From the NCBI GenBank assembly GCA_029866125.1, contig JARWZZ010000015.1, forward strand, positions 410,701 to 474,700: DNA of 64,000 bases, read 5' to 3'. This document shows, piece by piece, positions 1 to 64,000 of the stretch. Every line of letters begins with the position of its first letter. Position 1 is the stretch's first letter. A program made the translations under genes and the position numbers. The stretch is from Limnobacter sp. (lineage in GTDB: Bacteria > Pseudomonadota > Gammaproteobacteria > Burkholderiales > Burkholderiaceae_B). The notes beneath the pieces are model-generated. The model did not search any database, was not told the origin of the DNA, and was given only the letters and a program-made list of their open reading frames with translations.

Positions 1-583
1 GATTGCCAAAGGCCATGATTTTGCAAACGTGGAATTGGTGGTGGCGTTGAATGTGGATGCCTCTTTGTTCTCGCACTCCTACAAGGCCCCAGAGCGATTG
101 TTTGCCCAGTTGATGCAGGTGGCTGGACGTGCAGGGCGCAGGGCGTCTGAGGGCGGTCATCATGCCAGGATGATGGTTCAAACCCGCTACCCGGATCACC
201 CGTTGTTCGCATCCCTGAAGGCACATGATTACCCCAGTTTTGCCGCCCATGAATTGCAAGGTAGGCTTGAGGCGCGGATGCCCCCGTTCTCCTACCAAGC
301 CATGATTCGGGCAGACCACAAAAACCTAGGCAATTGCTTGGAGTTTTTGAAAATGGCCAAAAATTTGGGTGAAGATTTGGCCCGTGAGGAAGGGGTGGTT
401 TTTATCTGTGACCCCGTGCCTTTGACCATTGTGCGGGTGGCTGAGGTGGAGCGCGCCCAAATGTTGGTGGAATCGGAGTCCCGCCCCGCATTGCATCGGT
501 TTTTGAATGCCTGGCTTTTGGCGTTGTGGGAGGTAAAAACTTCGACCCGTTGGTTTGTTGAAATTGATCCGGCCGAGCTCTAA
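1..583 (+). CDS. priA: Primosomal protein N' (PriA helicase), C-terminal part
   Basis: This is the 3' end of a gene that begins before the window; the frame is open from base 2. PriA is the DExH helicase that reloads the replisome at stalled forks. The visible part starts in the helicase core with IAKGHDFANVELV, followed by the arginine-rich motif VI region (QVAGRAGRR) and the C-terminal domain ending VEIDPAEL, which corresponds to the DVDP end of known PriA proteins. The zinc-binding cysteines and Walker motifs lie outside the window. It is followed 44 bp downstream by rep on the same strand. Helicase co-operation in fork restart makes the pairing sensible. Identification by motif order is firm. 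Confidence 0.93.
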   Translation, partial: IAKGHDFANVELVVALNVDASLFSHSYKAPERLFAQLMQVAGRAGRRASEGGHHARMMVQTRYPDHPLFASLKAHDYPSFAAHELQGRLEARMPPFSYQAMIRADHKNLGNCLEFLKMAKNLGEDLAREEGVVFICDPVPLTIVRVAEVERAQMLVESESRPALHRFLNAWLLALWEVKTSTRWFVEIDPAEL

Positions 584-627
584 TGAAGGGCTTCTGTTAA
601 AGTAGCGGCCTGAATGGAAGTCTCTCA

Positions 628-2616
628 ATGTCTGGTCTAAACGCAGCCCAAAGTGAAGCAGTGCATTACGTGGATGGCCCCTGCCTTGTGCTGGCCGGCG
701 CAGGGTCGGGTAAAACGCGGGTGATTACGCAAAAAATAGCGCACCTGATTACCCAAATTGGCGTGCAGGCCAGAAACATTGCCGCTGTCACATTCACCAA
801 CAAAGCCGCCAAGGAGATGGAAGAGCGCGCCCATGGCCTGCTGGATGCTTCCCAAACCAAAGGCCTGCTGGTGTGTACATTTCACAGTTTGGGCATGCGT
901 ATTTTGCGTGAGGAGCACAAGGCTGCCGGCTTGAAGCAACGGTTTTCCATTCTGGATGCCACAGATACCTTTGGCTTGGTGCAGCAGTTGTTGGGCACCA
1001 CGGACAAAAACTTAATTCGCAAATCCCAGAGCGTGATGTCGCTGTGGAAAAATGGATTGATTGACCCAGATGCTGCGTTGGCACAGGCCCAAACAGAAGA
1101 TGAAGCCCAGATTGCGCGTTTGTACCAAAGCTATCAGGCCACGTTGAAGTCGTATCAGGCAGTGGATTTTGATGATTTGATTTTGATCCCCGCCCAAATG
1201 CTGAAAACCAATGCCGAAGTGCGTGAGAAATGGCAAAACCGTTTGCGCTATTTGTTGGTGGATGAGGTTCAAGACACCAACGCTTGCCAATACGATTTGC
1301 TGAAATCGATTGCCGGCCCGCGCGCCATGTTCACAGCGGTTGGCGATGATGACCAAGCCATTTACGCTTGGCGAGGCGCTACCTTGGAGAATTTGCGCCA
1401 GTTGACGGATGATTACCCTCAGCTAAAAGTGATCAAACTTGAGCAAAACTACCGGTCCACCATCCGGATTTTGCAAGCCGCCAACCGTTTGATTGCCAAC
1501 AACCCCAAGTTATTCGAAAAAACCCTGTGGTCCAACCATGGCATGGGCGAAATGATTGCAATCACGCCCATGAATGACGACGAGCACGAGGCCGAGCAAT
1601 TGGCCATGATGATGAGCTCGCACCGGTTTGAACGCCGCGCCAAATACAGCGACTACGCGATTTTGTACCGGAACAACTTTCAGACTCGCATTTTAGAACA
1701 GGCCTTGCGCAGGCAGAAAATACCCTACATTTTAAGTGGCGGGCAAAGCTTTTTTGAGCGGGCGGAAATCAAGGACATTCTTGCTTACTTGCGCTTGCTG
1801 CACAATTCGGACGACGACCCGGCGTTTATACGTGCGGTGACCACACCCAAGCGCGGCATTGGCCAAAAAACACTGGAAGTGCTGGGCACTTATGCCGGTG
1901 AGCGGGGCAACAGCCTGTTTGAAGCCATGTTTGAAAAGGCATTTGAAGCACGCATCAATGTGGGAATGCTGCACGCCCTGAGGACATTTGGCACCTTCAT
2001 CAACAATTTGGAATACAGGGCGCAGCGCGAACCTGCGGGGGAGCTGCTGACGGAATTGCTGAAAGCGATCAACTATGAAGAATGGCTGTATGAGCAGAAT
2101 GACGAGCGGGGTGCGCAAAGCCGTTGGCAAAACGTGCTTGATTTCACAAGTTGGATGGGTGAAAAGGGCAAAGAAGATGGCCTGAACCTGATTGAGTTGA
2201 CTCAACGCGTGGCTTTGATCACCATGTTGGACCGCAAAAATGAGGAAGCCAAACCCGATGCGGTGCAGCTAAGCACCTTGCACGCAGCCAAAGGGCTGGA
2301 ATTTCCCCATGTGTTTTTAATTGGTTGTGAAGAGTCCATTTTGCCGAGTTTTGGCGACGGTGAGGGCCGAGAGCTGACCCCAGAGCGACTGGAAGAAGAG
2401 CGTCGCCTGATGTATGTGGGCGTAACCCGCGCACAGCGCAGCTTGAATATCACTTACTGCAAAAAGCGCAGCAAAGGCCGCGAATTGGTGACTTGTTTCC
2501 CTTCACGCTTTATTAAAGAGCTGAAGCTGGAAGATGACGACCATTTGCCCGACGATACCCCTAAGATGAGCCCCAAAGACAGATTGAGTGCGTTAAAGAG
2601 TATGTTGGGTAAGTAA
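628..2616 (+). CDS. rep: ATP-dependent DNA helicase Rep (UvrD/Rep superfamily 1)
   Basis: A 662-residue 3'-5' SF1A helicase that clears proteins ahead of the replication fork and helps restart. Motif I is GAGSGKT at about residues 24-30, motif II is VDEVQD (where most homologues have DEYQD or DEFQD), motif III GDDDQAIYAWRGA, motif IV LEQNYRS, and motif VI VGVTRAQRSL near residue 600. Length and residue-by-residue similarity recalled from E. coli Rep (673 aa) favour Rep over UvrD or PcrA. The ATG is preceded by a poor Shine-Dalgarno, but the N-terminus (MSGLNAAQSEAVHYV) lines up with Rep. It sits just downstream of priA. Confidence 0.93.
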   Translation: MSGLNAAQSEAVHYVDGPCLVLAGAGSGKTRVITQKIAHLITQIGVQARNIAAVTFTNKAAKEMEERAHGLLDASQTKGLLVCTFHSLGMRILREEHKAAGLKQRFSILDATDTFGLVQQLLGTTDKNLIRKSQSVMSLWKNGLIDPDAALAQAQTEDEAQIARLYQSYQATLKSYQAVDFDDLILIPAQMLKTNAEVREKWQNRLRYLLVDEVQDTNACQYDLLKSIAGPRAMFTAVGDDDQAIYAWRGATLENLRQLTDDYPQLKVIKLEQNYRSTIRILQAANRLIANNPKLFEKTLWSNHGMGEMIAITPMNDDEHEAEQLAMMMSSHRFERRAKYSDYAILYRNNFQTRILEQALRRQKIPYILSGGQSFFERAEIKDILAYLRLLHNSDDDPAFIRAVTTPKRGIGQKTLEVLGTYAGERGNSLFEAMFEKAFEARINVGMLHALRTFGTFINNLEYRAQREPAGELLTELLKAINYEEWLYEQNDERGAQSRWQNVLDFTSWMGEKGKEDGLNLIELTQRVALITMLDRKNEEAKPDAVQLSTLHAAKGLEFPHVFLIGCEESILPSFGDGEGRELTPERLEEERRLMYVGVTRAQRSLNITYCKKRSKGRELVTCFPSRFIKELKLEDDDHLPDDTPKMSPKDRLSALKSMLGK

Positions 2617-2628
2617 ACTGGGGTCTTA

Positions 2629-2670
2629 CAAAAGGAAAAGGGCCTGATCCCAAGGAGGCGGGCAGGCCCT
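2629..2670 (-). terminator. Possible terminator for the SDR gene
   Basis: The 8-bp inverted repeat AGGGCCTG (2639-2646) and CAGGCCCT (2663-2670) encloses 16 nt. Read on the minus strand the stem is followed by the T-rich stretch TTTCCTTTTG, as expected after the minus-strand dehydrogenase gene. The plus-strand side has no T tract, so rep is served poorly. Confidence 0.4.
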
Positions 2671-2726
2671 GTAAATGCAGCTATACGGCTTTCTTTTTGT
2701 TGTCAGGTGCAGCTCAAATTACAAGT

Positions 2727-3629
2727 TTAAGCCGCCAATTTTTCTGCAGCTTTGCGCTTTTTGCGTGCAATTTGCTTGTCGCGGATCTTCTTGATTTGAC
2801 TCACGATAATGGCCTGATATTTTTCTGGTAGCGCACGAACCATTGCGTCCAAAGCGATGGCGTCTGGGCCAACCAAAATACGGCGTTTGTCTTTCTTGAC
2901 TGCAGTCAGAATGATGTCGGCTGCCTTTTCTGCGCTGGTGATGAAAAACTTCTCAAAGAAGTCCTTGCCATCTTCGTGGGTGGTGCCCATGAATTCTTCA
3001 AGCGCAGGCTCACCTTTGCTCTTGCGGGCGATGGCTGTTTTGATGCCGCCTGGGTGCACGCTGGTGGCAGACACGCCGCAATCCATCATGTCCAATTCCT
3101 GACGCAAGCTTTCTGTAAAGCCACGCACCGCAAATTTGGTGGCGTTGTAGCAGCTTTGCGTGGGTTGTGCGCAAAGCCCAAACAGGCTGGATGTGTTGAT
3201 GATGTGGCCTTCGCCAGATTTAATCAGGTAGGGCAAGAATGCCTTGGAGCCATAGACCACGCCCCAAAAGTTGATGCCTACAATCCACTCAAACTTTTCG
3301 TAATCAATGGCTGTAACTGGGGTTGCGTAAGCCACGCCTGCGTTGTTGAAAATCAGGTTGACTTTGCCGTGGTCGGCTGCTGTTTTGTCGGCCCAAGCGT
3401 AAACTCCATCCTTGTCAGACACGTCCAGTTTTTGGCTGGTAATCTTGATGGATTTCTTGGCTTTGTCTGCGGCTGCTTGAGCAAGGCTGACTGTTTCTGC
3501 CAAGCCTGTGGTGTCTACATCGGACAGGGAAAGGCTTGCACCTTCGCGTGCCAATTGAAGGGCCAAGGTGCGACCCATGCCTGATGCTGCACCAGTAATT
3601 GCTGCAACTTTGCCGTTGAATGATTTCAT
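2727..3629 (-). CDS. SDR-family NAD(P)-dependent oxidoreductase
   Basis: A 300-residue classical short-chain dehydrogenase/reductase, cytoplasmic. The cofactor motif TGAASGMG is at residues 13-20, NNAGVA at about 95-100, the catalytic Ser in NTSSLFG and the YxxxK pair in YNATK. An acidic residue (SLSDVD) after the second strand hints at NAD(H) preference. The tail is Lys/Ala-rich and longer than the family core, which resembles SDRs linked to lipid or acyl-chain metabolism. The start has a good site (GGAG, 8 nt spacing). It is divergent from a TetR gene, with a palindrome between them, so TetR control is likely. The substrate cannot be told from sequence. Confidence 0.88.
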   Translation of the reverse strand: MKSFNGKVAAITGAASGMGRTLALQLAREGASLSLSDVDTTGLAETVSLAQAAADKAKKSIKITSQKLDVSDKDGVYAWADKTAADHGKVNLIFNNAGVAYATPVTAIDYEKFEWIVGINFWGVVYGSKAFLPYLIKSGEGHIINTSSLFGLCAQPTQSCYNATKFAVRGFTESLRQELDMMDCGVSATSVHPGGIKTAIARKSKGEPALEEFMGTTHEDGKDFFEKFFITSAEKAADIILTAVKKDKRRILVGPDAIALDAMVRALPEKYQAIIVSQIKKIRDKQIARKKRKAAEKLAA

Positions 3630-3648
3630 TGTCTGGTCTCCGTTATTG

Positions 3649-3666
3649 TGACAATTTGTATTGTCA
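3649..3666. promoter_or_regulatory. Putative TetR operator (TGACAA-N6-TTGTCA)
   Basis: A perfect inverted repeat with 6-bp arms TGACAA (3649-3654) and TTGTCA (3661-3666), placed between the divergent SDR and TetR genes. The right arm contains TGTCAA, which on the minus strand is TTGACA and could be the -35 element of the SDR promoter. Binding there would block transcription. That the adjacent TetR binds it is inference from position and symmetry. Confidence 0.55.
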
Positions 3667-3704
3667 ATTTATAGATTCCCCGCCATACTGTCAATCACCA
3701 GTTT

Positions 3705-4418
3705 TTGAGTATGCATTCCAAAATGAACGCAAAAGTACCTGATTTGCTTGTAGAACCTGAAGCCACAAAGAGCCGTGGCCGTCGTTACCGAGGCGTTTCC
3801 AACGAGACACGCATGGCCGAGCGACGTTTGAAATTGATTGAAGCGGGGATTCGAGTTTTTGGGTCGAGCGGTTACCATGCCGCCACGGTGAAAGGCCTGT
3901 GCCAAGAAGCAGGGCTGACTGAGCGGTACTTTTATGAGTCTTTCACCAATGCGGAAGCTTTGTTTACCGCTTGTTACCTGCACATTACTGAGGGTTTGCG
4001 CACACGCCTGCAGGGCGTTTTGCTTAGCATGGATGATGACGACATGGAGCAAACCACGCGGACTGGTTTGACTGTGTTTTTCAATCAGTTCAAGGAAAGC
4101 CCCGAGGCGGCGCGAATTTTATTGGTAGAGGTGTTGACGGTCAATAAATCGCTGGAAGAGTTGTCGCTGAAAACCTTGTACAGCTTTGTTGAAATGCTGG
4201 AAATGTTGGCACGCCCTTTGATTGAAGAGCGGGACAAACAGGGCCGGATTGATTCGACTTTATTGGCTTCTGGCTTGGTGGGGTCTGTACTTTACATGGC
4301 TGCACGGTGGTCGATGGATGGGTGCAAAAAGCCAGTTGAAAATGTGGTCGACAATGCCATGATGATTTTCAAGGGCGTGGGTGTGAGCCTTTTTCAGATG
4401 AGCAATAAGCCTGCTTGA
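3705..4418 (+). CDS. TetR/AcrR-family transcriptional regulator
   Basis: A 237-residue repressor-type protein. An N-terminal extension of about 35 residues precedes the TetR helix-turn-helix, seen as AGIRVFGSSGYHAATVKGLCQEAG followed by the typical SERYFYESF-like stretch (here TERYFYESF). The C-terminal ligand domain is not assignable. No clear Shine-Dalgarno is present at 3705; an ATG at 3723 would remove six residues and is an equal candidate. The gene is divergent from the SDR at 2727-3629 and shares an inverted repeat with it, suggesting local control. It ends at a strong bidirectional terminator. Confidence 0.87.
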   Translation: MSMHSKMNAKVPDLLVEPEATKSRGRRYRGVSNETRMAERRLKLIEAGIRVFGSSGYHAATVKGLCQEAGLTERYFYESFTNAEALFTACYLHITEGLRTRLQGVLLSMDDDDMEQTTRTGLTVFFNQFKESPEAARILLVEVLTVNKSLEELSLKTLYSFVEMLEMLARPLIEERDKQGRIDSTLLASGLVGSVLYMAARWSMDGCKKPVENVVDNAMMIFKGVGVSLFQMSNKPA

Positions 4419-4444
4419 CCGAGAGATCCGCAAAAGATGTGAAT

Positions 4445-4482
4445 AAAAAAGCCGTGAGAGGAATTCCACTCACGGCTTTTTT
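4445..4482. terminator. Bidirectional rho-independent terminator
   Basis: The stem GCCGTGAG (4451-4458) pairs with CTCACGGC (4469-4476), flanked by an A-run on the left and a T-run on the right. It lies between the convergent TetR and cytochrome c genes and can terminate both. Confidence 0.85.
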
Positions 4483-4527
4483 ATTGAACTTCGCTAAAAG
4501 AATTTGGCAGAATTAAAATTCACCAAA

Positions 4528-5067
4528 TTACTTTGCTGCAGGCGCGTCCGCTGGTGCTGCGGCGGGTGCCTTTGGCTCGGGTGCTGTGTCGTTCGACCCT
4601 ACTTCTTTTGTCATATGTGCAACGGCGCGAGCCACTTCGATGTCGTCCAAGTCGGGGTTGCCACCTTTGGCTGGCATGGCGTTAATGCCTTTGACTGCGT
4701 TTTGCCACAAGGTGTCGTAGCCTTTGCCCAAACGGGCCGCCCACTGGCCTTTGTCGCCAAACTTGGGTGCGCCCGCAGCGCCAGTTGTGTGGCAAGCCGC
4801 GCAAGCCAAGTTGTACACTTCAGCGCCTGTTTTAAGTACTTTGGGCGCATTGGAGTCTACAAAGTCCAGCTTTGCGATGGGCTTTAGGCGTTCTGCAATG
4901 GCTTCTTCAGTCATGGCGGAACTGCCCGCTGCAGGTTTGTCACCCGTAGCCACGTATTTGGCCAGCAAAATAATGATGACAATAGGTACTATGAAAGCAG
5001 CGATTACGACGTAAATCAGTTGCTTAGGCGTTTTGATAAACATTTCGTGTTCGTTTGAATCGCTCAT
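4528..5067 (-). CDS. Membrane-anchored c-type cytochrome (c5-like)
   Basis: A 179-residue electron carrier in the periplasm, held by an N-terminal membrane helix (LIYVVIAAFIVPIVIIILLA, about residues 16-35). The single haem site is CAACH, followed by the cytochrome c5-like pattern PKFGDKGQWAARLGKG and the distal Met in INAMPAKGG. The C-terminus is an Ala/Pro-rich tail. I chose the ATG at 5067 because it follows AGGGAC at good spacing; the longer reading frame to 5130 adds a hydrophilic stretch without such a site. It stands alone and is divergent from the cytochrome b561 operon, so the two may share electron-transfer work, but that is inference. Confidence 0.85.
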   Translation of the reverse strand: MSDSNEHEMFIKTPKQLIYVVIAAFIVPIVIIILLAKYVATGDKPAAGSSAMTEEAIAERLKPIAKLDFVDSNAPKVLKTGAEVYNLACAACHTTGAAGAPKFGDKGQWAARLGKGYDTLWQNAVKGINAMPAKGGNPDLDDIEVARAVAHMTKEVGSNDTAPEPKAPAAAPADAPAAK

Positions 5068-5321
5068 ACGACGTCCCTGAATAATAATGACTGTTTGGTT
5101 TAAATGTTTGGATTGAATTCTACCGCGCAAAGCTTAAACCGCACCTGTGGTGTGTTTGAAGCCGCAAAACAACTGTAAATTGTACTTTGAAAATAGGCCT
5201 AAACCCAAGTAATTTTGAGACAAACGACTGATTTCAGGCGCGTTTGGGCTAGATAAGTGAGGACTGGGCGCATAACTCAGCGGATAACTCGGCTGATGAC
5301 TCAAATTCAGGGGTAAAGAAA

Positions 5322-5873
5322 TTGGCGAGTGGATTGGACGCACAAAACAAATACAGCGGCTTGATGATGGCTGTGCATTGGTTAATGGCCTTGGGAATTT
5401 TGACGGCTTTTGGGGTTGGTTTGTACATGGTGGACATTCCGGGCATTACCCCATTGAAGTTGCGCTTGTACAACTGGCACAAGTGGCTGGGTGTTGCTTT
5501 GTTTACGCTGGTTGCTGCGCGCATGCTAATCAAGCTTTTAAGCAAGCAGCCTGCTTACCCGCGCCATTGGGGGCGGCACACCATACGCATGGCCAAGGCT
5601 GGGCATTGGGCTTTGTACCTTTTGATGTTTGCAGTGCCTACTTTTGGCTATTTGTTTAGCTTGGCTGCGGGTTTTCCGGTGGTGTGGTTTGGGGTGATTG
5701 AGCTGCCTGTCATTATTGAAAAAAACGCCGAGATGAAGGACTTGTACAAACTGCTGCATGAACTTTCAGCCAAGTTGCTGGTCCTTCTTGTTGTGGGTCA
5801 TGTGGCCATGGTGATCAAACACCAAATCAAAGATCGGGAAAATATCCTGAACAGAATGATTCCGGGTCGATGA
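5322..5873 (+). CDS. Cytochrome b561 family membrane protein
   Basis: A 183-residue inner-membrane di-haem b cytochrome with four predicted helices. Candidate haem-ligand histidines are in VHWLM (His19), YNWHKW, GHWALY and the last helix (LLHELS, VGHVAM). It probably passes electrons between quinol and a periplasmic partner. The start is TTG, supported by AGGGG eight bases upstream; no in-frame ATG lies further up before a stop. Its stop overlaps the ATG of the first yceI-like gene (ATGA), indicating translational coupling. Cytochrome b561 followed by YceI proteins is a known arrangement. Confidence 0.87.
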   Translation: MASGLDAQNKYSGLMMAVHWLMALGILTAFGVGLYMVDIPGITPLKLRLYNWHKWLGVALFTLVAARMLIKLLSKQPAYPRHWGRHTIRMAKAGHWALYLLMFAVPTFGYLFSLAAGFPVVWFGVIELPVIIEKNAEMKDLYKLLHELSAKLLVLLVVGHVAMVIKHQIKDRENILNRMIPGR

Positions 5874-6481
5874 TCATATTGATGCATGCGAAAGTGGGAC
5901 CGAAGGTGAGGTTGATGTTGAATCAGTTTTTGAGATGTGCTTTTTTGGCAATGGCTTTGGGCCCCGTGTCAGCCTATGTGACGGCGGCCCCGATTGATGT
6001 CAAAAACAGTACGGTGAAAGCCACGTTTTCGCAGTTCAACGTGCCTGTCACTGGCGACTTTAAACAGTTTTCAGGCGATATTCAGTTTGACCCTGCTAAG
6101 CCGGATGCCACCAAGGCTCAGCTCAGTGTGCTCACTTCCAGTTACGATTTGGGTGATGCGCTATACAACAAGGAGGTGGCAGGCAAGGATTGGTTTGATT
6201 CCAAAAACCATCCCAATGGTGTGTTTAAGCTAAGCTCGGTTAAGCCTGCTGCGGGTGGGGGTTCAGGTGCCTTTACTGCAACAGGTGAATTGACCTTGCG
6301 GGGTAAAACCAAGGCATTGCAGTTTCCGGTTAAGCTGACTTCTGGACCCAAATCGCATGTGTTTAGCGGCGACGTGACCATCAAGCGCTTGGAATTTGGC
6401 ATTGGTCAAGGCGACTGGGCTGATACAGCGCTGGTTGCCGACAATGTGAAAATTGAGTTCAAAATGAGCTTGCCGAAGTAA
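5870..6481 (+). CDS. YceI-family periplasmic protein (first copy)
   Basis: A 203-residue exported lipocalin-like protein; the family binds polyprenoid or other hydrophobic chains. The N-terminal hydrophobic stretch FLRCAFLAMALGPVSAYVTA is a signal peptide. The YceI core is seen in STVKATFSQFNVPVTGDFKQF, FKLSSV and the TLRGKTK turn near residue 145. A start at 5915 (after AAGGTGAGG) would give a more typical signal peptide; the listed ATG overlaps the b561 stop. It is the second gene of a b561-YceI-YceI operon, so a quinone-like ligand is plausible. That is inference. Confidence 0.85.
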   Translation: MIILMHAKVGPKVRLMLNQFLRCAFLAMALGPVSAYVTAAPIDVKNSTVKATFSQFNVPVTGDFKQFSGDIQFDPAKPDATKAQLSVLTSSYDLGDALYNKEVAGKDWFDSKNHPNGVFKLSSVKPAAGGGSGAFTATGELTLRGKTKALQFPVKLTSGPKSHVFSGDVTIKRLEFGIGQGDWADTALVADNVKIEFKMSLPK

Positions 6482-6505
6482 ATCGTATTAACAAGGAAAA
6501 GAGGC

Positions 6506-7108
6506 ATGCGCAGTTTGAGTATGACGGTGTTAAACAAAGCGGTAATGGTTACAGTCATGGGCTTTGCTGTGTTGGGGGCGGCCCACGCAGCACCTGTGCA
6601 ATATGTGATTGACCCTGGCCACACCTATCCTTCTTTTGAGGCGGACCATGGTGGCGGTTTGTCGTTGTGGCGGGGCAAGTTCAATAAGTCCAAAGGGATG
6701 GTGACGCTGGACCGCGAGGCAAAAACAGGCACTGTGGATTTACAAATTGAAACAGCATCCATGGACTTTGGGCACGACAAAATGAATGCTGAGGCGCTCA
6801 GTGACAAAATGCTGAATGCCGAGAAATTCCCTGTGATTACTTACAAAGGCAAGAGCATGCGCTTTGAGGGCGAGACTCCCGTGGAGGTGATGGGCGAGTT
6901 GACCATGAAGGGCGTGACCAAGCCAGTCAATTTGAAGTTAACGGCGTTTAAATGCAAACCCCACCCCTTCGTCAAGCGTGAGGTGTGCGGTGCCAACGGC
7001 GAGGCAAGTTTTAACCGGGGCGATTTTGGGGTTGACTACGCCTTGGACAAAGGGTTTTTCCCGGATGTGAAAATTTTGATCTCTGTTGAGGCGATCAAAC
7101 AGGAGTAA
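6506..7108 (+). CDS. YceI-family periplasmic protein (second copy)
   Basis: A 200-residue exported YceI protein with signal peptide MRSLSMTVLNKAVMVTVMGF ending at AHAAP. It keeps the family signature more fully than its neighbour: YVIDPGHTYPSFEADH, LSDKMLNAEKFPVITYKG and GELTMKGVTKPVNL. The C-terminal CKPHPFVKREVCG segment with two cysteines fits the E. coli YceI type. A strong site (AAGGAAAAGAGG) precedes the ATG, 24 bp after the first copy. The two copies differ enough in sequence to suggest different ligands or hetero-pairing rather than recent duplication. Confidence 0.9.
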   Translation: MRSLSMTVLNKAVMVTVMGFAVLGAAHAAPVQYVIDPGHTYPSFEADHGGGLSLWRGKFNKSKGMVTLDREAKTGTVDLQIETASMDFGHDKMNAEALSDKMLNAEKFPVITYKGKSMRFEGETPVEVMGELTMKGVTKPVNLKLTAFKCKPHPFVKREVCGANGEASFNRGDFGVDYALDKGFFPDVKILISVEAIKQE

Positions 7109-7132
7109 GCCAAGCCCCGTTTAGCCGAAGAA

Positions 7133-7729
7133 TTAACTACCCGCCACCGCGGCTTCAATTTGAGCAAATGTAATCGCGCGAACTGGGTCCACCACCGCAA
7201 TGCCCATTTGCCGGGCAATTTGTGTGGAAGAGAATAGCCCCACCACTTGCATGTCGCCGCGCCTTTGGTCAACCACCAAAGCATGCTGGCGGCCATGGGC
7301 TTTGAGCGTTGCCACAATGTGCCCAATTTCTGCCCGTGCTACATCGGAAAACTCAAGAAACTCCAAGTCGGGCAGGCTAGTCATGACGTCAGACACGGAC
7401 AGTTCAGGTACGTTACGGTTGCTGGACCCCGCTTCCACGATTGCGCGTTCACCAGCCAAATCAGTTGCTGTCAGAAGCCCAAGCAATTCACCTTTTGAAT
7501 TACGTACAAACAGCAGACGCACGCCGCATACAATCATGGTGGTGCGCGCTTGCTCGAGGGATTCATATTGAGAAATGCTGACCGGGTGTACCTTCCGGAG
7601 GTCAGTCATGGCGTCGAAGGCTGGGGAGTCGATCATTAATTTCAAGGGTCGACTGGGGTCGCTCACATAAATAACCGATGTGGCTTGTGCGCTGATGTGT
7701 TCCATGGGTTGGTAGTGCTGACGAATCAT
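7133..7729 (-). CDS. CBS-domain protein
   Basis: A 198-residue cytoplasmic protein made of two CBS modules: roughly residues 38-100 (LRKVHPVSISQYESLEQAR through GLLTATDL) and 108-190 (VSDVMTSL through VVGLFSSTQIARQMG). CBS pairs bind adenosyl nucleotides and regulate partner activity. No enzymatic domain is attached, so the partner is unknown. The start has a good site (GAGGAC). It is convergent with the second yceI gene, only 24 bp apart. Confidence 0.85.
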   Translation of the reverse strand: MIRQHYQPMEHISAQATSVIYVSDPSRPLKLMIDSPAFDAMTDLRKVHPVSISQYESLEQARTTMIVCGVRLLFVRNSKGELLGLLTATDLAGERAIVEAGSSNRNVPELSVSDVMTSLPDLEFLEFSDVARAEIGHIVATLKAHGRQHALVVDQRRGDMQVVGLFSSTQIARQMGIAVVDPVRAITFAQIEAAVAGS

Positions 7730-7935
7730 GATTTGTCCTCTTCTGTTAGGTAAACAACAGCTGGCCGGGATTGCGAACTCAATTCAGTGTCATCTTGATT
7801 CATTAAGGGAACATTAATGAATTATTCAGATCATGAAAATAAGCATACGCCCGTGGCCGAGGACTTCCAAGTTTTCTAAGATGAAAATTGGATGGGGATA
7901 TTCCCTTATTTGTGACCTTTGAATGTGACTCGCAT

Positions 7936-8700
7936 TTAACGAAGTGGCGTGCCCATTGCGTAAGGCAATAGCTCTATGACTTCTTTGGAAATGCCCATCG
8001 ACAAGTGTGTGGATTTGATCTCAATGTGTTCCACGTTGGGCGAGAAGCGGTCGATACACGCTTGCCAGCTAACGATGGAATCCTTTTTACTGTAAAGCGC
8101 AACAATTGGACACACGATTGGGTTTTCGAAGCGCTTGAGTGTGCTGTTTTCAACGGAATCCACATCCGTGCCGCGCATGTCGTACAGCGGTTTGACTGCG
8201 GTGTATTTGGGGCCGCCAATCACTGGGCTACCCAAGGTGACGATGCGACTGACCGATTGTTGCACTTCACGCGCTGCCTCGCGTGCCAAGTAGCCGCCCA
8301 AACTCCAGCCAAGTAGTTTGATGGGACCCTCTGTTTCAGAGGACAGGCGTTTGATGTCGTCCAGTACTTGGGGTAACAGTTTACCGACATCACCCGAGTT
8401 GAAACCCGCGCTCCAGTGGTGGGTTTTGTAACCAATGGAGTCCAAGTAGCGTTTGAGCACGCCCATGCTGGATGGGTAGGTGCCAAAGCCGGGTAACAGC
8501 AGCACAGTTTGGCCTTGGCCTACGTCTTTCCGATTCAAAAATGACCAGCTGGCCGCCAACTTCATGGCTTCCAATGGGGCTGCGACTTCACCAAGCAACA
8601 AGCTGAGCTTGGGCTTGCGGATTTGACTGCCGTAGCGTTTTTGGAATTCTGCCTTGTTCATTCTGGTGTGGGTGCCCGAGGTTACAACACCCGAGAACAT
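7936..8700 (-). CDS. Alpha/beta-hydrolase fold protein
   Basis: A serine-hydrolase-like protein of about 254 residues. The nucleophile elbow is GWSLGG and the oxyanion region is LLLPGFGTYP; SKKDSIVSW may carry the acid and STHLSMG the histidine. No signal peptide is visible, so it is probably cytoplasmic. The start is uncertain: a TTG at 8724 and ATGs at 8700 and 8661 are all in frame and none has a clear ribosome site. Similarity is to the general lipase or acyltransferase-like fold (PGAP1-like elbow), and the substrate cannot be named. It is followed on the same strand upstream by the SulP fusion gene. Confidence 0.78.
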   Translation of the reverse strand: MFSGVVTSGTHTRMNKAEFQKRYGSQIRKPKLSLLLGEVAAPLEAMKLAASWSFLNRKDVGQGQTVLLLPGFGTYPSSMGVLKRYLDSIGYKTHHWSAGFNSGDVGKLLPQVLDDIKRLSSETEGPIKLLGWSLGGYLAREAAREVQQSVSRIVTLGSPVIGGPKYTAVKPLYDMRGTDVDSVENSTLKRFENPIVCPIVALYSKKDSIVSWQACIDRFSPNVEHIEIKSTHLSMGISKEVIELLPYAMGTPLR

Positions 8701-8742
8701 AAGGCATTCTGTGTAATCCCACAAAGAGTAAACACTCTAGTA

Positions 8743-11073
8743 TTAACTGTTGTTGCTTAACAAAAGCGTTTGGTTGGACTGGCGAAGACGGGCCACCATG
8801 CTAACCGCAATGTGTTGTAAGAGGGACTGGCTTGCTGCTGGGCAATGTTCACTCAAGGATTCGAAGGCCGACTGGCTCAGGTGCAAAAGCCGACTGGGCG
8901 AGTCCGCGCGAATGCTGGCTGACCGGCTTTGCCCGTCCAGAAGGGCCATCTCGCCCACCAAGCTGCCAGGTTTGAAGCGCATCAGCCGCTCGGTGTGGCC
9001 GGGAGTTTCCAGCCAGGCACTGAGTTGTCCTTGGACCAACAGGTAAAGCCCATCTGCTTCTTGGCCTTTTTCGAACAAGGTTTGATGGGCATCCAAACTG
9101 ACGGCATCCCATTCTTTGGCAAAGTAGCCCAATTGGTCGCCCGGCAATTGAGACCAAGCGGGATGGCTGCCTAGAATGTCCTCAATGTTCAAATCTACTG
9201 TGGCGTCCAAGGTGCCCATGCCTTCTTGGCTATGCAAGTCACCTTCTTTTTGCTGTTGCAAAAGCCGATTTTCGATGGCCCAAAAAGCCTCTTCAGGTTG
9301 TGGGTAGCAAGCCACTCGGGACTGTTTGATCACTTGCTGAAAGGGTGCAAACCCGCCAGTTTCAGACGGTTTGGCGGGCAGTACCACCATGGATTGAATG
9401 CCGTGTTGCTTAAACCAGCGCAGCAGGCGGGCCAGGTTGTCTACCCCGGTGTCGTCAATGTAGCGCAGGCGTGTAAAGTCCAGCAGCACGAGCTGTTTTT
9501 GGATTAACTCGTCTTGCAAGCGCATATTAATTTGGGGCGAGTTGGCAAAAAACAGATTGCCTTCAAACCGAATCCAACTGAAATATTGGAATTCCTGATT
9601 GAGAATGGCCAAGTCACCCGTGGGCCTTTGGGTGCGAGAACGCACGCTGGGGTTGTGAATGATTTCGCTTAAGCCACTGCCGGTTTGCTGGCGCAAAAAA
9701 TAAACCGCCACAAAGATAACGCCTGTAAGTACGCCACCCAGCAAGTTAAACGCCCCTGCGGCAGTCAGCATGGCCACGATGACCCAAAAGGTAAAAGATT
9801 CGCTAGGCGCCAGTTGATCGTTTGGCCGAAACAAGCCTGTGATTTGCCGCAAAAACAGGCGATAAGTGCTGCCTTGAATGCTAACCAGTGAGGAAATGCC
9901 GGAGATGGCCGCCACTAACAAAATAGGAATGTGGCCCCAAAACTGCCACAGAGCAGCTGTGGTTAAAACGATGGCCAGAGCATAGGTGCCGTCACTCCAA
10001 CGGCTGCGGCTGCCCATGGCCAAACCGGCTGAGGTGCGGTTACTGAAATTGGAAATGGGCAGCACCAGCAGCAGCCCGGCCAGCATGTTGGACAGAGCCA
10101 AAACATTGAGCTCCCGCGCGGTGTCATGGCGGTATTCCAGTTGTTGGTCTGCCAGTAGGTGGGCGCACATGCTTTCAATTAAAACGATGGAGGCGGCGAT
10201 GACGCTGGCCAAGCCAATTTGAATCAAAAGCTCAGGGTTTTTTATCAGAAGGTTTTTGAGCAAGCTGCCCACTGCAAGCCAATGTTGGTCGGTGCTGCTG
10301 AATAAACTGGTCAGCGGGTACATGGGCGTTGCGGAGGCTTTTGGGCCCAGGCTATCGCCCAAGCCCATGCTGCTTAGCATGATGTACACCGAGCCGCCCA
10401 CCAGCAGGCCATACAAAGTGCTAAGTGGGCTTGGCTTGACCAGCCTGAAATACAACATGCCAGCGCCCACACACAGGCTTACTACCAAGGCGGGTAGGGA
10501 AATTTGATTGAAATGCCCCAGCAATTCCACCGGCTTGTTGTACACCGCCATGCCCAGCAGGGCTGGGATTAAAGAATAGAAGGTAAAAAAGCCGACCATG
10601 GTGTTCAGGCCAATCAGCACGGGCGCGGGTATAAATTGCATGGCGCGCCCCAAGCCTTGAGTTTGGGCCAAGTAAATGAGTAGCCCTGTGAGGCTAAGCT
10701 GGCCGGCCATGAGCAGCATCAGCGCATGGAATTGCACTGGGTCTGACATGTCAGAAAGGCCAGCGGTGCTAAGCAACAGCGCCACCGAGCCTGCAGTGAT
10801 AAACGAAGTGCTGCCCCGTGGCCCACCAAACTGGGCGGGTGCCTTGCCCAATAAAACCCCAACCACACCGCCCAACACTGCGCTGCCCAAACCCGCGTAA
10901 ATGGCATAGGAAATTCCCTCTGCACCCAAGGGTGAGAAGGCCAGAAGCCCATAAATAAATGCTTGGCAAAAGCCCGCGATGGCAACCACCGCGCCAGCTT
11001 TGAGTTCGGTTAATAGCACGTTGTGAGTAACAAGATAGATAAGTATTGGGGGGAGGGATAAAGCATAGCGCAA
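8743..11073 (-). CDS. SulP-family transporter fused to STAS and cyclic-nucleotide-binding domains
   Basis: A 776-residue inner-membrane protein. Residues 1 to about 470 form the SLC26/SulP anion-transport region with repeated hydrophobic helices. Residues about 495-610 are a STAS domain (LVLLDFTRLRYIDDTGVDNL). Residues about 635-760 are a cNMP-binding domain with the phosphate-binding cassette GEMALLDGQSRSAS beginning near residue 708. The cassette keeps the conserved Glu and Arg that contact cAMP or cGMP. The transported anion is unknown. The start appears to be TTG at 11073 and its ribosome site is weak. Cyclic-nucleotide gating of the transporter is inference from domain content; the window also encodes a class III cyclase. 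Confidence 0.88.
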   Translation of the reverse strand: MRYALSLPPILIYLVTHNVLLTELKAGAVVAIAGFCQAFIYGLLAFSPLGAEGISYAIYAGLGSAVLGGVVGVLLGKAPAQFGGPRGSTSFITAGSVALLLSTAGLSDMSDPVQFHALMLLMAGQLSLTGLLIYLAQTQGLGRAMQFIPAPVLIGLNTMVGFFTFYSLIPALLGMAVYNKPVELLGHFNQISLPALVVSLCVGAGMLYFRLVKPSPLSTLYGLLVGGSVYIMLSSMGLGDSLGPKASATPMYPLTSLFSSTDQHWLAVGSLLKNLLIKNPELLIQIGLASVIAASIVLIESMCAHLLADQQLEYRHDTARELNVLALSNMLAGLLLVLPISNFSNRTSAGLAMGSRSRWSDGTYALAIVLTTAALWQFWGHIPILLVAAISGISSLVSIQGSTYRLFLRQITGLFRPNDQLAPSESFTFWVIVAMLTAAGAFNLLGGVLTGVIFVAVYFLRQQTGSGLSEIIHNPSVRSRTQRPTGDLAILNQEFQYFSWIRFEGNLFFANSPQINMRLQDELIQKQLVLLDFTRLRYIDDTGVDNLARLLRWFKQHGIQSMVVLPAKPSETGGFAPFQQVIKQSRVACYPQPEEAFWAIENRLLQQQKEGDLHSQEGMGTLDATVDLNIEDILGSHPAWSQLPGDQLGYFAKEWDAVSLDAHQTLFEKGQEADGLYLLVQGQLSAWLETPGHTERLMRFKPGSLVGEMALLDGQSRSASIRADSPSRLLHLSQSAFESLSEHCPAASQSLLQHIAVSMVARLRQSNQTLLLSNNS

Positions 11074-11214
11074 GTTGGCGGGTTTCAGTGCTCAACATCG
11101 GAGCTTCACATCGGTGCAAACCCCTGCATCCAAAAGTTTACATACTGAGTAATAACAGAATAATCAAGATGGTCACAAACGCAGGCTATCCGAAACAATG
11201 CGTGGGAGAGAGAC

Positions 11215-13995
11215 ATGTTAAAGCAGGTTGTGTTGCTGGGTGCCGCGTGCGTGGCGCTGGCGGGTTGTTTGGGTGGCAGTGACAGCGGCATTGCAGATGG
11301 CGGTGGAGGACAACCCACCAGCCCTTCTGAAGTGGGGGGTGGCAGTACCCCGGGCTACAACGTAACAATCACCCGCACTACCTATGGCGTGCCCCACATC
11401 AAAGCCAAAGATTACAAAAGCTTGGGCTATGGAGAGGGCTATGCTTTTGCGCAAGACAATTTGTGTGTTTTCTTGGAAGACTTGCTGACCATTCGTGGCG
11501 AAAGGGCTCGCTTTTTCGGCCCCCAAGGCACTTATACGATTGAACCCAACGGGTCGACTGCCAACAACGTGGACAGCGACTTTTTCTGGAAAAGCCTTTT
11601 TGCTCACAAAGAGGCAGATGCCAAAGGCATTAAGCGCACCGCTTGGGAAAAAACCCGAGAGAACACGCTACCGGAATTCAAAGAAGTGGTAACCGGATAC
11701 ACCGCAGGTGTTAACCGGTACATTGCCGAGCTGAAAGCGGGTGAGCAGGTTTACACCAAAGCAGATGGCAGCAAAGTCACTGCCCATGCGGCCTGCGCCA
11801 ACGCAGAATGGCTAAAACCGATTGAAGAGGCGGATTTGTATCGCCGGTTTGTGCGGCTGTCCGTGTTGGCCAGTACATCTGTGTTTGTGGGGGAAATTGG
11901 CAGTACGCAGCCGCCGTCAGGCTTGCCTGTTGTGGGAGGAGCCTTGAGTGGTGCTGCAGGTGGTGCTGTTGCGTTGCCGGCCGCTAGGTCTGCTGCAAAC
12001 GCAACTCCAACTCCTGCCTCAATACCAGCCGCATTGAAAAACAGCAAAGAGGGCCAATTGGCTTTGGCTGCCTTGCAGAACAATCCCAACCCTTTTACTG
12101 CCATGCAGGACAAGGACAAATTCGGCAGCAATATGTACGCCTTTGGTCGGGATGGTACGCAAAACGGTCAATCTTTGGTTTACGGCAACCCCCACTTTCC
12201 GTGGAAGGGTACCGAGCGTCTTTACCTCAGCCACAACACATTGGAAATTGACGGCAAAAAGAAAATGGACATCATGGGCGTGGGCCTGTATGGCGTGCCC
12301 GCAGTGTTGATTGGTTTCAACGAGAAGTTAGCTTGGAGTCATACGGTATCAACCGCATTCCGCTTCACCATGTACCAGTTGCAGGTGAACCCGCAGAACC
12401 CCCTGCAATACATGAAAGACGGCAAGGCAGTCGACTTTATCGCTTTGCCCACTGAAATTGAAGTCAAAGGCGCGGATGGCCAAGTCAGCAAAATGAGCCG
12501 CACCATGTACCGCAGCGAGTACGGCCCGATGCTGAAATTGACAGTGAGTGGCGTACCCGTGCTGGATTGGAACCAGTTGTATGCCTTTACAGTGCGTGAT
12601 GCCAACTTGGAAAATGACAGGCTGATCAACCAGTTTGCCAAGTGGAACATGGCCGAATCGCTGGAAGAATTCATTGACCTACACAAAAGCGTGCTGGGTG
12701 TGCCTTGGGTAAACACCGTAGCCAGTGGGCCCAATAAGCCTGCTTACTATGGCGATGTCACCGTGGTGCCCAACGTGCCAGACTCGCTAACGGCCGCTTG
12801 CAAAATGGAGCCATTCCACACTGTATTGCAGCAGCTTTCCCCCGGTTTGCCTGTGTTGGACGGCAGCAAGAGTGCTTGTGCATGGAAGGACGACGCCGAT
12901 GCCCCAGCCAAGGGCGTATTTGGTGGGTCCAACTTGCCGACTTTGCTGCGTGATGACTACGTGACCAATTGCAACGACAGCCATTGGCTGACCAACCCCC
13001 GCGCCCGGTTGAGCGGTTTTGCCCGCATTATTGGTGACGAAAATGCCGAGCGTACACTGCGTACCCGGCTGTGCATTTTGCAAGCAGAACGCCGCCTTGC
13101 GGGTACCGATGAGTTTGGTACCACCAAAAAAATGAGTCAGGAGCTGATGAAAACCATCGCTTTAAACAGCGAAATTTATTCAGCCACCATCACCAAAGAA
13201 CAGGTTTTAGGCACGTTGTGCCAGTTGCCCGCCATTCCCGGTACCAGTTCACCTGCCCCAGTGCAAACCGCTGCAGCTTGCGCCGCTTTGCGCGGTTGGG
13301 ATGGAAAAGACAACTTAGACAGCAAGGGTGCCCACCTGTGGCGTGAGTTCTGGGACAGGGCAATAGCGCCACCCGGTTTGATGGGCACCAACTTGCCCGT
13401 TGGCATACCCCAATTGCAGCCACCAGCCTTGGCCTTGCCGGTTGTGGGCACATTGCCCATTCCTGCGCTGCCGGTTTCCCTGCCGACCAATCGCTGGACT
13501 ACCGGGTTTTCAGCGGCTGACCCTGTAAACACGCCACGTGGCTTGAACCCAGCCAACCCGTTTATTGCTGCTGCGTTTGCGGATGCAATTACGGCGGTCC
13601 AGAACTCGGGCTTTGCCTTGGATGCCCCGTTGAAAGACATTCAGTTTTCAGGGCAGCATTTGAATTCTAAAATCGCGGTGTTTGGTGGCTCTAGCCCGGC
13701 AGGCGCATTCACCATTGCGCGCACAGGCCCACTGAGTAAAGAGGGTTACAAAATTGATTACGGCAACAGCTACATTCAAGCTGTGACATGGGTGCCCGAC
13801 AACAATGGCGGCTTTAAACCCAAGGCCGATGCGATGTTGACCTACTCCAACTCCACCGACCCAGCCAACCCGCATTACGATGATTACACCAAAGCGTATG
13901 CGGCCAAAGAGTGGCTAACCTTGCCATTTACCCCGGCTGAAATTGAGGCTCAGAAGGTGGGCCAGACCCAAGTTTTGACGGCACCTTTTAAATAA
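11215..13995 (+). CDS. Penicillin acylase family Ntn-hydrolase, lipoprotein
   Basis: A 926-residue exported amidase precursor. The lipobox LAGC places Cys18 as lipidated. The alpha part contains TRTTYGVPHIKAKDYKSLGYGEGYAFAQDN. The autocleavage and nucleophile site is Gly304-Ser305 (KFGSNMYAFG), followed by the usual GNPHFPW. A low-complexity Ala/Pro-rich stretch at residues 228-275, just before the nucleophile, may be the excised spacer. The family cleaves beta-lactam or fatty-acyl amides, including acyl-homoserine lactones (PvdQ, QuiP). The specificity here is unknown. A good ribosome site (GGGAGAGAG) precedes the ATG. Downstream is a strong terminator. Confidence 0.88.
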   Translation: MLKQVVLLGAACVALAGCLGGSDSGIADGGGGQPTSPSEVGGGSTPGYNVTITRTTYGVPHIKAKDYKSLGYGEGYAFAQDNLCVFLEDLLTIRGERARFFGPQGTYTIEPNGSTANNVDSDFFWKSLFAHKEADAKGIKRTAWEKTRENTLPEFKEVVTGYTAGVNRYIAELKAGEQVYTKADGSKVTAHAACANAEWLKPIEEADLYRRFVRLSVLASTSVFVGEIGSTQPPSGLPVVGGALSGAAGGAVALPAARSAANATPTPASIPAALKNSKEGQLALAALQNNPNPFTAMQDKDKFGSNMYAFGRDGTQNGQSLVYGNPHFPWKGTERLYLSHNTLEIDGKKKMDIMGVGLYGVPAVLIGFNEKLAWSHTVSTAFRFTMYQLQVNPQNPLQYMKDGKAVDFIALPTEIEVKGADGQVSKMSRTMYRSEYGPMLKLTVSGVPVLDWNQLYAFTVRDANLENDRLINQFAKWNMAESLEEFIDLHKSVLGVPWVNTVASGPNKPAYYGDVTVVPNVPDSLTAACKMEPFHTVLQQLSPGLPVLDGSKSACAWKDDADAPAKGVFGGSNLPTLLRDDYVTNCNDSHWLTNPRARLSGFARIIGDENAERTLRTRLCILQAERRLAGTDEFGTTKKMSQELMKTIALNSEIYSATITKEQVLGTLCQLPAIPGTSSPAPVQTAAACAALRGWDGKDNLDSKGAHLWREFWDRAIAPPGLMGTNLPVGIPQLQPPALALPVVGTLPIPALPVSLPTNRWTTGFSAADPVNTPRGLNPANPFIAAAFADAITAVQNSGFALDAPLKDIQFSGQHLNSKIAVFGGSSPAGAFTIARTGPLSKEGYKIDYGNSYIQAVTWVPDNNGGFKPKADAMLTYSNSTDPANPHYDDYTKAYAAKEWLTLPFTPAEIEAQKVGQTQVLTAPFK

Positions 13996-14100
13996 TTGAG
14001 GTGTGACTGAATCCAATTGGGTAATTTTCAGGTAACAAGAAGCAATAAGAAGATTGCACTGCACCTCGTGTGCGGTGCCGATAAAAGAGGCAGCACGTAC

Positions 14101-14135
14101 AAACCGACCTTGCATTCAATGCGGGTCGGTTTTTT
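14101..14135 (+). terminator. Rho-independent terminator after the acylase gene
   Basis: The stem AAACCGACC (14101-14109) pairs with GGTCGGTTT (14124-14132), with an inner GCATT/AATGC extension and a T-run immediately after. Confidence 0.85.
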
Positions 14136-14157
14136 ATTGCCATTATTTGCTAAGTAC

Positions 14158-14679
14158 TTATTTTTTGATCGGAATCTTCTGGCCTTCAAGCACTGGTACC
14201 GCAGTGATGCTGTTTTTGGGGCTGCCTTCCAGCACGCGGTCGGAATAAGTCAGGTAGACCAAAGCATTGCGGCGCTGGTCCACAAAGCGCACCACCTGCA
14301 GGGATTTAAAAATCAATGAACGCCTTTCATTGAACACCTCGTCACTGGGCAACAAAGGCTCTTTGACTTTGATGGGGCCCACTTGGCGGCAGGCAATTGA
14401 GGCATCGGCCGTGTCTTCAGCAATCCCCAAGGTGCCTGAAATTCCGCCTGTTTTTGCGCGTGACACATAGCAGGTGACGCCGTCTACTTTCGGGTCATCA
14501 AATGCGTCAATGACCACCTTGTCCGATCCAAACACTTTGAATTTGGTGTTGACCGAGCCAATCTCCTCCGCCTGGGCGGGCAAGTGCAGAATGGATGCGG
14601 CAGCCACCAATCCGAGCAGGATTCGGTTAAAACTGACCAATTTCAATGTGATTGCTTTGTTAAGTGGTGTTGATTGCAT
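14158..14679 (-). CDS. creA: CreA family protein
   Basis: A 173-residue exported protein of the CreA family, whose biochemical role is not established. The signal peptide runs through [17 protein letters not shown]. The conserved core includes [27 protein letters not shown] with one Cys, and [19 protein letters not shown] with a second. The end carries [18 protein letters not shown], typical of the family. I chose the ATG at 14679 because of the strong GGGAGG site; the open frame continues upstream to 14898 but that part is not protein-like. It lies 31 bp downstream of the thioesterase gene, possibly in one transcript. Confidence 0.87.
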
Positions 14680-14710
14680 AGGCCTCCCCAGATTCGTCGT
14701 CACTGATTCA

Positions 14711-15193
14711 TTACATATTGGATTTGGCATCACGGTAGCGCTGCTCGGCCTCGGCACGTAGCAACTTACGAAGCTCTGCAGATTTCCACCGTTGCTTTTC
14801 CTCATCCGTTTCGGGCACCAATTCGGGTACTTCAGCGGATTTGCCGTTTTCGTCCATTGCAACCATGGTGAAAAAGCAGCTGTTGGTGTGGGTTGCAATG
14901 CCTTGGTGAATGTCCTCGGACACCACTTTGATGCCCACTTCCATGGACGTGCGGCCGGTGTAATTCACGCTGGCAAAAAAGGTGACCAACTCGCCCACGC
15001 GCACGGGTTGGCGAAACTGCACCCGGTCCACTGAAAGGGTCACCACATACATGCCCGCATACCGGCTGGCGCAGGCATAGGCCACTTGATCCAACAACTT
15101 CAAAATATGACCGCCGTGTACCTTGCCACTAAAATTGGCCATATCGGGCGTCATTAATACGGTCATGCTAAGTTGATGTTTGGCAAATGGCAT
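14711..15193 (-). CDS. Acyl-CoA thioesterase (hotdog fold, YciA/BACH type)
   Basis: A 160-residue hotdog enzyme that hydrolyses acyl-CoA. The signature is [21 protein letters not shown] near residues 18-38, with the central Asp, followed by [14 protein letters not shown]. The C-terminal tail (about 30 residues) is charged and helical, as in many YciA relatives. The ATG at 15193 has GAAGGG at 8 nt; the longer frame to 15259 lacks this. It is divergent from the ydcF-like gene and upstream of creA on the same strand. Confidence 0.88.
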
Positions 15194-15279
15194 GTTGAAG
15201 GCCCTTCTTTGATTTGGAATCGGCTCAGTGTATCGCGATGTGAGGTGTTTTCGGCGCACACTTGAGGTGTTTTCGAATC

Positions 15280-16143
15280 ATGTTTACCGGAGTGTTTGTT
15301 GTGGTTGCAGAGGCAATGAAGTATTTGATTTGGGCAGCAAGCCCTGTGGGTGTGTGGATATTTCTCAATGCTTTGGCTTGGATGGGCCTGTTTGGTCGCC
15401 GGGGTATTAAAGCGGCGGTGGTTGTGATTGCCCATGCCCAGCTGTTGCTGTTTTGCATGCCTTGGGTGTCTGATCGACTGATTGGCCATTTGGAAAGCGA
15501 TGCCTTGGCCTTACAAAGTGCCCGCCCGCTTCAGGCCCCAGTCGATGCCATCGTGGTGTTGGGCGGTGGTTTAGAAACTGCTTACAGCGGCGTGAGGGAC
15601 TTGCCCGATTTGAAGGATTCCGCCGACCGGGTTTGGGTGGGCGCACGCTTATACAAACAAGGCGTAGCGCCTTTGGTGGTGGTGAGTGGCGGCAGTTTTT
15701 CCCAAGACAGCAAAGTGGAGGTGGAGGCGGTTGGCATGGCCCGCTTTTTGATGGACCTTGGCGTGCCATCTGACGCAATTTTGAAAGAAATGAAAAGCCG
15801 AACCACCTTAGAAAACGCATGGCAAACCTTGGAACTGCTGGACACCCGTGCGCCCGAGGGCTCAGGGCTGGGGGCAGCCAGCAAGAAAACTTCCAACCGC
15901 CCCTTCAGAATTGCTTTGGTGACGTCCGCTTTCCACATGAGCCGCGCTGTTACATTGTTTGAAGGCGCCGGCTTCAAAGTATACCCAGTGCGTGCGGATG
16001 TGCGTGTTACCCCACAGACCAAACCCTTTTGGCAATGGCTACCTGATGGTGAAGCGCTTGACGACAGCACCACAGCAGTCAAGGAATATTTAGGGCGTTT
16101 GCAGTATGGGTTAACAAGGTATTTTAAGGAGGGTGCGCAGTGA
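15280..16143 (+). CDS. YdcF/ElyC/SanA-family membrane protein (DUF218)
   Basis: A protein of about 287 residues with two or three N-terminal membrane helices and a DUF218 domain. The domain motifs are DAIVVLGGGL, ADRVWVGARLYKQG, LVVVSGGS, the E-rich segment VEAVGMARFL, SRTTLENA and VTSAFHMSRAV. ElyC, the best studied member, acts in envelope carbon-lipid and peptidoglycan biogenesis. The start is uncertain: TTG at 15262, ATG at 15280 or ATG at 15316. Its TGA overlaps the GTG of the following binding-protein gene, suggesting co-translation with the amino-acid transporter. Confidence 0.82.
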   Translation: MFTGVFVVVAEAMKYLIWAASPVGVWIFLNALAWMGLFGRRGIKAAVVVIAHAQLLLFCMPWVSDRLIGHLESDALALQSARPLQAPVDAIVVLGGGLETAYSGVRDLPDLKDSADRVWVGARLYKQGVAPLVVVSGGSFSQDSKVEVEAVGMARFLMDLGVPSDAILKEMKSRTTLENAWQTLELLDTRAPEGSGLGAASKKTSNRPFRIALVTSAFHMSRAVTLFEGAGFKVYPVRADVRVTPQTKPFWQWLPDGEALDDSTTAVKEYLGRLQYGLTRYFKEGAQ

Positions 16144-17180
16144 GGCTTTTGAGGATGGGGCTTTGGAAGTTGGGATTCCCCGTGGCCGCCTTGGTGCTGG
16201 CCCTGTGTGTCGAGGGGGTGCAGGCTGGCCCTGTGCTGGATGCCATCAAATCGCGGGGCGAAGTGCGGTGCGGGGTTAGCAGTGGTGTGGCTGGGTTTTC
16301 TGCATTGGATGGGGCGGGCCGCTGGTCGGGTTTGGATGTGGACACTTGCCGTGCGGTGGCCGCTGCTGTATTGGGCGACGCCAACAAAGTCAGTTACACG
16401 CCGCTTAGCAGCCAGCAGCGCTTTGCAGCTTTGCAAGCCAACCAAATTGACATACTAAGCCGCAACACCACATGGACCTTAACCCGCGACGCAGGCTTGG
16501 GTTTGAGCTTTGCTGCCATTACTTACTTTGATGGGCAGGGCTTGTTGGTACCCAAAAAGTTTGGGGTTAAAAGCGCCAAAGAACTAAAGGGCGCCGAAAT
16601 TTGCGTGCAAAGCGGCACCACCAATGAAAAAAACCTCAGCACATTTTTAGGCGTGAACGGCATCAAGGCCAAAGCCATTGTGTATGACAACTTTGAGGCC
16701 GCCTACAAAGCGTTTTTCAGTGGGCGTTGCCAAGCTTTTTCCACCGACGTGTCTGCTTTGATCGGCTTAAAAAACAAACAGGCTTTGAAGCCTGATGACT
16801 ACGTGGTCTTGCCCGAGGTGTTTTCCAAAGAGCCCTTGGGGCCTGCTGTTCAGCGTGGCGACGAGGATTTTCTAGCCATTGTGCGTTGGACTGTTTTTGC
16901 GATGCTGGAAGCTGAGGAATTGGGCATTGGCAAGGCCAATTTGCAAGAAGCTTTGAAAAGTACCAACCCGGCGTGGAAAAGGCTACTTGGCCAGTCCGAG
17001 GATTTGGGCGCCCCCCTCGGCTTAAAAAAGGACTGGGTGGCTCAAATTTTGGCCCAAGTTGGCAACTATGGCGAGGTGTTTGACCGCAATTTGGGGGCGG
17101 GCTCGCCTTTGGAGCTGAAACGGGGGCCCAATGCGCTGTGGACTCAGGGTGGATTGATGTATGCGCCGCCACTCAGGTAG
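16140..17180 (+). CDS. Amino-acid ABC transporter substrate-binding protein (AapJ-like)
   Basis: A 346-residue periplasmic binding protein. The signal peptide is WKLGFPVAALVLALCVEGVQA. The mature protein begins VLDAIKSRGEVRCGVSSGVAGFS, matching general L-amino-acid (AapJ) binding proteins, and continues with GLDVDTCRAVAAAVLGD, NTTWTLTRDAGLGLSF and VLPEVFSKEPLGPAV. The GTG start overlaps the previous stop and has an excellent AAGGAGG site at 7 nt. Two permease genes follow after a 181-bp gap that contains four palindromes. The exact amino acids bound cannot be told. Confidence 0.88.
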   Translation: MRLLRMGLWKLGFPVAALVLALCVEGVQAGPVLDAIKSRGEVRCGVSSGVAGFSALDGAGRWSGLDVDTCRAVAAAVLGDANKVSYTPLSSQQRFAALQANQIDILSRNTTWTLTRDAGLGLSFAAITYFDGQGLLVPKKFGVKSAKELKGAEICVQSGTTNEKNLSTFLGVNGIKAKAIVYDNFEAAYKAFFSGRCQAFSTDVSALIGLKNKQALKPDDYVVLPEVFSKEPLGPAVQRGDEDFLAIVRWTVFAMLEAEELGIGKANLQEALKSTNPAWKRLLGQSEDLGAPLGLKKDWVAQILAQVGNYGEVFDRNLGAGSPLELKRGPNALWTQGGLMYAPPLR

Positions 17181-17198
17181 ATGGGTTTTATAGAATTG

Positions 17199-17343
17199 GG
17201 CTCATAATGTGAGCCTGAAAAAATATAAACAAATGAAGCTCATCAAGTGAGCCTATACAGATAAAATAAATATAAAAGCTCATTCAATGAGCCCCATAAA
17301 AAGATTAAAAATAAGCGAAACAATAAGGCTCAACAACTGAGCC
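17199..17343 (+). repeat. Four 17-nt palindromic stem-loop elements between binding-protein and permease genes
   Basis: Copies at 17199-17215, 17237-17253, 17277-17293 and 17327-17343 follow the pattern RGCTCA-N5-TGAGCC. Arms are conserved while the loops differ (TAATG, TCAAG, TTCAA, ACAAC). Spacing between starts is 38, 40 and 50 bp. The sequence between copies is very A/T-rich. Each can form a 5-6 bp hairpin in RNA or act as a dyad in DNA. The only gene-free stretch in the operon is here, upstream of the first permease start at 17362. Confidence 0.8.
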
Positions 17344-17361
17344 TAAATGGAATAATAAATA

Positions 17362-18210
17362 ATGAATGATCTGAAATTTTCATTCTTGAATGATCCGGCA
17401 GGATTCTCCTTAAGTGAGAGTTTTTTCGCTTTGACTGCGCAATCCCAATACACGGAAGTCATAATTGCTGGCCTAATCAACACACTTAAAGTGGCCATCC
17501 CTTCGCTGGTTTTATGTAGCCTGCTTGGGTTGTTGATTGGATTGGGCCGCCTCAGCCATGCGGCATCTTGGCGGTGGTTGTGTAACGCCTATGTGGGTCT
17601 TGTACGCAACGTCCCCATGCTGCTGCAACTGCTGGCCATTTACTTTGCAATCACTCGGTTTTTACCCATCGCCAGTGAGGCATGGAGTTGGAATGGATGG
17701 GTGTTTCTCAGCAAAAGTGGTCTGGCATTACCGACCTGGGCAGCAGGTGAATGGGTGTTGCCGCAGCAAGGCCGATTTGCTGTGGAAGCTACTTGGGTGC
17801 TTAGTCCTGAGTACTTGGCGGTGTTGCTGGCCTTAAGTATTTACACCTCTGCTTTTGTGGCCGAAATTGTGCGGGCTGGGGTGCAGTCTGTGCCCCAAGG
17901 TTTGGTGCAGGCTAGCTGGGCTTTGGGTTTAAACAAACAGCAAACCCGTCGCGAAGTGGTGCTGCCCGTGGCGTTGCGCTTGATTGTTCCTGCCCTTAGT
18001 AACCAGTACTTGAATTTGCTAAAAAATGCGTCATTGGGTGTGGCGGTGGGCTACCCAGAGTTGGTGTCAGTCAGCAACACCGCAATGAATCAAAGTGGCC
18101 GGGTGATCGAGTGCGTGTTGATTGTCATGGTGCTGTATGCAGCTTTGAGTTTGTTGACTGCCTGGGTAATGAACCAGATGAACCAACGCGTGAATCGAGG
18201 TGCATTGTGA
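17362..18210 (+). CDS. Amino-acid ABC transporter permease (AapQ-like, short N-terminus)
   Basis: A 282-residue inner-membrane permease of the polar amino-acid (HisM/AapQ) type. The N-terminus FLNDPAGFSLSESFF corresponds to a region that in AapQ follows a first membrane helix, so this protein seems to lack that helix (family length from memory is near 400). Helices follow from LINTLKVAIPSLVLCSLLGL. The EAA loop is EIVRAGVQSVPQGLVQASWALGL. The ATG at 17362 has only a weak GGAA site, and an in-frame stop lies just upstream. It overlaps the next permease gene by 4 bp. Confidence 0.86.
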   Translation: MNDLKFSFLNDPAGFSLSESFFALTAQSQYTEVIIAGLINTLKVAIPSLVLCSLLGLLIGLGRLSHAASWRWLCNAYVGLVRNVPMLLQLLAIYFAITRFLPIASEAWSWNGWVFLSKSGLALPTWAAGEWVLPQQGRFAVEATWVLSPEYLAVLLALSIYTSAFVAEIVRAGVQSVPQGLVQASWALGLNKQQTRREVVLPVALRLIVPALSNQYLNLLKNASLGVAVGYPELVSVSNTAMNQSGRVIECVLIVMVLYAALSLLTAWVMNQMNQRVNRGAL

Positions 18211-19184
18211 AGGGGCGCATGGTGAGGGGCGGCCTATTTAACTTTGTAGGCATTTTAATTGCAGCCATTTTTGCGATTTGGGCGTTGGATTGGGCCGTGT
18301 GGTCTGCCGTGTTTGAGCCCAGCTTGCAAGCATGCAAAGCGGCCGCAGGCGAAGGGGCTTGCTGGGGTGTTGTCGCTGAAAAATGGAGGCTGATTTTATT
18401 TGGTCGCTACCCCGCCGAGCAGATTTGGAGGCCTATTACACTGACTGTAATTTGGACTTTGCTGCTGTGGGCAACAGTAGCCGGCCACCTTAAACCCAAA
18501 GTGGCCCTGCCCGTATGGCTTGTGTGGGTGCCTGCTGCGTGGCTGATGATGAGCGCTGCACCCACCAACTTGTGGGGCGGTTTGCCTTTGACTTTAATGA
18601 TCAGTTGTTTGGGCATTGCATTGGCATTTCCACTTGGGGTGTTGCTGGCTTTGGGCCGGCGTTCAGAAAGCCGGTGGATCAGCACCCCATGCGTCATTTA
18701 CATCGAAACACTGAGGGCTTTGCCTTTGGTTTCTATCCTTTTCTTGGCTGCGTTTGTGCTGCCCTTGGTGTTACCCGCCGCCTTGGTTGGCGACAGTAAA
18801 GATTTGTTGGCGCGGGTGATTGTAACCATCGCATTTTTCTCGGCTGCGTATCAAGCCGAGGTGATTCGTGGGGGCTTGCAAACCCTGTCCAATGGGCAAT
18901 CACAGGCAGCCAAGGCGTTGGGGCTGCGGTGGGATCAAACTCAATGGAATGTTGTATTGCCACAAGCCATCAAGGCTTGTTTGCCAGGTTTAACCAACAG
19001 CTTTATTACGCTTTTCAAAGAGTGCTCATTGGTGACTGTGGTCAGTTTGTTTGAGTTGACCGGGGCGCTTGGTTTGGCCCTCAGTGGCGACGTGCAGTGG
19101 CGGCAGTACTACCTTGAAGGTTACCTGTTTATTGCCGGGGTGTATTGGGTGTACTGTTATGGCTTAAGCCGATACGCAAAATGA
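18207..19184 (+). CDS. Amino-acid ABC transporter permease (AapM-like)
   Basis: A 325-residue second permease, presumably pairing with the preceding one. Eight or so hydrophobic helices are visible. The conserved permease core is LPLTLMISCLGIALAFPLGV, ETLRALPLVSILFLAAFVLP and the EAA loop EVIRGGLQTLSNGQSQAAKALGL. I start it at the GTG (18207) that overlaps the previous TGA and is preceded by GAGG at 6 nt. The frame is open further upstream, but only inside the other permease gene. No ATP-binding subunit gene follows: the next gene is a lipase-like protein. Confidence 0.88.
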   Translation: MKGRMVRGGLFNFVGILIAAIFAIWALDWAVWSAVFEPSLQACKAAAGEGACWGVVAEKWRLILFGRYPAEQIWRPITLTVIWTLLLWATVAGHLKPKVALPVWLVWVPAAWLMMSAAPTNLWGGLPLTLMISCLGIALAFPLGVLLALGRRSESRWISTPCVIYIETLRALPLVSILFLAAFVLPLVLPAALVGDSKDLLARVIVTIAFFSAAYQAEVIRGGLQTLSNGQSQAAKALGLRWDQTQWNVVLPQAIKACLPGLTNSFITLFKECSLVTVVSLFELTGALGLALSGDVQWRQYYLEGYLFIAGVYWVYCYGLSRYAK

Positions 19185-19292
19185 AAAGCCAGTGTTTAGA
19201 AGCAGAATTCGAGAGATTGCACTTGCGATTTAAGTGCACAACTGTACACTAATGCGAATAAAGTAATGCATCAATCACACCCGGAGGGAATC

Positions 19293-20678
19293 ATGGGTAA
19301 GTCGGGCGACAAATCAACTCCAAGCAAAGCAACTCCAAGCAGTTCAGCTCCAAAGAAGTCATTGGGCAAATATTCAGACGAAACCATTGGCAAAGTGGCG
19401 GGTAGTTTGCGCTTGGCGGGTGACACATTTGAGCAGGCTACAAGCCGTGTGCATGAGTTTCACCGCGCGGTCAGCGACATGCCATTCAAAGCAGTTGGGG
19501 TGGCCACAGTGTCTGCCAGTAAACCCATCGAAATGATTCACAACGAAGTCACCGACATCGTTTACGACGTGGTGAAAGACGCGGGTAAGGGCGTGTTTCG
19601 CGGTGCGGCATGGTTGTTGGAGCAAGCCACGCATTCCCTGGGTTCGGTCAACACCATGAACGAGGCCTTGGATGGTGAGTTGATGGAGCATGCCTTGCAT
19701 GCTGAAGCCCCCTTGCCGGTGGAAATGGAAAACAAGGTGAACCGTGGTTTGTCCATGTTCAACAGCGCTGTGAATGGTTTGATTGGTGACCATTTGGCTG
19801 CAACCCGCAACCCCATTTCTGTCAAAGCGGGTTTCTACCAAAAAGGCAAATTAATTGAGCTGACTGAAGATGGGCTCAAAAAGCAATTCCCACAGGCGCA
19901 AGCCAATTTGGTGGTGTTTGTGCATGGCTTGTGCGGCAATGAAGATGCGTGGTGGTTTTACTACCGCAAAGAAGACCCCATGACTTTGCCCTACGGCCTG
20001 AAGCTGGCCACCGCATTTGATGTGACGCCGCTGTACCTGCGCTATAACACGGGTTTAAGCTTTGAGTCCAATGCCCGCAACTTCAAACGCATGTTGAAAA
20101 AGGTGGTTAAGAATTGGCCTGTTGAAGTTAAAAATGTAACTTTGATTGGCCACAGCATGGGCGGTTTGGTCAGCCGCCGCGCGGTTGAAATGTTGGGTGC
20201 TGAAGACCAGGATTTGATCAGCGTGATTCGCGATGTGGTGTCTCTGGGTACCCCGCATGAAGGTTCGCCTTTGGCTCGCATTGCCGGGGCGGGTGAGGAT
20301 TTGCTCAGCAAGTTTGAGTTGACCAAGCCTTTGGGCAAAGTGTTGGGTGTGCGCTCCACGGGTATTCGTGGTTTGCAGAATGGTTTGGGTGCTTTGAAAA
20401 CCACCGATGGCCACAATGTGGGCTTCCATCTGTTTGGAGCAACCATGGCTGACTCAACCGGCAGTTGGATTAACGAAACGCTGGGTGACGGGCTGGTGCA
20501 AATGTCCTCGGCCTTGGCTGATGAGTCTGGCAAGGCCCAGCGTTTGGCCTTTGCCGCCAAGCACCACATGAATTTGCTGAATGATTCTGACATTTATGTG
20601 CAGCTGGAAGCGGTGATTCGCCAGTACCTGAAGCCAAAGCTTCAAATTGAAGGAAAGGATCTGCGAAAATTAAGCTAA
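19293..20678 (+). CDS. PGAP1/lipase-like alpha/beta hydrolase
   Basis: A 461-residue protein. Residues 1-170 are helical and charged without clear homology. The hydrolase domain follows: LVVFVHGLCGNEDAWW (oxyanion loop), nucleophile elbow GHSMGG with Ser288, then SLGTPHEGSPLARI. The histidine is probably in AAKHHMNLLND near the end. No signal peptide is visible. The ATG at 19293 is set by a strong CGGAGGG site; an ATG at 19266 lacks one. The TPHxGS motif after the elbow is typical of PGAP1-like lipases and of membrane-lipid acting esterases. The substrate is unknown. Confidence 0.83.
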   Translation: MGKSGDKSTPSKATPSSSAPKKSLGKYSDETIGKVAGSLRLAGDTFEQATSRVHEFHRAVSDMPFKAVGVATVSASKPIEMIHNEVTDIVYDVVKDAGKGVFRGAAWLLEQATHSLGSVNTMNEALDGELMEHALHAEAPLPVEMENKVNRGLSMFNSAVNGLIGDHLAATRNPISVKAGFYQKGKLIELTEDGLKKQFPQAQANLVVFVHGLCGNEDAWWFYYRKEDPMTLPYGLKLATAFDVTPLYLRYNTGLSFESNARNFKRMLKKVVKNWPVEVKNVTLIGHSMGGLVSRRAVEMLGAEDQDLISVIRDVVSLGTPHEGSPLARIAGAGEDLLSKFELTKPLGKVLGVRSTGIRGLQNGLGALKTTDGHNVGFHLFGATMADSTGSWINETLGDGLVQMSSALADESGKAQRLAFAAKHHMNLLNDSDIYVQLEAVIRQYLKPKLQIEGKDLRKLS

Positions 20679-20744
20679 TGCTTTGGGGGTTTGTGGACGA
20701 TATTAAAGGTGTGAGCAAACACAATGCACACTGAGGAGCACACC

Positions 20745-20942
20745 ATGAACCCGTCACAAAAAACCTTGCAAAGCTTGCGTCTTGAATTGGCACAAGTTAC
20801 AGAGCAGATTAAACATGTGAAGCCGTTTACGCCCACATGGCGGGAGTTGGAGCACCATCATTTGGAATTGGTGGATGATTTGTACTTTCAGCAGCACTTG
20901 TGCCTAGAAACACAGCACAAGCGCGAGAGTATTTACCATTAA
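20745..20942 (+). CDS. Small conserved-looking protein of unknown function
   Basis: A 65-residue, highly charged, probably all-helical protein. The pattern LRLELAQVTEQIKH followed by TWRELEHHHLELVDDLYFQ suggests two helices, perhaps a coiled-coil hairpin. The ATG at 20745 is preceded by GAGGAG at 6 nt, a much better start than 20724. It lies 66 bp after the lipase-like gene on the same strand and may share its transcript. It converges on the next gene with a 4-bp gap. I recognise no family. Confidence 0.6.
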   Translation: MNPSQKTLQSLRLELAQVTEQIKHVKPFTPTWRELEHHHLELVDDLYFQQHLCLETQHKRESIYH

Positions 20943-20946
20943 GGAT

Positions 20947-21516
20947 TTACCACTGAAACGGTGTGGCTTTCTGGCCCCGTTCCACCACACAGGCCCGCTG
21001 GCTTGTAAGTAAAAACTCAGCCAGCAAAGCGGCGTAGGTGTTTTTGTGTTTTTGGCTATTCATGTCAGTTTCAACCAAATTCGTTCCATAGTATTTCAAT
21101 GCGCGGTAGGCGGTTTCGCAATCCCGGCACCAAAAGTCACATTCCTCCAGTACTTGGCGTACGCCATCCTGAAAGCCCGAGCCAAAGTTCAGAAAGTCAT
21201 TGATGTTCATGCCGTCCAGCAGCGCGTTGCAAGAGTCCTCCAGCAAGGCATGGGCTTGCATGGGGTGGCGGGGCCGGTGTTGGAACAGGTGAATCAGGGT
21301 GGACAGGAGTTCTTCGGAAAGCTTCTCTGTGGGGCAACCGTACAGCAGCTCCACGCCGCTGAGGTCGATCAACAGCTGGATTGAAAAATCTCCGGTCACG
21401 TTGCGTGCAGTCAAGGCCCAACAGCAACCCAAGGTTTCGTAAAACACTTCCCGCTCGTAAGAGTTGGTTTTGTAACCTGTGGTGTACAGTGTTTTAAATG
21501 GAGCGCGAATGGTCAT
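20947..21516 (-). CDS. Hypothetical protein
   Basis: A 189-residue protein with no family I recognise and no signal peptide or membrane helix. It contains the motif FWCRDCE with a CxxC pair near residue 130, and LLDGMNINDFLNFGSGFQDGV before it. Cysteines are otherwise scattered (GCCWAL, YGCPTE). The ATG at 21516 follows AGGCAGGCAGC; the frame extends to 21564 without a better start. Codon use and composition match the neighbours, which supports it being a real gene. Confidence 0.6.
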   Translation of the reverse strand: MTIRAPFKTLYTTGYKTNSYEREVFYETLGCCWALTARNVTGDFSIQLLIDLSGVELLYGCPTEKLSEELLSTLIHLFQHRPRHPMQAHALLEDSCNALLDGMNINDFLNFGSGFQDGVRQVLEECDFWCRDCETAYRALKYYGTNLVETDMNSQKHKNTYAALLAEFLLTSQRACVVERGQKATPFQW

Positions 21517-21646
21517 GCTGCCTGCCTGTGCGATTGCCCGAAGCCTTATCTTGAGCGCGGGCATGCAAAATTGGCATCACTGGGCAGGGGGGCTACCCGA
21601 TGGGGTTCCAACCCAATCGAGGTGACCCTCCTTTCTTGGCCCCAAT

Positions 21647-24600
21647 CTACTTATTGGTCCGCATTTCCACCTTCAAAGCCACCCCTTCTTTGCCCACTTG
21701 GTCCGTTTCTACAGGTGCCCCCGCAACCGCGCGGTTTTCAGCCACCCCCGCAGCTTTCAGGCTGTTGAGCGTGAGGTTTTGCCGGGCCAGTGCTAGGCTT
21801 TTCAGTTGCTCCGCACTCACCACCTCGGCGTTTTGCAGCCTGTCTGCAAGCACTTTGTGTAGGCTTTGGCCCTTCAGTGCAGCCAATTCGGTACCCGACA
21901 CTTCACGCGGCTTTCTTAACAATTTATTCAGCTCGGAGAAGGCTTGGCCTGCAATGCTTTCCTTGCTTTGCCCCGGGTTGGCTTTGCGCGTGCCTTCCTT
22001 GAGTGCAGCCAGTTCAGATGCACCTAGGCGCTTTTCAAACAGGGCTTCCAGCGCCTTTTGAGTGTTGGGTGATTGCAGGGCCAGTGGGCCGGGGTCTTCC
22101 CCAGCTTGAAGCTTTTCGCCCATTTGAATGGCGACCGCCCGGCGCAGTTGCTGGGCTTGAATGGCTTTTTTGTCCTCTGCAGCCCAAGTGCCGCTGATTT
22201 CCAACTGCAGGTTGGGGCGTTTGCCCAAGGCTTGGCCCAGTTTGCTGAGGTTTTCCCGTTGGGGTGGGCTTAGGATTTTGGAGCCTGCGTCAAATGCAAT
22301 GGCTGCAAGGTCTTCACTCCCACTGCCAAACATGGAGCCCAAAGCACGGAAGGGGGATGTCACCACTTTGCTGACCAAGTTGCCCAAGGCTTTCCACACC
22401 AAGGCCCCGTAGCTAAACTGGGGGTCGTTCAGGCTGCCGGACACAGGCAGGCCAAGGTCGATGCGCCCGTCAGAATCTTCAAGCAGGGCAATCGCCAAAT
22501 CCAGCGGCAGGCTGATTGCATCCGGGCTGTTGATGCGGTCGCCCAGTGACAATTTGTCGATGATGACTTGGTTGTTGCTGTTCAGCTGCTGGTTCTGAAT
22601 GTTGTATTCCAAATTCAAGGACAGTTTGCCTGAATTGATTTTTCGCCCTGCAAAGGTGGCGGAATAAGGGGTCAGGGAAGTCATCTCCACATTGCGGAAT
22701 TTGACCTTGAGATCCATGAAACCAGTGGGGTCGAGCAGGTTAAGTTGGCCATCGGCAAGCGCCTCGCCAAACTGATCCACCTCGCCTTTGATTTTGACCA
22801 AGCTGCGGCTACCCGGCTTGTTGGAAATGCCGGTGACCATGCCGTTGAGGGTGTGGATGCGGGTGCCGAACGGCAAAATCAGGGATTCGTCCGCAAAATC
22901 CATCTCGCTGCTGGTGATGTTGAAGCGGTCGATGGCGAAGGCAAATTCCGGTTTGGCGTTTTTGCTGTCCGTCGCGGTTTTCGCGTCTTTTTGGTTTTGC
23001 TTGTTGTCTTGCTTGACCAGCAGGCGGCTGATGTTGGTGGATTTGTCCTTGGCAATCAGCAATTGGGTATCCAGCCCTGTCAGGTCAAGGCGGGAAATGC
23101 GCACGCCCTCGGGGCTGGCAGTCAATTGTGGTGCGCTTAGGCTCTTCCAAACAAGGAAAGGTTTGTTGCTGCTTTTCTGGCCTTTTTGGTCTTGCTCATT
23201 GAGCCGCAAATTGGCCAGCGCAAAGTTGCCCTGGTACTGGGTTTGGCTGGGTGTAAATGTCAGCTTCCCTTGGGTGGATGCGGTACCGTCCACCAACTCC
23301 AGTTTTACAAAATCAGCCATGAATGGGTTGGCCAACTTCAGCCCCAAATCTTGCACATTCAATGTAAGTTGGGTGCTGGCATCTGCTGGGGTAATTAGGC
23401 CGCTGGCCTCAACCTTTCCGCCACTTTCGATGTTTAAGCTGGCCTGCAAAGGCAGGGCGCGTGTTAAGTCTTGGGTAATGCCGCTGCTGCTGATTTGGAT
23501 GTTTTTAAGGCCCACTGCAAAGCCGGGCTTGATGCTGTCATCGGCATAATTGAGGCCCAAATTGTTCAGGTTGAACCTGGCCACTTCATAGGTCCATGGT
23601 TTGCTGGGTTTGGAGTCACTGGGCTTTGTGTCCACAGGCTTAGGCGATTCAGGCGGCACCCAGCCCTGCGCCAAAGCCTGCAAATTGATGGCCCCGCCAG
23701 CATCCCGCTTGACCATGATTTGGCCTGCATCTATATTCACTTCGCCCACTTTGGCATGTTGGCTTGGCAAATCCACTTCAATACTTTTGACTTGCAGCGA
23801 TTGCAAAGCAAGCGGTTTGGATTGCTGCGCATCCATCAACTCAAGCCCACTGAGTTGAATGCTTTCAAGGCTTAACAGCAGCTGGGTTAAATCAAAATTG
23901 CCGCTGTTGACTGCCAACTTATTCAGTGTGATTTCAGGCGAGGGGCCACCCGCATCGGGTTTGCCTGAAGGCTTAGCAGACAGGCGAAAATCACTCAAAC
24001 CCAGCTGGGCATTGCTAATTTGCACTGCGGGTTTTCCGTCGGGCATTTGCAACGCAAATTGGGTGGATAAATCCACTTTGCCTTTGGGTGTGCCGGTGGG
24101 GGTCAAGGGCGCAATCAAAGTGTCCAGCTTGGCCAAGTTCAAGTCTTTCAGGCTGAGGTCGCCCTTGATGTTCAGCTCTTTAAGCGCAATTTGCGCATTC
24201 AGTTTGAATTGCGCATCGAACGATGTTTTGGCGTCCAGCTCAAAAACCCCCGATTTGTCGGACCGGGTGGCCAAATCCTTCAGCTCAATGTTCAGGGGTT
24301 CAAAGGTGGTTTTAAAAACAGATTGTTGCCGCCTGTCTTCCACGCCCAGCTTGGCATTGCTGATTTGAAGGTGGTCAAGTATGAGGCTGGGCGGGTCGCT
24401 TTCGGGCTCGGGTTCTTTGGATTCAAAGGCTTTGATCAATGCGGTCCAATTCAACTCGTCATTGGGCAGTAGGGCCAAGTTCAAATCCAAACCATCCACG
24501 CGGATAGCGTCCAGCTCAATCACACCCTTGAATAGGGCGGTGCCTTTCAAATCCACATACAGCTCTTGGAATGACACCAGTTTTTCTTGCTCGGGGGTGC

Positions 24601-24826
24601 TGAGGCTGAGGTTGGGCAGCTTGACTTGCAGCTGGAAGTAATTGATCTCGGGTTTGCCCAGTGTGAGGGCATGCCCCGATTTTTCTCGAACAAGTTTTTG
24701 CGCCTGTGACTGAACAATGCTGGGCAAGGCCAGCAGCGCCAAGGTGAGCAAAAGTAGGACCACTCCCATGCTGATGAGTAGCTTTTTTGAACGCAACGCT
24801 TTCGTGATTGTGGAAGGCAGAGACAT
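21647..24826 (-). CDS. DUF748 (AsmA-like) envelope protein
   Basis: A 1059-residue protein with an N-terminal signal anchor (LLISMGVVLLLLTLALLALP, about residues 17-36) and a long periplasmic region. The repeated pattern of short amphipathic strands (LSLSTPEQEKLVSFQELYVDL, LDLNLALLPNDELNW) and the DUF748 block around RKINSGKLSLNLEYNIQNQQL are typical of AsmA-like lipid-bridge proteins that span the periplasm. The C-terminal part (FDAGSKILSPPQRENLSKLGQAL) resembles an OmpA-like peptidoglycan-associated fold. Ser-Lys-Pro-rich linkers occur mid-protein. It stands alone, with tRNA-Arg upstream of it on the same strand. Phospholipid transfer is inferred from family work. Confidence 0.85.
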   Translation of the reverse strand: MSLPSTITKALRSKKLLISMGVVLLLLTLALLALPSIVQSQAQKLVREKSGHALTLGKPEINYFQLQVKLPNLSLSTPEQEKLVSFQELYVDLKGTALFKGVIELDAIRVDGLDLNLALLPNDELNWTALIKAFESKEPEPESDPPSLILDHLQISNAKLGVEDRRQQSVFKTTFEPLNIELKDLATRSDKSGVFELDAKTSFDAQFKLNAQIALKELNIKGDLSLKDLNLAKLDTLIAPLTPTGTPKGKVDLSTQFALQMPDGKPAVQISNAQLGLSDFRLSAKPSGKPDAGGPSPEITLNKLAVNSGNFDLTQLLLSLESIQLSGLELMDAQQSKPLALQSLQVKSIEVDLPSQHAKVGEVNIDAGQIMVKRDAGGAINLQALAQGWVPPESPKPVDTKPSDSKPSKPWTYEVARFNLNNLGLNYADDSIKPGFAVGLKNIQISSSGITQDLTRALPLQASLNIESGGKVEASGLITPADASTQLTLNVQDLGLKLANPFMADFVKLELVDGTASTQGKLTFTPSQTQYQGNFALANLRLNEQDQKGQKSSNKPFLVWKSLSAPQLTASPEGVRISRLDLTGLDTQLLIAKDKSTNISRLLVKQDNKQNQKDAKTATDSKNAKPEFAFAIDRFNITSSEMDFADESLILPFGTRIHTLNGMVTGISNKPGSRSLVKIKGEVDQFGEALADGQLNLLDPTGFMDLKVKFRNVEMTSLTPYSATFAGRKINSGKLSLNLEYNIQNQQLNSNNQVIIDKLSLGDRINSPDAISLPLDLAIALLEDSDGRIDLGLPVSGSLNDPQFSYGALVWKALGNLVSKVVTSPFRALGSMFGSGSEDLAAIAFDAGSKILSPPQRENLSKLGQALGKRPNLQLEISGTWAAEDKKAIQAQQLRRAVAIQMGEKLQAGEDPGPLALQSPNTQKALEALFEKRLGASELAALKEGTRKANPGQSKESIAGQAFSELNKLLRKPREVSGTELAALKGQSLHKVLADRLQNAEVVSAEQLKSLALARQNLTLNSLKAAGVAENRAVAGAPVETDQVGKEGVALKVEMRTNK

Positions 24827-24968
24827 GGCAAATGGTTTTTTTAGAAAGTTTCACTGGCTCAGTGTCTAGTGTACATGGAGGGACACGCCAATGAGACCCA
24901 ATGAAAGGTCAACTGAGGAAACAGGCCGAGGACAAGGCAAAGCGAAGGTTGAATGGGGAGGGGAAGAG

Positions 24969-25043
24969 TGGTCCGCCCGTCAGGAATCGAACCTGAACCG
25001 CAGCCTTCGGAGGGCTGCATGATATCCATTTCACTACGGGCAG
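24969..25043 (-). tRNA. tRNA-Arg (anticodon CCG)
   Basis: On the minus strand the acceptor CTGCCCG pairs with CGGGCGG, with one G-U pair. The D-arm is GTGA...TCAT. The anticodon stem CAGCC/GGCTG holds loop CTCCGAA with anticodon CCG. The T-arm is TCAGG-TTCGATT-CCTGA. The discriminator is A and CCA is encoded (24969-24971). All arms fold, giving 75 nt. Confidence 0.95.
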
Positions 25044-25163
25044 AGGACTTGAATTGTAGCGTATCTGTGTGCTCCATATCAATGTGAGTGCCCCTTCCAC
25101 CTGTAATAGTGATGTTGGCGGCAGTTGACAACAGACTGAATTCCTCGCTAATCTGGTATCCAT

Positions 25164-26312
25164 ATGGATACTTACATGCATTGGTTTCTAAGGCAATTCG
25201 CTGCGCTGGCATTGTTCAGCGGGCAGGCATTGCTTTGTGCAACATCCTCTTTTGCACAGGTTCACATCGATGTGCCCTCGCGCGCGGTTATTCAATCCAC
25301 CATCTCTACGGTGGCCAATCAGCTGATGAAGGAAGTCCCGCCGCTGGAAAAGCCTTTCCACCTTAAGATTTGTATTTTTGACCTGCTCGGCCGGAGTGGG
25401 CCTGTGTTTTCGATTGCGCAGGATGTCGCCATCGAGGCCAAGAGATGGAATGTGCATGCGGAGTTGATTCCTTTTACCAATGAGTCGGTGGCGGCCAGTT
25501 CCTTTAAAATTGGGGCCTGTGATGCGGTGGGCATGTCCACCATGCGGGCCAAGCAGTTCAACTTTTTCATGGGCAGTTTTGATGCAGTGGGCGCCTTGAT
25601 GACTTACGCCGAGGTAAAAACTGCGATCAGCGCCTTGATGGGCAGCGACAAAATGTATGACCGTTCCATCAATCACCCTTACCAAATTGTGGGCATGGCG
25701 CCCTTGGGGGCGGCGTATGTGATGGTCAATGACAGGGCAATCAACTCGATTGAAAAAGCTGCGGGAAAGAAGGTTGCCGTCATGGAGTGGGATGCCAGTC
25801 AAGCCAAAATGATTCAGCAAATTGGTGCGCAACCCGTGGCCAGTGACATCACCAACTTTGCGCAAAAATTCAACAACGGGGTGGTGGATATTATTGCTGC
25901 CCCGGCTTTGGCTTATGGCCCGTTTGAGTTGTACCGGGGTTTGGGCACCAAAGGCGCTGTGTTTGATTTGCCTTTGATTAACGTGACTGGGTCTGCGGTA
26001 ATTAACCGGGGCAAGTTTGAAAAGGAAATTCCCGACTTGGATGACAAGATCAAGAAGTTACGCAAGTTTGGTTTGCGCTTTCTGGATCAAGGCATTGAGG
26101 TAATCAAAAAACTGGACACCGCTTTGCCAAAACGATACTGGCTGGAGTTGGCCCCAGATGAAAAAATCAAATACACCCGGATGATGGATTCAGCACGTGC
26201 GCAACTCACACAGGAGGGTATTTATCATCCCGACATGATTAAATTCCTGCTGAGGGTGAGATGCAAACACACCCCCACTTTGGCGGAATGCAGCGGCTTG
26301 GAGGCGCGCTGA
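25164..26312 (+). CDS. AdeT-like periplasmic solute-binding protein (TRAP-related)
   Basis: A 382-residue exported protein; the signal peptide ends near SSFAQ. It contains KICIFDLLGRSGPVFSIAQDVAIEAKRW, then GACDAVGMSTMRAKQFNFFMGSFDAVGAL and VVDIIAAPALAYGPFELYRGLG. This matches the family annotated as putative solute-binding or AdeT1/2-type proteins, once linked to aminoglycoside efflux but structurally like TRAP-transporter binding proteins. A second member lies at 42163-43242 with the same core motifs. No TRAP membrane subunits are nearby. The start is uncertain, since neither 25164 nor 25176 has a good ribosome site. Confidence 0.8.
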   Translation: MDTYMHWFLRQFAALALFSGQALLCATSSFAQVHIDVPSRAVIQSTISTVANQLMKEVPPLEKPFHLKICIFDLLGRSGPVFSIAQDVAIEAKRWNVHAELIPFTNESVAASSFKIGACDAVGMSTMRAKQFNFFMGSFDAVGALMTYAEVKTAISALMGSDKMYDRSINHPYQIVGMAPLGAAYVMVNDRAINSIEKAAGKKVAVMEWDASQAKMIQQIGAQPVASDITNFAQKFNNGVVDIIAAPALAYGPFELYRGLGTKGAVFDLPLINVTGSAVINRGKFEKEIPDLDDKIKKLRKFGLRFLDQGIEVIKKLDTALPKRYWLELAPDEKIKYTRMMDSARAQLTQEGIYHPDMIKFLLRVRCKHTPTLAECSGLEAR

Positions 26313-26322
26313 TTGATTGGCC

Positions 26323-27174
26323 TCAGTGAGAGACCGCAAACACCAGCGTAAAAAAGTCACTTTCGAATGTTTCATCCTTGGCAAGCTTAATCACGGTGCC
26401 CCTCAACATCCAGTCACCCCGCGCGTCAATCGGAACGGAAACCATTCCCTTCGAGTTGGTCTTTAACCAGCCCCTTTGCCCATTTGCACTGCCAACCCAC
26501 TGCACCGGATGACCTGCCAGCGGTTTGCCGCGGTGGAGCAATACAAACTGGGCCGCTTTTCCCCGCTTTAACTGCTGCTCGGGCAGTGCAGACACAATTT
26601 CTGTGTGTTGTCCGATCTGCTTGCTGGGCTGGTTACTTAGGGTACCCCCCAGTTCTACCCGCGCAATTTTGGTGTAGTTTTCCTTCCAGATCATGCCCTT
26701 GGACTGCATGTAGGCCCACGCTTTGCGCACTTTGGCGTTGGCGGCAATGTCGTCCAAGTAAGGCGCCACTTTTTCCAGATCCAACTCAATGTACTCACGT
26801 TCCAGCTTGATGGTGCAAAATGTAGGGACTTTACTAGGTTGCGTTCTTGGGTTGGTCATCGGTTCAGGGTCAATTGCAATTTGAAACCCCAACACCGGGT
26901 TGTGTTGTAAGTCGTGAGCCACAGGTTGATTGACCTGCGCGCACTGAATTGTCTCGATTCGGTCTTTCGGGGTCAGAAAATCTGGGCGAGGAAAAAAGTC
27001 GCCAGTACCCGGCAACAGCACCATCGCATTGGGTAAACCCGTGTCGCCCGCACTCACGGTGTGGCGAGGCATCAACCAAGTGTCATGCGCAAAGCAGTGA
27101 ATTGGCAGACCTAGAGTAACCACAACTATAAATATTAATCGCGATGAAACTTTGTGCGATAAATAATGTCTCAT
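26323..27174 (-). CDS. DUF4198-like exported protein
   Basis: A protein of about 283 residues with a Sec signal peptide ending CFAHDTWLMP. The HDTWLMP opening, VSAGDT, and the late block GKPLAGHPVQWVGSANGQRGWLKTNSKGMVSVPIDARGDWMLRG are typical of DUF4198, a beta-rich family found with metal transport and TonB systems. The start at 27174 gives the cleanest signal peptide; an ATG at 27219 is possible, and neither has a strong site. It is convergent with the preceding gene (10-bp gap) and divergent from the DUF4331 gene. A role in binding a metal or an oxyanion is speculation. Confidence 0.75.
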   Translation of the reverse strand: MRHYLSHKVSSRLIFIVVVTLGLPIHCFAHDTWLMPRHTVSAGDTGLPNAMVLLPGTGDFFPRPDFLTPKDRIETIQCAQVNQPVAHDLQHNPVLGFQIAIDPEPMTNPRTQPSKVPTFCTIKLEREYIELDLEKVAPYLDDIAANAKVRKAWAYMQSKGMIWKENYTKIARVELGGTLSNQPSKQIGQHTEIVSALPEQQLKRGKAAQFVLLHRGKPLAGHPVQWVGSANGQRGWLKTNSKGMVSVPIDARGDWMLRGTVIKLAKDETFESDFFTLVFAVSH

Positions 27175-27291
27175 AAAGGTTATCGAAATAAGTAACAAAG
27201 ATAACGAGTGTAATCCCATTCGGACAGTCAGGAGTGGGATCTTTCGATGTGAGGGCTTGCCGCAGTCAAGCAAGTTGAGGAGAAGTACAAA

Positions 27292-28875
27292 ATGTTTAAA
27301 CGCAATACAATAAAATCAGTTCTAAAGGTGGGTGTTTTGGCCACCGCCGTAATCGGTACTTTGGCCATGGCTTCCAGCCATCGCGAAGGTCCGGCTATCA
27401 CTACATCCCCCAAAGTGGATGCCACAGACTTCTACATGTTTCGCAGCTATGAAACCGGTCGTGAAAACTTTGTTACCCTGATTGCAAATTACATCCCATT
27501 GCAGGACCCCTATGGCGGCCCCAACTATTTCAACATGGACGCCAATGCCCTGTATGAAATCCACTTGGACAACAACGGCGATGCCAAAGAGGACGTGACC
27601 TTTCAATTCCGATTTGCCAACACTTTGCTGAATGGCGGTGGTGCTACATTGCCAATTAATGGGACAGCAGTTGCCATCCCGCTGGTGCAGTTTGGCACAG
27701 GCGTGAGTAACGTCAGGGACGCGCGTCTGAACGTGGCCGAGACTTACAACATGACTGTTGTACGCAATGGCAGACGTGCCGGCGCCGCCACACCTGTGAC
27801 AAAGACGGGCGGTGGCGCGACATTGGAAAAGCCAGTGGACTACATTGGTGAAAAAACACTGGGCAATGCCGCAGCCTATGAAAGCTACGCGCAAAAACAC
27901 ATTCACACAGTGACCATTCCTGGATGTGCTGCTGATGTTGCCCAGGCCAAGGTATTTGTGGGCCAAAGGCAAGATGGATTTGGCGTGAATCTAGGCCCAA
28001 TCTTCGACTTGGTGAATGCACCTGCAGCGGTGATTACCAATCGTGACCAATTCAAGAATGCGGCGGCTGCCAATTCCATTCAAGACAAAAACATCACCAC
28101 GATTGCGCTGGAAATTCACAAAGACTGTGTGGCCACTGCGGCTGACCCTGTCATTGGTGGATGGACTACCGCAAGCCTGCGTCAGTCACGAATCATGAAC
28201 GGCAAGCCTCCAGCAGGCCTGCAAACCAACGAGAAGACCGGCGGTGCTTGGGTGCAGGTATCACGTTTGGGTCAACCTTTGGTCAATGAGGTGGTGATCG
28301 GTTTGAAAGACAAAGATGTATTCAACGCCTCCAAGCCCGAAAGCGACACCCAGTTTTTGAGCTACGTGGCTACGCCCACATTGCCTGCGCTGATTGATAT
28401 TGCTTTAAATGGTGCACGCACCACCGCGATTGAGCCCACCAACTTCCCTCGTACCGATTTGGTGACCGTGTTTTTGACGGGTATCACGGGTGTGAACAAG
28501 CCACGCACTGTTACCCCATCTGAAATGCTGCGGTTGAACACCGCCATTGCGCCCAAGCCCTACGCAGCCCAAAGCGAGTTGGGTGTTTTGGGTGGCGATA
28601 CAGCAGGCTTCCCCAATGGCCGCAGGCCCAAGGATGATGTGGTGGACGTGGCCTTGCAAGCCATGTTGGGTGCATTGTGTGTAGCCAACGGCACAGGCAA
28701 TGCCTTGGGTTTGAACACAGTACCCGGTACAACCATCACTTCGGAATGCAACCCCAGCAAGGTGCCATTGGGCGCTACATCACTGAAAATTCATGATGCG
28801 GTGGATCAAGCGGCAGTGCCATTTTTGACACGCTTCCCTTATTTGAATACGCCGAATGCTGGCGCAAAAAACTAA
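27292..28875 (+). CDS. DUF4331 family exported protein
   Basis: A 527-residue periplasmic or secreted protein. The signal peptide ends after GTLAMA, and the mature start is SSHREGPAITTSPKVDATDFYMF, the hallmark of DUF4331. The middle contains GGPNYFNMDANALYEIHLDNNGDAKEDVTFQFRF, with aspartates that could bind a divalent cation. The function of the family is unknown. A strong GAGGAG site sets the start. A 6-bp inverted repeat (ATCCCA at 27213-27218, TGGGAT at 27235-27240) lies in the leader. It is followed by a small lipoprotein gene 12 bp downstream, probably in one operon. Confidence 0.85.
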   Translation: MFKRNTIKSVLKVGVLATAVIGTLAMASSHREGPAITTSPKVDATDFYMFRSYETGRENFVTLIANYIPLQDPYGGPNYFNMDANALYEIHLDNNGDAKEDVTFQFRFANTLLNGGGATLPINGTAVAIPLVQFGTGVSNVRDARLNVAETYNMTVVRNGRRAGAATPVTKTGGGATLEKPVDYIGEKTLGNAAAYESYAQKHIHTVTIPGCAADVAQAKVFVGQRQDGFGVNLGPIFDLVNAPAAVITNRDQFKNAAAANSIQDKNITTIALEIHKDCVATAADPVIGGWTTASLRQSRIMNGKPPAGLQTNEKTGGAWVQVSRLGQPLVNEVVIGLKDKDVFNASKPESDTQFLSYVATPTLPALIDIALNGARTTAIEPTNFPRTDLVTVFLTGITGVNKPRTVTPSEMLRLNTAIAPKPYAAQSELGVLGGDTAGFPNGRRPKDDVVDVALQAMLGALCVANGTGNALGLNTVPGTTITSECNPSKVPLGATSLKIHDAVDQAAVPFLTRFPYLNTPNAGAKN

Positions 28876-28887
28876 AGGGGCCCTGTC

Positions 28888-29133
28888 ATGATCAACAATC
28901 TAAAGCACACCCCGCGCTATCTTTTGGTTTTGGCGTTGACCGGGTTGATGGCTGCCTGCGGAAGCGACAACGCCCCGGATGGAACCAATTTGGGTGCACT
29001 GTCGCAGGATGGTATTATTGACCGTGCGGAGGCCACATCCTTGGTTCAGCAAAGGTCTGAACAAGGTGAGCCTGTCGAGGTGAATGATTTGAATCTAAGT
29101 AAATCTGAAACCGATGAGCCTTTTGACATTTAG
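28888..29133 (+). CDS. Small lipoprotein
   Basis: An 81-residue protein with a signal peptide and lipobox LMAAC, so Cys24 is lipidated. The mature part is short and acidic, rich in Asp and Glu, with no recognised domain. The start follows AAAGGGGCC. It lies 12 bp after the DUF4331 gene and before a terminator, so it is most likely the last gene of that operon and a partner or anchor for the DUF4331 protein. That role is inference. Confidence 0.75.
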   Translation: MINNLKHTPRYLLVLALTGLMAACGSDNAPDGTNLGALSQDGIIDRAEATSLVQQRSEQGEPVEVNDLNLSKSETDEPFDI

Positions 29134-29161
29134 TCGATTTGACATCAATGTGAGGTAAATG

Positions 29162-29199
29162 AAAAACCGCAACTTCTGCAAAGAACTTGCGGTTTTTTT
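29162..29199 (+). terminator. Rho-independent terminator of the DUF4331 operon
   Basis: The stem AAAAACCGCAA (29162-29172) pairs with TTGCGGTTTTT (29187-29197), a 14-nt loop between, then a T-run. It overlaps the upstream reading-frame extension of the next gene, which argues for that gene's later start. Confidence 0.85.
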
Positions 29200-29236
29200 A
29201 TGTCATGATCCGATCAGATTCCCCACCGAGTACCTC

Positions 29237-30073
29237 ATGAATTACGGCCCCCAACGCATTGTCTGCCTCACTGAAGAAACCACCGAATGGCTATACATGT
29301 TGGGCCAAGAGCATCGTATTGTGGGCATTTCAGGGTATACCGTGCGCCCCAAGCGTGCCCGCCAAGAAAAACCCAAAGTCAGCGCATTTTTGACTGCAAA
29401 GATTGGGCAAATTTTGGATTTGAAGCCCGATTGCGTGTTCGGATTTTCTGACTTACAAGCAGACATTGCTTCGGAATTGATTCGCAAAGGCGTGCAAGTC
29501 ACGGTGTTCAATCAGCGCAGCATTGCCGAAATTTTCGACATGATGTTTCAAGTGGCTGCCATCGTGGGCGCATTGGACAAAGGCTTGGAATTGATCGCCA
29601 GCATTCAGGCCCACATGGAGCGCATGCGGCAATCTGCTGCCGAGTTACCAAAGCGCCCAACCGTGTATTTTGAAGAATGGGATGAGCCCCAAATCAGCGC
29701 GATACGCTGGGTGTCAGAGCTGGTTGGCGTTGCAGGTGGGGATGATTGTTTCCCCGAATTGTCAGTGGAAAGCTTGGGCAAAAACCGAATTATTGCGGAT
29801 CCGCTGGAAGTGGTGCGGCGTAACCCAGACCTTATTATTGGGTCTTGGTGTGGTAAAAAATTCAGGCCTGAACATGTGGCCGCTAGGCCCGGTTGGGAGG
29901 GCGTGAACGCGGTTAAAAACAAGCAGCTGTATGAAGTGAAATCACCCATAATTTTGCAGCCTGGGCCAGCTGCTTTGACTGATGGTTTGACTGAGTTGCA
30001 TCGGATTGTGCAAATTTCCCACTCAGATAGGCTCATTGGCCAAGCCAATAAAATCACAATACCTGTGGCTTAA
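29237..30073 (+). CDS. BtuF/FhuD-like substrate-binding protein without signal peptide
   Basis: A 278-residue protein of the periplasmic-binding fold used for cobalamin and iron-siderophore uptake. Motifs are PQRIVCLTEETTEWLYMLGQEHRIVGISGY, ILDLKPDCVFGF, GKNRIIADPLEVVRRNPDLIIGSW and WEGVNAVKNKQLYEV. From the ATG at 29237 no signal peptide exists. The frame is open from 29159, but that extension contains the terminator stem and is not a convincing export signal. The protein is therefore probably cytoplasmic, or its export signal was lost. No permease or ATPase is adjacent. Confidence 0.8.
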   Translation: MNYGPQRIVCLTEETTEWLYMLGQEHRIVGISGYTVRPKRARQEKPKVSAFLTAKIGQILDLKPDCVFGFSDLQADIASELIRKGVQVTVFNQRSIAEIFDMMFQVAAIVGALDKGLELIASIQAHMERMRQSAAELPKRPTVYFEEWDEPQISAIRWVSELVGVAGGDDCFPELSVESLGKNRIIADPLEVVRRNPDLIIGSWCGKKFRPEHVAARPGWEGVNAVKNKQLYEVKSPIILQPGPAALTDGLTELHRIVQISHSDRLIGQANKITIPVA

Positions 30074-30154
30074 ATGAGGGGTAGACTATCTTCATTAATC
30101 AGCAAATCAAAACATCAGTAGATGCAGTGCGTCACTAATGAGCGAGGAGAGACT

Positions 30155-30997
30155 TTGAAAACTTTCATCAAAGGTAGTGCATGTCGTGGTTTTCTCATTC
30201 TTTTAGCCTTATGTTTTGATGAAACTTGGGCTGGTGAATCGCCGATAGGAATGGCAATCTCTTTAAAAGGAGCCGTTACATCTGATGTTGGTAGAGATAA
30301 AAAATCTATAGTCCCGATGGCTTATCTCTATGAAAACGATGAAATTCTGGTCGAATCTACTTCAGAATTGGTCTTCACGCATTACGGGAAGCAATTATTG
30401 ATCAAAGTGGTAGGACCCTCCGGTATATCCCTGACTAAAGATGGGTTCAAATTAATCAGTGGCGAATACCCAAAAAGTCAGCCTATGACCGAAAAAATGG
30501 TTCTTTTGAAAAATCAGTCCGGGTTGGTAGCGGGCGCTACGAGAATGAGAGTTATCAACACCTCCTATGATTCCAGTTTGGTTTATCCTCCACCAGAGTC
30601 TTTACTTTTAAGCCATGCTTTTGAATTCAAGTGGCCTGGTGAAATTACGAGTGAATACCTAGTCGAGTGGCGCATTGAAGGGGCTGATCAAACCCTTCAT
30701 AGGGCTAAAGTTCGTGGTAACACTTACCAAATGCCTCCGGAGATAAAGCTGCCAAATGATATTAAAATAATATGGAAAATTTCTCTGCTTAGTGATGATG
30801 CCTCGTCAGTTATTAGACCAATGGTGAGTTCCTTCCAAGTTGCAGGTGATGACATAATTCATCATGTGAGATCTTTAAAACCTACACCTGAATCAGATTT
30901 TGCTGAAAAGATTTTATTTCTGCATTTTCTTCAAAGTAGAAAAGCCTTTATTGAGGCCGATCAATATTTAAAATCAATAAGTCCTGTGTCGCCTTAA
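30155..30997 (+). CDS. Secreted FecR-like domain protein
   Basis: A 280-residue protein in an AT-rich stretch. The start is TTG at 30155, set by the strong GAGGAG site; the upstream ATG/GTG options have none. The signal peptide is GSACRGFLILLALCFDETWAGE. Residues about 35-110 form a FecR-like beta domain (GAVTSDVG, AYLYENDEILVESTSELVF, LLIKVVGPSGISLTKDGFKLISGEY). The C-terminal half has a fibronectin-like strand pattern (FEFKWPGEITSEYLVEWRIEGADQ). Its stop codon abuts the end of the convergent cyclase gene. FecR-type proteins beside CHASE2 cyclases and CHAT proteins recur in bacteria, to my recollection. Confidence 0.7.
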   Translation: MKTFIKGSACRGFLILLALCFDETWAGESPIGMAISLKGAVTSDVGRDKKSIVPMAYLYENDEILVESTSELVFTHYGKQLLIKVVGPSGISLTKDGFKLISGEYPKSQPMTEKMVLLKNQSGLVAGATRMRVINTSYDSSLVYPPPESLLLSHAFEFKWPGEITSEYLVEWRIEGADQTLHRAKVRGNTYQMPPEIKLPNDIKIIWKISLLSDDASSVIRPMVSSFQVAGDDIIHHVRSLKPTPESDFAEKILFLHFLQSRKAFIEADQYLKSISPVSP

Positions 30998-32806
30998 TTA
31001 AACCTGATCCTTGAACGGCGCGGAAGCATATACATTTATGCCTGAGCGCCCCTTCAATTGCTGAAGTCCTATAGGTACGATATCTTTTTGATGTCCAAGC
31101 GCGTCGGCTACTGATTCAGACAACACTATTGAATAGCCCAGTGATTTGCTTAGCCCTTCTAATCTGGAGGAAATATTTACAGCATCACCGATTGCAGTGT
31201 ATTCATGTCGATCAGATGATCCAACTCGTCCAACAATCACCTCACCTACGTGTAATCCTATCCCGATTTGAATGGGTATCTTGCCCAGCCTTAAACGCTC
31301 CTCATTAAAAGCATCTAACTCGGAAAGCATTGCAGTTGCGGCATTGAAGGCATCAACTTCTTTGGTCATAGATGCTTTGGGGGCCCCAAAAAAGGCCATC
31401 ATGCCATCTCCAATAAATTTGTCTACGGTACCGTCAAACTGATGAACAACACGGGTCATTCTAGAAAAATACTCGTTCAATAAGTTCACTATTTCTGAAG
31501 GTGGACTTTTTTCACAAATACTCGTAAATCCTCTTATGTCTGAGAATAATATACAAACATGTTCCAGACGACCTTGAGAGGTGTTTGAAACCCTCCCTGT
31601 CATGATTTCATTCATCACTGAAGGGCTTACGGAGCCTAAAAACGCATTTTTCAGTAATCTGCGTTCTAAAGCCTGAGTCCATGCATCCACTGTCCCCCTA
31701 ACTGTGGTAATCCAAGTCAACACTAGAATAATTGATCCCGCATGAAACCAAAATTGATTTTTCAAACTAATAGTTTGAAAAATGAATAACGCTATGACAA
31801 ATAGTGATACGTACAGAATTTTCGCGGGTCTACTCTGTATGAAGTAGGTAAGATTTAAGATGAGGACGATAAACATAAGCCAGGTTGATGAAAGAGTCTG
31901 AATCAAACCATCCCCTTCCAAATTACTCAAGATTTGAGCATGCAGTAGAACACCGGGCATATCATTGGAGTCTTTTTTCCATGCTGCAATTGAAACTGGG
32001 GTTCTGAGCAAGTCTTCGTCGTCCAAAACATTACCTAGAAGGACTATCTTCCCATCAAACCAAACTTTAAGATTTTCGCTATCACCTTGTTCATGGGCCT
32101 TAAGTACATCGCTAATGGGTAGATAGTTAAAGCTCGGTCCTTTTTGAAAGTCAATAAGCCCCTGATTGTCTGAGCGAGAATGCCCGGAGGCAACCAAGAT
32201 TTCCGAGCTAAATGTTTGATCTTTCTCACTGGGTTGAATGCTCGCCCCTGGGTAGGTTCTTATCACACCGTCGAGATCTTTTTTGAATAATGCAGATGCT
32301 TCAGGCTCAAACTCACCAAATTGACTCATCAGCGCAGCTTTGTAATCTATGTGGATATTTGCGAATGCCTCGCGTTGTTTATCCCATGCTTTTGCAACTA
32401 CTAAGGGAGTTGATGAGACTGTGCTGAGGATCCCGGCTATTAAAGTTTGATGGTAATCGTTATCGATTGATGATTTGGAGTAAATATTTTCATAGCGCTT
32501 TGTAGGTAAAACCAAATCTATTCCTACTGATTTTGCTTGGCCGATTTGTGTTGCCTGCAAAAATTCGCTTATATATCTGTGGCTCAGCGCTAGAGGTTCG
32601 TCAATTTGATCTAAGAATTTTTGGTCTATTCCGACAACTACCGGAGGATTTAGATGTTGCGTGGGAAATTTTAGACGATTGAATTTTTGTATTGAGTCTA
32701 GAAGCTTCCCATCGAGCAACCAAGCACTTGATGTGCATATGTATATGAAACTAGAGACCAAGCAAATCGTAAATCCAGCAAAATGATATTTTTTTTGTTT
32801 TATCAA
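30998..32806 (-). CDS. CHASE2-domain class III adenylate cyclase
   Basis: A 602-residue membrane signalling enzyme that makes cAMP. A helix at about 8-28 leads to an extracytoplasmic CHASE2 sensor (about 30-300), then three helices (about 306-369), then the catalytic domain (about 410-590). Metal ligands are Asp423 (FSDIRGFTSI) and Asp467 (KFIGDGMMAFFG). Lys463 and Thr537 (EYTAIGD) specify adenine, and Asn544 and Arg548 (DAVNISSRLE) stabilise the transition state. All are intact, so activity is expected. It lies 65 bp downstream of the CHAT gene on the same strand, probably in one operon. Composition is AT-rich. Confidence 0.9.
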   Translation of the reverse strand: MIKQKKYHFAGFTICLVSSFIYICTSSAWLLDGKLLDSIQKFNRLKFPTQHLNPPVVVGIDQKFLDQIDEPLALSHRYISEFLQATQIGQAKSVGIDLVLPTKRYENIYSKSSIDNDYHQTLIAGILSTVSSTPLVVAKAWDKQREAFANIHIDYKAALMSQFGEFEPEASALFKKDLDGVIRTYPGASIQPSEKDQTFSSEILVASGHSRSDNQGLIDFQKGPSFNYLPISDVLKAHEQGDSENLKVWFDGKIVLLGNVLDDEDLLRTPVSIAAWKKDSNDMPGVLLHAQILSNLEGDGLIQTLSSTWLMFIVLILNLTYFIQSRPAKILYVSLFVIALFIFQTISLKNQFWFHAGSIILVLTWITTVRGTVDAWTQALERRLLKNAFLGSVSPSVMNEIMTGRVSNTSQGRLEHVCILFSDIRGFTSICEKSPPSEIVNLLNEYFSRMTRVVHQFDGTVDKFIGDGMMAFFGAPKASMTKEVDAFNAATAMLSELDAFNEERLRLGKIPIQIGIGLHVGEVIVGRVGSSDRHEYTAIGDAVNISSRLEGLSKSLGYSIVLSESVADALGHQKDIVPIGLQQLKGRSGINVYASAPFKDQV

Positions 32807-32871
32807 ATTGATCTGTGGCCTCCTACCTAGATTTATTTGGGGTATTACCCTTTTTGCTGATTCTACTCAAA

Positions 32872-34971
32872 CTACCACAAGCCTACTGATGTGAAAGGAG
32901 CCCAGCTGTTGATGTTTGCGGATTTGGGATCCGTGAGCAATTCAAGGTAGGCTGATCTCATTGCCTGAGTTGCGCCTTTGGCGCGGAAATTCTTGTAGAA
33001 GATCTTCATGAATTTTGACGTTGCCAAATCCTCAACCTGCCATAGCGAAAGGACTAGTGTGTCGGTGCCGGAAATTAAGATTGATCTTTTGAAGCCCCAG
33101 AATTCGTCTCCTTTTGAGATCTTTCCCAATCCGCTTGAGCATGAGGAAAGGACCACTAAATTGCTACGTTGAAGATTTAGTTCGTAAAACTCCCTCGCTT
33201 CAATGTCTCCTTCACTCAGTTTCAACTTGGAAAACATGGGGTCAATTTCGTCCACCACGCTGTGCGCTGCAACATGGATGATGCCTGTGTTCTGCGCATT
33301 GTTCAAAAAGTTCTGACGGTTAGCTTCCTTGCGGAAGTAAGCAAGTGGCGTTGGGATTAATTCAACAATTGCTCGAACTTCATCTTCTGCTCCGGGCAAA
33401 TCCATGACTGGGTCGTTTAAATCTGGATTTCCCAAGGCAAGGAGCCCTGCCTCTGATTTTCGAGGCTTTCTCAATGTTTCCTGTACAGCCCCTAAAGAAA
33501 GTGCTACACCAACAGCGTGATCCTCAACCAAAAACTTGTCGTTCAGCCTTAGCGCATGAGGCGGGACTCTGTGGAGCATCTTGTGCGGGATGAAAACTAC
33601 AGTTTCCTGGGGCTTAAAGGTGATTTCTCCCAAAAGGAGTTTGCCGAGATCGTTCGCTCCTATCAACGCATCCTTTTGTTGGGCCTCAATGGTGGAACGC
33701 CATTTCGACACCTTGCTGGAAAGCTCGTTTTCATTAACTGAGATAGTGTGAGACTTAATCGCATTAGTCCGTAGTTCCCAAAGATAAACTTCCCTTTTGG
33801 TTACATAGAAGTTTAAAACCACAATATTGGGGGGAATCAGATTAAGAAGATTTTCTGGGCTTAGCTTTGCTTGGTCTAGCGCTTTGTCTTTGTTTACAAC
33901 TTTCACTCGATCTCGCAATAAATCCAGTGCCGTACGTGCTCTACCGCGCTCAGAAACTGCAAGTGCCAAATCGGATTTACCGTTTCCGATGTAAAGAGCG
34001 ACTCCCCAATCAAAAATATCTTGCGCTTGTGCAAAAAACGCAGTTTTGAATTCTTCTACTTGAAAGTTAGCTCGTAAACCTTCTGCTTCGAATAAGGCTT
34101 GCTCTAAAAATAGCTCAGCTTCTGTTGATTTTCCCTGAGCATGTAATGCTTTGGCCATTCCAAAAGCCGACCACATGGCTGCTCTAGACTTTTTATTGGA
34201 TTTACGAGCAATTTCAAGACTAGATTGAAAGCCTTTATAGGCGTCGTCGTAACGTTTTTCTAGTAGGTTTAGCTCTGAAAGAGTCCGTTGTACCAGTGAA
34301 GCAGTATTAGAGTTAGTATTTCCCGTATGTTCTTGTAAAATCTTTCTCGCTTGCTCGTAGTCACCTTTTTGAATAAGAACGGAAGCTATTGAGATTTGTA
34401 AGTAATCTCGACGTGGCGTAAAGAAACTAGCGCGTTCTAAGCCCATATTGTAATTCTTCAAAGCAAGGTCAAGTTGACCCTCTTTAAGATCTAAATCTCC
34501 TAAAAGCTTGTATGCAGCGGCCTCTAGTTGATGAGCTACATTGAAGTTTGGGTTGTTAAGGCGCTTAGAGTTTTCAAGGCTTTGTAATACCCAGACCCTG
34601 CTCTTTTCTAAGTCGCCTGCGTATCCGTACGCGTAAGCCAGGTCGCGCATAGCAAACACTTGAGCCTTTTGATTCTTGTCTCTTACACCCAAGTACAAGG
34701 CTTTGGTAGCTTCGCGAACAGCCTCTCTAAACCGACCTGCTTCAGCTAAGGTAATTGAGTTTCCGCAGTAATCTCCCCAGCTCTTTTTTGTTGAATCGGC
34801 GTCATAAAGGCGCTCACCTTCTATGGCTAGTGCTGTAGCGTTTTCCACGTCACCAAGCATTGCTTGTTCTATTTTAATGTTTTGCTGCTGGGCATACACA
34901 CCCTTGCCGCAAATCATCAGCCCCCAAAATGTGAATATGATTCCAGTAGTCCAGTACTGATATTTGCGCAT
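32872..34971 (-). CDS. Exported TPR-CHAT (caspase-like) protein
   Basis: A 699-residue protein. The N-terminus TTGIIFTFWGLMICGKGVYAQ looks like a cleavable signal peptide, so the protein would act in the periplasm. TPR-like helical repeats fill residues about 35-345. The CHAT domain (Caspase HetF Associated with TPRs) covers about 440-699. The catalytic pair is His570 (HVAAHS) and Cys611 (LSSCSSGLG), both present. Before it, VVFIPHKMLHRVPPHAL and LALGNP are typical CHAT motifs. It is transcribed first, ahead of the CHASE2 cyclase. Targets are unknown; a proteolytic link to the neighbouring sensors is inference. Confidence 0.88.
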   Translation of the reverse strand: MRKYQYWTTGIIFTFWGLMICGKGVYAQQQNIKIEQAMLGDVENATALAIEGERLYDADSTKKSWGDYCGNSITLAEAGRFREAVREATKALYLGVRDKNQKAQVFAMRDLAYAYGYAGDLEKSRVWVLQSLENSKRLNNPNFNVAHQLEAAAYKLLGDLDLKEGQLDLALKNYNMGLERASFFTPRRDYLQISIASVLIQKGDYEQARKILQEHTGNTNSNTASLVQRTLSELNLLEKRYDDAYKGFQSSLEIARKSNKKSRAAMWSAFGMAKALHAQGKSTEAELFLEQALFEAEGLRANFQVEEFKTAFFAQAQDIFDWGVALYIGNGKSDLALAVSERGRARTALDLLRDRVKVVNKDKALDQAKLSPENLLNLIPPNIVVLNFYVTKREVYLWELRTNAIKSHTISVNENELSSKVSKWRSTIEAQQKDALIGANDLGKLLLGEITFKPQETVVFIPHKMLHRVPPHALRLNDKFLVEDHAVGVALSLGAVQETLRKPRKSEAGLLALGNPDLNDPVMDLPGAEDEVRAIVELIPTPLAYFRKEANRQNFLNNAQNTGIIHVAAHSVVDEIDPMFSKLKLSEGDIEAREFYELNLQRSNLVVLSSCSSGLGKISKGDEFWGFKRSILISGTDTLVLSLWQVEDLATSKFMKIFYKNFRAKGATQAMRSAYLELLTDPKSANINSWAPFTSVGLW

Positions 34972-35103
34972 AAGGGCACTCTACTTAAGTAGGTTCAATA
35001 TCGCTTGAATACTGTATTCATATCCCAAATTTGTCAATTAGAGTGTAATTTTTGTGCGTCGGAAATTCTTGAAATATCACCATTAAATTATTGAGAATGC
35101 TTT

Positions 35104-35706
35104 TCACGCACGCTCATTTTCAATATAGTGCTTAATCAAACGCCCAAACCCATGGCCAATTTGCTCCAAGGTAATCGCCCCGCTGTCACCTGCAATTTGG
35201 CGAATCACCACAAAAATTCCTGAATTGATCATGATGTAAGACATCACATCCAGATTGGGCACCCTCAGGTATTTGGGGTGCCGCATCAGGTAGGTCATGA
35301 CAAACCGGCCCAGTATGTCTTGCACCGGGGCAATGTAACGCTCGGTGTTGGTGTGTAGAAGTTGCTCGGCCAAGTGGAAATAGGCTTGGTTGTTCTGCTG
35401 CAGCAAATCGCCAAAATTCTTCAGAACGGCTTGAATCAAAGCTTCCACCTCGTTTTCCAGCAGCCTGGGTGTTTCGCGTTGAATCATCTTGACGATGTCA
35501 TCCACAAACCGCTGGTACAACGCATCAACAATTGCCTCCTTGTTGTCGAAGTACTCATAAATCGAACCCACGCTGACGCCACCTTTGTCGGCAATTTGCT
35601 TGGTGGTTAGTCCTGCCATGCCTGAAGTACCGATACACCTGAGTGCGCCTTCAATGATTGCGTCTACAGTTGCGCGGGACCGGCTCTGTTGGGGCGTTCT
35701 GGGCAT
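35104..35706 (-). CDS. TetR/AcrR-family transcriptional regulator
   Basis: A 200-residue regulator. The helix-turn-helix is IEGALRCIGTSGMAGLTTKQIADKGGVSVGSIYEYFDNKEAI, near residues 14-55, a textbook TetR DNA-binding domain. The ligand domain is helical and unassigned. The ATG follows AGGA at 9 nt. It is divergent from the PF10118-SDR-monooxygenase genes, and a perfect 22-bp inverted repeat lies between them. This is the second TetR-SDR arrangement in the window. Confidence 0.9.
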   Translation of the reverse strand: MPRTPQQSRSRATVDAIIEGALRCIGTSGMAGLTTKQIADKGGVSVGSIYEYFDNKEAIVDALYQRFVDDIVKMIQRETPRLLENEVEALIQAVLKNFGDLLQQNNQAYFHLAEQLLHTNTERYIAPVQDILGRFVMTYLMRHPKYLRVPNLDVMSYIMINSGIFVVIRQIAGDSGAITLEQIGHGFGRLIKHYIENERA

Positions 35707-35734
35707 GTTGCTGCTTCCTGAATTATCCGAATTG

Positions 35735-35756
35735 AATCTGAACTCATATTCAGATT
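35735..35756. promoter_or_regulatory. Putative TetR operator, 22-bp perfect inverted repeat
   Basis: The arms AATCTGAA (35735-35742) and TTCAGATT (35749-35756) are separated by 6 bp. It sits 29 bp upstream of the TetR start and 57 bp upstream of the PF10118 gene, where it could control both. Length and symmetry are typical of TetR operators. Confidence 0.65.
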
Positions 35757-35813
35757 ACGATAGTTTTAGCAATTTGAGAATGAGTTTTAAACAATTTTCG
35801 GGAGCTGACCATC

Positions 35814-36773
35814 ATGCAATCCCCTCGGGACATGGGCCACGACACCATTGAACACCGCGATGTGAAGTTTGATTTCGATCTGAGTCAGTTAAAAAAACAC
35901 TGGTTCAACAATGACCCTTGGATGACCCATTTATTCAATGGACTTTTTTGTGCTGTACCCGATGGGGAGCGCTGGGTGATGCAATCCGCGCGCAAGCAGA
36001 TGGGCAAACTTAAGGATGAAAAGTCGATAGAGACCGTGAAGCGCTTTATCAAACAAGAGGCCTCGCACTCCCGTGAGCATGATTTGGTGAACGCAATCAT
36101 GTTGAACTTCGGCGTACCTGCTGACAAAGCAGAAAAGTTTTTTAAACAGGTGCGGCAAAAGGTGCAGGCAGTCAGCAGTGACGACATGCAAGCTTCCATA
36201 GCCGCAGCAATCGAGCATTTCACTGCTGTGTTGTCTGAAGTGTTGCTGGAATCCCCCGACTTGTTTGATGACATGGACCCGAAAATCCGATCCTTGGTGT
36301 ACTGGCACATGGTTGAGGAAACCGAGCACAAAGCCGTTAGCCACGAGCTGTTTGAGCAAACTGTGGGCAAGGGCCCCAAGCAGTATTTAATGCGGGTGAC
36401 GGGCCTGGTGGGTACTTTTGGTTTTGGGTTTTATGCGGTGTTTTTCAATATGTTTTACTTGCTGTATGCAGACAAGCAATTGGGCAATGTGGCTTCAGCA
36501 GTGCGCATGCTGAAAATTATTGGCTACCAACCCGGCTTTGTTCGCAAAATACTGATGGCCTGTGTACCTTACCTCAAGCCCGGCTTTCACCCTTGGGAGC
36601 GCGATAACCGTGCTTTGATTGCGGTTTGGAAAGAAACCTATCAACGCACAGGTGATGTGTTGCAGGCCACAGAAGAGTTTCGAGCGACCCAAGGCAAGCC
36701 GATGGCTTTGCACAAGCGAAGTGCCGGCAAGCGTCAAGTCAAATCATCCAATCCGGGAGCTCAAGCCGCATGA
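35814..36773 (+). CDS. Predicted metal-dependent hydrolase family protein (PF10118)
   Basis: A 319-residue mostly helical protein. The ferritin-like pattern of metal-binding residues is seen in EASHSREHDLVN and YWHMVEETEHKAVSHELFEQ, as in the PF10118 family, called a metal-dependent hydrolase but of untested activity. One or two hydrophobic helices lie near residues 195-225 (GLVGTFGFGFYAVFFNMFYL). The ATG is preceded by GGGAG at 9 nt. Its last codons overlap the ATG of the SDR gene (ATGA), so the two are coupled. Association with SDR and Baeyer-Villiger genes suggests lipid or steroid-like substrate processing, which is inference. Confidence 0.8.
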   Translation: MQSPRDMGHDTIEHRDVKFDFDLSQLKKHWFNNDPWMTHLFNGLFCAVPDGERWVMQSARKQMGKLKDEKSIETVKRFIKQEASHSREHDLVNAIMLNFGVPADKAEKFFKQVRQKVQAVSSDDMQASIAAAIEHFTAVLSEVLLESPDLFDDMDPKIRSLVYWHMVEETEHKAVSHELFEQTVGKGPKQYLMRVTGLVGTFGFGFYAVFFNMFYLLYADKQLGNVASAVRMLKIIGYQPGFVRKILMACVPYLKPGFHPWERDNRALIAVWKETYQRTGDVLQATEEFRATQGKPMALHKRSAGKRQVKSSNPGAQAA

Positions 36774-37624
36774 TGCCTTATCAAAAAAGGGGTAAACCCA
36801 GTCAGAAGGCGATCGCGGTAGTCACAGGGGCTGGAAGCGGCATAGGCCGTGCCTTTGCCATCGAAATTGCCCAGCGTGGGGGACTTGTTCTTTGCGCGGA
36901 CATCAACCTTGAAAGCGCACAAAGCACAGTTGAATTACTGAAGGCCCAAGGTGCGCACGCAGTGGCTTATGCCTGTGATGTAAGCCAGCCGGAACAGATG
37001 CAAAAGATGGCATCAGAGGCGTCTACACTGTTGGCACACCCAGTGCTTAATCCGGATGCTCGCCCGGTGAGTCTTTTAATCAACAATGCAGGTGTGGGTA
37101 TCGGCGGGCGTGTGGATGAACTCAAACTGGAAGATTGGGAGTGGTGTCTGGGTATCAACCTGTGGGGTGTGATTCACGGATGCCATTACTTCACGCCCTT
37201 GTTCAAACAAGAGGGTCAAGGCGCCATTGTGAATGTGGCGTCAGCCGCAGGCTTTGGTGCATTGCCAGAAATGGCTGCCTACAACGTCAGCAAGGCTGGG
37301 GTGATGTCTTTGTCTGAAACATTGTATGCAGAGTTGAAAAAATTTGGCATAGCAGTCAATGTACTCTGCCCCACCATTGTGCCGACCAACATCATGCACA
37401 ACGGGCGCATACCCGAGCACATGACTGGCTTGGCACACAAAGCGATGAGCAAATTGGCCTTTACCACCGCAAAGAAAGTCGTCATTCAAACTTTGGATGC
37501 CTTGGATGCGGGGCAACTTTATACCGTGCCGCAGCCCGATGCCCGGTTGGTGTGGGCCATCAAGCGGTGGATGCCTTCCACCTACGCTTTCGGTCTTGGG
37601 CAGGCCTACAAACTGACGAAATGA
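36770..37624 (+). CDS. SDR-family oxidoreductase
   Basis: A 284-residue classical SDR. The cofactor motif is TGAGSGIG (about 19-26), NNAGVG near 105, and the catalytic set is the Ser in NVASAAGF followed by YNVSK. The C-terminal third (IVIQTLDALDAGQLYTVPQPDARLVWAIKRWMP) resembles SDRs that act on long-chain or isoprenoid ketones. It overlaps the preceding gene by 4 bp and lies 152 bp before the monooxygenase gene. It probably interconverts an alcohol and the ketone used by the next enzyme, which is inference. Confidence 0.87.
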   Translation: MMPYQKRGKPSQKAIAVVTGAGSGIGRAFAIEIAQRGGLVLCADINLESAQSTVELLKAQGAHAVAYACDVSQPEQMQKMASEASTLLAHPVLNPDARPVSLLINNAGVGIGGRVDELKLEDWEWCLGINLWGVIHGCHYFTPLFKQEGQGAIVNVASAAGFGALPEMAAYNVSKAGVMSLSETLYAELKKFGIAVNVLCPTIVPTNIMHNGRIPEHMTGLAHKAMSKLAFTTAKKVVIQTLDALDAGQLYTVPQPDARLVWAIKRWMPSTYAFGLGQAYKLTK

Positions 37625-37776
37625 TGGGTGAACCGAAAGTGTTTCACGGGTGGTTTGTTCTTGCGATGCAGCATGAGGGCGCGCCCTAAACGTGACTTGG
37701 ATGCATTCAAGGGCTTGATTTTTGTCACATAATGAAAACACATAAAATCAGAACAACAATTCTGGAGACAAGCCGA

Positions 37777-39357
37777 ATGCCACGTACCAAACATTCACAG
37801 TCCGGGGAAGTTAGCACCGATTCCATCAAGAAGTCCCTATCCAAAGCGTTTAATCCGCCTGTTGCCCACCATGAAGTGATTATTATTGGTGCTGGTTTTT
37901 CGGGTTTGGGTGCAGCCATTAAGCTGGACCAAGCTGGGTTTAATGACTTTTTGATTATTGAGCAAGGCAGCGGTGTGGGTGGTGCATGGCACTTCAACAC
38001 CTACCCCGGTGTGGCGGTGGATATTCCGTCATTAAGCTACTCCTTCTCGTTTGAGCGTAACCCCAATTGGTCGCGGCTTTTTGCGCCGGGTGAAGAGCTC
38101 AAAGGCTATGCCGAGCATTGTGTAGAAAAATACAAGCTGGGCGACCGCATCCGCTATAACACCACTGTGATGGGTTGCGAGTTTGACGAGGACACCAACT
38201 GCTGGCACATCCGCACGCAGGATGGCAAGGTACTTTCTGCCCGCTTCATGATTGGTGCAACCGGTGTGCTGACTCAGCCCAAAAAGCCGGACATTGCTGG
38301 GGTGGACAATTTTAAAGGCACCACGATGCACACCGCGCGTTGGGATCACAGCGTGAGCCTGCGTAACAAACGAGTTGCTGTGATTGGCACAGGTGCGTCT
38401 GCCCTGCAAGTAATCCCCGAAATTGCACCTGATGTGAAACACCTCACTGTGTTTCAGCGCACGCCGATTTGGGTGATCCCCAAGCCCGATGCCAGCATAC
38501 CGAGCGTGTTGCAAAAAGTGCTTGAAAAATCCAATGCGGTGCAATGGGCCTCACGCATGGTGAGCCAAGCTGTGGTGGAAGTGGGTTTTGTATTGACTGC
38601 CCATTATCACAAGTACTTGAAGCTGGCCAAAGCGTACGAAGCCATTGCACTGAACCACTTGGAAAAGCAAGTCAAAGACCCGGTAACCCGCGCCAAACTC
38701 ACACCCAAATACGGCTTTGGTTGCAAGCGCCCCAGCGCATCCAACACCTACTGGGCCACCTTTAACCGCGACAACGTGGCTTTGGTCACAGACCCTATTG
38801 CAAGCATTGACGAGAAGGGCGTGATCACGAAGGACGGTAAACATCACGAGATTGATGTATTAATTTGCGCCACCGGGTTCAAGGTGTTTGAGAACGGCAA
38901 CATGCCCCCCTTCCCGATGAAAGGCCTGGGCGGCAAGGATTTGGAAGGCTGGTGGGACAACAACCGCTATCAGGCCTATGAAGGCGTGACTGTGCCCGGC
39001 TTCCCGAATGCGTTCTTGATTTTGGGCCCCAATGGCTACAACGGCGCGTCGTATTTCCAGTTGATTGAAATGCAAGCCCGGCACATTGTGCGTTGCTTAA
39101 AGCAAGCACGAAAGTTGAAAGCAGAACGGGTGGAAGTCAAACAGCTGGCCAATCAAAAGTATTTTGATGACATGAAGGCCCGCACAGGCAGTCAGGTGTT
39201 TTTCCTCAATGGCTGCACCTCGGCCAACAGTTATTATTTTGACAAGCATGGGGATGTGCCATTCCGCCCAGCCACCAGCATTGAGGCCCACTGGCGCAGC
39301 ATGACATTCCCGATGAAAGACTACAGTTTTTCTACAGTCGCCAAGCAGGCAGGCTGA
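37777..39357 (+). CDS. Flavin-dependent Baeyer-Villiger-type monooxygenase
   Basis: A 526-residue FAD/NADPH enzyme that inserts oxygen next to a carbonyl. The FAD motif is GAGFSG (38-43), followed by the GVGGAWHFNTYPGVAVD segment. The BVMO fingerprint FxGxxxHxxxW(P/D) is present at residues 179-190 (FKGTTMHTARWD), and the NADPH motif GTGASA is at 204-209. I start at 37777, since GGAGA lies 8 nt upstream; the earlier ATG at 37732 has no ribosome site. It ends 26 bp inside the convergent channel gene. The substrate may be a cyclic or long-chain ketone, but sequence does not decide. Confidence 0.9.
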   Translation: MPRTKHSQSGEVSTDSIKKSLSKAFNPPVAHHEVIIIGAGFSGLGAAIKLDQAGFNDFLIIEQGSGVGGAWHFNTYPGVAVDIPSLSYSFSFERNPNWSRLFAPGEELKGYAEHCVEKYKLGDRIRYNTTVMGCEFDEDTNCWHIRTQDGKVLSARFMIGATGVLTQPKKPDIAGVDNFKGTTMHTARWDHSVSLRNKRVAVIGTGASALQVIPEIAPDVKHLTVFQRTPIWVIPKPDASIPSVLQKVLEKSNAVQWASRMVSQAVVEVGFVLTAHYHKYLKLAKAYEAIALNHLEKQVKDPVTRAKLTPKYGFGCKRPSASNTYWATFNRDNVALVTDPIASIDEKGVITKDGKHHEIDVLICATGFKVFENGNMPPFPMKGLGGKDLEGWWDNNRYQAYEGVTVPGFPNAFLILGPNGYNGASYFQLIEMQARHIVRCLKQARKLKAERVEVKQLANQKYFDDMKARTGSQVFFLNGCTSANSYYFDKHGDVPFRPATSIEAHWRSMTFPMKDYSFSTVAKQAG

Positions 39358-40000
39358 TATTTCGGTTGATGGCAAGGGCCCTGAGTGCAATCGTGCTGAG
39401 GGCTCCAATTAAAATTGACAAATTGTTGGGCAAGCCCAATTCAATGGCCAGCACCATGGCCCACCCCCCAATAAATGCACACAAGGCATAGGGGCGGTGG
39501 TCTTTAAAGGCGTTGGGTATTTCATTGCAAACAATGTCGCGCAGCACGCCGCCAAACACACCGGTGATCACACCCATCAGCACCACCACCAAATAAGGCA
39601 GGTCAGTGTTGATGGCTTGAAACGCCCCGGTGGCTGTAAACAGGCCCAAGCCAATGGTGTCGGGCCACAGGATGATTTTCTCGGTTTTAGGAATGTGCTT
39701 TTGCCGAATAAACATCATACACACAGCGGTTAAAAGCAATACCAACCACAATATGTCCACATGCGTTACCCAAAAGAATGGGCGTTTGTCCAGCAGCAAG
39801 TCCCGCAGGGTACCGCCACCAAACGCGGCCAAAAAGGCCACAACCACCACACCCACGGCATCCAAGCGCTTTTGCGCACCCACAATCACACCCGACAAAG
39901 CAAAGGCCAAAGTGGCCATGACTTCAATGGCCGTTAGTATTTTTGGGGTGAATAATTCTGGACTGATCATAGCTGCCGCTTCTTCAGGAAAGACAGCCAT
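39332..40000 (-). CDS. Trimeric intracellular cation channel (TRIC/YicG) family protein
   Basis: A 222-residue inner-membrane protein with about seven helices arranged as two similar halves. The repeated signature is GGGTLRDLLLDK in the first half and GGVLRDIVCNE in the second, the glycine-rich bends of bacterial TRIC (UPF0126) channels. They conduct K+ or other monovalent cations. Met12 is a possible alternative start. Its 3' end overlaps the convergent monooxygenase gene by 26 bp, an unusually tight arrangement. Confidence 0.88.
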   Translation of the reverse strand: MAVFPEEAAAMISPELFTPKILTAIEVMATLAFALSGVIVGAQKRLDAVGVVVVAFLAAFGGGTLRDLLLDKRPFFWVTHVDILWLVLLLTAVCMMFIRQKHIPKTEKIILWPDTIGLGLFTATGAFQAINTDLPYLVVVLMGVITGVFGGVLRDIVCNEIPNAFKDHRPYALCAFIGGWAMVLAIELGLPNNLSILIGALSTIALRALAINRNISLPAWRL

Positions 40001-40011
40001 AGTAGCCCGAA

Positions 40012-40905
40012 CTACCTGTTTTTGGACAATACCTCGATAACCGTGGGCTCTTGGGCCTCATGGAACTCCAGTTCTGCATTCCATGCCTTGATGTAGCGGT
40101 TAAAAGGAATGGTGGGGTACAAGTGGTGTACCAAATGATAGTTTTGGTACATCAAAATCGAATTCAGTAACCATTCGTGTCCCTTGCGAATGACTGTTGC
40201 TTTGTAAGGATCCTCACTGGCTTTGATGCGGGCAGGGTAATGGGGTAGCACCATAAACACCACGCACATCAAGAAAAACCCAATGTAAATGGGCAATAGC
40301 CACAGCCAAAGCATCAACCAAGGAGAAACGAAGAACAAAGCGATGATGATGCCAAACCCAACCACCACTTCTCGCAAAGTGCCCCAAGGGCTGATACCTG
40401 GGTACTTGGACGGATTGGCAATGTATTGAAACAAATAGATAAAAGGCCAGAAGCCCCATAGCGGCATGGTCCAGAAGTGACTGCTCAAAAAGTGATCGGG
40501 GTCATTGGACTCGTTGGTAAACCGATGGTGTTGCATGTGCATGATGCGCATAAACTGCCCGGTACCGAACGGAATGGCGATAAATGTTGCAATGTACATG
40601 ACCCATTCATTGAGCAGTTTGTGGCGCGACACATTTCTATGCATGGACTCATGTGCGGGAGTAAACAGGACATAAATACTGACCGCATTGACCACAGTGC
40701 CTACCCACAAAGGCAGCAATCCGACAACGCAAAGCGCTGTGGTAGTGGCGATTGCGGCATAGGCTCCTATTAATAAACAAATAGCTGGCCAAGACACCGC
40801 CGGTGTTTGCCGAAGTTGCCGAATAGCATGGGATGTAGTGTGCGGCTGCTTGATTTTTCGGCTCCCACATGAAAGGCCTACCGGAAATGCCCGTCTAATG
40901 TGCAC
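40012..40905 (-). CDS. Fatty-acid desaturase/beta-carotene hydroxylase-like membrane enzyme
   Basis: A 297-residue di-iron membrane enzyme. Histidine boxes are HESMH (85-89), HMQHH (123-127) and HLVHH (257-261). Four hydrophobic helices are visible in pairs. The family introduces double bonds or hydroxyls into lipid chains. The start appears to be GTG at 40905, as the next in-frame candidates lie well inside the conserved part; no good ribosome site is visible. It lies 11 bp after the channel gene on the same strand. The substrate and regioselectivity are not predictable. Confidence 0.85.
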   Translation of the reverse strand: MHIRRAFPVGLSCGSRKIKQPHTTSHAIRQLRQTPAVSWPAICLLIGAYAAIATTTALCVVGLLPLWVGTVVNAVSIYVLFTPAHESMHRNVSRHKLLNEWVMYIATFIAIPFGTGQFMRIMHMQHHRFTNESNDPDHFLSSHFWTMPLWGFWPFIYLFQYIANPSKYPGISPWGTLREVVVGFGIIIALFFVSPWLMLWLWLLPIYIGFFLMCVVFMVLPHYPARIKASEDPYKATVIRKGHEWLLNSILMYQNYHLVHHLYPTIPFNRYIKAWNAELEFHEAQEPTVIEVLSKNR

Positions 40906-40976
40906 TCAATCGCAATGCAGCAAACAGGATATTCAGCGACATGAGGGAGACAAAAACAGACAAATTGGCTTAAAGG

Positions 40977-42020
40977 TCAACCTTTCATACGAAACTCTGA
41001 CGGGGCGACGCCAAACCAGCGTTTAAAGGCTCTGCGAAAACTCACTGGCTCGGCATACCCCAATTGCTCTGCAACAGCAGCGACACTTTGGCCAGCTTTC
41101 AGCAATTCAGAGGCACGGCGGCTGCATTCCAAATCTTGAAGTTCTTGAAAACTGACCCCTTCCAGTTTTAAACGCCTCAGCAGGGTGCGACTACTAATTT
41201 TCATCATCTCTGCCAGCTGCTCCAGTGTGAGCAAGTGCCCCCGCTGCATGGAAAGCTGACTCAAAACCCATTGAGCGGTACTGCCTTTGACGTACATGGA
41301 TTGAACTTGGGATTCACACTGCTGCACTGCAATCGCATGAAGCGTTTTGTCGCTGGAAATAATGGTTTTGCTGCCCGTTGTCAGTGGAATATGTATGGCG
41401 TAAGCCGGCGCGTCAAACACCACTTTGTTCCCGTCGAAGGCGGTTTCGTAATCCTTCCAATTGTCTGGTTTGGGCCATTTGAAGTGGATTTCAGCATCCT
41501 GCAAAATTCCACCTGCCAAAAATTTCACGCTGCAGTATGCACCGGCGAGTATGGCCTGAATATTGAATCGAAGGCCTGTATCTTCCGGCGGCAGAAAGCT
41601 AAACATCATCGAATTGCAGGCATTGCCGTCAAGTACAGTCGCTTTGATATAACGCATCTCAAAAACTTGGGAGCGAGTGTTTATGAACTGCTCGAACATG
41701 TGTAAAGCGTTGTCTACATCCTCGCTGGTCATGGCGGCCATGCCTACTGCGCCATGGATATTGGGGCTGGCCAAAAGGCCTGTGCGCAAAGGCAAATCAC
41801 TGGGCGGGTTCAAGGCAAGTACATTGCTTGTGAACAGGCGCACATGTTTCCAGGTCATCAAGGCTTGGCCGTAGTCCCAATCATCCCGGGAAATTCCAGT
41901 GCCCTCTAGCAGCCGCTCCACATTTTGCAAATGAGGGGGTAAGCATTGAAAGGTAAGGCGCATTCCGTTGACTGGAAGGCCGATCAGCGAATCCAGTTCA
42001 GTTTTCGAGTGGTTACTCAT
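40977..42020 (-). CDS. AraC-family transcriptional regulator
   Basis: A 347-residue regulator. The N-terminal two thirds resemble the arabinose-binding-like dimerisation domain of the OruR/ArgR group. The C-terminal 100 residues carry two helix-turn-helix motifs (LTLEQLAEMMKISSRTLLRRL and AAVAEQLGYAEPVSFRRAFKRW). It is divergent from the AdeT-like gene at 42163 across an AT-rich 142-bp gap, so it probably controls that gene, the desaturase gene or both. The inducer is unknown. Confidence 0.9.
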   Translation of the reverse strand: MSNHSKTELDSLIGLPVNGMRLTFQCLPPHLQNVERLLEGTGISRDDWDYGQALMTWKHVRLFTSNVLALNPPSDLPLRTGLLASPNIHGAVGMAAMTSEDVDNALHMFEQFINTRSQVFEMRYIKATVLDGNACNSMMFSFLPPEDTGLRFNIQAILAGAYCSVKFLAGGILQDAEIHFKWPKPDNWKDYETAFDGNKVVFDAPAYAIHIPLTTGSKTIISSDKTLHAIAVQQCESQVQSMYVKGSTAQWVLSQLSMQRGHLLTLEQLAEMMKISSRTLLRRLKLEGVSFQELQDLECSRRASELLKAGQSVAAVAEQLGYAEPVSFRRAFKRWFGVAPSEFRMKG

Positions 42021-42162
42021 GTATACCCTGTTTAATTGGCCTATTTAATAAATATTCGGATTAGGCGCATATGCTTCAATAGCTTATATCGTGAATTACA
42101 AAATTAAAAATAAACAGTAATTCAATGAATAATAAATAAAAAATACAAAACAGGGAGACAAA

Positions 42163-43242
42163 ATGAGTAGTAAGCACTTTAAAAAAGTGGGTGTGTCAGC
42201 CATGGTTGGTGCATCGTTGCTGGTTTCACTATTTGGCTTTACGCCGACAAACGCCAGTGCACAAGGCGCCAAACAAAAGCTGTGTGTGTACGACTTGTTG
42301 GGCGCCACTGGCGACGTGTACAACATGTCCAAAGACTACATCGTAGCAGCCAGAAGTTGGGGGGCGGACATTGACCTGAGGGCATACACCGACGAGCGGA
42401 TTGCCACCCAAGACTTTATTGCTGGTGAATGTGACGCCTTGTTTGCAACAGGACTGCGCACACGCCAATTCAACGCCACCACCGCTGCAATCGACAGTTT
42501 GGGCGTTTCATCCATTGTTAAAAACAACACAGTGGACATGAAGGCCAGCTACGAAGTGGTGCGCCGTACCGTTCAATTGTTTGCCTCAACAAATGCCAAC
42601 AAACTGAATGTGAATGGCAAATACGAAATTTCCGGAATCATCCCTTTTGGCACCGCTTACCCGGTGCTGAACGACCGCAACATCAAAACAGTGGAAGATT
42701 TGGCGGGTAAAAAAATCGCGTCTTTTGACTATGACAAGGCGCAAGCCGTGATGATCCAGAAAATCGGTGCCCAGCCCGTGTCTGCAGACATCACCAACTT
42801 TGCCAGCAAATTCAACAACGGGGCAGTGGACATGATTGCCGCACCCGCAGCCGCTTACAAGCCATTGGAGTTGTACCGGGGTATTGGTACCAAGGGCGCT
42901 ATCAACCGCTTCCCGATTTTGATTTTGACTTACCAAATGGTGGTCAACACCACCAAGTTTCCAGAAGGTTTTGGAGCAAAATCCCGCCAGTTTTGGCTGG
43001 GGCAGTATGACCGTGCATTGAACTTGATTTTGCGTGCTGAAAAAACCATTCCCGAAAAAACCTGGGGTGACCTGACGCCAGAAAACATGATCAAGTACAC
43101 CGTGATGCTGCGTGAGTCACGCGTCACCATTGCCGAACAAGGCTTGTACGACAAAGCGGGACTGAGGATTATTAAGAAAATTCGTTGTGGAATTAACCCA
43201 GCCGATTCGGAGTGTTCAACCAACAGTGAAAACTGGAATTGA
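42163..43242 (+). CDS. AdeT-like periplasmic solute-binding protein (second copy)
   Basis: A 359-residue exported protein; the signal peptide runs to TNASAQG. It shares with the protein at 25164-26312 the opening KLCVYDLLGATGDVY, the GECDALFATGLRTRQFN segment, the KIASFDYDKAQAVMIQKIGAQPVSADITNFASKFNNG block and APAAAYKPLELYRGIGTKGA. A good GGGAG site precedes the ATG. It is the first gene after a divergent AraC regulator and ends at a terminator, so it is a single-gene unit. TRAP membrane subunits are not nearby. The ligand is unknown. Confidence 0.82.
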   Translation: MSSKHFKKVGVSAMVGASLLVSLFGFTPTNASAQGAKQKLCVYDLLGATGDVYNMSKDYIVAARSWGADIDLRAYTDERIATQDFIAGECDALFATGLRTRQFNATTAAIDSLGVSSIVKNNTVDMKASYEVVRRTVQLFASTNANKLNVNGKYEISGIIPFGTAYPVLNDRNIKTVEDLAGKKIASFDYDKAQAVMIQKIGAQPVSADITNFASKFNNGAVDMIAAPAAAYKPLELYRGIGTKGAINRFPILILTYQMVVNTTKFPEGFGAKSRQFWLGQYDRALNLILRAEKTIPEKTWGDLTPENMIKYTVMLRESRVTIAEQGLYDKAGLRIIKKIRCGINPADSECSTNSENWN

Positions 43243-43282
43243 GCTGACCTGAAGCCTTATTCAATAGTTGCGTTGTGCCTTG

Positions 43283-43327
43283 CGGCTCCATCGAGGGAAA
43301 CTCCTTCACTCGATGGGGCCGTTTTTT
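43283..43327 (+). terminator. Rho-independent terminator
   Basis: The stem CGGCTCCATCGAG (43283-43295) pairs with CTCGATGGGGCCG (43309-43321), apart from one mismatch region, followed by six T residues. It follows the AdeT-like gene. Confidence 0.85.
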
Positions 43328-43354
43328 AGTACATTGCTTACTTTTGGCCCAACA

Positions 43355-43747
43355 ATGACAAATCTTAAACTTATTGTGTATGCCCGTTACTTCGTTATCC
43401 TCTGGTTTTTGGGGGGCGGTTTGGGGCATTTTGTAGCCACTGATTTTTTTGTAGGCATTACCCCAGCATGGGTACCGAATGCCCGGGAAGTGGTTTGGAT
43501 CAGCGGCGTGTTTGAGCTGGCTGGTGCAGTCGGCTTGATGCTGCCTCGTTTCCGTGTAGCCGCGGGCTGGGGCTTGTTGCTGCTGACTTTGGCGGTGTCA
43601 CCTGCCAACATTCAGATGGCGATGAATCCAGAAATGTTTCCTGATTTTCCGCCCATCTTGCTTTACTTGCGTTTGCTGGTTCAATTGTTTTTGTTGGCCT
43701 GTATTGTGTGGGGTGCGGGCTTGTTCAATAGAGGAGAAGCCAAGTGA
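43355..43747 (+). CDS. DoxX-like small membrane protein
   Basis: A 130-residue inner-membrane protein with four predicted helices. The DoxX pattern is seen in FLGGGLGHFVATDFFVGITPAWVP and GVFELAGAVGLMLPRFRVAAGWGLLLL. DoxX-like proteins are linked to redox or thiol stress and to electron transfer. The ATG at 43355 begins a normal first helix; the reading frame from 43268 passes through the terminator and is not credible. It overlaps the GFA gene by 4 bp. Confidence 0.8.
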   Translation: MTNLKLIVYARYFVILWFLGGGLGHFVATDFFVGITPAWVPNAREVVWISGVFELAGAVGLMLPRFRVAAGWGLLLLTLAVSPANIQMAMNPEMFPDFPPILLYLRLLVQLFLLACIVWGAGLFNRGEAK

Positions 43748-44169
43748 GTAGTCTGTTCCGCGCAAAATGCCGTTGTGGCCAACTTGTGCTCACCTTTACC
43801 CAGCCGCCCGCTGCGCAGTTGGTTTGCCATTGTCAAGATTGTCGAAGCGTAGGCGGCAAACCTTTTGCATCAGTTGCTTTTTTTAAAGCCGAGGAAGGGT
43901 GCGAGAAGGGCGATTTTAGTACCCAAGACTTGACGGGTGGCTCTGGAAAACCCAAGCAATATCGAAGTTGCAAAAACTGCGGTGAATTTGTTTACGCCAC
44001 GGTGGATGTACTTCAAGGACTGCTCGGTGTGGAGGCTGAACGGGTTGAGCAACCCTTTGAATTCAAGCCCATGGCCCATGTATGGACCTGTGAGAAAGTC
44101 GATGGCATCAACATTCCTGAAGGAACGGTGCAATTCCCCAAGGGCCCGCCGTTCAGACCGGGCAGGTGA
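43744..44169 (+). CDS. GFA-family zinc protein (glutathione-dependent formaldehyde-activating fold)
   Basis: A 141-residue CENP-V/GFA-fold protein. Cysteines follow the family layout: CRC (9 and 11), CHCQDC (28, 30, 33) and CKNC further on. These bind one or two zinc ions. The GTG start overlaps the previous TGA, indicating coupling to the DoxX gene. The family includes S-hydroxymethylglutathione synthases, but most members have no proven reaction. A role in thiol or aldehyde stress is inference. Confidence 0.85.
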   Translation: MSSLFRAKCRCGQLVLTFTQPPAAQLVCHCQDCRSVGGKPFASVAFFKAEEGCEKGDFSTQDLTGGSGKPKQYRSCKNCGEFVYATVDVLQGLLGVEAERVEQPFEFKPMAHVWTCEKVDGINIPEGTVQFPKGPPFRPGR

Positions 44170-44175
44170 GAGACC

Positions 44176-45210
44176 ATGCTGCGTATATCGGTATTCGGGG
44201 CAGGCAGTGTGGGTTGCTACATTGGGGGTTGTCTCGCTGCAACTGGCACATCCGTCACCTTGATCGGGCGTGAGCGAATCCTATCTGGCATCGCCAAGCA
44301 CGGGCTGACAGTGACTGATTATTTGGGGCGCAATCAACACGCCGCTGCAGGCAGCTTGCGCCTTTCCACCGACCCCCAAGCCATGGCCGATGCAGACTTG
44401 GTGTTGGTAACCGTCAAATCCGCAGCCACGCCACAAGCCGCTCAAGCCTTGAAATCCGTTTTGCGCCCGAGGGTGCCGGTCATCAGTTTTCAGAATGGCA
44501 TTTACAACGCAGAAAGTTTGAGCGAAGTGCTGGCCCACAATCCAGTGCTGGCGGGTATGGTTCCTTTCAATGTGATTGACCGGGGTGATGGCGTGTTCCA
44601 TCAAGGCTCGGAAGGCGTGCTGGAGGTGCAAAACGACCAGTTACTTGGCGGTGTAGACAAGCAGTTTGCCCGCGCTGGCCTGCCCTTGATTCACCATGCA
44701 AACATGAAAGAAGTGCAATGGGGCAAATTGCTGCTGAACCTCAACAACCCCATCAATGCACTCAGCGGTTTGCCCATACGCGACCAACTCTCGCAGCGTG
44801 ATTACCGCCGTTGTATTGCCTTGGCAATCGCTGAAGCGCTGTCAGTGTTGAAAGCCGCAGGCATACGCCCTGCGCGGGTTACGCCTTTGCCCCCCTCCTG
44901 GTTGCCCACCATGATGGACATACCCGACTGGATGTTTGCCCGTTTGGCGCGTGGTTTGCTGGCGATTGATCCCCTTGCCCGCTCTTCCATGTCGCAAGAC
45001 CTGCAAGCCGGGCGGCGTACCGAGATTGACTGGATTAACGGCGAAGTGGTGCGCTTGGCCCAGAAAGTAGGGGCAGACCAATCAAGTTGTGGCACCCCCG
45101 TGAACTCCGCACTGATCAACTTAATACGACAAGCTGAAGCGGGTGGTCGGCAAGACTGGACAGGGTCAGAGTTGTTGCTTCAATTGCGAGCTGCAAAAAA
45201 TAATCGCTGA
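44176..45210 (+). CDS. panE: 2-dehydropantoate 2-reductase-like protein (PanE/ApbA family)
   Basis: A 344-residue NADPH-dependent ketoacid reductase. The cofactor motif GAGSVGCYIGG is at residues 7-17. The family core is VTVKSAATPQAAQAL, then ISFQNGIYNAE, MKEVQWGKLLLNLNNPINALSG (Lys, Asn) and the late RRTEIDWINGEVVRLAQKVG with catalytic Glu. PanE supplies pantoate for coenzyme A. The ATG follows GGTGAGAG. It sits 6 bp after the GFA gene. Other ApbA-type ketoreductases look alike, so the exact substrate is likely but not certain. Confidence 0.85.
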   Translation: MLRISVFGAGSVGCYIGGCLAATGTSVTLIGRERILSGIAKHGLTVTDYLGRNQHAAAGSLRLSTDPQAMADADLVLVTVKSAATPQAAQALKSVLRPRVPVISFQNGIYNAESLSEVLAHNPVLAGMVPFNVIDRGDGVFHQGSEGVLEVQNDQLLGGVDKQFARAGLPLIHHANMKEVQWGKLLLNLNNPINALSGLPIRDQLSQRDYRRCIALAIAEALSVLKAAGIRPARVTPLPPSWLPTMMDIPDWMFARLARGLLAIDPLARSSMSQDLQAGRRTEIDWINGEVVRLAQKVGADQSSCGTPVNSALINLIRQAEAGGRQDWTGSELLLQLRAAKNNR

Positions 45211-45282
45211 GACTCAGTGCTATCGCCATTCCCCTCGATCAGGCATGCCCCGTTTGTACCCCGGTGTGTGGCACCATACGGC

Positions 45283-46140
45283 ATGGTCAATTACTTCCCC
45301 GCCTTATTCGTATTTCTGTGGAGCACCGGTTTTATCGGGGCCAAATACGGTTTGCCCTATGCCGAGCCGCTTACATTCTTGTTGTGGAGGTATGCCGCTG
45401 TCATCGTGCTGATGGGGCTGATCGCATGGGGCGCGCGTGCGCATTGGGAAACCAATCCGCGCAAACTGCTCCATCTGGCAGTGGCGGGCATGCTGATTCA
45501 CGGCACTTACCTGGGCGGTGTGTTTGAAGCCATCAGTCAAGGCCTTCCCGCAGGCGTCGTCAGTTTAGTGGTGAGTATGCAACCGGTGATTACAGCCATA
45601 CTCGCCCCGTTTTTACTGGGTGAGCGGGTGCTTAAGCTGCAATGGCTGGGTATTGTGTTGGGCTTGGTGGGTATTGGGCTGGTGCTTTCTGGGCGAATTC
45701 AAACGGGCTTTGGGCTCGACGGTTTGGAATGGGCCATCGTGGCCTTGCTCGGCATTACCTTGGGTACTTTGTACCAAAAGCGGTATTGCTCGAATTTTGA
45801 TTGGCGCACAGGCTCCGTGGTGCAATTTATTGGGGCCACAGCATTGACGATACCGTTTGCTTTGCTGACCGAGCATTTTCAGGTGGAATGGACTGGGCAT
45901 TTTGTGTTTGCACTGTCTTGGCAAGTGATGGTGTTGTCCGTGGGGGCAGTCACTTTGCTCAACCTCCTTATACGTTCAGGCACGGCAGTCAATGTGGCCA
46001 GCTTGTTTTATTTGGTGCCACCCGCTACTGCCTTGATTGCTTGGCTGATGTTTGATGAAACATTCACCTTGATTCAGTCCGTGGGGTTGGCTGTTGCAAT
46101 TACAGGCGTGGTGCTGGCCAGGCGGCAGGAGCAGCGCTAG
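45283..46140 (+). CDS. EamA/DMT-family transporter
   Basis: A 285-residue inner-membrane protein with ten predicted helices in two EamA repeats. The first begins YFPALFVFLWSTGFIGAKYGLPYAEP, the second near GLEWAIVALLGITLGTLYQKRY. These exporters move metabolites or amino acids. I start at ATG 45283, where helix one begins; GTG at 45217 is possible. Neither has a strong ribosome site. It lies 72 bp after panE on the same strand. Confidence 0.85.
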   Translation: MVNYFPALFVFLWSTGFIGAKYGLPYAEPLTFLLWRYAAVIVLMGLIAWGARAHWETNPRKLLHLAVAGMLIHGTYLGGVFEAISQGLPAGVVSLVVSMQPVITAILAPFLLGERVLKLQWLGIVLGLVGIGLVLSGRIQTGFGLDGLEWAIVALLGITLGTLYQKRYCSNFDWRTGSVVQFIGATALTIPFALLTEHFQVEWTGHFVFALSWQVMVLSVGAVTLLNLLIRSGTAVNVASLFYLVPPATALIAWLMFDETFTLIQSVGLAVAITGVVLARRQEQR

Positions 46141-46208
46141 CCTTTCGTATTTGCAGAGCGCTGTTTGTTGTATCATTTCAGTCAACTCCCCTCACCACAG
46201 GTAAATCC

Positions 46209-46682
46209 ATGTCCACTGCTTCTACCCACGGCCATCCACTGGTGATTGAACGCACGCTCAAAGCCCCTCGCATGAATATCTGGCGCTGCTGGACTGAGCC
46301 CGAGTTGCTTAAGCAATGGTTTTGTCCCAAACCTTGGGGCGTGTCTCATGCCGAAATGGATGTGCGTGCAGGTGGCAGCAGCAACATTGTGATGCAAGGG
46401 CCAGACGGGCAGCAGATTCCCAATCTTGGTTTGTATCTGGAAGTTATACCCGGTCGAAAGTTGGTGTTTACCGATGCCTTCACCAGCGCATGGGTACCCT
46501 CTGGCAAACCCTTCATGGTGGGCGAGGTTGTGCTGGAAGACACGCCCGATGGCCACACCCATTACATTGCCAAAGCCCTGCATTGGAACGCCGAAGACAG
46601 CAAAACCCACGAGGACATGGGCTTCCATGCGGGCTGGAACATCGCAGCAGACCAACTCGAGGCCTTGGCTCGCACGCTTTAA
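46209..46682 (+). CDS. SRPBCC/AHSA1-domain protein
   Basis: A 157-residue protein of the START-like AHSA1 fold that binds hydrophobic ligands in a deep cavity. The opening LVIERTLKAPRMNIWRCWTEPELLKQWFCPKPW is the family signature, followed by YLEVIPGRKLVFTDAF and a C-terminal helix GWNIAADQLEALA. The ATG follows CCTCACCACAGGTAAATCC, a weak site. It stands alone between the exporter and the Hsp70 gene. The ligand is unknown. Confidence 0.86.
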   Translation: MSTASTHGHPLVIERTLKAPRMNIWRCWTEPELLKQWFCPKPWGVSHAEMDVRAGGSSNIVMQGPDGQQIPNLGLYLEVIPGRKLVFTDAFTSAWVPSGKPFMVGEVVLEDTPDGHTHYIAKALHWNAEDSKTHEDMGFHAGWNIAADQLEALARTL

Positions 46683-46868
46683 AACTGGATTGCATTTGCG
46701 GGGTGGCAAGGCCCCTTACAATTATTTTGTGACAGCCATGCCTCAGGTTGAGTACACTCGGGTTTCTGTCAGGAACGCGGATGTTTATCCAGACTCCAAA
46801 GCAGTTAGAATTCAGTTGACTTGGAACAAATCATTATTTCCTCCCGTTAAGATCGGCACCTAACCCCT

Positions 46869-48176
46869 ATGCTCTCCCTCGCAATCGACTTCGGTACTTC
46901 CAACTGCGCAGCCTTTCTGGCTGATGGCAAAGGCACTATCGTGCCCATTCCTTTGGAAGGCGAGGGGCTTTTGCTGCCCTCCGTCATTTTTAGTGAAGGC
47001 AATGAGCATGATGGCGTGGTCACCCAGCAGAAGAATCAAGGGCCTATCCTGTTTGGCAAGGCTGCATTGCAGGCCTATTATCAGGACCCGCTCAGCGGCA
47101 CATTGATTCGCTCCCCGAAGTCATTCCTGGGCAGCACGATTGACGACCGCGCCCAAGCCTACTTTCAGGTGGCGATAGAAAACATTCTGCGGCATATCAA
47201 AACTTTGGCTGAGGCTCACCCCATGAGCCTCAGTTTAAAAGACTCCAGTGGAAAAGGCATTGAATCTGTTATTCTTGGTCGCCCAGTGAATTTCCAAGGC
47301 GCAGCCGTGCACGATGGCAATTCGCAAGCTGTAAGCATTATGAGCAATGCTGCCAAAGCAGTGGGGTTTACCGACATTCAGTTTTTAATGGAGCCCATGG
47401 CGGCCGCGCTGGAGTTTGAGCGCACCCTTACCGCCGAATCCACCGTGTTGATTGTGGACATTGGCGGGGGTACAACTGACTGCGTGGTTTTGCAGTCCAG
47501 CCCTGAACGCTATGGCCAGTTTGACCGGGCGGGCGATGTGCTTGCACAATCCGGCGACCGCGTGGGCGGTACTGATTTTGATCAAAGCTTGGCTTGGCAT
47601 TCGCTGATGCCTTTGCTGGGCCGTGACGAGGTTTTGCCCACAGGCATGCCCATTCCCAATTCCATGCACATGGATGCGATTTGCACCCGTGACGTACCCG
47701 CGCAATACCGGTTCAGCCGTTCACAACGCAAAATTGAATTGTTGATCAAAGAGGTGGGCGATTCCGAGTTGCTGGAACGCTTCTTGTGGGTACAGGAAAA
47801 CAACCTTCAACACCGTTTAATCAGCAGCGCAGAGAACGCAAAAATTGAGTTGTCTTCGGCGTCCGATGTGGTGGCTAATCTGGATTTTGTAGAGGAAGGT
47901 TTGGCGCAAGCGATTAACCGCGATGATTTTGAAGTTGCCAACACTTATTCCACCCGTAAAGTACTGGCTGTTGTGCAAGAGGCGCTGGACCAAGCTTCAA
48001 AAAAACCTAATTTGGTTTTCGTCACCGGCGGCATGGGAAATTCCCCGATGCTACGTGCCCACATTGCCAATTTGATTGGCGATCAGGCCCAAGTCAAGGC
48101 CGGTGACATGCTGTGTTCCGTCGGGCGCGGGTTGGGTATTTATGCCAACCAGTACAGCGCCATGAGGCTCGCTTAA
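46869..48176 (+). CDS. yegD: Hsp70-family protein (YegD-like)
   Basis: A 435-residue actin-ATPase-fold protein, cytoplasmic. The phosphate-1 motif is IDFGTSN, the phosphate-2 motif VDIGGGTTD and the adenosine motif TGGMGNSPM. It ends after the ATPase domain, without the DnaK substrate-binding domain, as in YegD. The function of YegD in bacteria is not settled. The start ATG has no clear ribosome site but the sequence begins with the conserved strand. It overlaps the convergent TonB receptor gene by 4 bp. Confidence 0.87.
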   Translation: MLSLAIDFGTSNCAAFLADGKGTIVPIPLEGEGLLLPSVIFSEGNEHDGVVTQQKNQGPILFGKAALQAYYQDPLSGTLIRSPKSFLGSTIDDRAQAYFQVAIENILRHIKTLAEAHPMSLSLKDSSGKGIESVILGRPVNFQGAAVHDGNSQAVSIMSNAAKAVGFTDIQFLMEPMAAALEFERTLTAESTVLIVDIGGGTTDCVVLQSSPERYGQFDRAGDVLAQSGDRVGGTDFDQSLAWHSLMPLLGRDEVLPTGMPIPNSMHMDAICTRDVPAQYRFSRSQRKIELLIKEVGDSELLERFLWVQENNLQHRLISSAENAKIELSSASDVVANLDFVEEGLAQAINRDDFEVANTYSTRKVLAVVQEALDQASKKPNLVFVTGGMGNSPMLRAHIANLIGDQAQVKAGDMLCSVGRGLGIYANQYSAMRLA

Positions 48177-50245
48177 TTAAAACTCCAGCTGACGCCTGTG
48201 TAAAAACCCCGTCCATCACCCGGCAAAAATTGCGCCCCAGCTGCAGGGCTGAATGCCCGTACAACACCAGTTGTGGCCACATAGGTTTTGTTGCCCAAGT
48301 TGCGCCCGTCCACAAACCATTCCACATTGCGCTGTAGTTTGCCGCTAACTCGGGCATTCACAATACCGTAACCGGGCGCTTGCGTGGTGTTTTTGTGGTC
48401 CACCCCTGTGCGGCCTGCGGCTTCCACAGATGCACCCACTTTGATGGAAGGGTTGATCTGGCGATCCACTGAAAGCCTTGTGGCCACAGACGGAATGCCT
48501 GCAATTCGGTTGTCACCAAAGTCGCTGTCATTGTTAAAGCGGAAGTGGTTGAGCAAAGTGCTGTTACGCACTGTCCAAGGCCCATTTGCATAAGCCCAAC
48601 CAATTTCCATACCCAAGCGCTGGGTCTCATTCACATTAAATGTGCTTGAAATTTGCGTACCAGGTACCACGGTTGCCATCAGCTCGTTGTCAATTTGCGC
48701 AGCGTAGGCCGACACATCCCACGACCAGTTTTGCAGCGCACCCCGGTAGCCAACTTCGGCACTGATTGCATCTTGCGCTTGATTGTTCACCGTGAATTGA
48801 GCCGATGCCCCAGCCACACCCAACTCGCCGAAAGAGGGGGGCTCAAAGCTGCCAGACACATTGCCGTACACCTGTGAATTGTCTGCCAGCGTTTTAATCA
48901 ATCCTAACCTAGGGCTGGTTTGTTGGTAATCTTTGTCAAAGAAGAACTGCTGCGGGTTTGCACCCGAGTTAAAACCGCTGTACTTTCGTTCGGCTTGCTG
49001 GTGCTGCAAGGCAGTCACCAAAATCAAATCGGGACGCACATAAGTTTTATTTTCGATAAACACATCTTGATTTTGCGCCACTTGTTGGCTTTGATCCAGC
49101 AATGCGCCAACAGGCTGCCCAGCCTGATTGGCCCGATTGGTGTTGTCTGTCATTCCTTTACTCAGCCCCACACCCACTGTGGTTTCTGAGGCTTTGCCCG
49201 CCAGCATGTGCGGCATGCTGTATTTGATTTGCCCGCCCCAGTCTTTGTTTTGTTGCTCAATCACCTGAAAAATAGGGTGGAACAATTCTTTCATGCTGAC
49301 AAAGGCATTCAAATCAATCATCCCATTGGCAGTGCGAATCACCGTGCGGTTGGACAAGCGGTCGATGTCCAAATCACGTCGGTTTTTGCCGGTCACATTG
49401 CCGGTGTTGGCTTGGCTGGCGTTTTGCTGAATCTGCGCCAAAGTTAAATTACCGGGCAATTCCGAATCGCTGCGTACACTGGCCAAGAAAAACCGTGTCT
49501 CTATGTCTGAGTTCAGGCGCATCCCGAAGTTGGAAATCAGTTTCACCCCTTCCTGTTTGGAGAAGTCCCGAAACCCATCCTGTCTGAACTGGGTCAACAT
49601 GGCATAGGCATCCCAGTCACCTTCGCGCGCAGCACCTTGTACCGCACTGCGCAAATAGCCGAACGACCCCATCTCAACTCGAGCGCTGGCCTTGGGGGCT
49701 GTTAAGCCCGTTTCGCTGACGTAATTGATGGACCCGCCCAAGTTTGCCGCACCCAAGCCAAAGGCATTCACCCCGCGAAACACTTCAATGTGTTGGGTAC
49801 TCAGTGCCTCAATCGCCTGGAAGTCGAAACTGCCATCCGCCAGATTCACCGGAATGCCATCTTGCGTCAACCTGATTCCGCGACCGTGAAAGGTACGTTG
49901 TAAACCGGATCCACGAATGGAGAGTCGTGCCTCTTCTGCACCAAATCGCGGTTGAATAAACACACCTGTGGCGTAACCCAATGCATCAGCCAAAGTGGAT
50001 ACACGTCCATCGGTGAATGATTCACTGTCCACCACACCTGCCCCGCCAGGTGTTTGCCGCACCGTCTCTTGAGCCTTCTCTAGACCTGGCTGGGTTGTGC
50101 CCACCACCGTGTCGCGCTGAGCTTGCACTCGAACTTCTGGTAGCTCATTGCCGTATGCAGATGCCATGCTTAGGCTCAAAACGCTACAAACAAGAAGTGG
50201 TTTGCCTGATACGCTGTGTCTGACAGATTGATTGGATGCTTTCAT
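48173..50245 (-). CDS. TonB-dependent outer-membrane receptor
   Basis: A 690-residue outer-membrane gated channel. A signal peptide ends near SAYGNE. The TonB box is probably LPEVRVQAQ. The plug domain covers about 45-170 with ARLSIRGSGLQRTFHGRGIRLTQDGIPVN and GAANLGGSINY. The rest is a 22-strand barrel ending in the aromatic residue of TGVSWSFN. It is divergent from a PepSY-type membrane reductase gene, as often in siderophore iron uptake. No convincing Fur box was seen. The ligand is unknown. Confidence 0.88.
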   Translation of the reverse strand: MKASNQSVRHSVSGKPLLVCSVLSLSMASAYGNELPEVRVQAQRDTVVGTTQPGLEKAQETVRQTPGGAGVVDSESFTDGRVSTLADALGYATGVFIQPRFGAEEARLSIRGSGLQRTFHGRGIRLTQDGIPVNLADGSFDFQAIEALSTQHIEVFRGVNAFGLGAANLGGSINYVSETGLTAPKASARVEMGSFGYLRSAVQGAAREGDWDAYAMLTQFRQDGFRDFSKQEGVKLISNFGMRLNSDIETRFFLASVRSDSELPGNLTLAQIQQNASQANTGNVTGKNRRDLDIDRLSNRTVIRTANGMIDLNAFVSMKELFHPIFQVIEQQNKDWGGQIKYSMPHMLAGKASETTVGVGLSKGMTDNTNRANQAGQPVGALLDQSQQVAQNQDVFIENKTYVRPDLILVTALQHQQAERKYSGFNSGANPQQFFFDKDYQQTSPRLGLIKTLADNSQVYGNVSGSFEPPSFGELGVAGASAQFTVNNQAQDAISAEVGYRGALQNWSWDVSAYAAQIDNELMATVVPGTQISSTFNVNETQRLGMEIGWAYANGPWTVRNSTLLNHFRFNNDSDFGDNRIAGIPSVATRLSVDRQINPSIKVGASVEAAGRTGVDHKNTTQAPGYGIVNARVSGKLQRNVEWFVDGRNLGNKTYVATTGVVRAFSPAAGAQFLPGDGRGFYTGVSWSFN

Positions 50246-50298
50246 GATCGGTACTTGTATTTTCTAAAGTGACTATTGCTGTAGTAAGGCGTTGAAAA

Positions 50299-50346
50299 GC
50301 GGATTTACAAGCGGGCTTACAATCGGGTTGACAAGCGGCTTGCGTG
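50299..50346. repeat. Four degenerate 12-bp tandem repeats
   Basis: Units GCGGATTTACAA (50299-50310), GCGGGCTTACAA, TCGGGTTGACAA and GCGGCTTGCGTG (ending 50346) lie in the gap between the TonB receptor and PepSY genes. Read in one frame they give SGFT-SGLT-IGLT-SGLR, but no start with a ribosome site supports translation. Confidence 0.6.
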
Positions 50347-50457
50347 CCCATTATCCGCAATCTGTGCTGCTACAAAAATGTGGCAATTTGTCGCACCTTT
50401 TGTCGCGTGTACTGAGTCAAAATCTCATCCTCGCTCCCATGTCATTCCCACGACCCC

Positions 50458-52134
50458 ATGTTCAACCTTGCAAGCCAAACTACTACTCAAAGCGCAAAGA
50501 GTTTCAAAGCCATTTGGGTTCCGCGTTTCAGGTCATTCCACAAAATCTTGGCATGGCTCAGTGCAATCGCATTGGTGCTATGGGGTTTGTCTGGCGTTTT
50601 GCATCCGTTGATTACAACATTTGGCGTGCAACAGGCGGTGTTTATGCCTCCCCAAGTGGCAATGAATCTTCAAGGCGCAAAGCCCATTGAGCAAATTCTC
50701 CAGGCGGCCAATGTTCAACAGGCCCGATCCATCCGAGTGATCGCAGGCAAGCTGCCTGAACACATCCAGCCCCTGCTGCAAGTCACTGAGGCGTCTTTCA
50801 AGCCACGCCGCTACTTTGATTTGCAAACTGGCCTTGAACTGCCTGATCATGATTCAAAGCATGCCGTGTACTTGGCTCGTCATTATTTAAAGATGCAAGA
50901 TACTGAACCTGCCCGTGTGGAATGGATTGACCAGTTTTCCAACGCATACCCTTCTGTCAATCGCCTGCTGCCTGTGTACAAGGTCAGCTTCGAAGGGCGT
51001 CACGGTTTGCATGCCTATATTTACACCGAAACCAATGCAATCGCCGGGGTTAGTAACACCGCCAAGCAGTGGGCACAGAATGCATTTCAGTGGTTCCACA
51101 CTTGGAGTTGGTTATCTGCTGGGCAATCCCAGAGTGGTGCGCAGGCGGGTGTGGAAACTGCACGAATTCTGTTGATGTCATGCATGCTGCTTGGGCTCAT
51201 TGGTATGGGCTTGAGCGGCTTGTCCATGCTGGTTTTGGTTCGGCGAAAGAAGTATCGCCCTACCGTGCAACCCAGCGCAAAGTCAACAAGACCAACAACC
51301 TCAATCCACTCGACTCAGCGAATTCATCGATTCGCTGCCTATCTTTTGGTTTTGCCTGTTTTGGGTTTTGCGGGCAGTGGAATTTATCACCTGTGGGTGA
51401 TGGGTTGGCCTGTACCCGATTCAGTCATTCGCCTGCCCGAGCCACTGAGTGCCAAGCAACTCCAAACCGGTTTGCAAGCGCCCCTTACCCAAAATTGGCA
51501 AGAATGGACCAAGGGCTTGCAGGTCACCGGTTTGTCTGTAGTTGCAAACCCTCAAATCTCCGAAACCGTTCACGAAAAAGATTCAATCTCAGGCTCAAAC
51601 CCTGAGCTTTATTACAGGCTTGCACTCAAGCTGAACACCACCTCGCAAGGCATACCCATTCTGCCCGAGGAAATTCGGCACGCGCGCTTCACAGGCACAC
51701 CAGTGAGTGGGCCTGCCTTGTACATCAGCGCAAACACTGGGCAACCTGCAGCAATGGATGACCAAAAACTGGCCTTGTTGTGGGGCCAAAAATACACAGG
51801 GTTGGGTGGGGATGCTGTGCAGCAGGTCAAGCTCATCAGCCGCTTTGGGGCTGACTACGACTTTCGCAACAAGCGCCTGCCAGTCTGGCAAATTGATTAC
51901 AGCGCACCTTTCAACGGCAGCATTTTTATTGACACCGCCACAGGCGTGCTGGTGGACATCACTCCCGATGATCAAAAACCGGAGCGCTGGAGTTTCAATA
52001 CCCTGCACAAATGGAATTTCCTCACCCCATTGGGCCGAAACACTCAAAATATTGCAATGGGGTTGACTGCACTCCTTGCTGTCATTTTTCTCGCTGGGCT
52101 TGGTTTAAGATTGAAGCTAAAGCCAAGGAGCTGA
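50458..52134 (+). CDS. PepSY-associated transmembrane protein
   Basis: A 558-residue inner-membrane protein with four helices: residues about 28-50, 235-255, 290-315 and 530-550. PepSY-like domains fill the periplasmic loops (QAANVQQARSIRVIAGK, YFDLQTGLEL). Histidines in FRSFHKILAWLSA and NTLHKWNFLTPLGRNTQ could hold haem, as in the FSR and PiuB relatives that reduce siderophore iron. The ATG at 50458 has no clear ribosome site. It is divergent from the TonB receptor gene and followed by a thioesterase gene 2 bp downstream. Confidence 0.83.
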   Translation: MFNLASQTTTQSAKSFKAIWVPRFRSFHKILAWLSAIALVLWGLSGVLHPLITTFGVQQAVFMPPQVAMNLQGAKPIEQILQAANVQQARSIRVIAGKLPEHIQPLLQVTEASFKPRRYFDLQTGLELPDHDSKHAVYLARHYLKMQDTEPARVEWIDQFSNAYPSVNRLLPVYKVSFEGRHGLHAYIYTETNAIAGVSNTAKQWAQNAFQWFHTWSWLSAGQSQSGAQAGVETARILLMSCMLLGLIGMGLSGLSMLVLVRRKKYRPTVQPSAKSTRPTTSIHSTQRIHRFAAYLLVLPVLGFAGSGIYHLWVMGWPVPDSVIRLPEPLSAKQLQTGLQAPLTQNWQEWTKGLQVTGLSVVANPQISETVHEKDSISGSNPELYYRLALKLNTTSQGIPILPEEIRHARFTGTPVSGPALYISANTGQPAAMDDQKLALLWGQKYTGLGGDAVQQVKLISRFGADYDFRNKRLPVWQIDYSAPFNGSIFIDTATGVLVDITPDDQKPERWSFNTLHKWNFLTPLGRNTQNIAMGLTALLAVIFLAGLGLRLKLKPRS

Positions 52135-52136
52135 TC

Positions 52137-52607
52137 ATGAGCCACCCCCCATTCACCTTTCTTTTCAGGGTCCGCTACCCTGAATGCGATGCCCAGCAAG
52201 TTGTATTCAATGCCCGTTATGGGGATTACACCGATTTAAGCATCAAAGAGTTTAAGCGTGCCTTGATTGGTGGCTACCAAACGTTGGTTGATATTGGGGT
52301 TGAAATCCAAGTCGTCCGCCTGTTGACTGAATGGCAGGGCCCCGCCCGTTATGACGACGTCATCTGTGCACGGGTTCAGGCTGAGCATTTGGGCAACACC
52401 AGCTACACCTTGAAGGTTACTTTTACCCATTACGAAACGGATAAGGCGATTGCAATCTCACAAGCCACCTACGTGACGGTTGATGCCAAAACATTCAAGA
52501 AAACCCCCATTCCCGAGGCCTTTAGGGCCAAATTGCAGGCGGGTGTACCGGGGGTTGTTATCAATCAAGCAGGCGTGATTTCCGGAATAACTTCCACTGA
52601 AGCTTAG
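52137..52607 (+). CDS. Acyl-CoA thioesterase (4HBT/YbgC-like)
   Basis: A 156-residue hotdog-fold thioesterase. The signature is FRVRYPECDAQQVVFNARYGDYTD, with the catalytic Asp in the ECDAQ segment, then FKRALIG. The ATG at 52137 follows AAGGAG at 6 nt and lies 2 bp after the PepSY stop. The 5' extension of the frame to 52011 overlaps the PepSY gene and is not real. Its neighbours do not explain why a thioesterase is here. Confidence 0.87.
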   Translation: MSHPPFTFLFRVRYPECDAQQVVFNARYGDYTDLSIKEFKRALIGGYQTLVDIGVEIQVVRLLTEWQGPARYDDVICARVQAEHLGNTSYTLKVTFTHYETDKAIAISQATYVTVDAKTFKKTPIPEAFRAKLQAGVPGVVINQAGVISGITSTEA

Positions 52608-52626
52608 CTTGTCGGATAATTGCGGC

Positions 52627-54522
52627 ATGCAACAATCCAATTTTCGCGTGCTGTCCCTCATCCCGCCGATGACACAGCTCAACACGCCATACCCGTCCAC
52701 AGCCTACCTCACTGGCTTCATGCGCTCGCGCGGCATTGATGCCGTGCAGGCCGACATTGCTTTGCAACTGGTGCTTCGCCTTTTCTCGCCAGAAGGGTTG
52801 GACGCCATCGCTGACGAGATAGAGCAGCAGGAGGAAGTCACCGAGCGGGTGGCGCTGTTCATGGAGCAGTTTGACCGTTACCGCAGCACTGTCACGCCCA
52901 CCCTGCGTTTTCTTCAAGGCAAAGACCCCACATTGGCCCACCGCATCAACCTGCGGAATTTCCTGCCCGAAGGGTCGCGATTTGAAGCGCTGGATGTGTA
53001 TGTGGACGAGGACGGCGGCGACCCTTTGTCATGGGCCTTTGGCGCACTGGGCGCACAAGACCGGGCGAGGCACCTTGCTACTTTGTACCTGAATGATTTG
53101 TCGGATGTGATTCGCGATTCCATCGATTCACGTTTTGAATTTGTGCGGTATGCCGAGTCCTTGGCGGGCAGCCAAGCCTCATTCGACCCCTTGGCTCATG
53201 CGCTTGCACAAGATTTCACTTTGGTGGACAGCCTGTTGGTCGATCTGGCCCTACAGTCCGTGAATCAGCACCAGCCCCAAGTGGTTTTGCTGTCTGTGCC
53301 TTTTCCCGGCGCGGTGTATGCAGCGCTTAGAATTGGGCAAGCCATCAAAAAACACCATCCGGATTGCAAAATCCTGCTGGGCGGGGGTTATGTCAACACC
53401 GAATTGCGGGAGTTGTCTGAACCCCGCATTTTTGATTTTGTGGACTTCATCACCCTCGACTCGGGCGAGCGCCCCGTGCTGTGCCTGCTTGAACATTTAC
53501 AAGGCAAGCGTGGCCCTCAGCGGCTGGTGCGCACTTTCACACGCAATGCTGAAGGGCAAGTGCAATACACCAATTGGGCTGAGCCCGAAGTACCCTTCGC
53601 TGAAGTAGGCACCCCCACTTGGGACGGCCTGCCGCTGAATGACTACTTGTCTTTGCTGGACATGCTCAACCCCATGCACCGTTTGTGGAGCGATGGTCGG
53701 TGGAACAAACTCACCGTTGCCCACGGCTGCTACTGGAAAAAATGCAGTTTTTGCGATGTGTCGCTGGACTACATTTCCCGATATGAAACCACCACAGCCA
53801 AAGAGTTGGTGGACCGCATTGAAGCCATCGTGGCCGAAACCGGGCAAACAGGTTTCCATTTTGTGGATGAAGCTGCACCCCCCAAGGCACTCAAAGCCTT
53901 GGCAATCGAGCTGATCGAGCGCGGTGTGTCCATTTCCTGGTGGGGCAATATCCGGTTTGAAAAATCCTTCACGCCCGAGCTGTGTCAACTGCTGGCTCAA
54001 AGTGGCTGCATCGCCATCAGTGGCGGGCTGGAAGTGGCGTCTGACCGCCTACTCACCCTGATGAAAAAGGGCGTTTCTGTTGAGCAAGTGGCCCGCGTCA
54101 CCAAGGGCTTTACCGATGCCGGGGTACTGGTGCATGCCTACCTCATGTATGGCTTTCCCACCCAAACTGTGCAAGATACTGTGGACGCGCTGGAATATGT
54201 GCGCCAATTGTTTGCCGCCGGCTGCATACAGTCTGGGTATTTCCACCGCTTTGTGTGCACCGTGCATTCGCCTGTGGGCAAAAACCCGTCCGAATACGGC
54301 GTCACCTTGCTGCCCTTGCCCGAAGGCGCGTTTGCTAAAAACGATGTCGGTTTTATCGACCCTGTGGGCGTCGACCACGATGCCTTGGGTGTGGCGCTTA
54401 ACAAGGCTTTGTACAACTACATGCACGGCATTGGGCTAGACCAAAACGTGCGCGGCTGGTTTGACATGAATGTGCCCCGCCCCTCGGTCAAGCGGGATTT
54501 CATCGACAAAGCGCTGGCTTGA
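52627..54522 (+). CDS. B12-binding-like radical SAM protein
   Basis: A protein of about 631 residues. The N-terminal half (to about 250) has the Rossmann-type B12-binding fold (PQVVLLSVPFPGAVYAALRIG, then CKILLGGGYVN) but lacks the DxHxxG cobalt-ligand motif. The radical SAM core follows, with the cluster site C368-x4-C373-x2-C376 (GCYWKKCSFCDVSLDY) instead of C-x3-C-x2-C. It ends with the FxxTF-like segment GWFDMNVPRP. The start is uncertain between ATG 52627 and TTG 52609. It is 19 bp downstream of the thioesterase gene on the same strand. No substrate can be inferred. Confidence 0.86.
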   Translation: MQQSNFRVLSLIPPMTQLNTPYPSTAYLTGFMRSRGIDAVQADIALQLVLRLFSPEGLDAIADEIEQQEEVTERVALFMEQFDRYRSTVTPTLRFLQGKDPTLAHRINLRNFLPEGSRFEALDVYVDEDGGDPLSWAFGALGAQDRARHLATLYLNDLSDVIRDSIDSRFEFVRYAESLAGSQASFDPLAHALAQDFTLVDSLLVDLALQSVNQHQPQVVLLSVPFPGAVYAALRIGQAIKKHHPDCKILLGGGYVNTELRELSEPRIFDFVDFITLDSGERPVLCLLEHLQGKRGPQRLVRTFTRNAEGQVQYTNWAEPEVPFAEVGTPTWDGLPLNDYLSLLDMLNPMHRLWSDGRWNKLTVAHGCYWKKCSFCDVSLDYISRYETTTAKELVDRIEAIVAETGQTGFHFVDEAAPPKALKALAIELIERGVSISWWGNIRFEKSFTPELCQLLAQSGCIAISGGLEVASDRLLTLMKKGVSVEQVARVTKGFTDAGVLVHAYLMYGFPTQTVQDTVDALEYVRQLFAAGCIQSGYFHRFVCTVHSPVGKNPSEYGVTLLPLPEGAFAKNDVGFIDPVGVDHDALGVALNKALYNYMHGIGLDQNVRGWFDMNVPRPSVKRDFIDKALA

Positions 54523-54690
54523 TCGCATCCTAGTTGCCGATCCCTTGGCGATCTCGAATGCACTAGACTGTTAAATTTACTTCACCATTCGATTTAGATT
54601 TGGGGTTAACTCACCCCTGTTCTTACTAGATACAAAGGTAAACAGCGGATCGATAATCAAAGGGTCGAGCCAACTTTTACCGGGGTACAA

Positions 54691-55080
54691 GTGAGCAAAA
54701 AGCGCGTTTTATTGGTTGACGATGCACGATCCATTCGCACCGTATTCAGTCAGATTATCCAAAGCATTGGTCATGAAGTGACATGCACCGAAAATGCCAT
54801 CGAAGGCCTCAAGCACATTGTTGAAGTAGGCAAGCCAGACCTCATCATCACTGACATGAACATGCCGGGGATGAACGGCATCGAGTTTGCGCGCAGAATT
54901 CGACAAGTGCTGAAAGGCACTCCGATTTTGATGATGAGCACCGAGTCTGACAAGCGACTGATTCAAGAAGCCCGCGAAGCCGGTGTAACCGGTTGGATGC
55001 TCAAGCCCATCGAGCACAATGCGCTGGTCAACAAGCTGAACAAGTTTTTGGAAGAATCATCGGTTGCTTCAAGCTCTTAA
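54691..55080 (+). CDS. Single-domain response regulator (CheY-like)
   Basis: A 129-residue receiver domain with no output domain. The acidic pocket is Asp10 and Asp11 (LLVDDARS), the phospho-acceptor Asp55 (IITDMNMPGMNG), and Lys105 (GWMLKPI), with Thr/Ser at 83-84 (MMSTES). All conserved positions are intact. The GTG start follows GGGG at 5 nt. No histidine kinase is adjacent, and no chemotaxis genes are in the window. It may serve a kinase elsewhere. Confidence 0.9.
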   Translation: MSKKRVLLVDDARSIRTVFSQIIQSIGHEVTCTENAIEGLKHIVEVGKPDLIITDMNMPGMNGIEFARRIRQVLKGTPILMMSTESDKRLIQEAREAGVTGWMLKPIEHNALVNKLNKFLEESSVASSS

Positions 55081-55083
55081 TTT

Positions 55084-55503
55084 TTAGTTTTCAACGAGCT
55101 CATCCAAGGTCCACACTCGGCACTGAGTCAATTCCCGAGCAAGTGTAGACAAACTGTGCGCCAAATCGTGAAACGGTTTGCGCATTTTCGGCGATGGCCA
55201 AAACAAACAACCCTCAAGCTCAGGCTTGGTTTTTAAAACCGCTTCAATTGCAGGTATGCAATCGTTCCACACCAAGGCGTTTGGCATCACATCCAATGCC
55301 CAGCGTATGCATTCTTTTTCCGCCTCCACAGAGCTGACTGCATGGCAAGGTGAACTGAATAACTGCACAACTTGCCCATCCACCACGCACACTGCGGCCA
55401 TTACATAACGCCCCTGCCCAGCGCCTGATGCATCCACCAACACGTGCCGCCCCCGCTCAAAAAAAGCAGGTGTTTTATGTTCAAGGGAAACGCGGTAAGC
55501 CAT
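55084..55503 (-). CDS. RNase H-like fold protein, orphan
   Basis: A 139-residue protein I assign by fold pattern. The acidic set Asp24 (VLVDASGAGQGRYVMAAV), Glu60 (SSVEAEKECIRWALD), Asp81 (ALVWNDCIPAIEAV) and Asp113 (FHDLAHSLST) falls in the order and spacing of RNase H-type active sites. True RNase HI members share these four acids and the DxLA end motif. It is convergent with the response-regulator gene, 4 bp apart. Whether it cuts RNA-DNA hybrids is unproven. Confidence 0.6.
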   Translation of the reverse strand: MAYRVSLEHKTPAFFERGRHVLVDASGAGQGRYVMAAVCVVDGQVVQLFSSPCHAVSSVEAEKECIRWALDVMPNALVWNDCIPAIEAVLKTKPELEGCLFWPSPKMRKPFHDLAHSLSTLARELTQCRVWTLDELVEN

Positions 55504-55875
55504 GGTTAGAGTTTTCTGAAGTGGTTCGATTGCTGATTGACTGCTTATTGTTAGCTTACTGTCTGCTCAATGTCTGTTCACCGCCAAAGCGCCCAACATC
55601 ATAATGCCACGGCACCAATAATGACCAGTAATTCCATAGCGCATCATTTTGGTGATTGCAATAGCTAATCGCACTTTGCTAGGGCGTAGGCTTTGGCGTG
55701 GCCAATTTGAGTAATCTCAAGTTTCTAGTCAGTATTCTTCTGACTGAATCCGATCAATTGTGTACGTTGAATTACACCAGTTTTTCAATTCGCATGCAGC
55801 AAGCACTTCGACTGGTCTGTGAATTGCGTCATGAAGCTCACGCACACTGCATCAACCAACCCATGAGGCTTCATC
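55504..55875. other. Intergenic stretch without a convincing gene
   Basis: This 372-bp gap between the RNase H-like gene and the lipase gene has a small open frame at 55698-55952, but it has a GTG start with no ribosome site, low-quality composition, and overlaps the lipase gene. I see no clear promoter or terminator hairpin. Confidence 0.5.
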
Positions 55876-56958
55876 ATGCACAGTCGACTATCCCGTCCAG
55901 TCAGTTCAGTGAGTATTCTCCTCGCAAGCGTTATTCTGGCGGCTTGTGGTAGTGATTCCACAACTTCCTCAGTGGCTGCAGACCCAGTTACCGCGGCCCG
56001 TGCCCTTCAAACTTCCCCCAGTTCAACTCCTCCACCTTTGGAAACACCTGTGGAAAAGCTGGAAGCGGCTTTGAAGTGCAGCGAATCATTCGGCCCTGAC
56101 TCCGGCCGTTCAGTGCTGTTTGTACCTGGCGCCACTCAAACTGTGGAAAGTAACTTCAGCTGGAACTACCTGCCCGCCATGGACAAAGAGGGCATCAGCT
56201 GGTGCGCAATCGACCTACCATTCAGCAACACCGGCGAACTTCAACTTTCCTCTGAATACATTACCCATGCCATTCGCAAAATGTTTGCAACCACCGGCAC
56301 CAAAATCGCGATTGTGGGTTTCAGCCAAGGTGGGGTCATGCCTCGCTGGTCGCTCAAGTATTTCCCAGACACACGCGGCATGGTTGAAGACATGATTGGC
56401 ATTGCAGCCGCCAACCACGGCTTGATTGAAACCAACGTTCTGTGCGCACCACCCGTCATCGGTTGCATCACCTCATTCACACAAATTGCTGTGGGCGCAA
56501 AATGGATGGATGCACTCAATATTGGCGGAGAAACCTTCAAAGGCATCGACTACACGCAGGTGTATACACGCACCGATGATGTGGCAGTGCCCAACTTTGA
56601 TGAAGCCAATGGCGTGTCAAGCCTGAGAACAGGCGACGGCAACAAGGTCAACATTGCCACCCAAGATGTGTGCCTCACCAATGTGGCAGATCACTTTGTG
56701 GTTGGCTCCTTTGACCCAGTCAGTTACGCCATCGTCAAAGATGCTTTGGACCACGAGGGCACCGCCAGTTTGGATCGGGTCTCTAAGCAAACCCCCGGCC
56801 TGTGCCTGGAAACCGCAATGCCTGGGGCCAATCCACTGACATTCCCAATCGATTTTGCGACCAAAATGATGTCGACCTTCGCGCAGTCCGTCACCCTGCA
56901 ACCCAAAAGCACCAGCGAACCTGCTTTGAAATGCTACGCAGGCGGTGAATGTAAATAA
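55876..56958 (+). CDS. Lipoprotein lipase resembling Candida antarctica lipase B
   Basis: A 360-residue exported hydrolase. The signal peptide ends at lipobox ILAAC (Cys24), with a Ser/Thr/Pro-rich linker to about residue 57. The catalytic domain has VLFVPGATQT (oxyanion), the elbow GFSQGG with Ser150, Asp234 in YTRTDDVAVP and His273 in VADHFVVGSF. Order, spacing and flanking words (ISWCAIDLPF, RWSLKYFPDTR) match those I recall for CALB, a fungal lipase. The ATG at 55876 follows GAGG at 7 nt. It probably sits on the outer membrane and acts on exogenous esters or amides. Confidence 0.82.
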   Translation: MHSRLSRPVSSVSILLASVILAACGSDSTTSSVAADPVTAARALQTSPSSTPPPLETPVEKLEAALKCSESFGPDSGRSVLFVPGATQTVESNFSWNYLPAMDKEGISWCAIDLPFSNTGELQLSSEYITHAIRKMFATTGTKIAIVGFSQGGVMPRWSLKYFPDTRGMVEDMIGIAAANHGLIETNVLCAPPVIGCITSFTQIAVGAKWMDALNIGGETFKGIDYTQVYTRTDDVAVPNFDEANGVSSLRTGDGNKVNIATQDVCLTNVADHFVVGSFDPVSYAIVKDALDHEGTASLDRVSKQTPGLCLETAMPGANPLTFPIDFATKMMSTFAQSVTLQPKSTSEPALKCYAGGECK

Positions 56959-56987
56959 TTCGGACCTAATACGCATCCTATGCGCAT

Positions 56988-58391
56988 CTAACGCAAGCCC
57001 AGCACTTCAGAGATAATCTGAAGTGCCGTTTGCATGCGCAAATCGTCGGCTGGGCCACCCAAACACAAGCGCACGCAGTGGGTGGACAGCAGGGTTGCAG
57101 GCTCTTTCGCATCCAGTACCTTACTCACGCAAAACATATCTGCACCAGCCACTGCCACACCTCGGGACAAAAGCTCCGCACAAAATGTGGGCCTCAACCA
57201 ATACTCAGGCAAATGCAACCACAAGTGAAACCCATCCGGGTGTGCATCAAACGCATACCCTTCCAAGTACTGGCCTGCCAACCGCTGCCTAGCTTGCCCG
57301 ATTGATCGAATTTGGGCCAAAGCCAAATGTGCTGTTCCATCCATTATCCAGTGACTGGCCAAGGCCACATTCAGTGGTGCAGCCATAATGGTGGTGGCCC
57401 GCAGGGCAGAGGCTAATCTCCTCGATTCAGCCACAGTGGGGCTTACGCAATAAGCCACCCTCAGGCCTGCACTGACTGTTTTGGACAATCCACTGACGTA
57501 AAAAACAATATCGGGTGCCAGGCTCGCAAATGGTGCAATGGGTTTGACGGGCAGCATGCCATAGGCATCGTCCTCAATGATTTTTACCCCAAACTTTCGG
57601 GCCACTTGAATCAACTCCAATCGCCGGCTGACTGGTACAGTCAACGTACTGGGGTTTTGGATGGTGGGGTTTAAATAAAGCGCCTTAACTTCACGGGCTC
57701 GACAGGCCGCCTCAAGCGCATCGGGTTGTACGCCGTCCTTGTCCATAGGCAAGCCACACAGTTGAATACCCAGTTGGGCGCTAATTGCTTTTACTCCCGG
57801 GTATGTAATTTCTTCACAGCACATCACATGGCCCGACCCAACCAGCGATGCAAACAAACCGCTGAGTGTGGGTTGAATGCCGGGTGTCACCAAAATTTGC
57901 TCACAATTGATATGGGGCAAAAGGGGTGAAAGCCAAGTGGCCGCAGCCTTTCTGTCCTCTTCTGCACCACCAAAGTCCTTATACCGCATCAGGCTGTGAA
58001 AATCCCCCTGCTCACTCACCGTTTTTATTCCGCGCCTGAACTGGCCCAGCAGGTGCTCCAGCCGGGGTTCTGGTGGCATGTTCATCGTCATTTCGATGAG
58101 TGAGGGCACACTCACCGCATCCTGAATGCTGCGTGTGCGAATAAAGCTACCCGACCCCGCTTTGGAAAAAATCAGCCCCCGGTGCTGCGCCTCGCTGTAG
58201 GCGCGTGCCACGGTGGTGTAGTCCAAGTTCAACGCCTTTGAAAGTTCGCGGATGGGCGGCAGCCTGTCATCCAAGTTCAAGTGCCCATCCTGTATGTCAC
58301 GAGCAATTGCATCCGCAAGTGCCAAGTAGGCAGGTTTATCCCGCACGCTGAGCACGTGGCTCCAGCGTTGGGCAATCTGGGATGCGGGCAT
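56988..58391 (-). CDS. MocR/GabR-type transcriptional regulator
   Basis: A 467-residue fusion of a GntR winged helix and a fold-I aminotransferase. The DNA-binding part covers about 20-85 (LPPIRELSKALNLDYTTVARAYSEAQHRG). In the PLP domain Asn246 (LNPTIQNPS), Asp275 (EDDAYG) and Lys304 (SGLSKTVSAGLR) are all conserved, so it should bind PLP. Such regulators control vitamin B6, GABA, taurine or polyamine genes. It is divergent from the DUF1223 gene (150-bp gap), which may be a target, but no typical repeats were seen there. Confidence 0.9.
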   Translation of the reverse strand: MPASQIAQRWSHVLSVRDKPAYLALADAIARDIQDGHLNLDDRLPPIRELSKALNLDYTTVARAYSEAQHRGLIFSKAGSGSFIRTRSIQDAVSVPSLIEMTMNMPPEPRLEHLLGQFRRGIKTVSEQGDFHSLMRYKDFGGAEEDRKAAATWLSPLLPHINCEQILVTPGIQPTLSGLFASLVGSGHVMCCEEITYPGVKAISAQLGIQLCGLPMDKDGVQPDALEAACRAREVKALYLNPTIQNPSTLTVPVSRRLELIQVARKFGVKIIEDDAYGMLPVKPIAPFASLAPDIVFYVSGLSKTVSAGLRVAYCVSPTVAESRRLASALRATTIMAAPLNVALASHWIMDGTAHLALAQIRSIGQARQRLAGQYLEGYAFDAHPDGFHLWLHLPEYWLRPTFCAELLSRGVAVAGADMFCVSKVLDAKEPATLLSTHCVRLCLGGPADDLRMQTALQIISEVLGLR

Positions 58392-58541
58392 AGTGACCTT
58401 CCTTGAACAACATCATCCTCAAATGAAGCAACAACCAAGCCAGCCAAAATATTGCATCTGTTGTAACCATTTCAGTCTCAAGGCGAATTGAGAGTGACGA
58501 GGCCCATGTAGCGAACCGCCTTGAGTACACACGGAGGCCAT

Positions 58542-59450
58542 ATGAGGCAATTTACACATCCAATACAATTCCCACCTTGTGGCCCAGCCCTCGGTCGGAT
58601 TGTCTTGTCGATTGCGATGGTTGGTCTTTTTCAACTCAGTCTCGGTTCCAGCCCTGCCATGGCCCAAAATGCGCAATGCACCTTCAAAAGCCCAGCCCAC
58701 CGCATGGTGGTGGCTGAGTTGTACACCTCCGAAGGTTGTAGCAGCTGCCCACCCGCCGACCGGTGGCTCAGCAAGGAGTTGAAAAACCCACTGCGCACTC
58801 AGCAAGTCCTTCCCTTGTCCTTTCATGTGGACTATTGGGATTACATCGGCTGGAAAGACCCCTATGCCAAGCCCCAATACACTGCAAGGCAATACAGCCA
58901 CAAAACAGCGGGTAACACCAAAATCATTTACACCCCGCAGTACTTATTTTCTGGCAAAGAAGCTCGTGAATGGCGTGATTTGGAGTCTTTCCGTCAACTG
59001 CTGGCCTCTAAAACCAAAGAGGCCCCACCATTGAACATACAACTCAGTTTCAAGGCGGCCTCGTCTCATTTGGGCTCATCCAATTTGGGCTCATCCAATT
59101 TGGGCTCAATAGGTGAGCTCCAATTAACCGTGCAAACTGAATGGTTTAATAAAGCAAACACCGCCGGTCGAGTGTATGTGGCCGTGTATGAGGATGGCTT
59201 AAGCCAAAAAGTCACCGCAGGTGAAAATCGGGGAGAGGCACTCAAGCACGATGGCGTAGTCCGGTCCCTCATCGGGCCCTACAAAGTCACACCCAATGCC
59301 CCTGTTGTGGTGCTGAAAGCTAGCTTGGAAACTGGATGGAATCGAAGTAATCTGGGTGTTGGCGTGTTTGTTGAGAATGAAGACGGTACCCAAGTTTTGC
59401 AGGCCTTGAACGCCCCCAACGCCCTGAAAAACACTTCGCAGTGCATTTAA
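58542..59450 (+). CDS. DUF1223 thioredoxin-like exported protein
   Basis: A 302-residue secreted protein. A signal peptide (GRIVLSIAMVGLFQLSLGSSPAMA) precedes VVAELYTSEGCSSCPPADRWL, the thioredoxin-like CxxC motif of DUF1223. YDYIGWKD-type residues follow (HVDYWDYIGWKDPYAKPQYT). The ATG at 58542 follows GGAGG at 4 nt, somewhat close; the frame extends to 58521. Residues near 175-192 carry three SSNLG-like copies encoded by a tandem DNA repeat. It precedes msrB and msrA on the same strand, so a redox role in the envelope is reasonable. Confidence 0.82.
   Translation: MRQFTHPIQFPPCGPALGRIVLSIAMVGLFQLSLGSSPAMAQNAQCTFKSPAHRMVVAELYTSEGCSSCPPADRWLSKELKNPLRTQQVLPLSFHVDYWDYIGWKDPYAKPQYTARQYSHKTAGNTKIIYTPQYLFSGKEAREWRDLESFRQLLASKTKEAPPLNIQLSFKAASSHLGSSNLGSSNLGSIGELQLTVQTEWFNKANTAGRVYVAVYEDGLSQKVTAGENRGEALKHDGVVRSLIGPYKVTPNAPVVVLKASLETGWNRSNLGVGVFVENEDGTQVLQALNAPNALKNTSQCI
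59068..59108 (+). repeat. 15-nt in-frame tandem repeat in the DUF1223 gene
   Basis: The unit ATTTGGGCTCATCCA occurs twice exactly (59068-59082, 59083-59097), with a partial third copy (to 59108). It encodes a flexible SSNLG repeat. Exact repetition implies recent slippage. Confidence 0.75.
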
Positions 59451-59531
59451 ACCGTCGTATTTAAACCTTTTATCGAAACAACTGTCTATTCCAAGCACAG
59501 GCAATCAGGAGACTCCATCAGGAGGATGATA

Positions 59532-60092
59532 ATGAAACACTTACCAGTCAAAACCAACAAATCAACTACTCTCAACGCAGGTCGACGAACTGTACTTCGA
59601 GTTGCGCTTGCCCAAATGGCCTTCGCTGGAGCAGCATTGGCATTTGGCAAAACAGTAGTCGCAGGAGAAAGCATGAAGAAGTTTACAAAATCCAAAGTCG
59701 AGTGGCTTAAAATAATCACCCCCGCACAGTACGATGTGCTGTTTGAAGAGGCCACTGAGCGCTCATTCTCCAGCCCACTGAATGAAGAAAAGCGCAAAGG
59801 CACATTCGTATGCGCCGCCTGCAACCAACCCCTGTTTAAGTCCGACACCAAGTACGACAGCGGCACAGGCTGGCCCAGCTTTTTTCAGCATTTGCCAGAC
59901 GCAATTGGTACAAAAACAGACTTCAAACTGCTTTACCCTCGCACTGAATACCACTGCAGCAACTGCGGCGGGCACCAAGGCCACGTGTTTGGCGATGGTC
60001 CAGCCCCAACCCGCAAACGCTATTGCAACAATGGCCTTGCGTTGAGTTTTATTCCTGATGGTCAGCCCCTACCTGCCATCCGAAAGTCTTAA
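59532..60092 (+). CDS. msrB: Peptide-methionine (R)-S-oxide reductase MsrB, probably exported
   Basis: A 186-residue enzyme that reduces methionine-R-sulfoxide in proteins. Zinc ligands are Cys94/Cys97 (FVCAACNQP) and Cys142/Cys145 (HCSNCGGHQGHVF). The catalytic Cys165 is in RYCNNGLALSF. The N-terminus has AGRRTVLRVALAQMAFAGAALA, a twin-arginine-like signal, so export by Tat is plausible. I start at 59532, since GGAGG lies 6 nt upstream; ATG 59526 is too close. It lies 26 bp before msrA. Confidence 0.9.
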   Translation: MKHLPVKTNKSTTLNAGRRTVLRVALAQMAFAGAALAFGKTVVAGESMKKFTKSKVEWLKIITPAQYDVLFEEATERSFSSPLNEEKRKGTFVCAACNQPLFKSDTKYDSGTGWPSFFQHLPDAIGTKTDFKLLYPRTEYHCSNCGGHQGHVFGDGPAPTRKRYCNNGLALSFIPDGQPLPAIRKS

Positions 60093-60118
60093 ATCCGGCA
60101 GTCAAAAGCGAGTTCAAA

Positions 60119-60712
60119 ATGAAGACAAAACTTTTAGCCAGCAGTGCCATCATGTTGGCCTGTACAGCACTTAGCTTGCAAGCCCAAGCCGCAACGCAAA
60201 CAGCAGTGTTTGGCGGTGGGTGTTTTTGGTGCGTGGAATCTGATTTTGACAAAGTACCTGGCGTCCTTAAAACCATTTCCGGCTTCGCCGGGGGGCCAGA
60301 AAAAGCACCCACCTATGAATCCGTCAGTGCTGGAAAAACGGGGCACACTGAAGTGGTGGAAGTGACCTACGACGACACCAAAGTCACCTACGCCCAGTTG
60401 GTTCAGTTCTTTTGGAAAACCATTGACCCTACGGTGAAAGACCGACAATTTTGCGACAGTGGCAAGCATTACCGCACAGGTTTTTACTACAAAACCCCGG
60501 AAGAAAAAGCCATTGCTGAGAAAAGCAAAGCGGCCTTAGAGGCCACCAAAAAATTCCCGGTGATTCACACCGAAGTGGCACCGGTTATTGGCTTTTACCC
60601 GGCTGAGGAATATCATCAAGATTACTACAAGAAAAACCCGATTCGCTACAACTACTACCGCACAGGTTGTGGGCGAGACAAACGCCTTGAAGAGCTGTGG
60701 GGTAAGAAATAG
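60119..60712 (+). CDS. msrA: Peptide-methionine (S)-S-oxide reductase MsrA, exported
   Basis: A 197-residue enzyme reducing methionine-S-sulfoxide. The catalytic motif is GGCFWCVE with Cys35 as nucleophile. FAGGPEKAPTYESVSAGKTGHTEVVEV and the C-terminal YNYYRTGCGRDKRLEELWG, with a resolving cysteine, match MsrA. The Sec signal peptide MKTKLLASSAIMLACTALSL ends at AQA, so this MsrA acts in the periplasm. It forms an operon with msrB and ends at a strong terminator. Confidence 0.92.
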   Translation: MKTKLLASSAIMLACTALSLQAQAATQTAVFGGGCFWCVESDFDKVPGVLKTISGFAGGPEKAPTYESVSAGKTGHTEVVEVTYDDTKVTYAQLVQFFWKTIDPTVKDRQFCDSGKHYRTGFYYKTPEEKAIAEKSKAALEATKKFPVIHTEVAPVIGFYPAEEYHQDYYKKNPIRYNYYRTGCGRDKRLEELWGKK

Positions 60713-60764
60713 TTCGCTCTACACAATTGAAGTACACAAATCCAAAGTATATACCTTGAAAAAG

Positions 60765-60812
60765 ACTGAGGCGGTGACGGCTCAATTGTAGCCCCACCGC
60801 CTCAGTTTGTTT
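60765..60812. terminator. Bidirectional terminator between msrA and ahpF
   Basis: The perfect 12-bp stem ACTGAGGCGGTG (60765-60776) pairs with CACCGCCTCAGT (60795-60806). On the plus strand TTGTTT follows, and on the minus strand CTTTTTC. It lies between convergent msrA and ahpF. Confidence 0.85.
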
Positions 60813-60842
60813 ACAGTAATCCAATTGATCCGTTGTTGATTA

Positions 60843-60886
60843 CTTATCGGCTGCTTATTGCCTACTTATCGCCTACTTATTGCCTA
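60843..60886. repeat. Four 11-bp tandem repeats at the ahpF 3' end
   Basis: Units CTTATCGGCTG, CTTATTGCCTA, CTTATCGCCTA and CTTATTGCCTA run without gaps. The last overlaps the ahpF stop codon (60877-60879). Confidence 0.75.
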
Positions 60887-62430
60887 ATCAAATGGTCAAA
60901 TGCACCCAGCGCTGCATTGGCACCTTCACCCATGGCAATGATAATTTGCTTGTAAGGCGCAGTGGTGCAGTCGCCCGCAGCAAACACGCCTTCCATGGAA
61001 GTTTCGCCATGCGAGCCCACTACCACTTCACCGTGCTTGCTCAGTTCCAGCGTGCCTTTCAACCAATCTGTGTTGGGCAGTAAACCGATCTGCACAAAAA
61101 TACCTTCTAGCTCAACGGTTTTGATTTCATCCGTAGCGCGGTCTTTGTATTTCAATCCATTCACCTTGCTGCCGTCGCCTGTGACTTCAGTGGTCAATGC
61201 ATTCATAATCACCGTCACATTGGGCAAGCTATAAAGCTTCTTTTGCAATACAGCATCGGCCTTCAGCTTGGTGTCAAATTCAAACAATGTGACATGCTTC
61301 ACAATGCCAGCCAAATCAATCGCTGCTTCCACGCCACTGTTGCCACCACCGATTACAGCAGTGCGTTTGCCTTTAAATAGAGGGCCATCACAATGCGGGC
61401 AGTAAGCCACGCCTTTGTTTCGGTATTCCTGCTCGCCCGGCACGTTCATTTCTCTCCAACGCGCACCTGTACTCAAAATGACTGTTTTGGAAGTCAGCTT
61501 CGCGCCATTCTCCAAGTCGAGCTCAATCAGTGAGCCTGATTTATTCATGGCTTTGACGCGTTGTAGGTTCATCACATCAATGTCATATTCTTTGACGTGT
61601 TGTTCCAATGCAGCCACAAGTTTAGGCCCTTCAGTTTCTTTGACAGAAATGAAGTTTTCAATGCCCAATGTGTCCAATACCTGACCGCCAAAGCGCTCGG
61701 TCACTACACCTGTCTTGACGCCTTTTCGTGCTGCATAAATTGCAGCGGCCGCACCGGCTGGGCCTCCACCCACGATCAACACATCAAACTCGCCTTTTGC
61801 ATTCAACTTGGCAGCGTCTTTTTCCTTGGCGCCCGTGTCCAGCTTGGACAGAATTTCTTCCATCAACATGCGGCCATTGCCAAAGCTTGCCCCGTCCCGG
61901 AAAGTGGTGGGTACAGCCATAATCTTGCGCTCTTCAACCAGCTGCTGAAACAGGGCCCCATCAACCATCGTGTGGGAGAAGCCAGGATTCAATGCCGAAA
62001 TGGTATTCAAGGCTTGAACAACATCCGGACAATTGTGGCAGCTCAAAGAGATGAATGTCTCAAAGTGTGCACCACCTTCTGGTGCTTGCAAATTCTTGAT
62101 TTGCTCAATCACTTCTGCATCTAATTTGGGTGGGTGTCCGCCCACGTGCAACAGCCCCAGCAACAAAGACGTAAATTCATGACCCATCGGCAAGCCAGCA
62201 AAACGTACCCGGCCTTCTTCACCCGCTTTCGCTACTGAGAAAGATGGGCGCATGGCATGAGCCCCATCCAGACGAATGTTCACTTTGTCAGAACAGTCTT
62301 TAATTTCATTCAGTAACTGCTCAATCTGACCCGCGGCTTCACTGTTGTCCAGCGATGCGACCAACTCAATGGGGTGGCGCAACATTTGCAGATAGGTTTT
62401 CAGTTGTTGTTTGATGTTAGCGTCAAGCAT
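60877..62430 (-). CDS. ahpF: Alkyl hydroperoxide reductase subunit F
   Basis: A 517-residue FAD/NADH disulfide reductase that recycles AhpC. The N-terminal domain has the active CHNC ([11 protein letters not shown], about residue 130). The FAD motif is [10 protein letters not shown], the second CxxC is CPHC (YCPHCDGP), and NAD binding is [10 protein letters not shown]. The C-terminal [14 protein letters not shown] binds FAD. It follows ahpC on the same strand after a 181-bp gap that contains a strong hairpin. Cytoplasmic. Confidence 0.95.
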
Positions 62431-62503
62431 AGGTACTCCAGTGCAATGCCCATATGGGGGTTGCTTGAATCAATATTCAAGGGAATTGTTATTTCTCGGA
62501 TTC

Positions 62504-62533
62504 GAACGCCGCCCCCTTGTGAGGGGCGGGTTC
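62504..62533 (-). promoter_or_regulatory. Strong hairpin between ahpC and ahpF
   Basis: CCGCCCC (62509-62515) pairs with GGGGCGG (62523-62529), extended by GAAC/GTTC arms (62504-62507, 62530-62533) with one bulge. On the minus-strand transcript no T-run follows, so it is more likely an RNA processing, stability or attenuation element than a terminator. It could tune ahpF relative to ahpC. Confidence 0.5.
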
Positions 62534-62611
62534 ATTTTCACGGCGTGTGCGCCGATCTTCAAACTTGCAATCTTTACATCAAATTTGAACCATTGTTGGT
62601 TCAAGCAGTAT

Positions 62612-63175
62612 TTAGATCTTACCGACCAAGTCAAGTGATGGAGTCAGAGCAGCTTCGCCTGCTTTCCACTTGGCTGGACATGCCTGGTTGGGGTTTGCAG
62701 CTACATACTGAGCAGCTTGAATCTTGCGCTTCAGTTCAGATGCGTCACGGCCGATACCCAGGTCATGTACTTCGCACACTTTGATGATGCCCTGTGGGTC
62801 CATCACGAATGTACCGCGCAGTGCCAAGCCTTCTTCCTCAATCATCACGCCGAAATTGCGTGTGATTTGGCCTGTGGGGTCACCAATCATGGGGTAACGA
62901 ATCTTTGCGATGGTTTCAGAGGCATCGGCCCAGGCTTTGTGTACAAAGTGGGTGTCTGTGGATACAGAGAACACTTCCACGCCCATGGCTTGCAGTTCTT
63001 CGTACTGGTCAGCCAAATCGCCCAATTCTGTGGGGCATACAAATGTAAAGTCGGCTGGGTAGAAAAAGAACACAGACCATTTGCCTTTTACGTTGGCTTC
63101 AGTCAGTTGAACTTCCTTACCATTGACATAAGCAGTTGCTTTGAATGGCTTAATTTCGGTATTGATCAAGGACAT
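62612..63175 (-). CDS. ahpC: Alkyl hydroperoxide reductase subunit C (peroxiredoxin)
   Basis: A 187-residue 2-Cys peroxiredoxin that destroys H2O2 and organic peroxides. The peroxidatic Cys is in [12 protein letters not shown] (about residue 47) and the resolving Cys is in [11 protein letters not shown] (about 167). [24 protein letters not shown] is the AhpC-type segment. The start is clear. It is the first gene of the ahpC-ahpF unit. Confidence 0.97.
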
Positions 63176-63247
63176 GGTTAAAACCTCTCAAGTTAAAACA
63201 GGGTTAAGGCGGAGAGCAGAGCTCAGTAATTTGTCTTTCTGGACTGA

Positions 63248-63276
63248 ATATTAATCAAAAATGTGCGATTGAACAA
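63248..63276 (-). promoter_or_regulatory. Putative ahpC promoter
   Basis: On the minus strand the -35 is TTGTTC (63271-63276), a 17-bp spacer follows, and the -10 is TAATAT (63248-63253). The start codon is 73 bp downstream. Confidence 0.5.
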
Positions 63277-63297
63277 TTCAATTGGTCAAATAGTTTA

Positions 63298-63312
63298 ATA
63301 GTGTTTTTCTAT
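63298..63312 (-). promoter_or_regulatory. OxyR-like half-site upstream of ahpC
   Basis: ATAG-N7-CTAT, perfect for one OxyR dimer half of the ATAG-N7-CTAT-N7-ATAG-N7-CTAT consensus. It lies just upstream of the predicted -35, where OxyR activates. The second half is poor. Confidence 0.5.
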
Positions 63313-63511
63313 CGAATGATGATGTAACTCTTAACTCACTGATTTAAAAGAACTAAGCTGGCATTGGGTTTGAGAAATAATGAATTAGAGTAATCCTACT
63401 AGAGCTTGTGTAATGATTGTTTGTTGCTATGGAAAGATGTTGGGACCAGGGTGATTTTTGCTGAGAGGCCGGCTGCGTTTGCTGCGGCGCAATGCCTTGC
63501 CATTTGTGCTT

Positions 63512-63808
63512 TGCCGCTTGCCTCCGGGTTCCACGGCATGCTTGGATGGATCGGTGCAGATGTGTTTTGTCGCTTCTTGCTGCGATTTCAATGTCAATCG
63601 ACAGACCTCGTTCGCTCTTGCCGCCGCGTTTCTGTCACTCGCGGCTGCCTTTTCAATCGTAATCGACATACCGGAACGCTTGGTGCCGCGTTCCTGCCAA
63701 CCGTCGCTGCCTTTCTCAAGCGCAATCGACAGACCGGAACGCTTGGTGCCGCTTGTTTCCGGGCTCCACAGCGTTATTAGATTGATCGATGCAGATGTGT
63801 TTTGTCGC
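63512..63808. repeat. Degenerate nested repeats downstream of the ahpC promoter
   Basis: A 62-bp unit occurs at 63512-63573 and again, diverged, at 63747-63808; both end in GCAGATGTGTTTTGTCGC. Between them the word AATCGACANACC starts at 63596, 63661 and 63724, spaced 65 and 63 bp, with similar following sequence. Open frames cross the block on both strands, but the copies lie in different frames, so I do not call a gene. Confidence 0.7.
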
Positions 63809-63887
63809 CCGGCGCGTCCCCTGAATCGCTTATCCAGTTCTGTCCGATTGCGCTTGCGTGGCAGCTTGGGGCGGTGATAATGCTGGC

Positions 63888-64000
63888 GGCATCGGCATCG
63901 GCATCGGCATCGGCATCGGCATCGGCATCGGCATCGGCATCGGCATCGGCATCGGCATCGGCATCGGCATCGGCATCGGCATCGGCATCGGCATCGGCAT
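63888..64000. repeat. Hexanucleotide microsatellite (GGCATC)n, runs off the window
   Basis: Eighteen full GGCATC units and a partial unit reach the window end without a single mismatch. No frame contains a stop (Gly-Ile, Ala-Ser, His-Arg; minus strand Asp-Ala, Met-Pro, Cys-Arg). An ATG at 63880 after GGGGCGG would read into an Ala-Ser repeat, but a gene cannot be judged without the downstream sequence. Confidence 0.9.

Follow-up and report, generated by a model that had tools for sequence, protein, structure and literature searches.

A FecR-like protein, a CHASE2 adenylate cyclase and an exchangeable caspase-family protease form a recurring bacterial gene module

Bacterial members of the caspase family are mostly discussed in the settings of cell death and defence. 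The ligands of the CHASE2 domain were termed unknown in 2016 (PMC5192318). In magnetotactic strains, the gene for MtxA, a protein with a signal peptide, an N-terminal beta region, an Ig-like domain and TPR-like helices, adjoins a gene for a CHASE2 cyclase (PMC4439547; PDB 4z29). Deletion of mtxA gave no phenotype under standard conditions, and the consulted part of that report mentions no CHAT or caspase gene (PMC4439547). In Burkholderia, the BiofilmReg operon likewise sets a secreted FecR-domain (FecR/LysM) protein beside a CHASE2 receptor, but a histidine kinase and a response regulator take the place of the cyclase, and the operon as given in the consulted sections has no protease (PMC5192318). 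In S. meliloti, the CHASE2 cyclases CyaD1, CyaD2 and CyaK raise cAMP, with the outer-membrane protein NsrA upstream of the cyclases and the FecR-domain protein smc02177 encoded in the cyaD1/clr neighbourhood (PMC5498481, PMC13001267). However, smc02177 is an output of this system, being a target of cAMP-Clr that is not required for signal perception (PMC5498481), and the consulted parts of these papers report no protease (PMC5498481, PMC13001267).

On the protease side, the TPR-CHAT protease Csx29 of the type III-E CRISPR system (Craspase) relieves the inhibition of a sigma factor by a single cut in Csx30 (PMC10028731); unlike the protein described below, it is cytoplasmic, RNA-guided and has a sigma factor as its output (PMC10028731; PDB 8eey and others). 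In DdvA, known here by the titles of the PDB entries 8rot and 8rw5, the CHAT domain is instead fused to a transmembrane anti-sigma factor; no paper on DdvA was found in the open-access literature. Searches of the same literature, with subscription papers largely outside their reach, retrieved no description of CHASE2 together with a CHAT domain, with or without FecR, and a listing of open-access papers on the CHAT domain and adenylate cyclase held nothing on such a module. We describe here a module of three parts that is real and recurs, and in which the protease, of the caspase family, is exchangeable; the parts are known, and their combination was not found in open-access print.

The module is encoded in a 64,000-nucleotide stretch of DNA from Limnobacter sp. 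(the window, by which we mean the whole stretch), where positions 30155-34971 hold a FecR-like gene on the forward strand and the genes for a CHASE2 adenylate cyclase and a TPR-CHAT protein on the reverse strand:

30155..30997, + strand: FecR-like, predicted secreted protein, 280 aa from TTG (291 aa from ATG 30122); open reading frame, Shine-Dalgarno-like GAGGAG, family alignment, model pLDDT 81.7
30248..30484, + strand: FecR-like beta domain, residues 32-110; structure model
30548..30550, + strand: Arg132, residue of the FecR-type motif, located in a linker (residues 125-138) modelled with low confidence; invariant in family alignments
30587..30841, + strand: Ig/FN3-like domain, residues 145-229; structure model, matches to FN3 and MtxA structures
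30848..30979, + strand: C-terminal helices, residues 232-275, TPR-like as in MtxA; model, 4z29 match over Ig and helices
30998..32806, - strand: CHASE2 class III adenylate cyclase, 602 aa; PF05226 and PF00211
31028..31570, - strand: cyclase catalytic domain, residues 413-593; Guanylate_cyc, 99 bits, above cut-off
31856..32740, - strand: CHASE2 domain, residues 23-317; PF05226, 79 bits, above cut-off
32872..34971, - strand: TPR-CHAT protein, 699 aa, predicted exported; PF12770 at 179 bits, TPR, signal-peptide-like N-terminus, model pLDDT 84.4
32881..33615, - strand: CHAT domain, residues 453-697; PF12770, 179.2 bits against a cut-off of 24
33139..33141, - strand: Cys611, predicted catalytic, codon TGC; invariant, aligned with the AC motif of Csx29-type proteins
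33262..33264, - strand: His570, predicted catalytic, codon CAC; invariant, aligned with the HG motif of Csx29-type proteins
35006..35020, no strand: palindrome of 15 bases with one central base, 5' of the CHAT-cyclase gene pair; sole copy in the genome

The three genes lie on the strands given in the initial annotation (FecR-like 30122/30155-30997, cyclase 30998-32806, CHAT 32872-34971), and the stop codons of the first two do abut as it said, with zero overlap (30997 and 30998). The TTG at 30155 is a better start for the FecR-like gene than the ATG at 30122, since the Shine-Dalgarno-like GAGGAG lies upstream of the TTG. Lower GC than in the flanks had also been noted, and this is real for the window copy: the FecR-like, cyclase and CHAT genes (in the order in which the block is listed) stand at 0.401, 0.410 and 0.446, and 30122-34971 at 0.424; segments of 4850 bases across the window average 0.509 (sd 0.026). 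As a trait of the module it was rejected, because among the 39 loci with enough flank only that of the window falls more than 0.04 below its own flanks; low GC thus marks the history of this copy. Five of the 11 further genomes of the genus that were searched retain the flanking Peripla_BP_2 gene, at 72-79% and in different neighbourhoods, and the best match of the gene at 35814 in other genomes of the genus reaches 33%, with no close orthologue; consequently, no empty site or insertion boundary was found in these 11 genomes. Repeats around the block are short and imperfect, and sigma-70-type promoters number 4 against 11.0 expected.

The cyclase combines CHASE2 with a class III catalytic domain and has hydrophobic segments at residues 13-31, 301-319 and 325-343. 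Its residues D422, K462, D466, T536, N543 and R547, which we take to serve catalysis, were annotated as intact and are indeed present, and invariant across 7 aligned cyclases; their pattern is presumably that of an adenylate rather than a guanylate cyclase, and cAMP synthesis is predicted. A reader of cAMP is on hand in the genome, which has 12 matches to cyclic-nucleotide-binding domains, 11 of them above cut-off.

No match to PF04773 (FecR) was found in the window FecR-like protein, in 5 scanned relatives or in the 19 members of the family alignment, and the sole Pfam match of the window protein is to DUF7354, below that family's cut-off. Its probable relation to FecR is based on the family, the structure model and the conserved Arg of what we take to be the FecR-type motif, which is present near the end of the beta domain on comparison with the PF04773 proteins encoded by the Limnobacter genome. 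A single-sequence search recovered only the query itself, so that relatives can be reached only by alignment-based search. In a Foldseek search of the PDB with the model, FN3 domains dominate and MtxA (4z29) appears at ranks 6 and 11; MtxA is not among the best 50 VIA-align matches of the model. The family profile matches MtxA residues 21-168 with an E of 0.0084, second of 11 matches after an FN3 protein; any sequence relation between the two would be weak. In layout the window protein agrees with MtxA, having a signal-peptide-like start, a beta region, an Ig-like domain and TPR-like helices, and its gene likewise adjoins that of a CHASE2 cyclase. Signal-peptide-like starts are seen in 40 of 47 FecR-like frames as opposed to 72 of 300 controls. 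Arg132 was considered as a protease cut site and dropped: it is invariant in both family alignments and present at loci with and without a nearby protease gene, and so offers no evidence of cleavage there.

The CHAT protein is a predicted protease on account of its PF12770 domain and His-Cys pair. This pair had been called intact, and His570 and Cys611 are invariant in all 9 aligned triplet CHATs; more broadly, the predicted dyad is retained in 39/39 CHASE2-linked and 93/95 unlinked CHATs. Against the NCBIfam Csx29 model the protein scores 41.6 bits, below the cut-off of 300. The signal peptide ascribed to its N-terminus passes a crude rule of our own, which also accepts 25/30 linked CHATs, 53/81 unlinked CHATs and 98/300 background sequences. 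Export as a property special to the triplet CHATs was rejected, the difference between linked and unlinked proteins not being significant (Fisher p 0.10).

Profile searches of the same genome found 2 CHAT and 5 CHASE2 matches. The second CHAT belongs to a complete triplet on another contig (C20), with CHAT, cyclase and FecR-like genes in that order on one strand and with ordinary GC. The two triplets are distantly related, with identities over the aligned parts of 27% between the CHATs and 28% between the cyclases. The remaining 3 CHASE2 genes each adjoin a gene for a PF04773 FecR-domain protein, giving 5/5 CHASE2 genes with a FecR or FecR-like neighbour. One of these FecR-domain proteins combines the domain with TPR repeats and a TonB-type barrel.

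Recurrence of the triplet beyond chance, a test set in the initial annotation, was examined by census, and the triplet was found to recur far more often than chance would give. Among the matches listed from 151 genomes of the family, CHASE2 lies within 1.3 kb of 6 of 8 CHATs above 100 bits and of 0 of 7 weaker ones, and each of the 6 CHASE2-linked places also encodes a small FecR-like protein whose N-terminus resembles a signal peptide. An order-level census of 399 genomes gave 119 further places of at least 100 bits among the matches listed, taken as 117 stretches. With identical proteins removed and the window, L008 and L014 added, these yield 126 distinct CHAT frames, 34 with CHASE2 within 7 kb and 92 without. 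FecR-like profiles from seven seed loci, used along with classic FecR profiles from the Limnobacter genome, matched beside 23/34 linked CHATs (three of the 23 being seed loci) versus 2/92 unlinked ones. Inspection of the remaining linked loci revealed four more FecR-like genes and two DUF928 genes, and a retrained profile matched beside 28/34 linked versus 2/92 unlinked CHATs (Fisher p 6e-20), upholding the recurrence; since this profile was partly taught on the same loci, the former figure is the cleaner one. The same holds for the density of FecR-like or FecR matches by the retrained profile, which is 54 in 767 kb near cyclases versus 2 in 2211 kb elsewhere.

The FecR-like family provides a further anchor. 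A profile of its 19 members has matches in 48 of the 399 genomes, with 42 loci at 39 bits or more, of which 40 were examined. The cyclase is present in 38 of these, L276 and L177 being the two without it; CHAT is found in 18, Peptidase_C14 in 13, both proteases in none and neither in 9, the last figure including two short stretches (L257, L258) and two loci with the FecR-like gene at a contig start (L260, L262). The loci L028, L029 and L033 combine a FecR-like gene and cyclase with no protease. The Pfam model Peptidase_C14 scores far above its cut-off in all 7 scanned caspase-type partners, 6 of which have MORN repeats; WD40-type repeats accompany the caspase in L016 and L036, and in L017 the caspase makes up the end of a TPS exoprotein of 1723 residues. 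C14 occurs without a FecR-like gene at only two, L066 and L070, of the 80 cyclase-anchored loci L028-L107. As C14 matches are also found near many CHATs that have no CHASE2 link, the presence of C14 alone is not diagnostic.

Gene order is fluid, with eleven order strings among the 41 loci that have CHASE2 and a protease; the string of the window occurs once, and a FecR-like gene is present in 36. In phylogenetic trees of the cyclase, the linked cyclases split mainly into two lineages, to which the window copy and the second copy of the same genome respectively belong. On the well-supported branches of a 52-row tree, the C14 label changes at least 5 times and the CHAT label at least 7 times, with labels set by hand and some of the 'none' labels derived from limited flanks (as in L278, where the cyclase is at a contig start). 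The window cyclase is sister to that of L017, which is linked to a C14 caspase (support 100/99), and the cyclase of L166 (CHAT) is sister to that of L265 (C14; 100/100). The cyclase tree thus forces repeated changes of protease partner: the FecR-like protein and the CHASE2 cyclase are a constant core, and the protease slot is occupied by CHAT or Peptidase_C14, never both in the examined loci. The earlier view of the three genes as one recurring unit, with a likely exported protease, a secreted middle protein and a cyclase, stands.

Co-divergence was assessed from pairwise distances, which are large, over 32 triplets, with the catalytic domain of the cyclase partialled out. The values are 0.50 for FecR-CHASE2, 0.38 for FecR-CHAT and -0.10 for CHAT-CHASE2; by ranks over all 32 triplets they are 0.49, 0.14 and -0.17. 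In window-type sets the rank-based values are 0.43-0.65, 0.23-0.39 and -0.24 to 0.11 respectively, and the second lineage (n=11) gives 0.15, 0.41 and 0.42. In the window-type group the FecR-like protein and CHASE2 co-diverge whereas CHAT and CHASE2 do not, which agrees, indirectly, with the FecR-like protein being a bridge between the other two.

The reading that we favour from these sequence comparisons, at slightly less than an even chance, is that an exchangeable, apparently exported clan-CD protease would feed the FecR-like/CHASE2 pair; its direction and the involvement of cleavage we infer. More specifically, the block would encode a protease-controlled cAMP receptor, in which CHAT would act on the FecR-like adaptor and the adaptor on CHASE2, thereby setting cAMP. 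The exported protease would sense through its TPR, WD40, MORN or TPS parts and act upstream, cleaving or remodelling the secreted adaptor. The FecR-like protein would then be both the substrate and a physical bridge, predicted to bind CHASE2, which would read the state of the adaptor and so set the output of the cyclase; cAMP may in turn work through a cyclic-nucleotide-binding protein of the genome. This proposal borrows from Csx29, which cuts Csx30, and from DdvA, with its CHAT on an anti-sigma factor. It is favoured by recurrence from three anchors (family CHATs, order CHATs and the FecR-like family), the variety of gene orders, the two diverged triplets of one genome and the FecR neighbours of all its CHASE2 genes, along with the CHAT/C14 swap, the co-divergence, the dyad kept in every linked CHAT and the signal-peptide-like starts of the FecR-like proteins. 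Against it are the dispensability of smc02177 for perception in S. meliloti, the silent mtxA deletion, the retention of the dyad in unlinked CHATs and the lack of specificity of export, as well as the different pattern of the second lineage and the low rank-based FecR-CHAT value over the 32 triplets.

The protease-free loci, the 9 of 40 together with L028, L029 and L033, also count against it, since the FecR-like/cyclase pair seems able to work alone. They favour an alternative in which this pair is a complete sensor and the protease a cAMP-regulated, secreted output acting on some other extracellular target. In S. meliloti, the FecR gene and other exported proteins are indeed Clr targets dispensable for perception (PMC5498481), and exchange of CHAT for C14 suits a swappable output as well as a swappable input. 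However, FecR-CHAT co-divergence in most sets (0.38; 0.13-0.41) would be needless for a free output enzyme, and CRP-type sites in the window are not in excess (31 versus 31.9 expected); we regard this alternative as somewhat unlikely.

That co-divergence would also fit a FecR-like protein that inhibits or chaperones the protease, with the cyclase reporting its release and complex assembly requiring no cut. Securin and separase are the model for such a pair, and the structure model of the window CHAT matches both separase and Csx29. The Ig and TPR-like parts would be apt for binding other proteins, an argument already made for MtxA (PMC4439547). Yet FecR-like genes also occur without a protease, and in L013 and L014, of the same genus, CHAT is still present though the FecR-like protein is reduced to the beta domain alone, leaving this a distinctly unlikely explanation.

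A role in defence, raised in the initial annotation, finds less favour still. As a Pycsar-like or caspase-like abortive infection unit against phages, the block would account for the matches of the cyclase to PycC models, the presence of CHAT domains in conflict systems (PMC10907252) and a low GC suggestive of acquisition. The PycC matches are, however, confined to the generic catalytic part (residues 369-594), low GC is not common to other loci, and beyond PycC and a weak TPR match no Pyc effector or other PADLOC model matched the three proteins, with none among 10 neighbouring proteins; this role is very improbable. Mere co-travel of the genes in one acquired segment, for which the low GC of the window copy might speak, is a negligible prospect given the three-anchor recurrence, the changing gene order and the ordinary GC elsewhere.

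Returning to the protease-controlled receptor, its wider form would be a bacterial counterpart of protease-activated receptors, in which exported CHAT or C14 proteases with varied scaffolds gate cyclases through a FecR/Ig adaptor and external proteolysis is converted to cAMP; we offer this as a possibility held a little more loosely than the proposal for the block itself. CHASE2 is a widespread sensor domain, and the censuses name a concrete partner for it, a FecR-like protein tied to caspase-family proteases. An upstream position of the protease, if confirmed, would supply CHASE2 cyclases with an input and give exported CHAT and C14 proteins a function. In one of the loci, L271, the cyclase gene is adjoined by a gene coding for a cNMP-GGDEF-EAL protein.

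The protease partner of the FecR-like and CHASE2 cyclase genes varies inside a single genus, being a short CHAT, a long convergent CHAT or a WD40-caspase across the genomes G034, G147, G131 and G090 and the window's own genome (loci L014, L013, L016, L015, the window and L008). At loci where a C14 caspase-family protease occupies the protease slot, the caspase proteins bear MORN repeats (L266, L268, L269, L272, L273 and L267), WD40-type repeats (L016 and L036) or a TPS exoprotein body (L017), as if their recognition part were exchangeable.

Tandem pairs of FecR-like genes are seen at the C14-type loci L263, L264, L267, L268 and L272, and DUF928 proteins replace the FecR-like protein adjoining the CHAT-CHASE2 pairs of L123 (5958-6656, minus strand) and L150 (11285-12028, plus strand). 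Another locus of the window's own genome, L009, codes for a single chain that unites a TonB-type beta barrel with FecR and TPR repeats (7787-11311, minus strand) next to a CHASE2 cyclase; this protein is possibly an outer-membrane form of the same input. A profile search of the CHAT stretches recovered no CHASE2 match at two loci with a FecR-like gene near CHAT, namely L177, where the CHAT frame is complete, and L195, where the stretch stops at a contig edge.

Upstream of the CHAT-cyclase pair in the window lies a possible operator, of which a genome-wide search found no other exact copy:

35006-35020: palindrome TGAATACAGTATTCA built around a single central base; the distance from here down to the CHAT start is 35 bases

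A cNMP-binding, GGDEF and EAL protein adjoins the FecR-like/cyclase pair of L271 (10938-12578, minus strand) and could link cAMP to c-di-GMP. In the cyclase-tree lineage holding the second triplet copy of the window's genome, loci L012, L121, L125-L127, L130, L133, L143 and L147 carry a ShlB/FhaC-like secretion gene after the triplet (the ShlB assignment being Pfam-confirmed in L012 only), which hints at a two-partner-secreted client.
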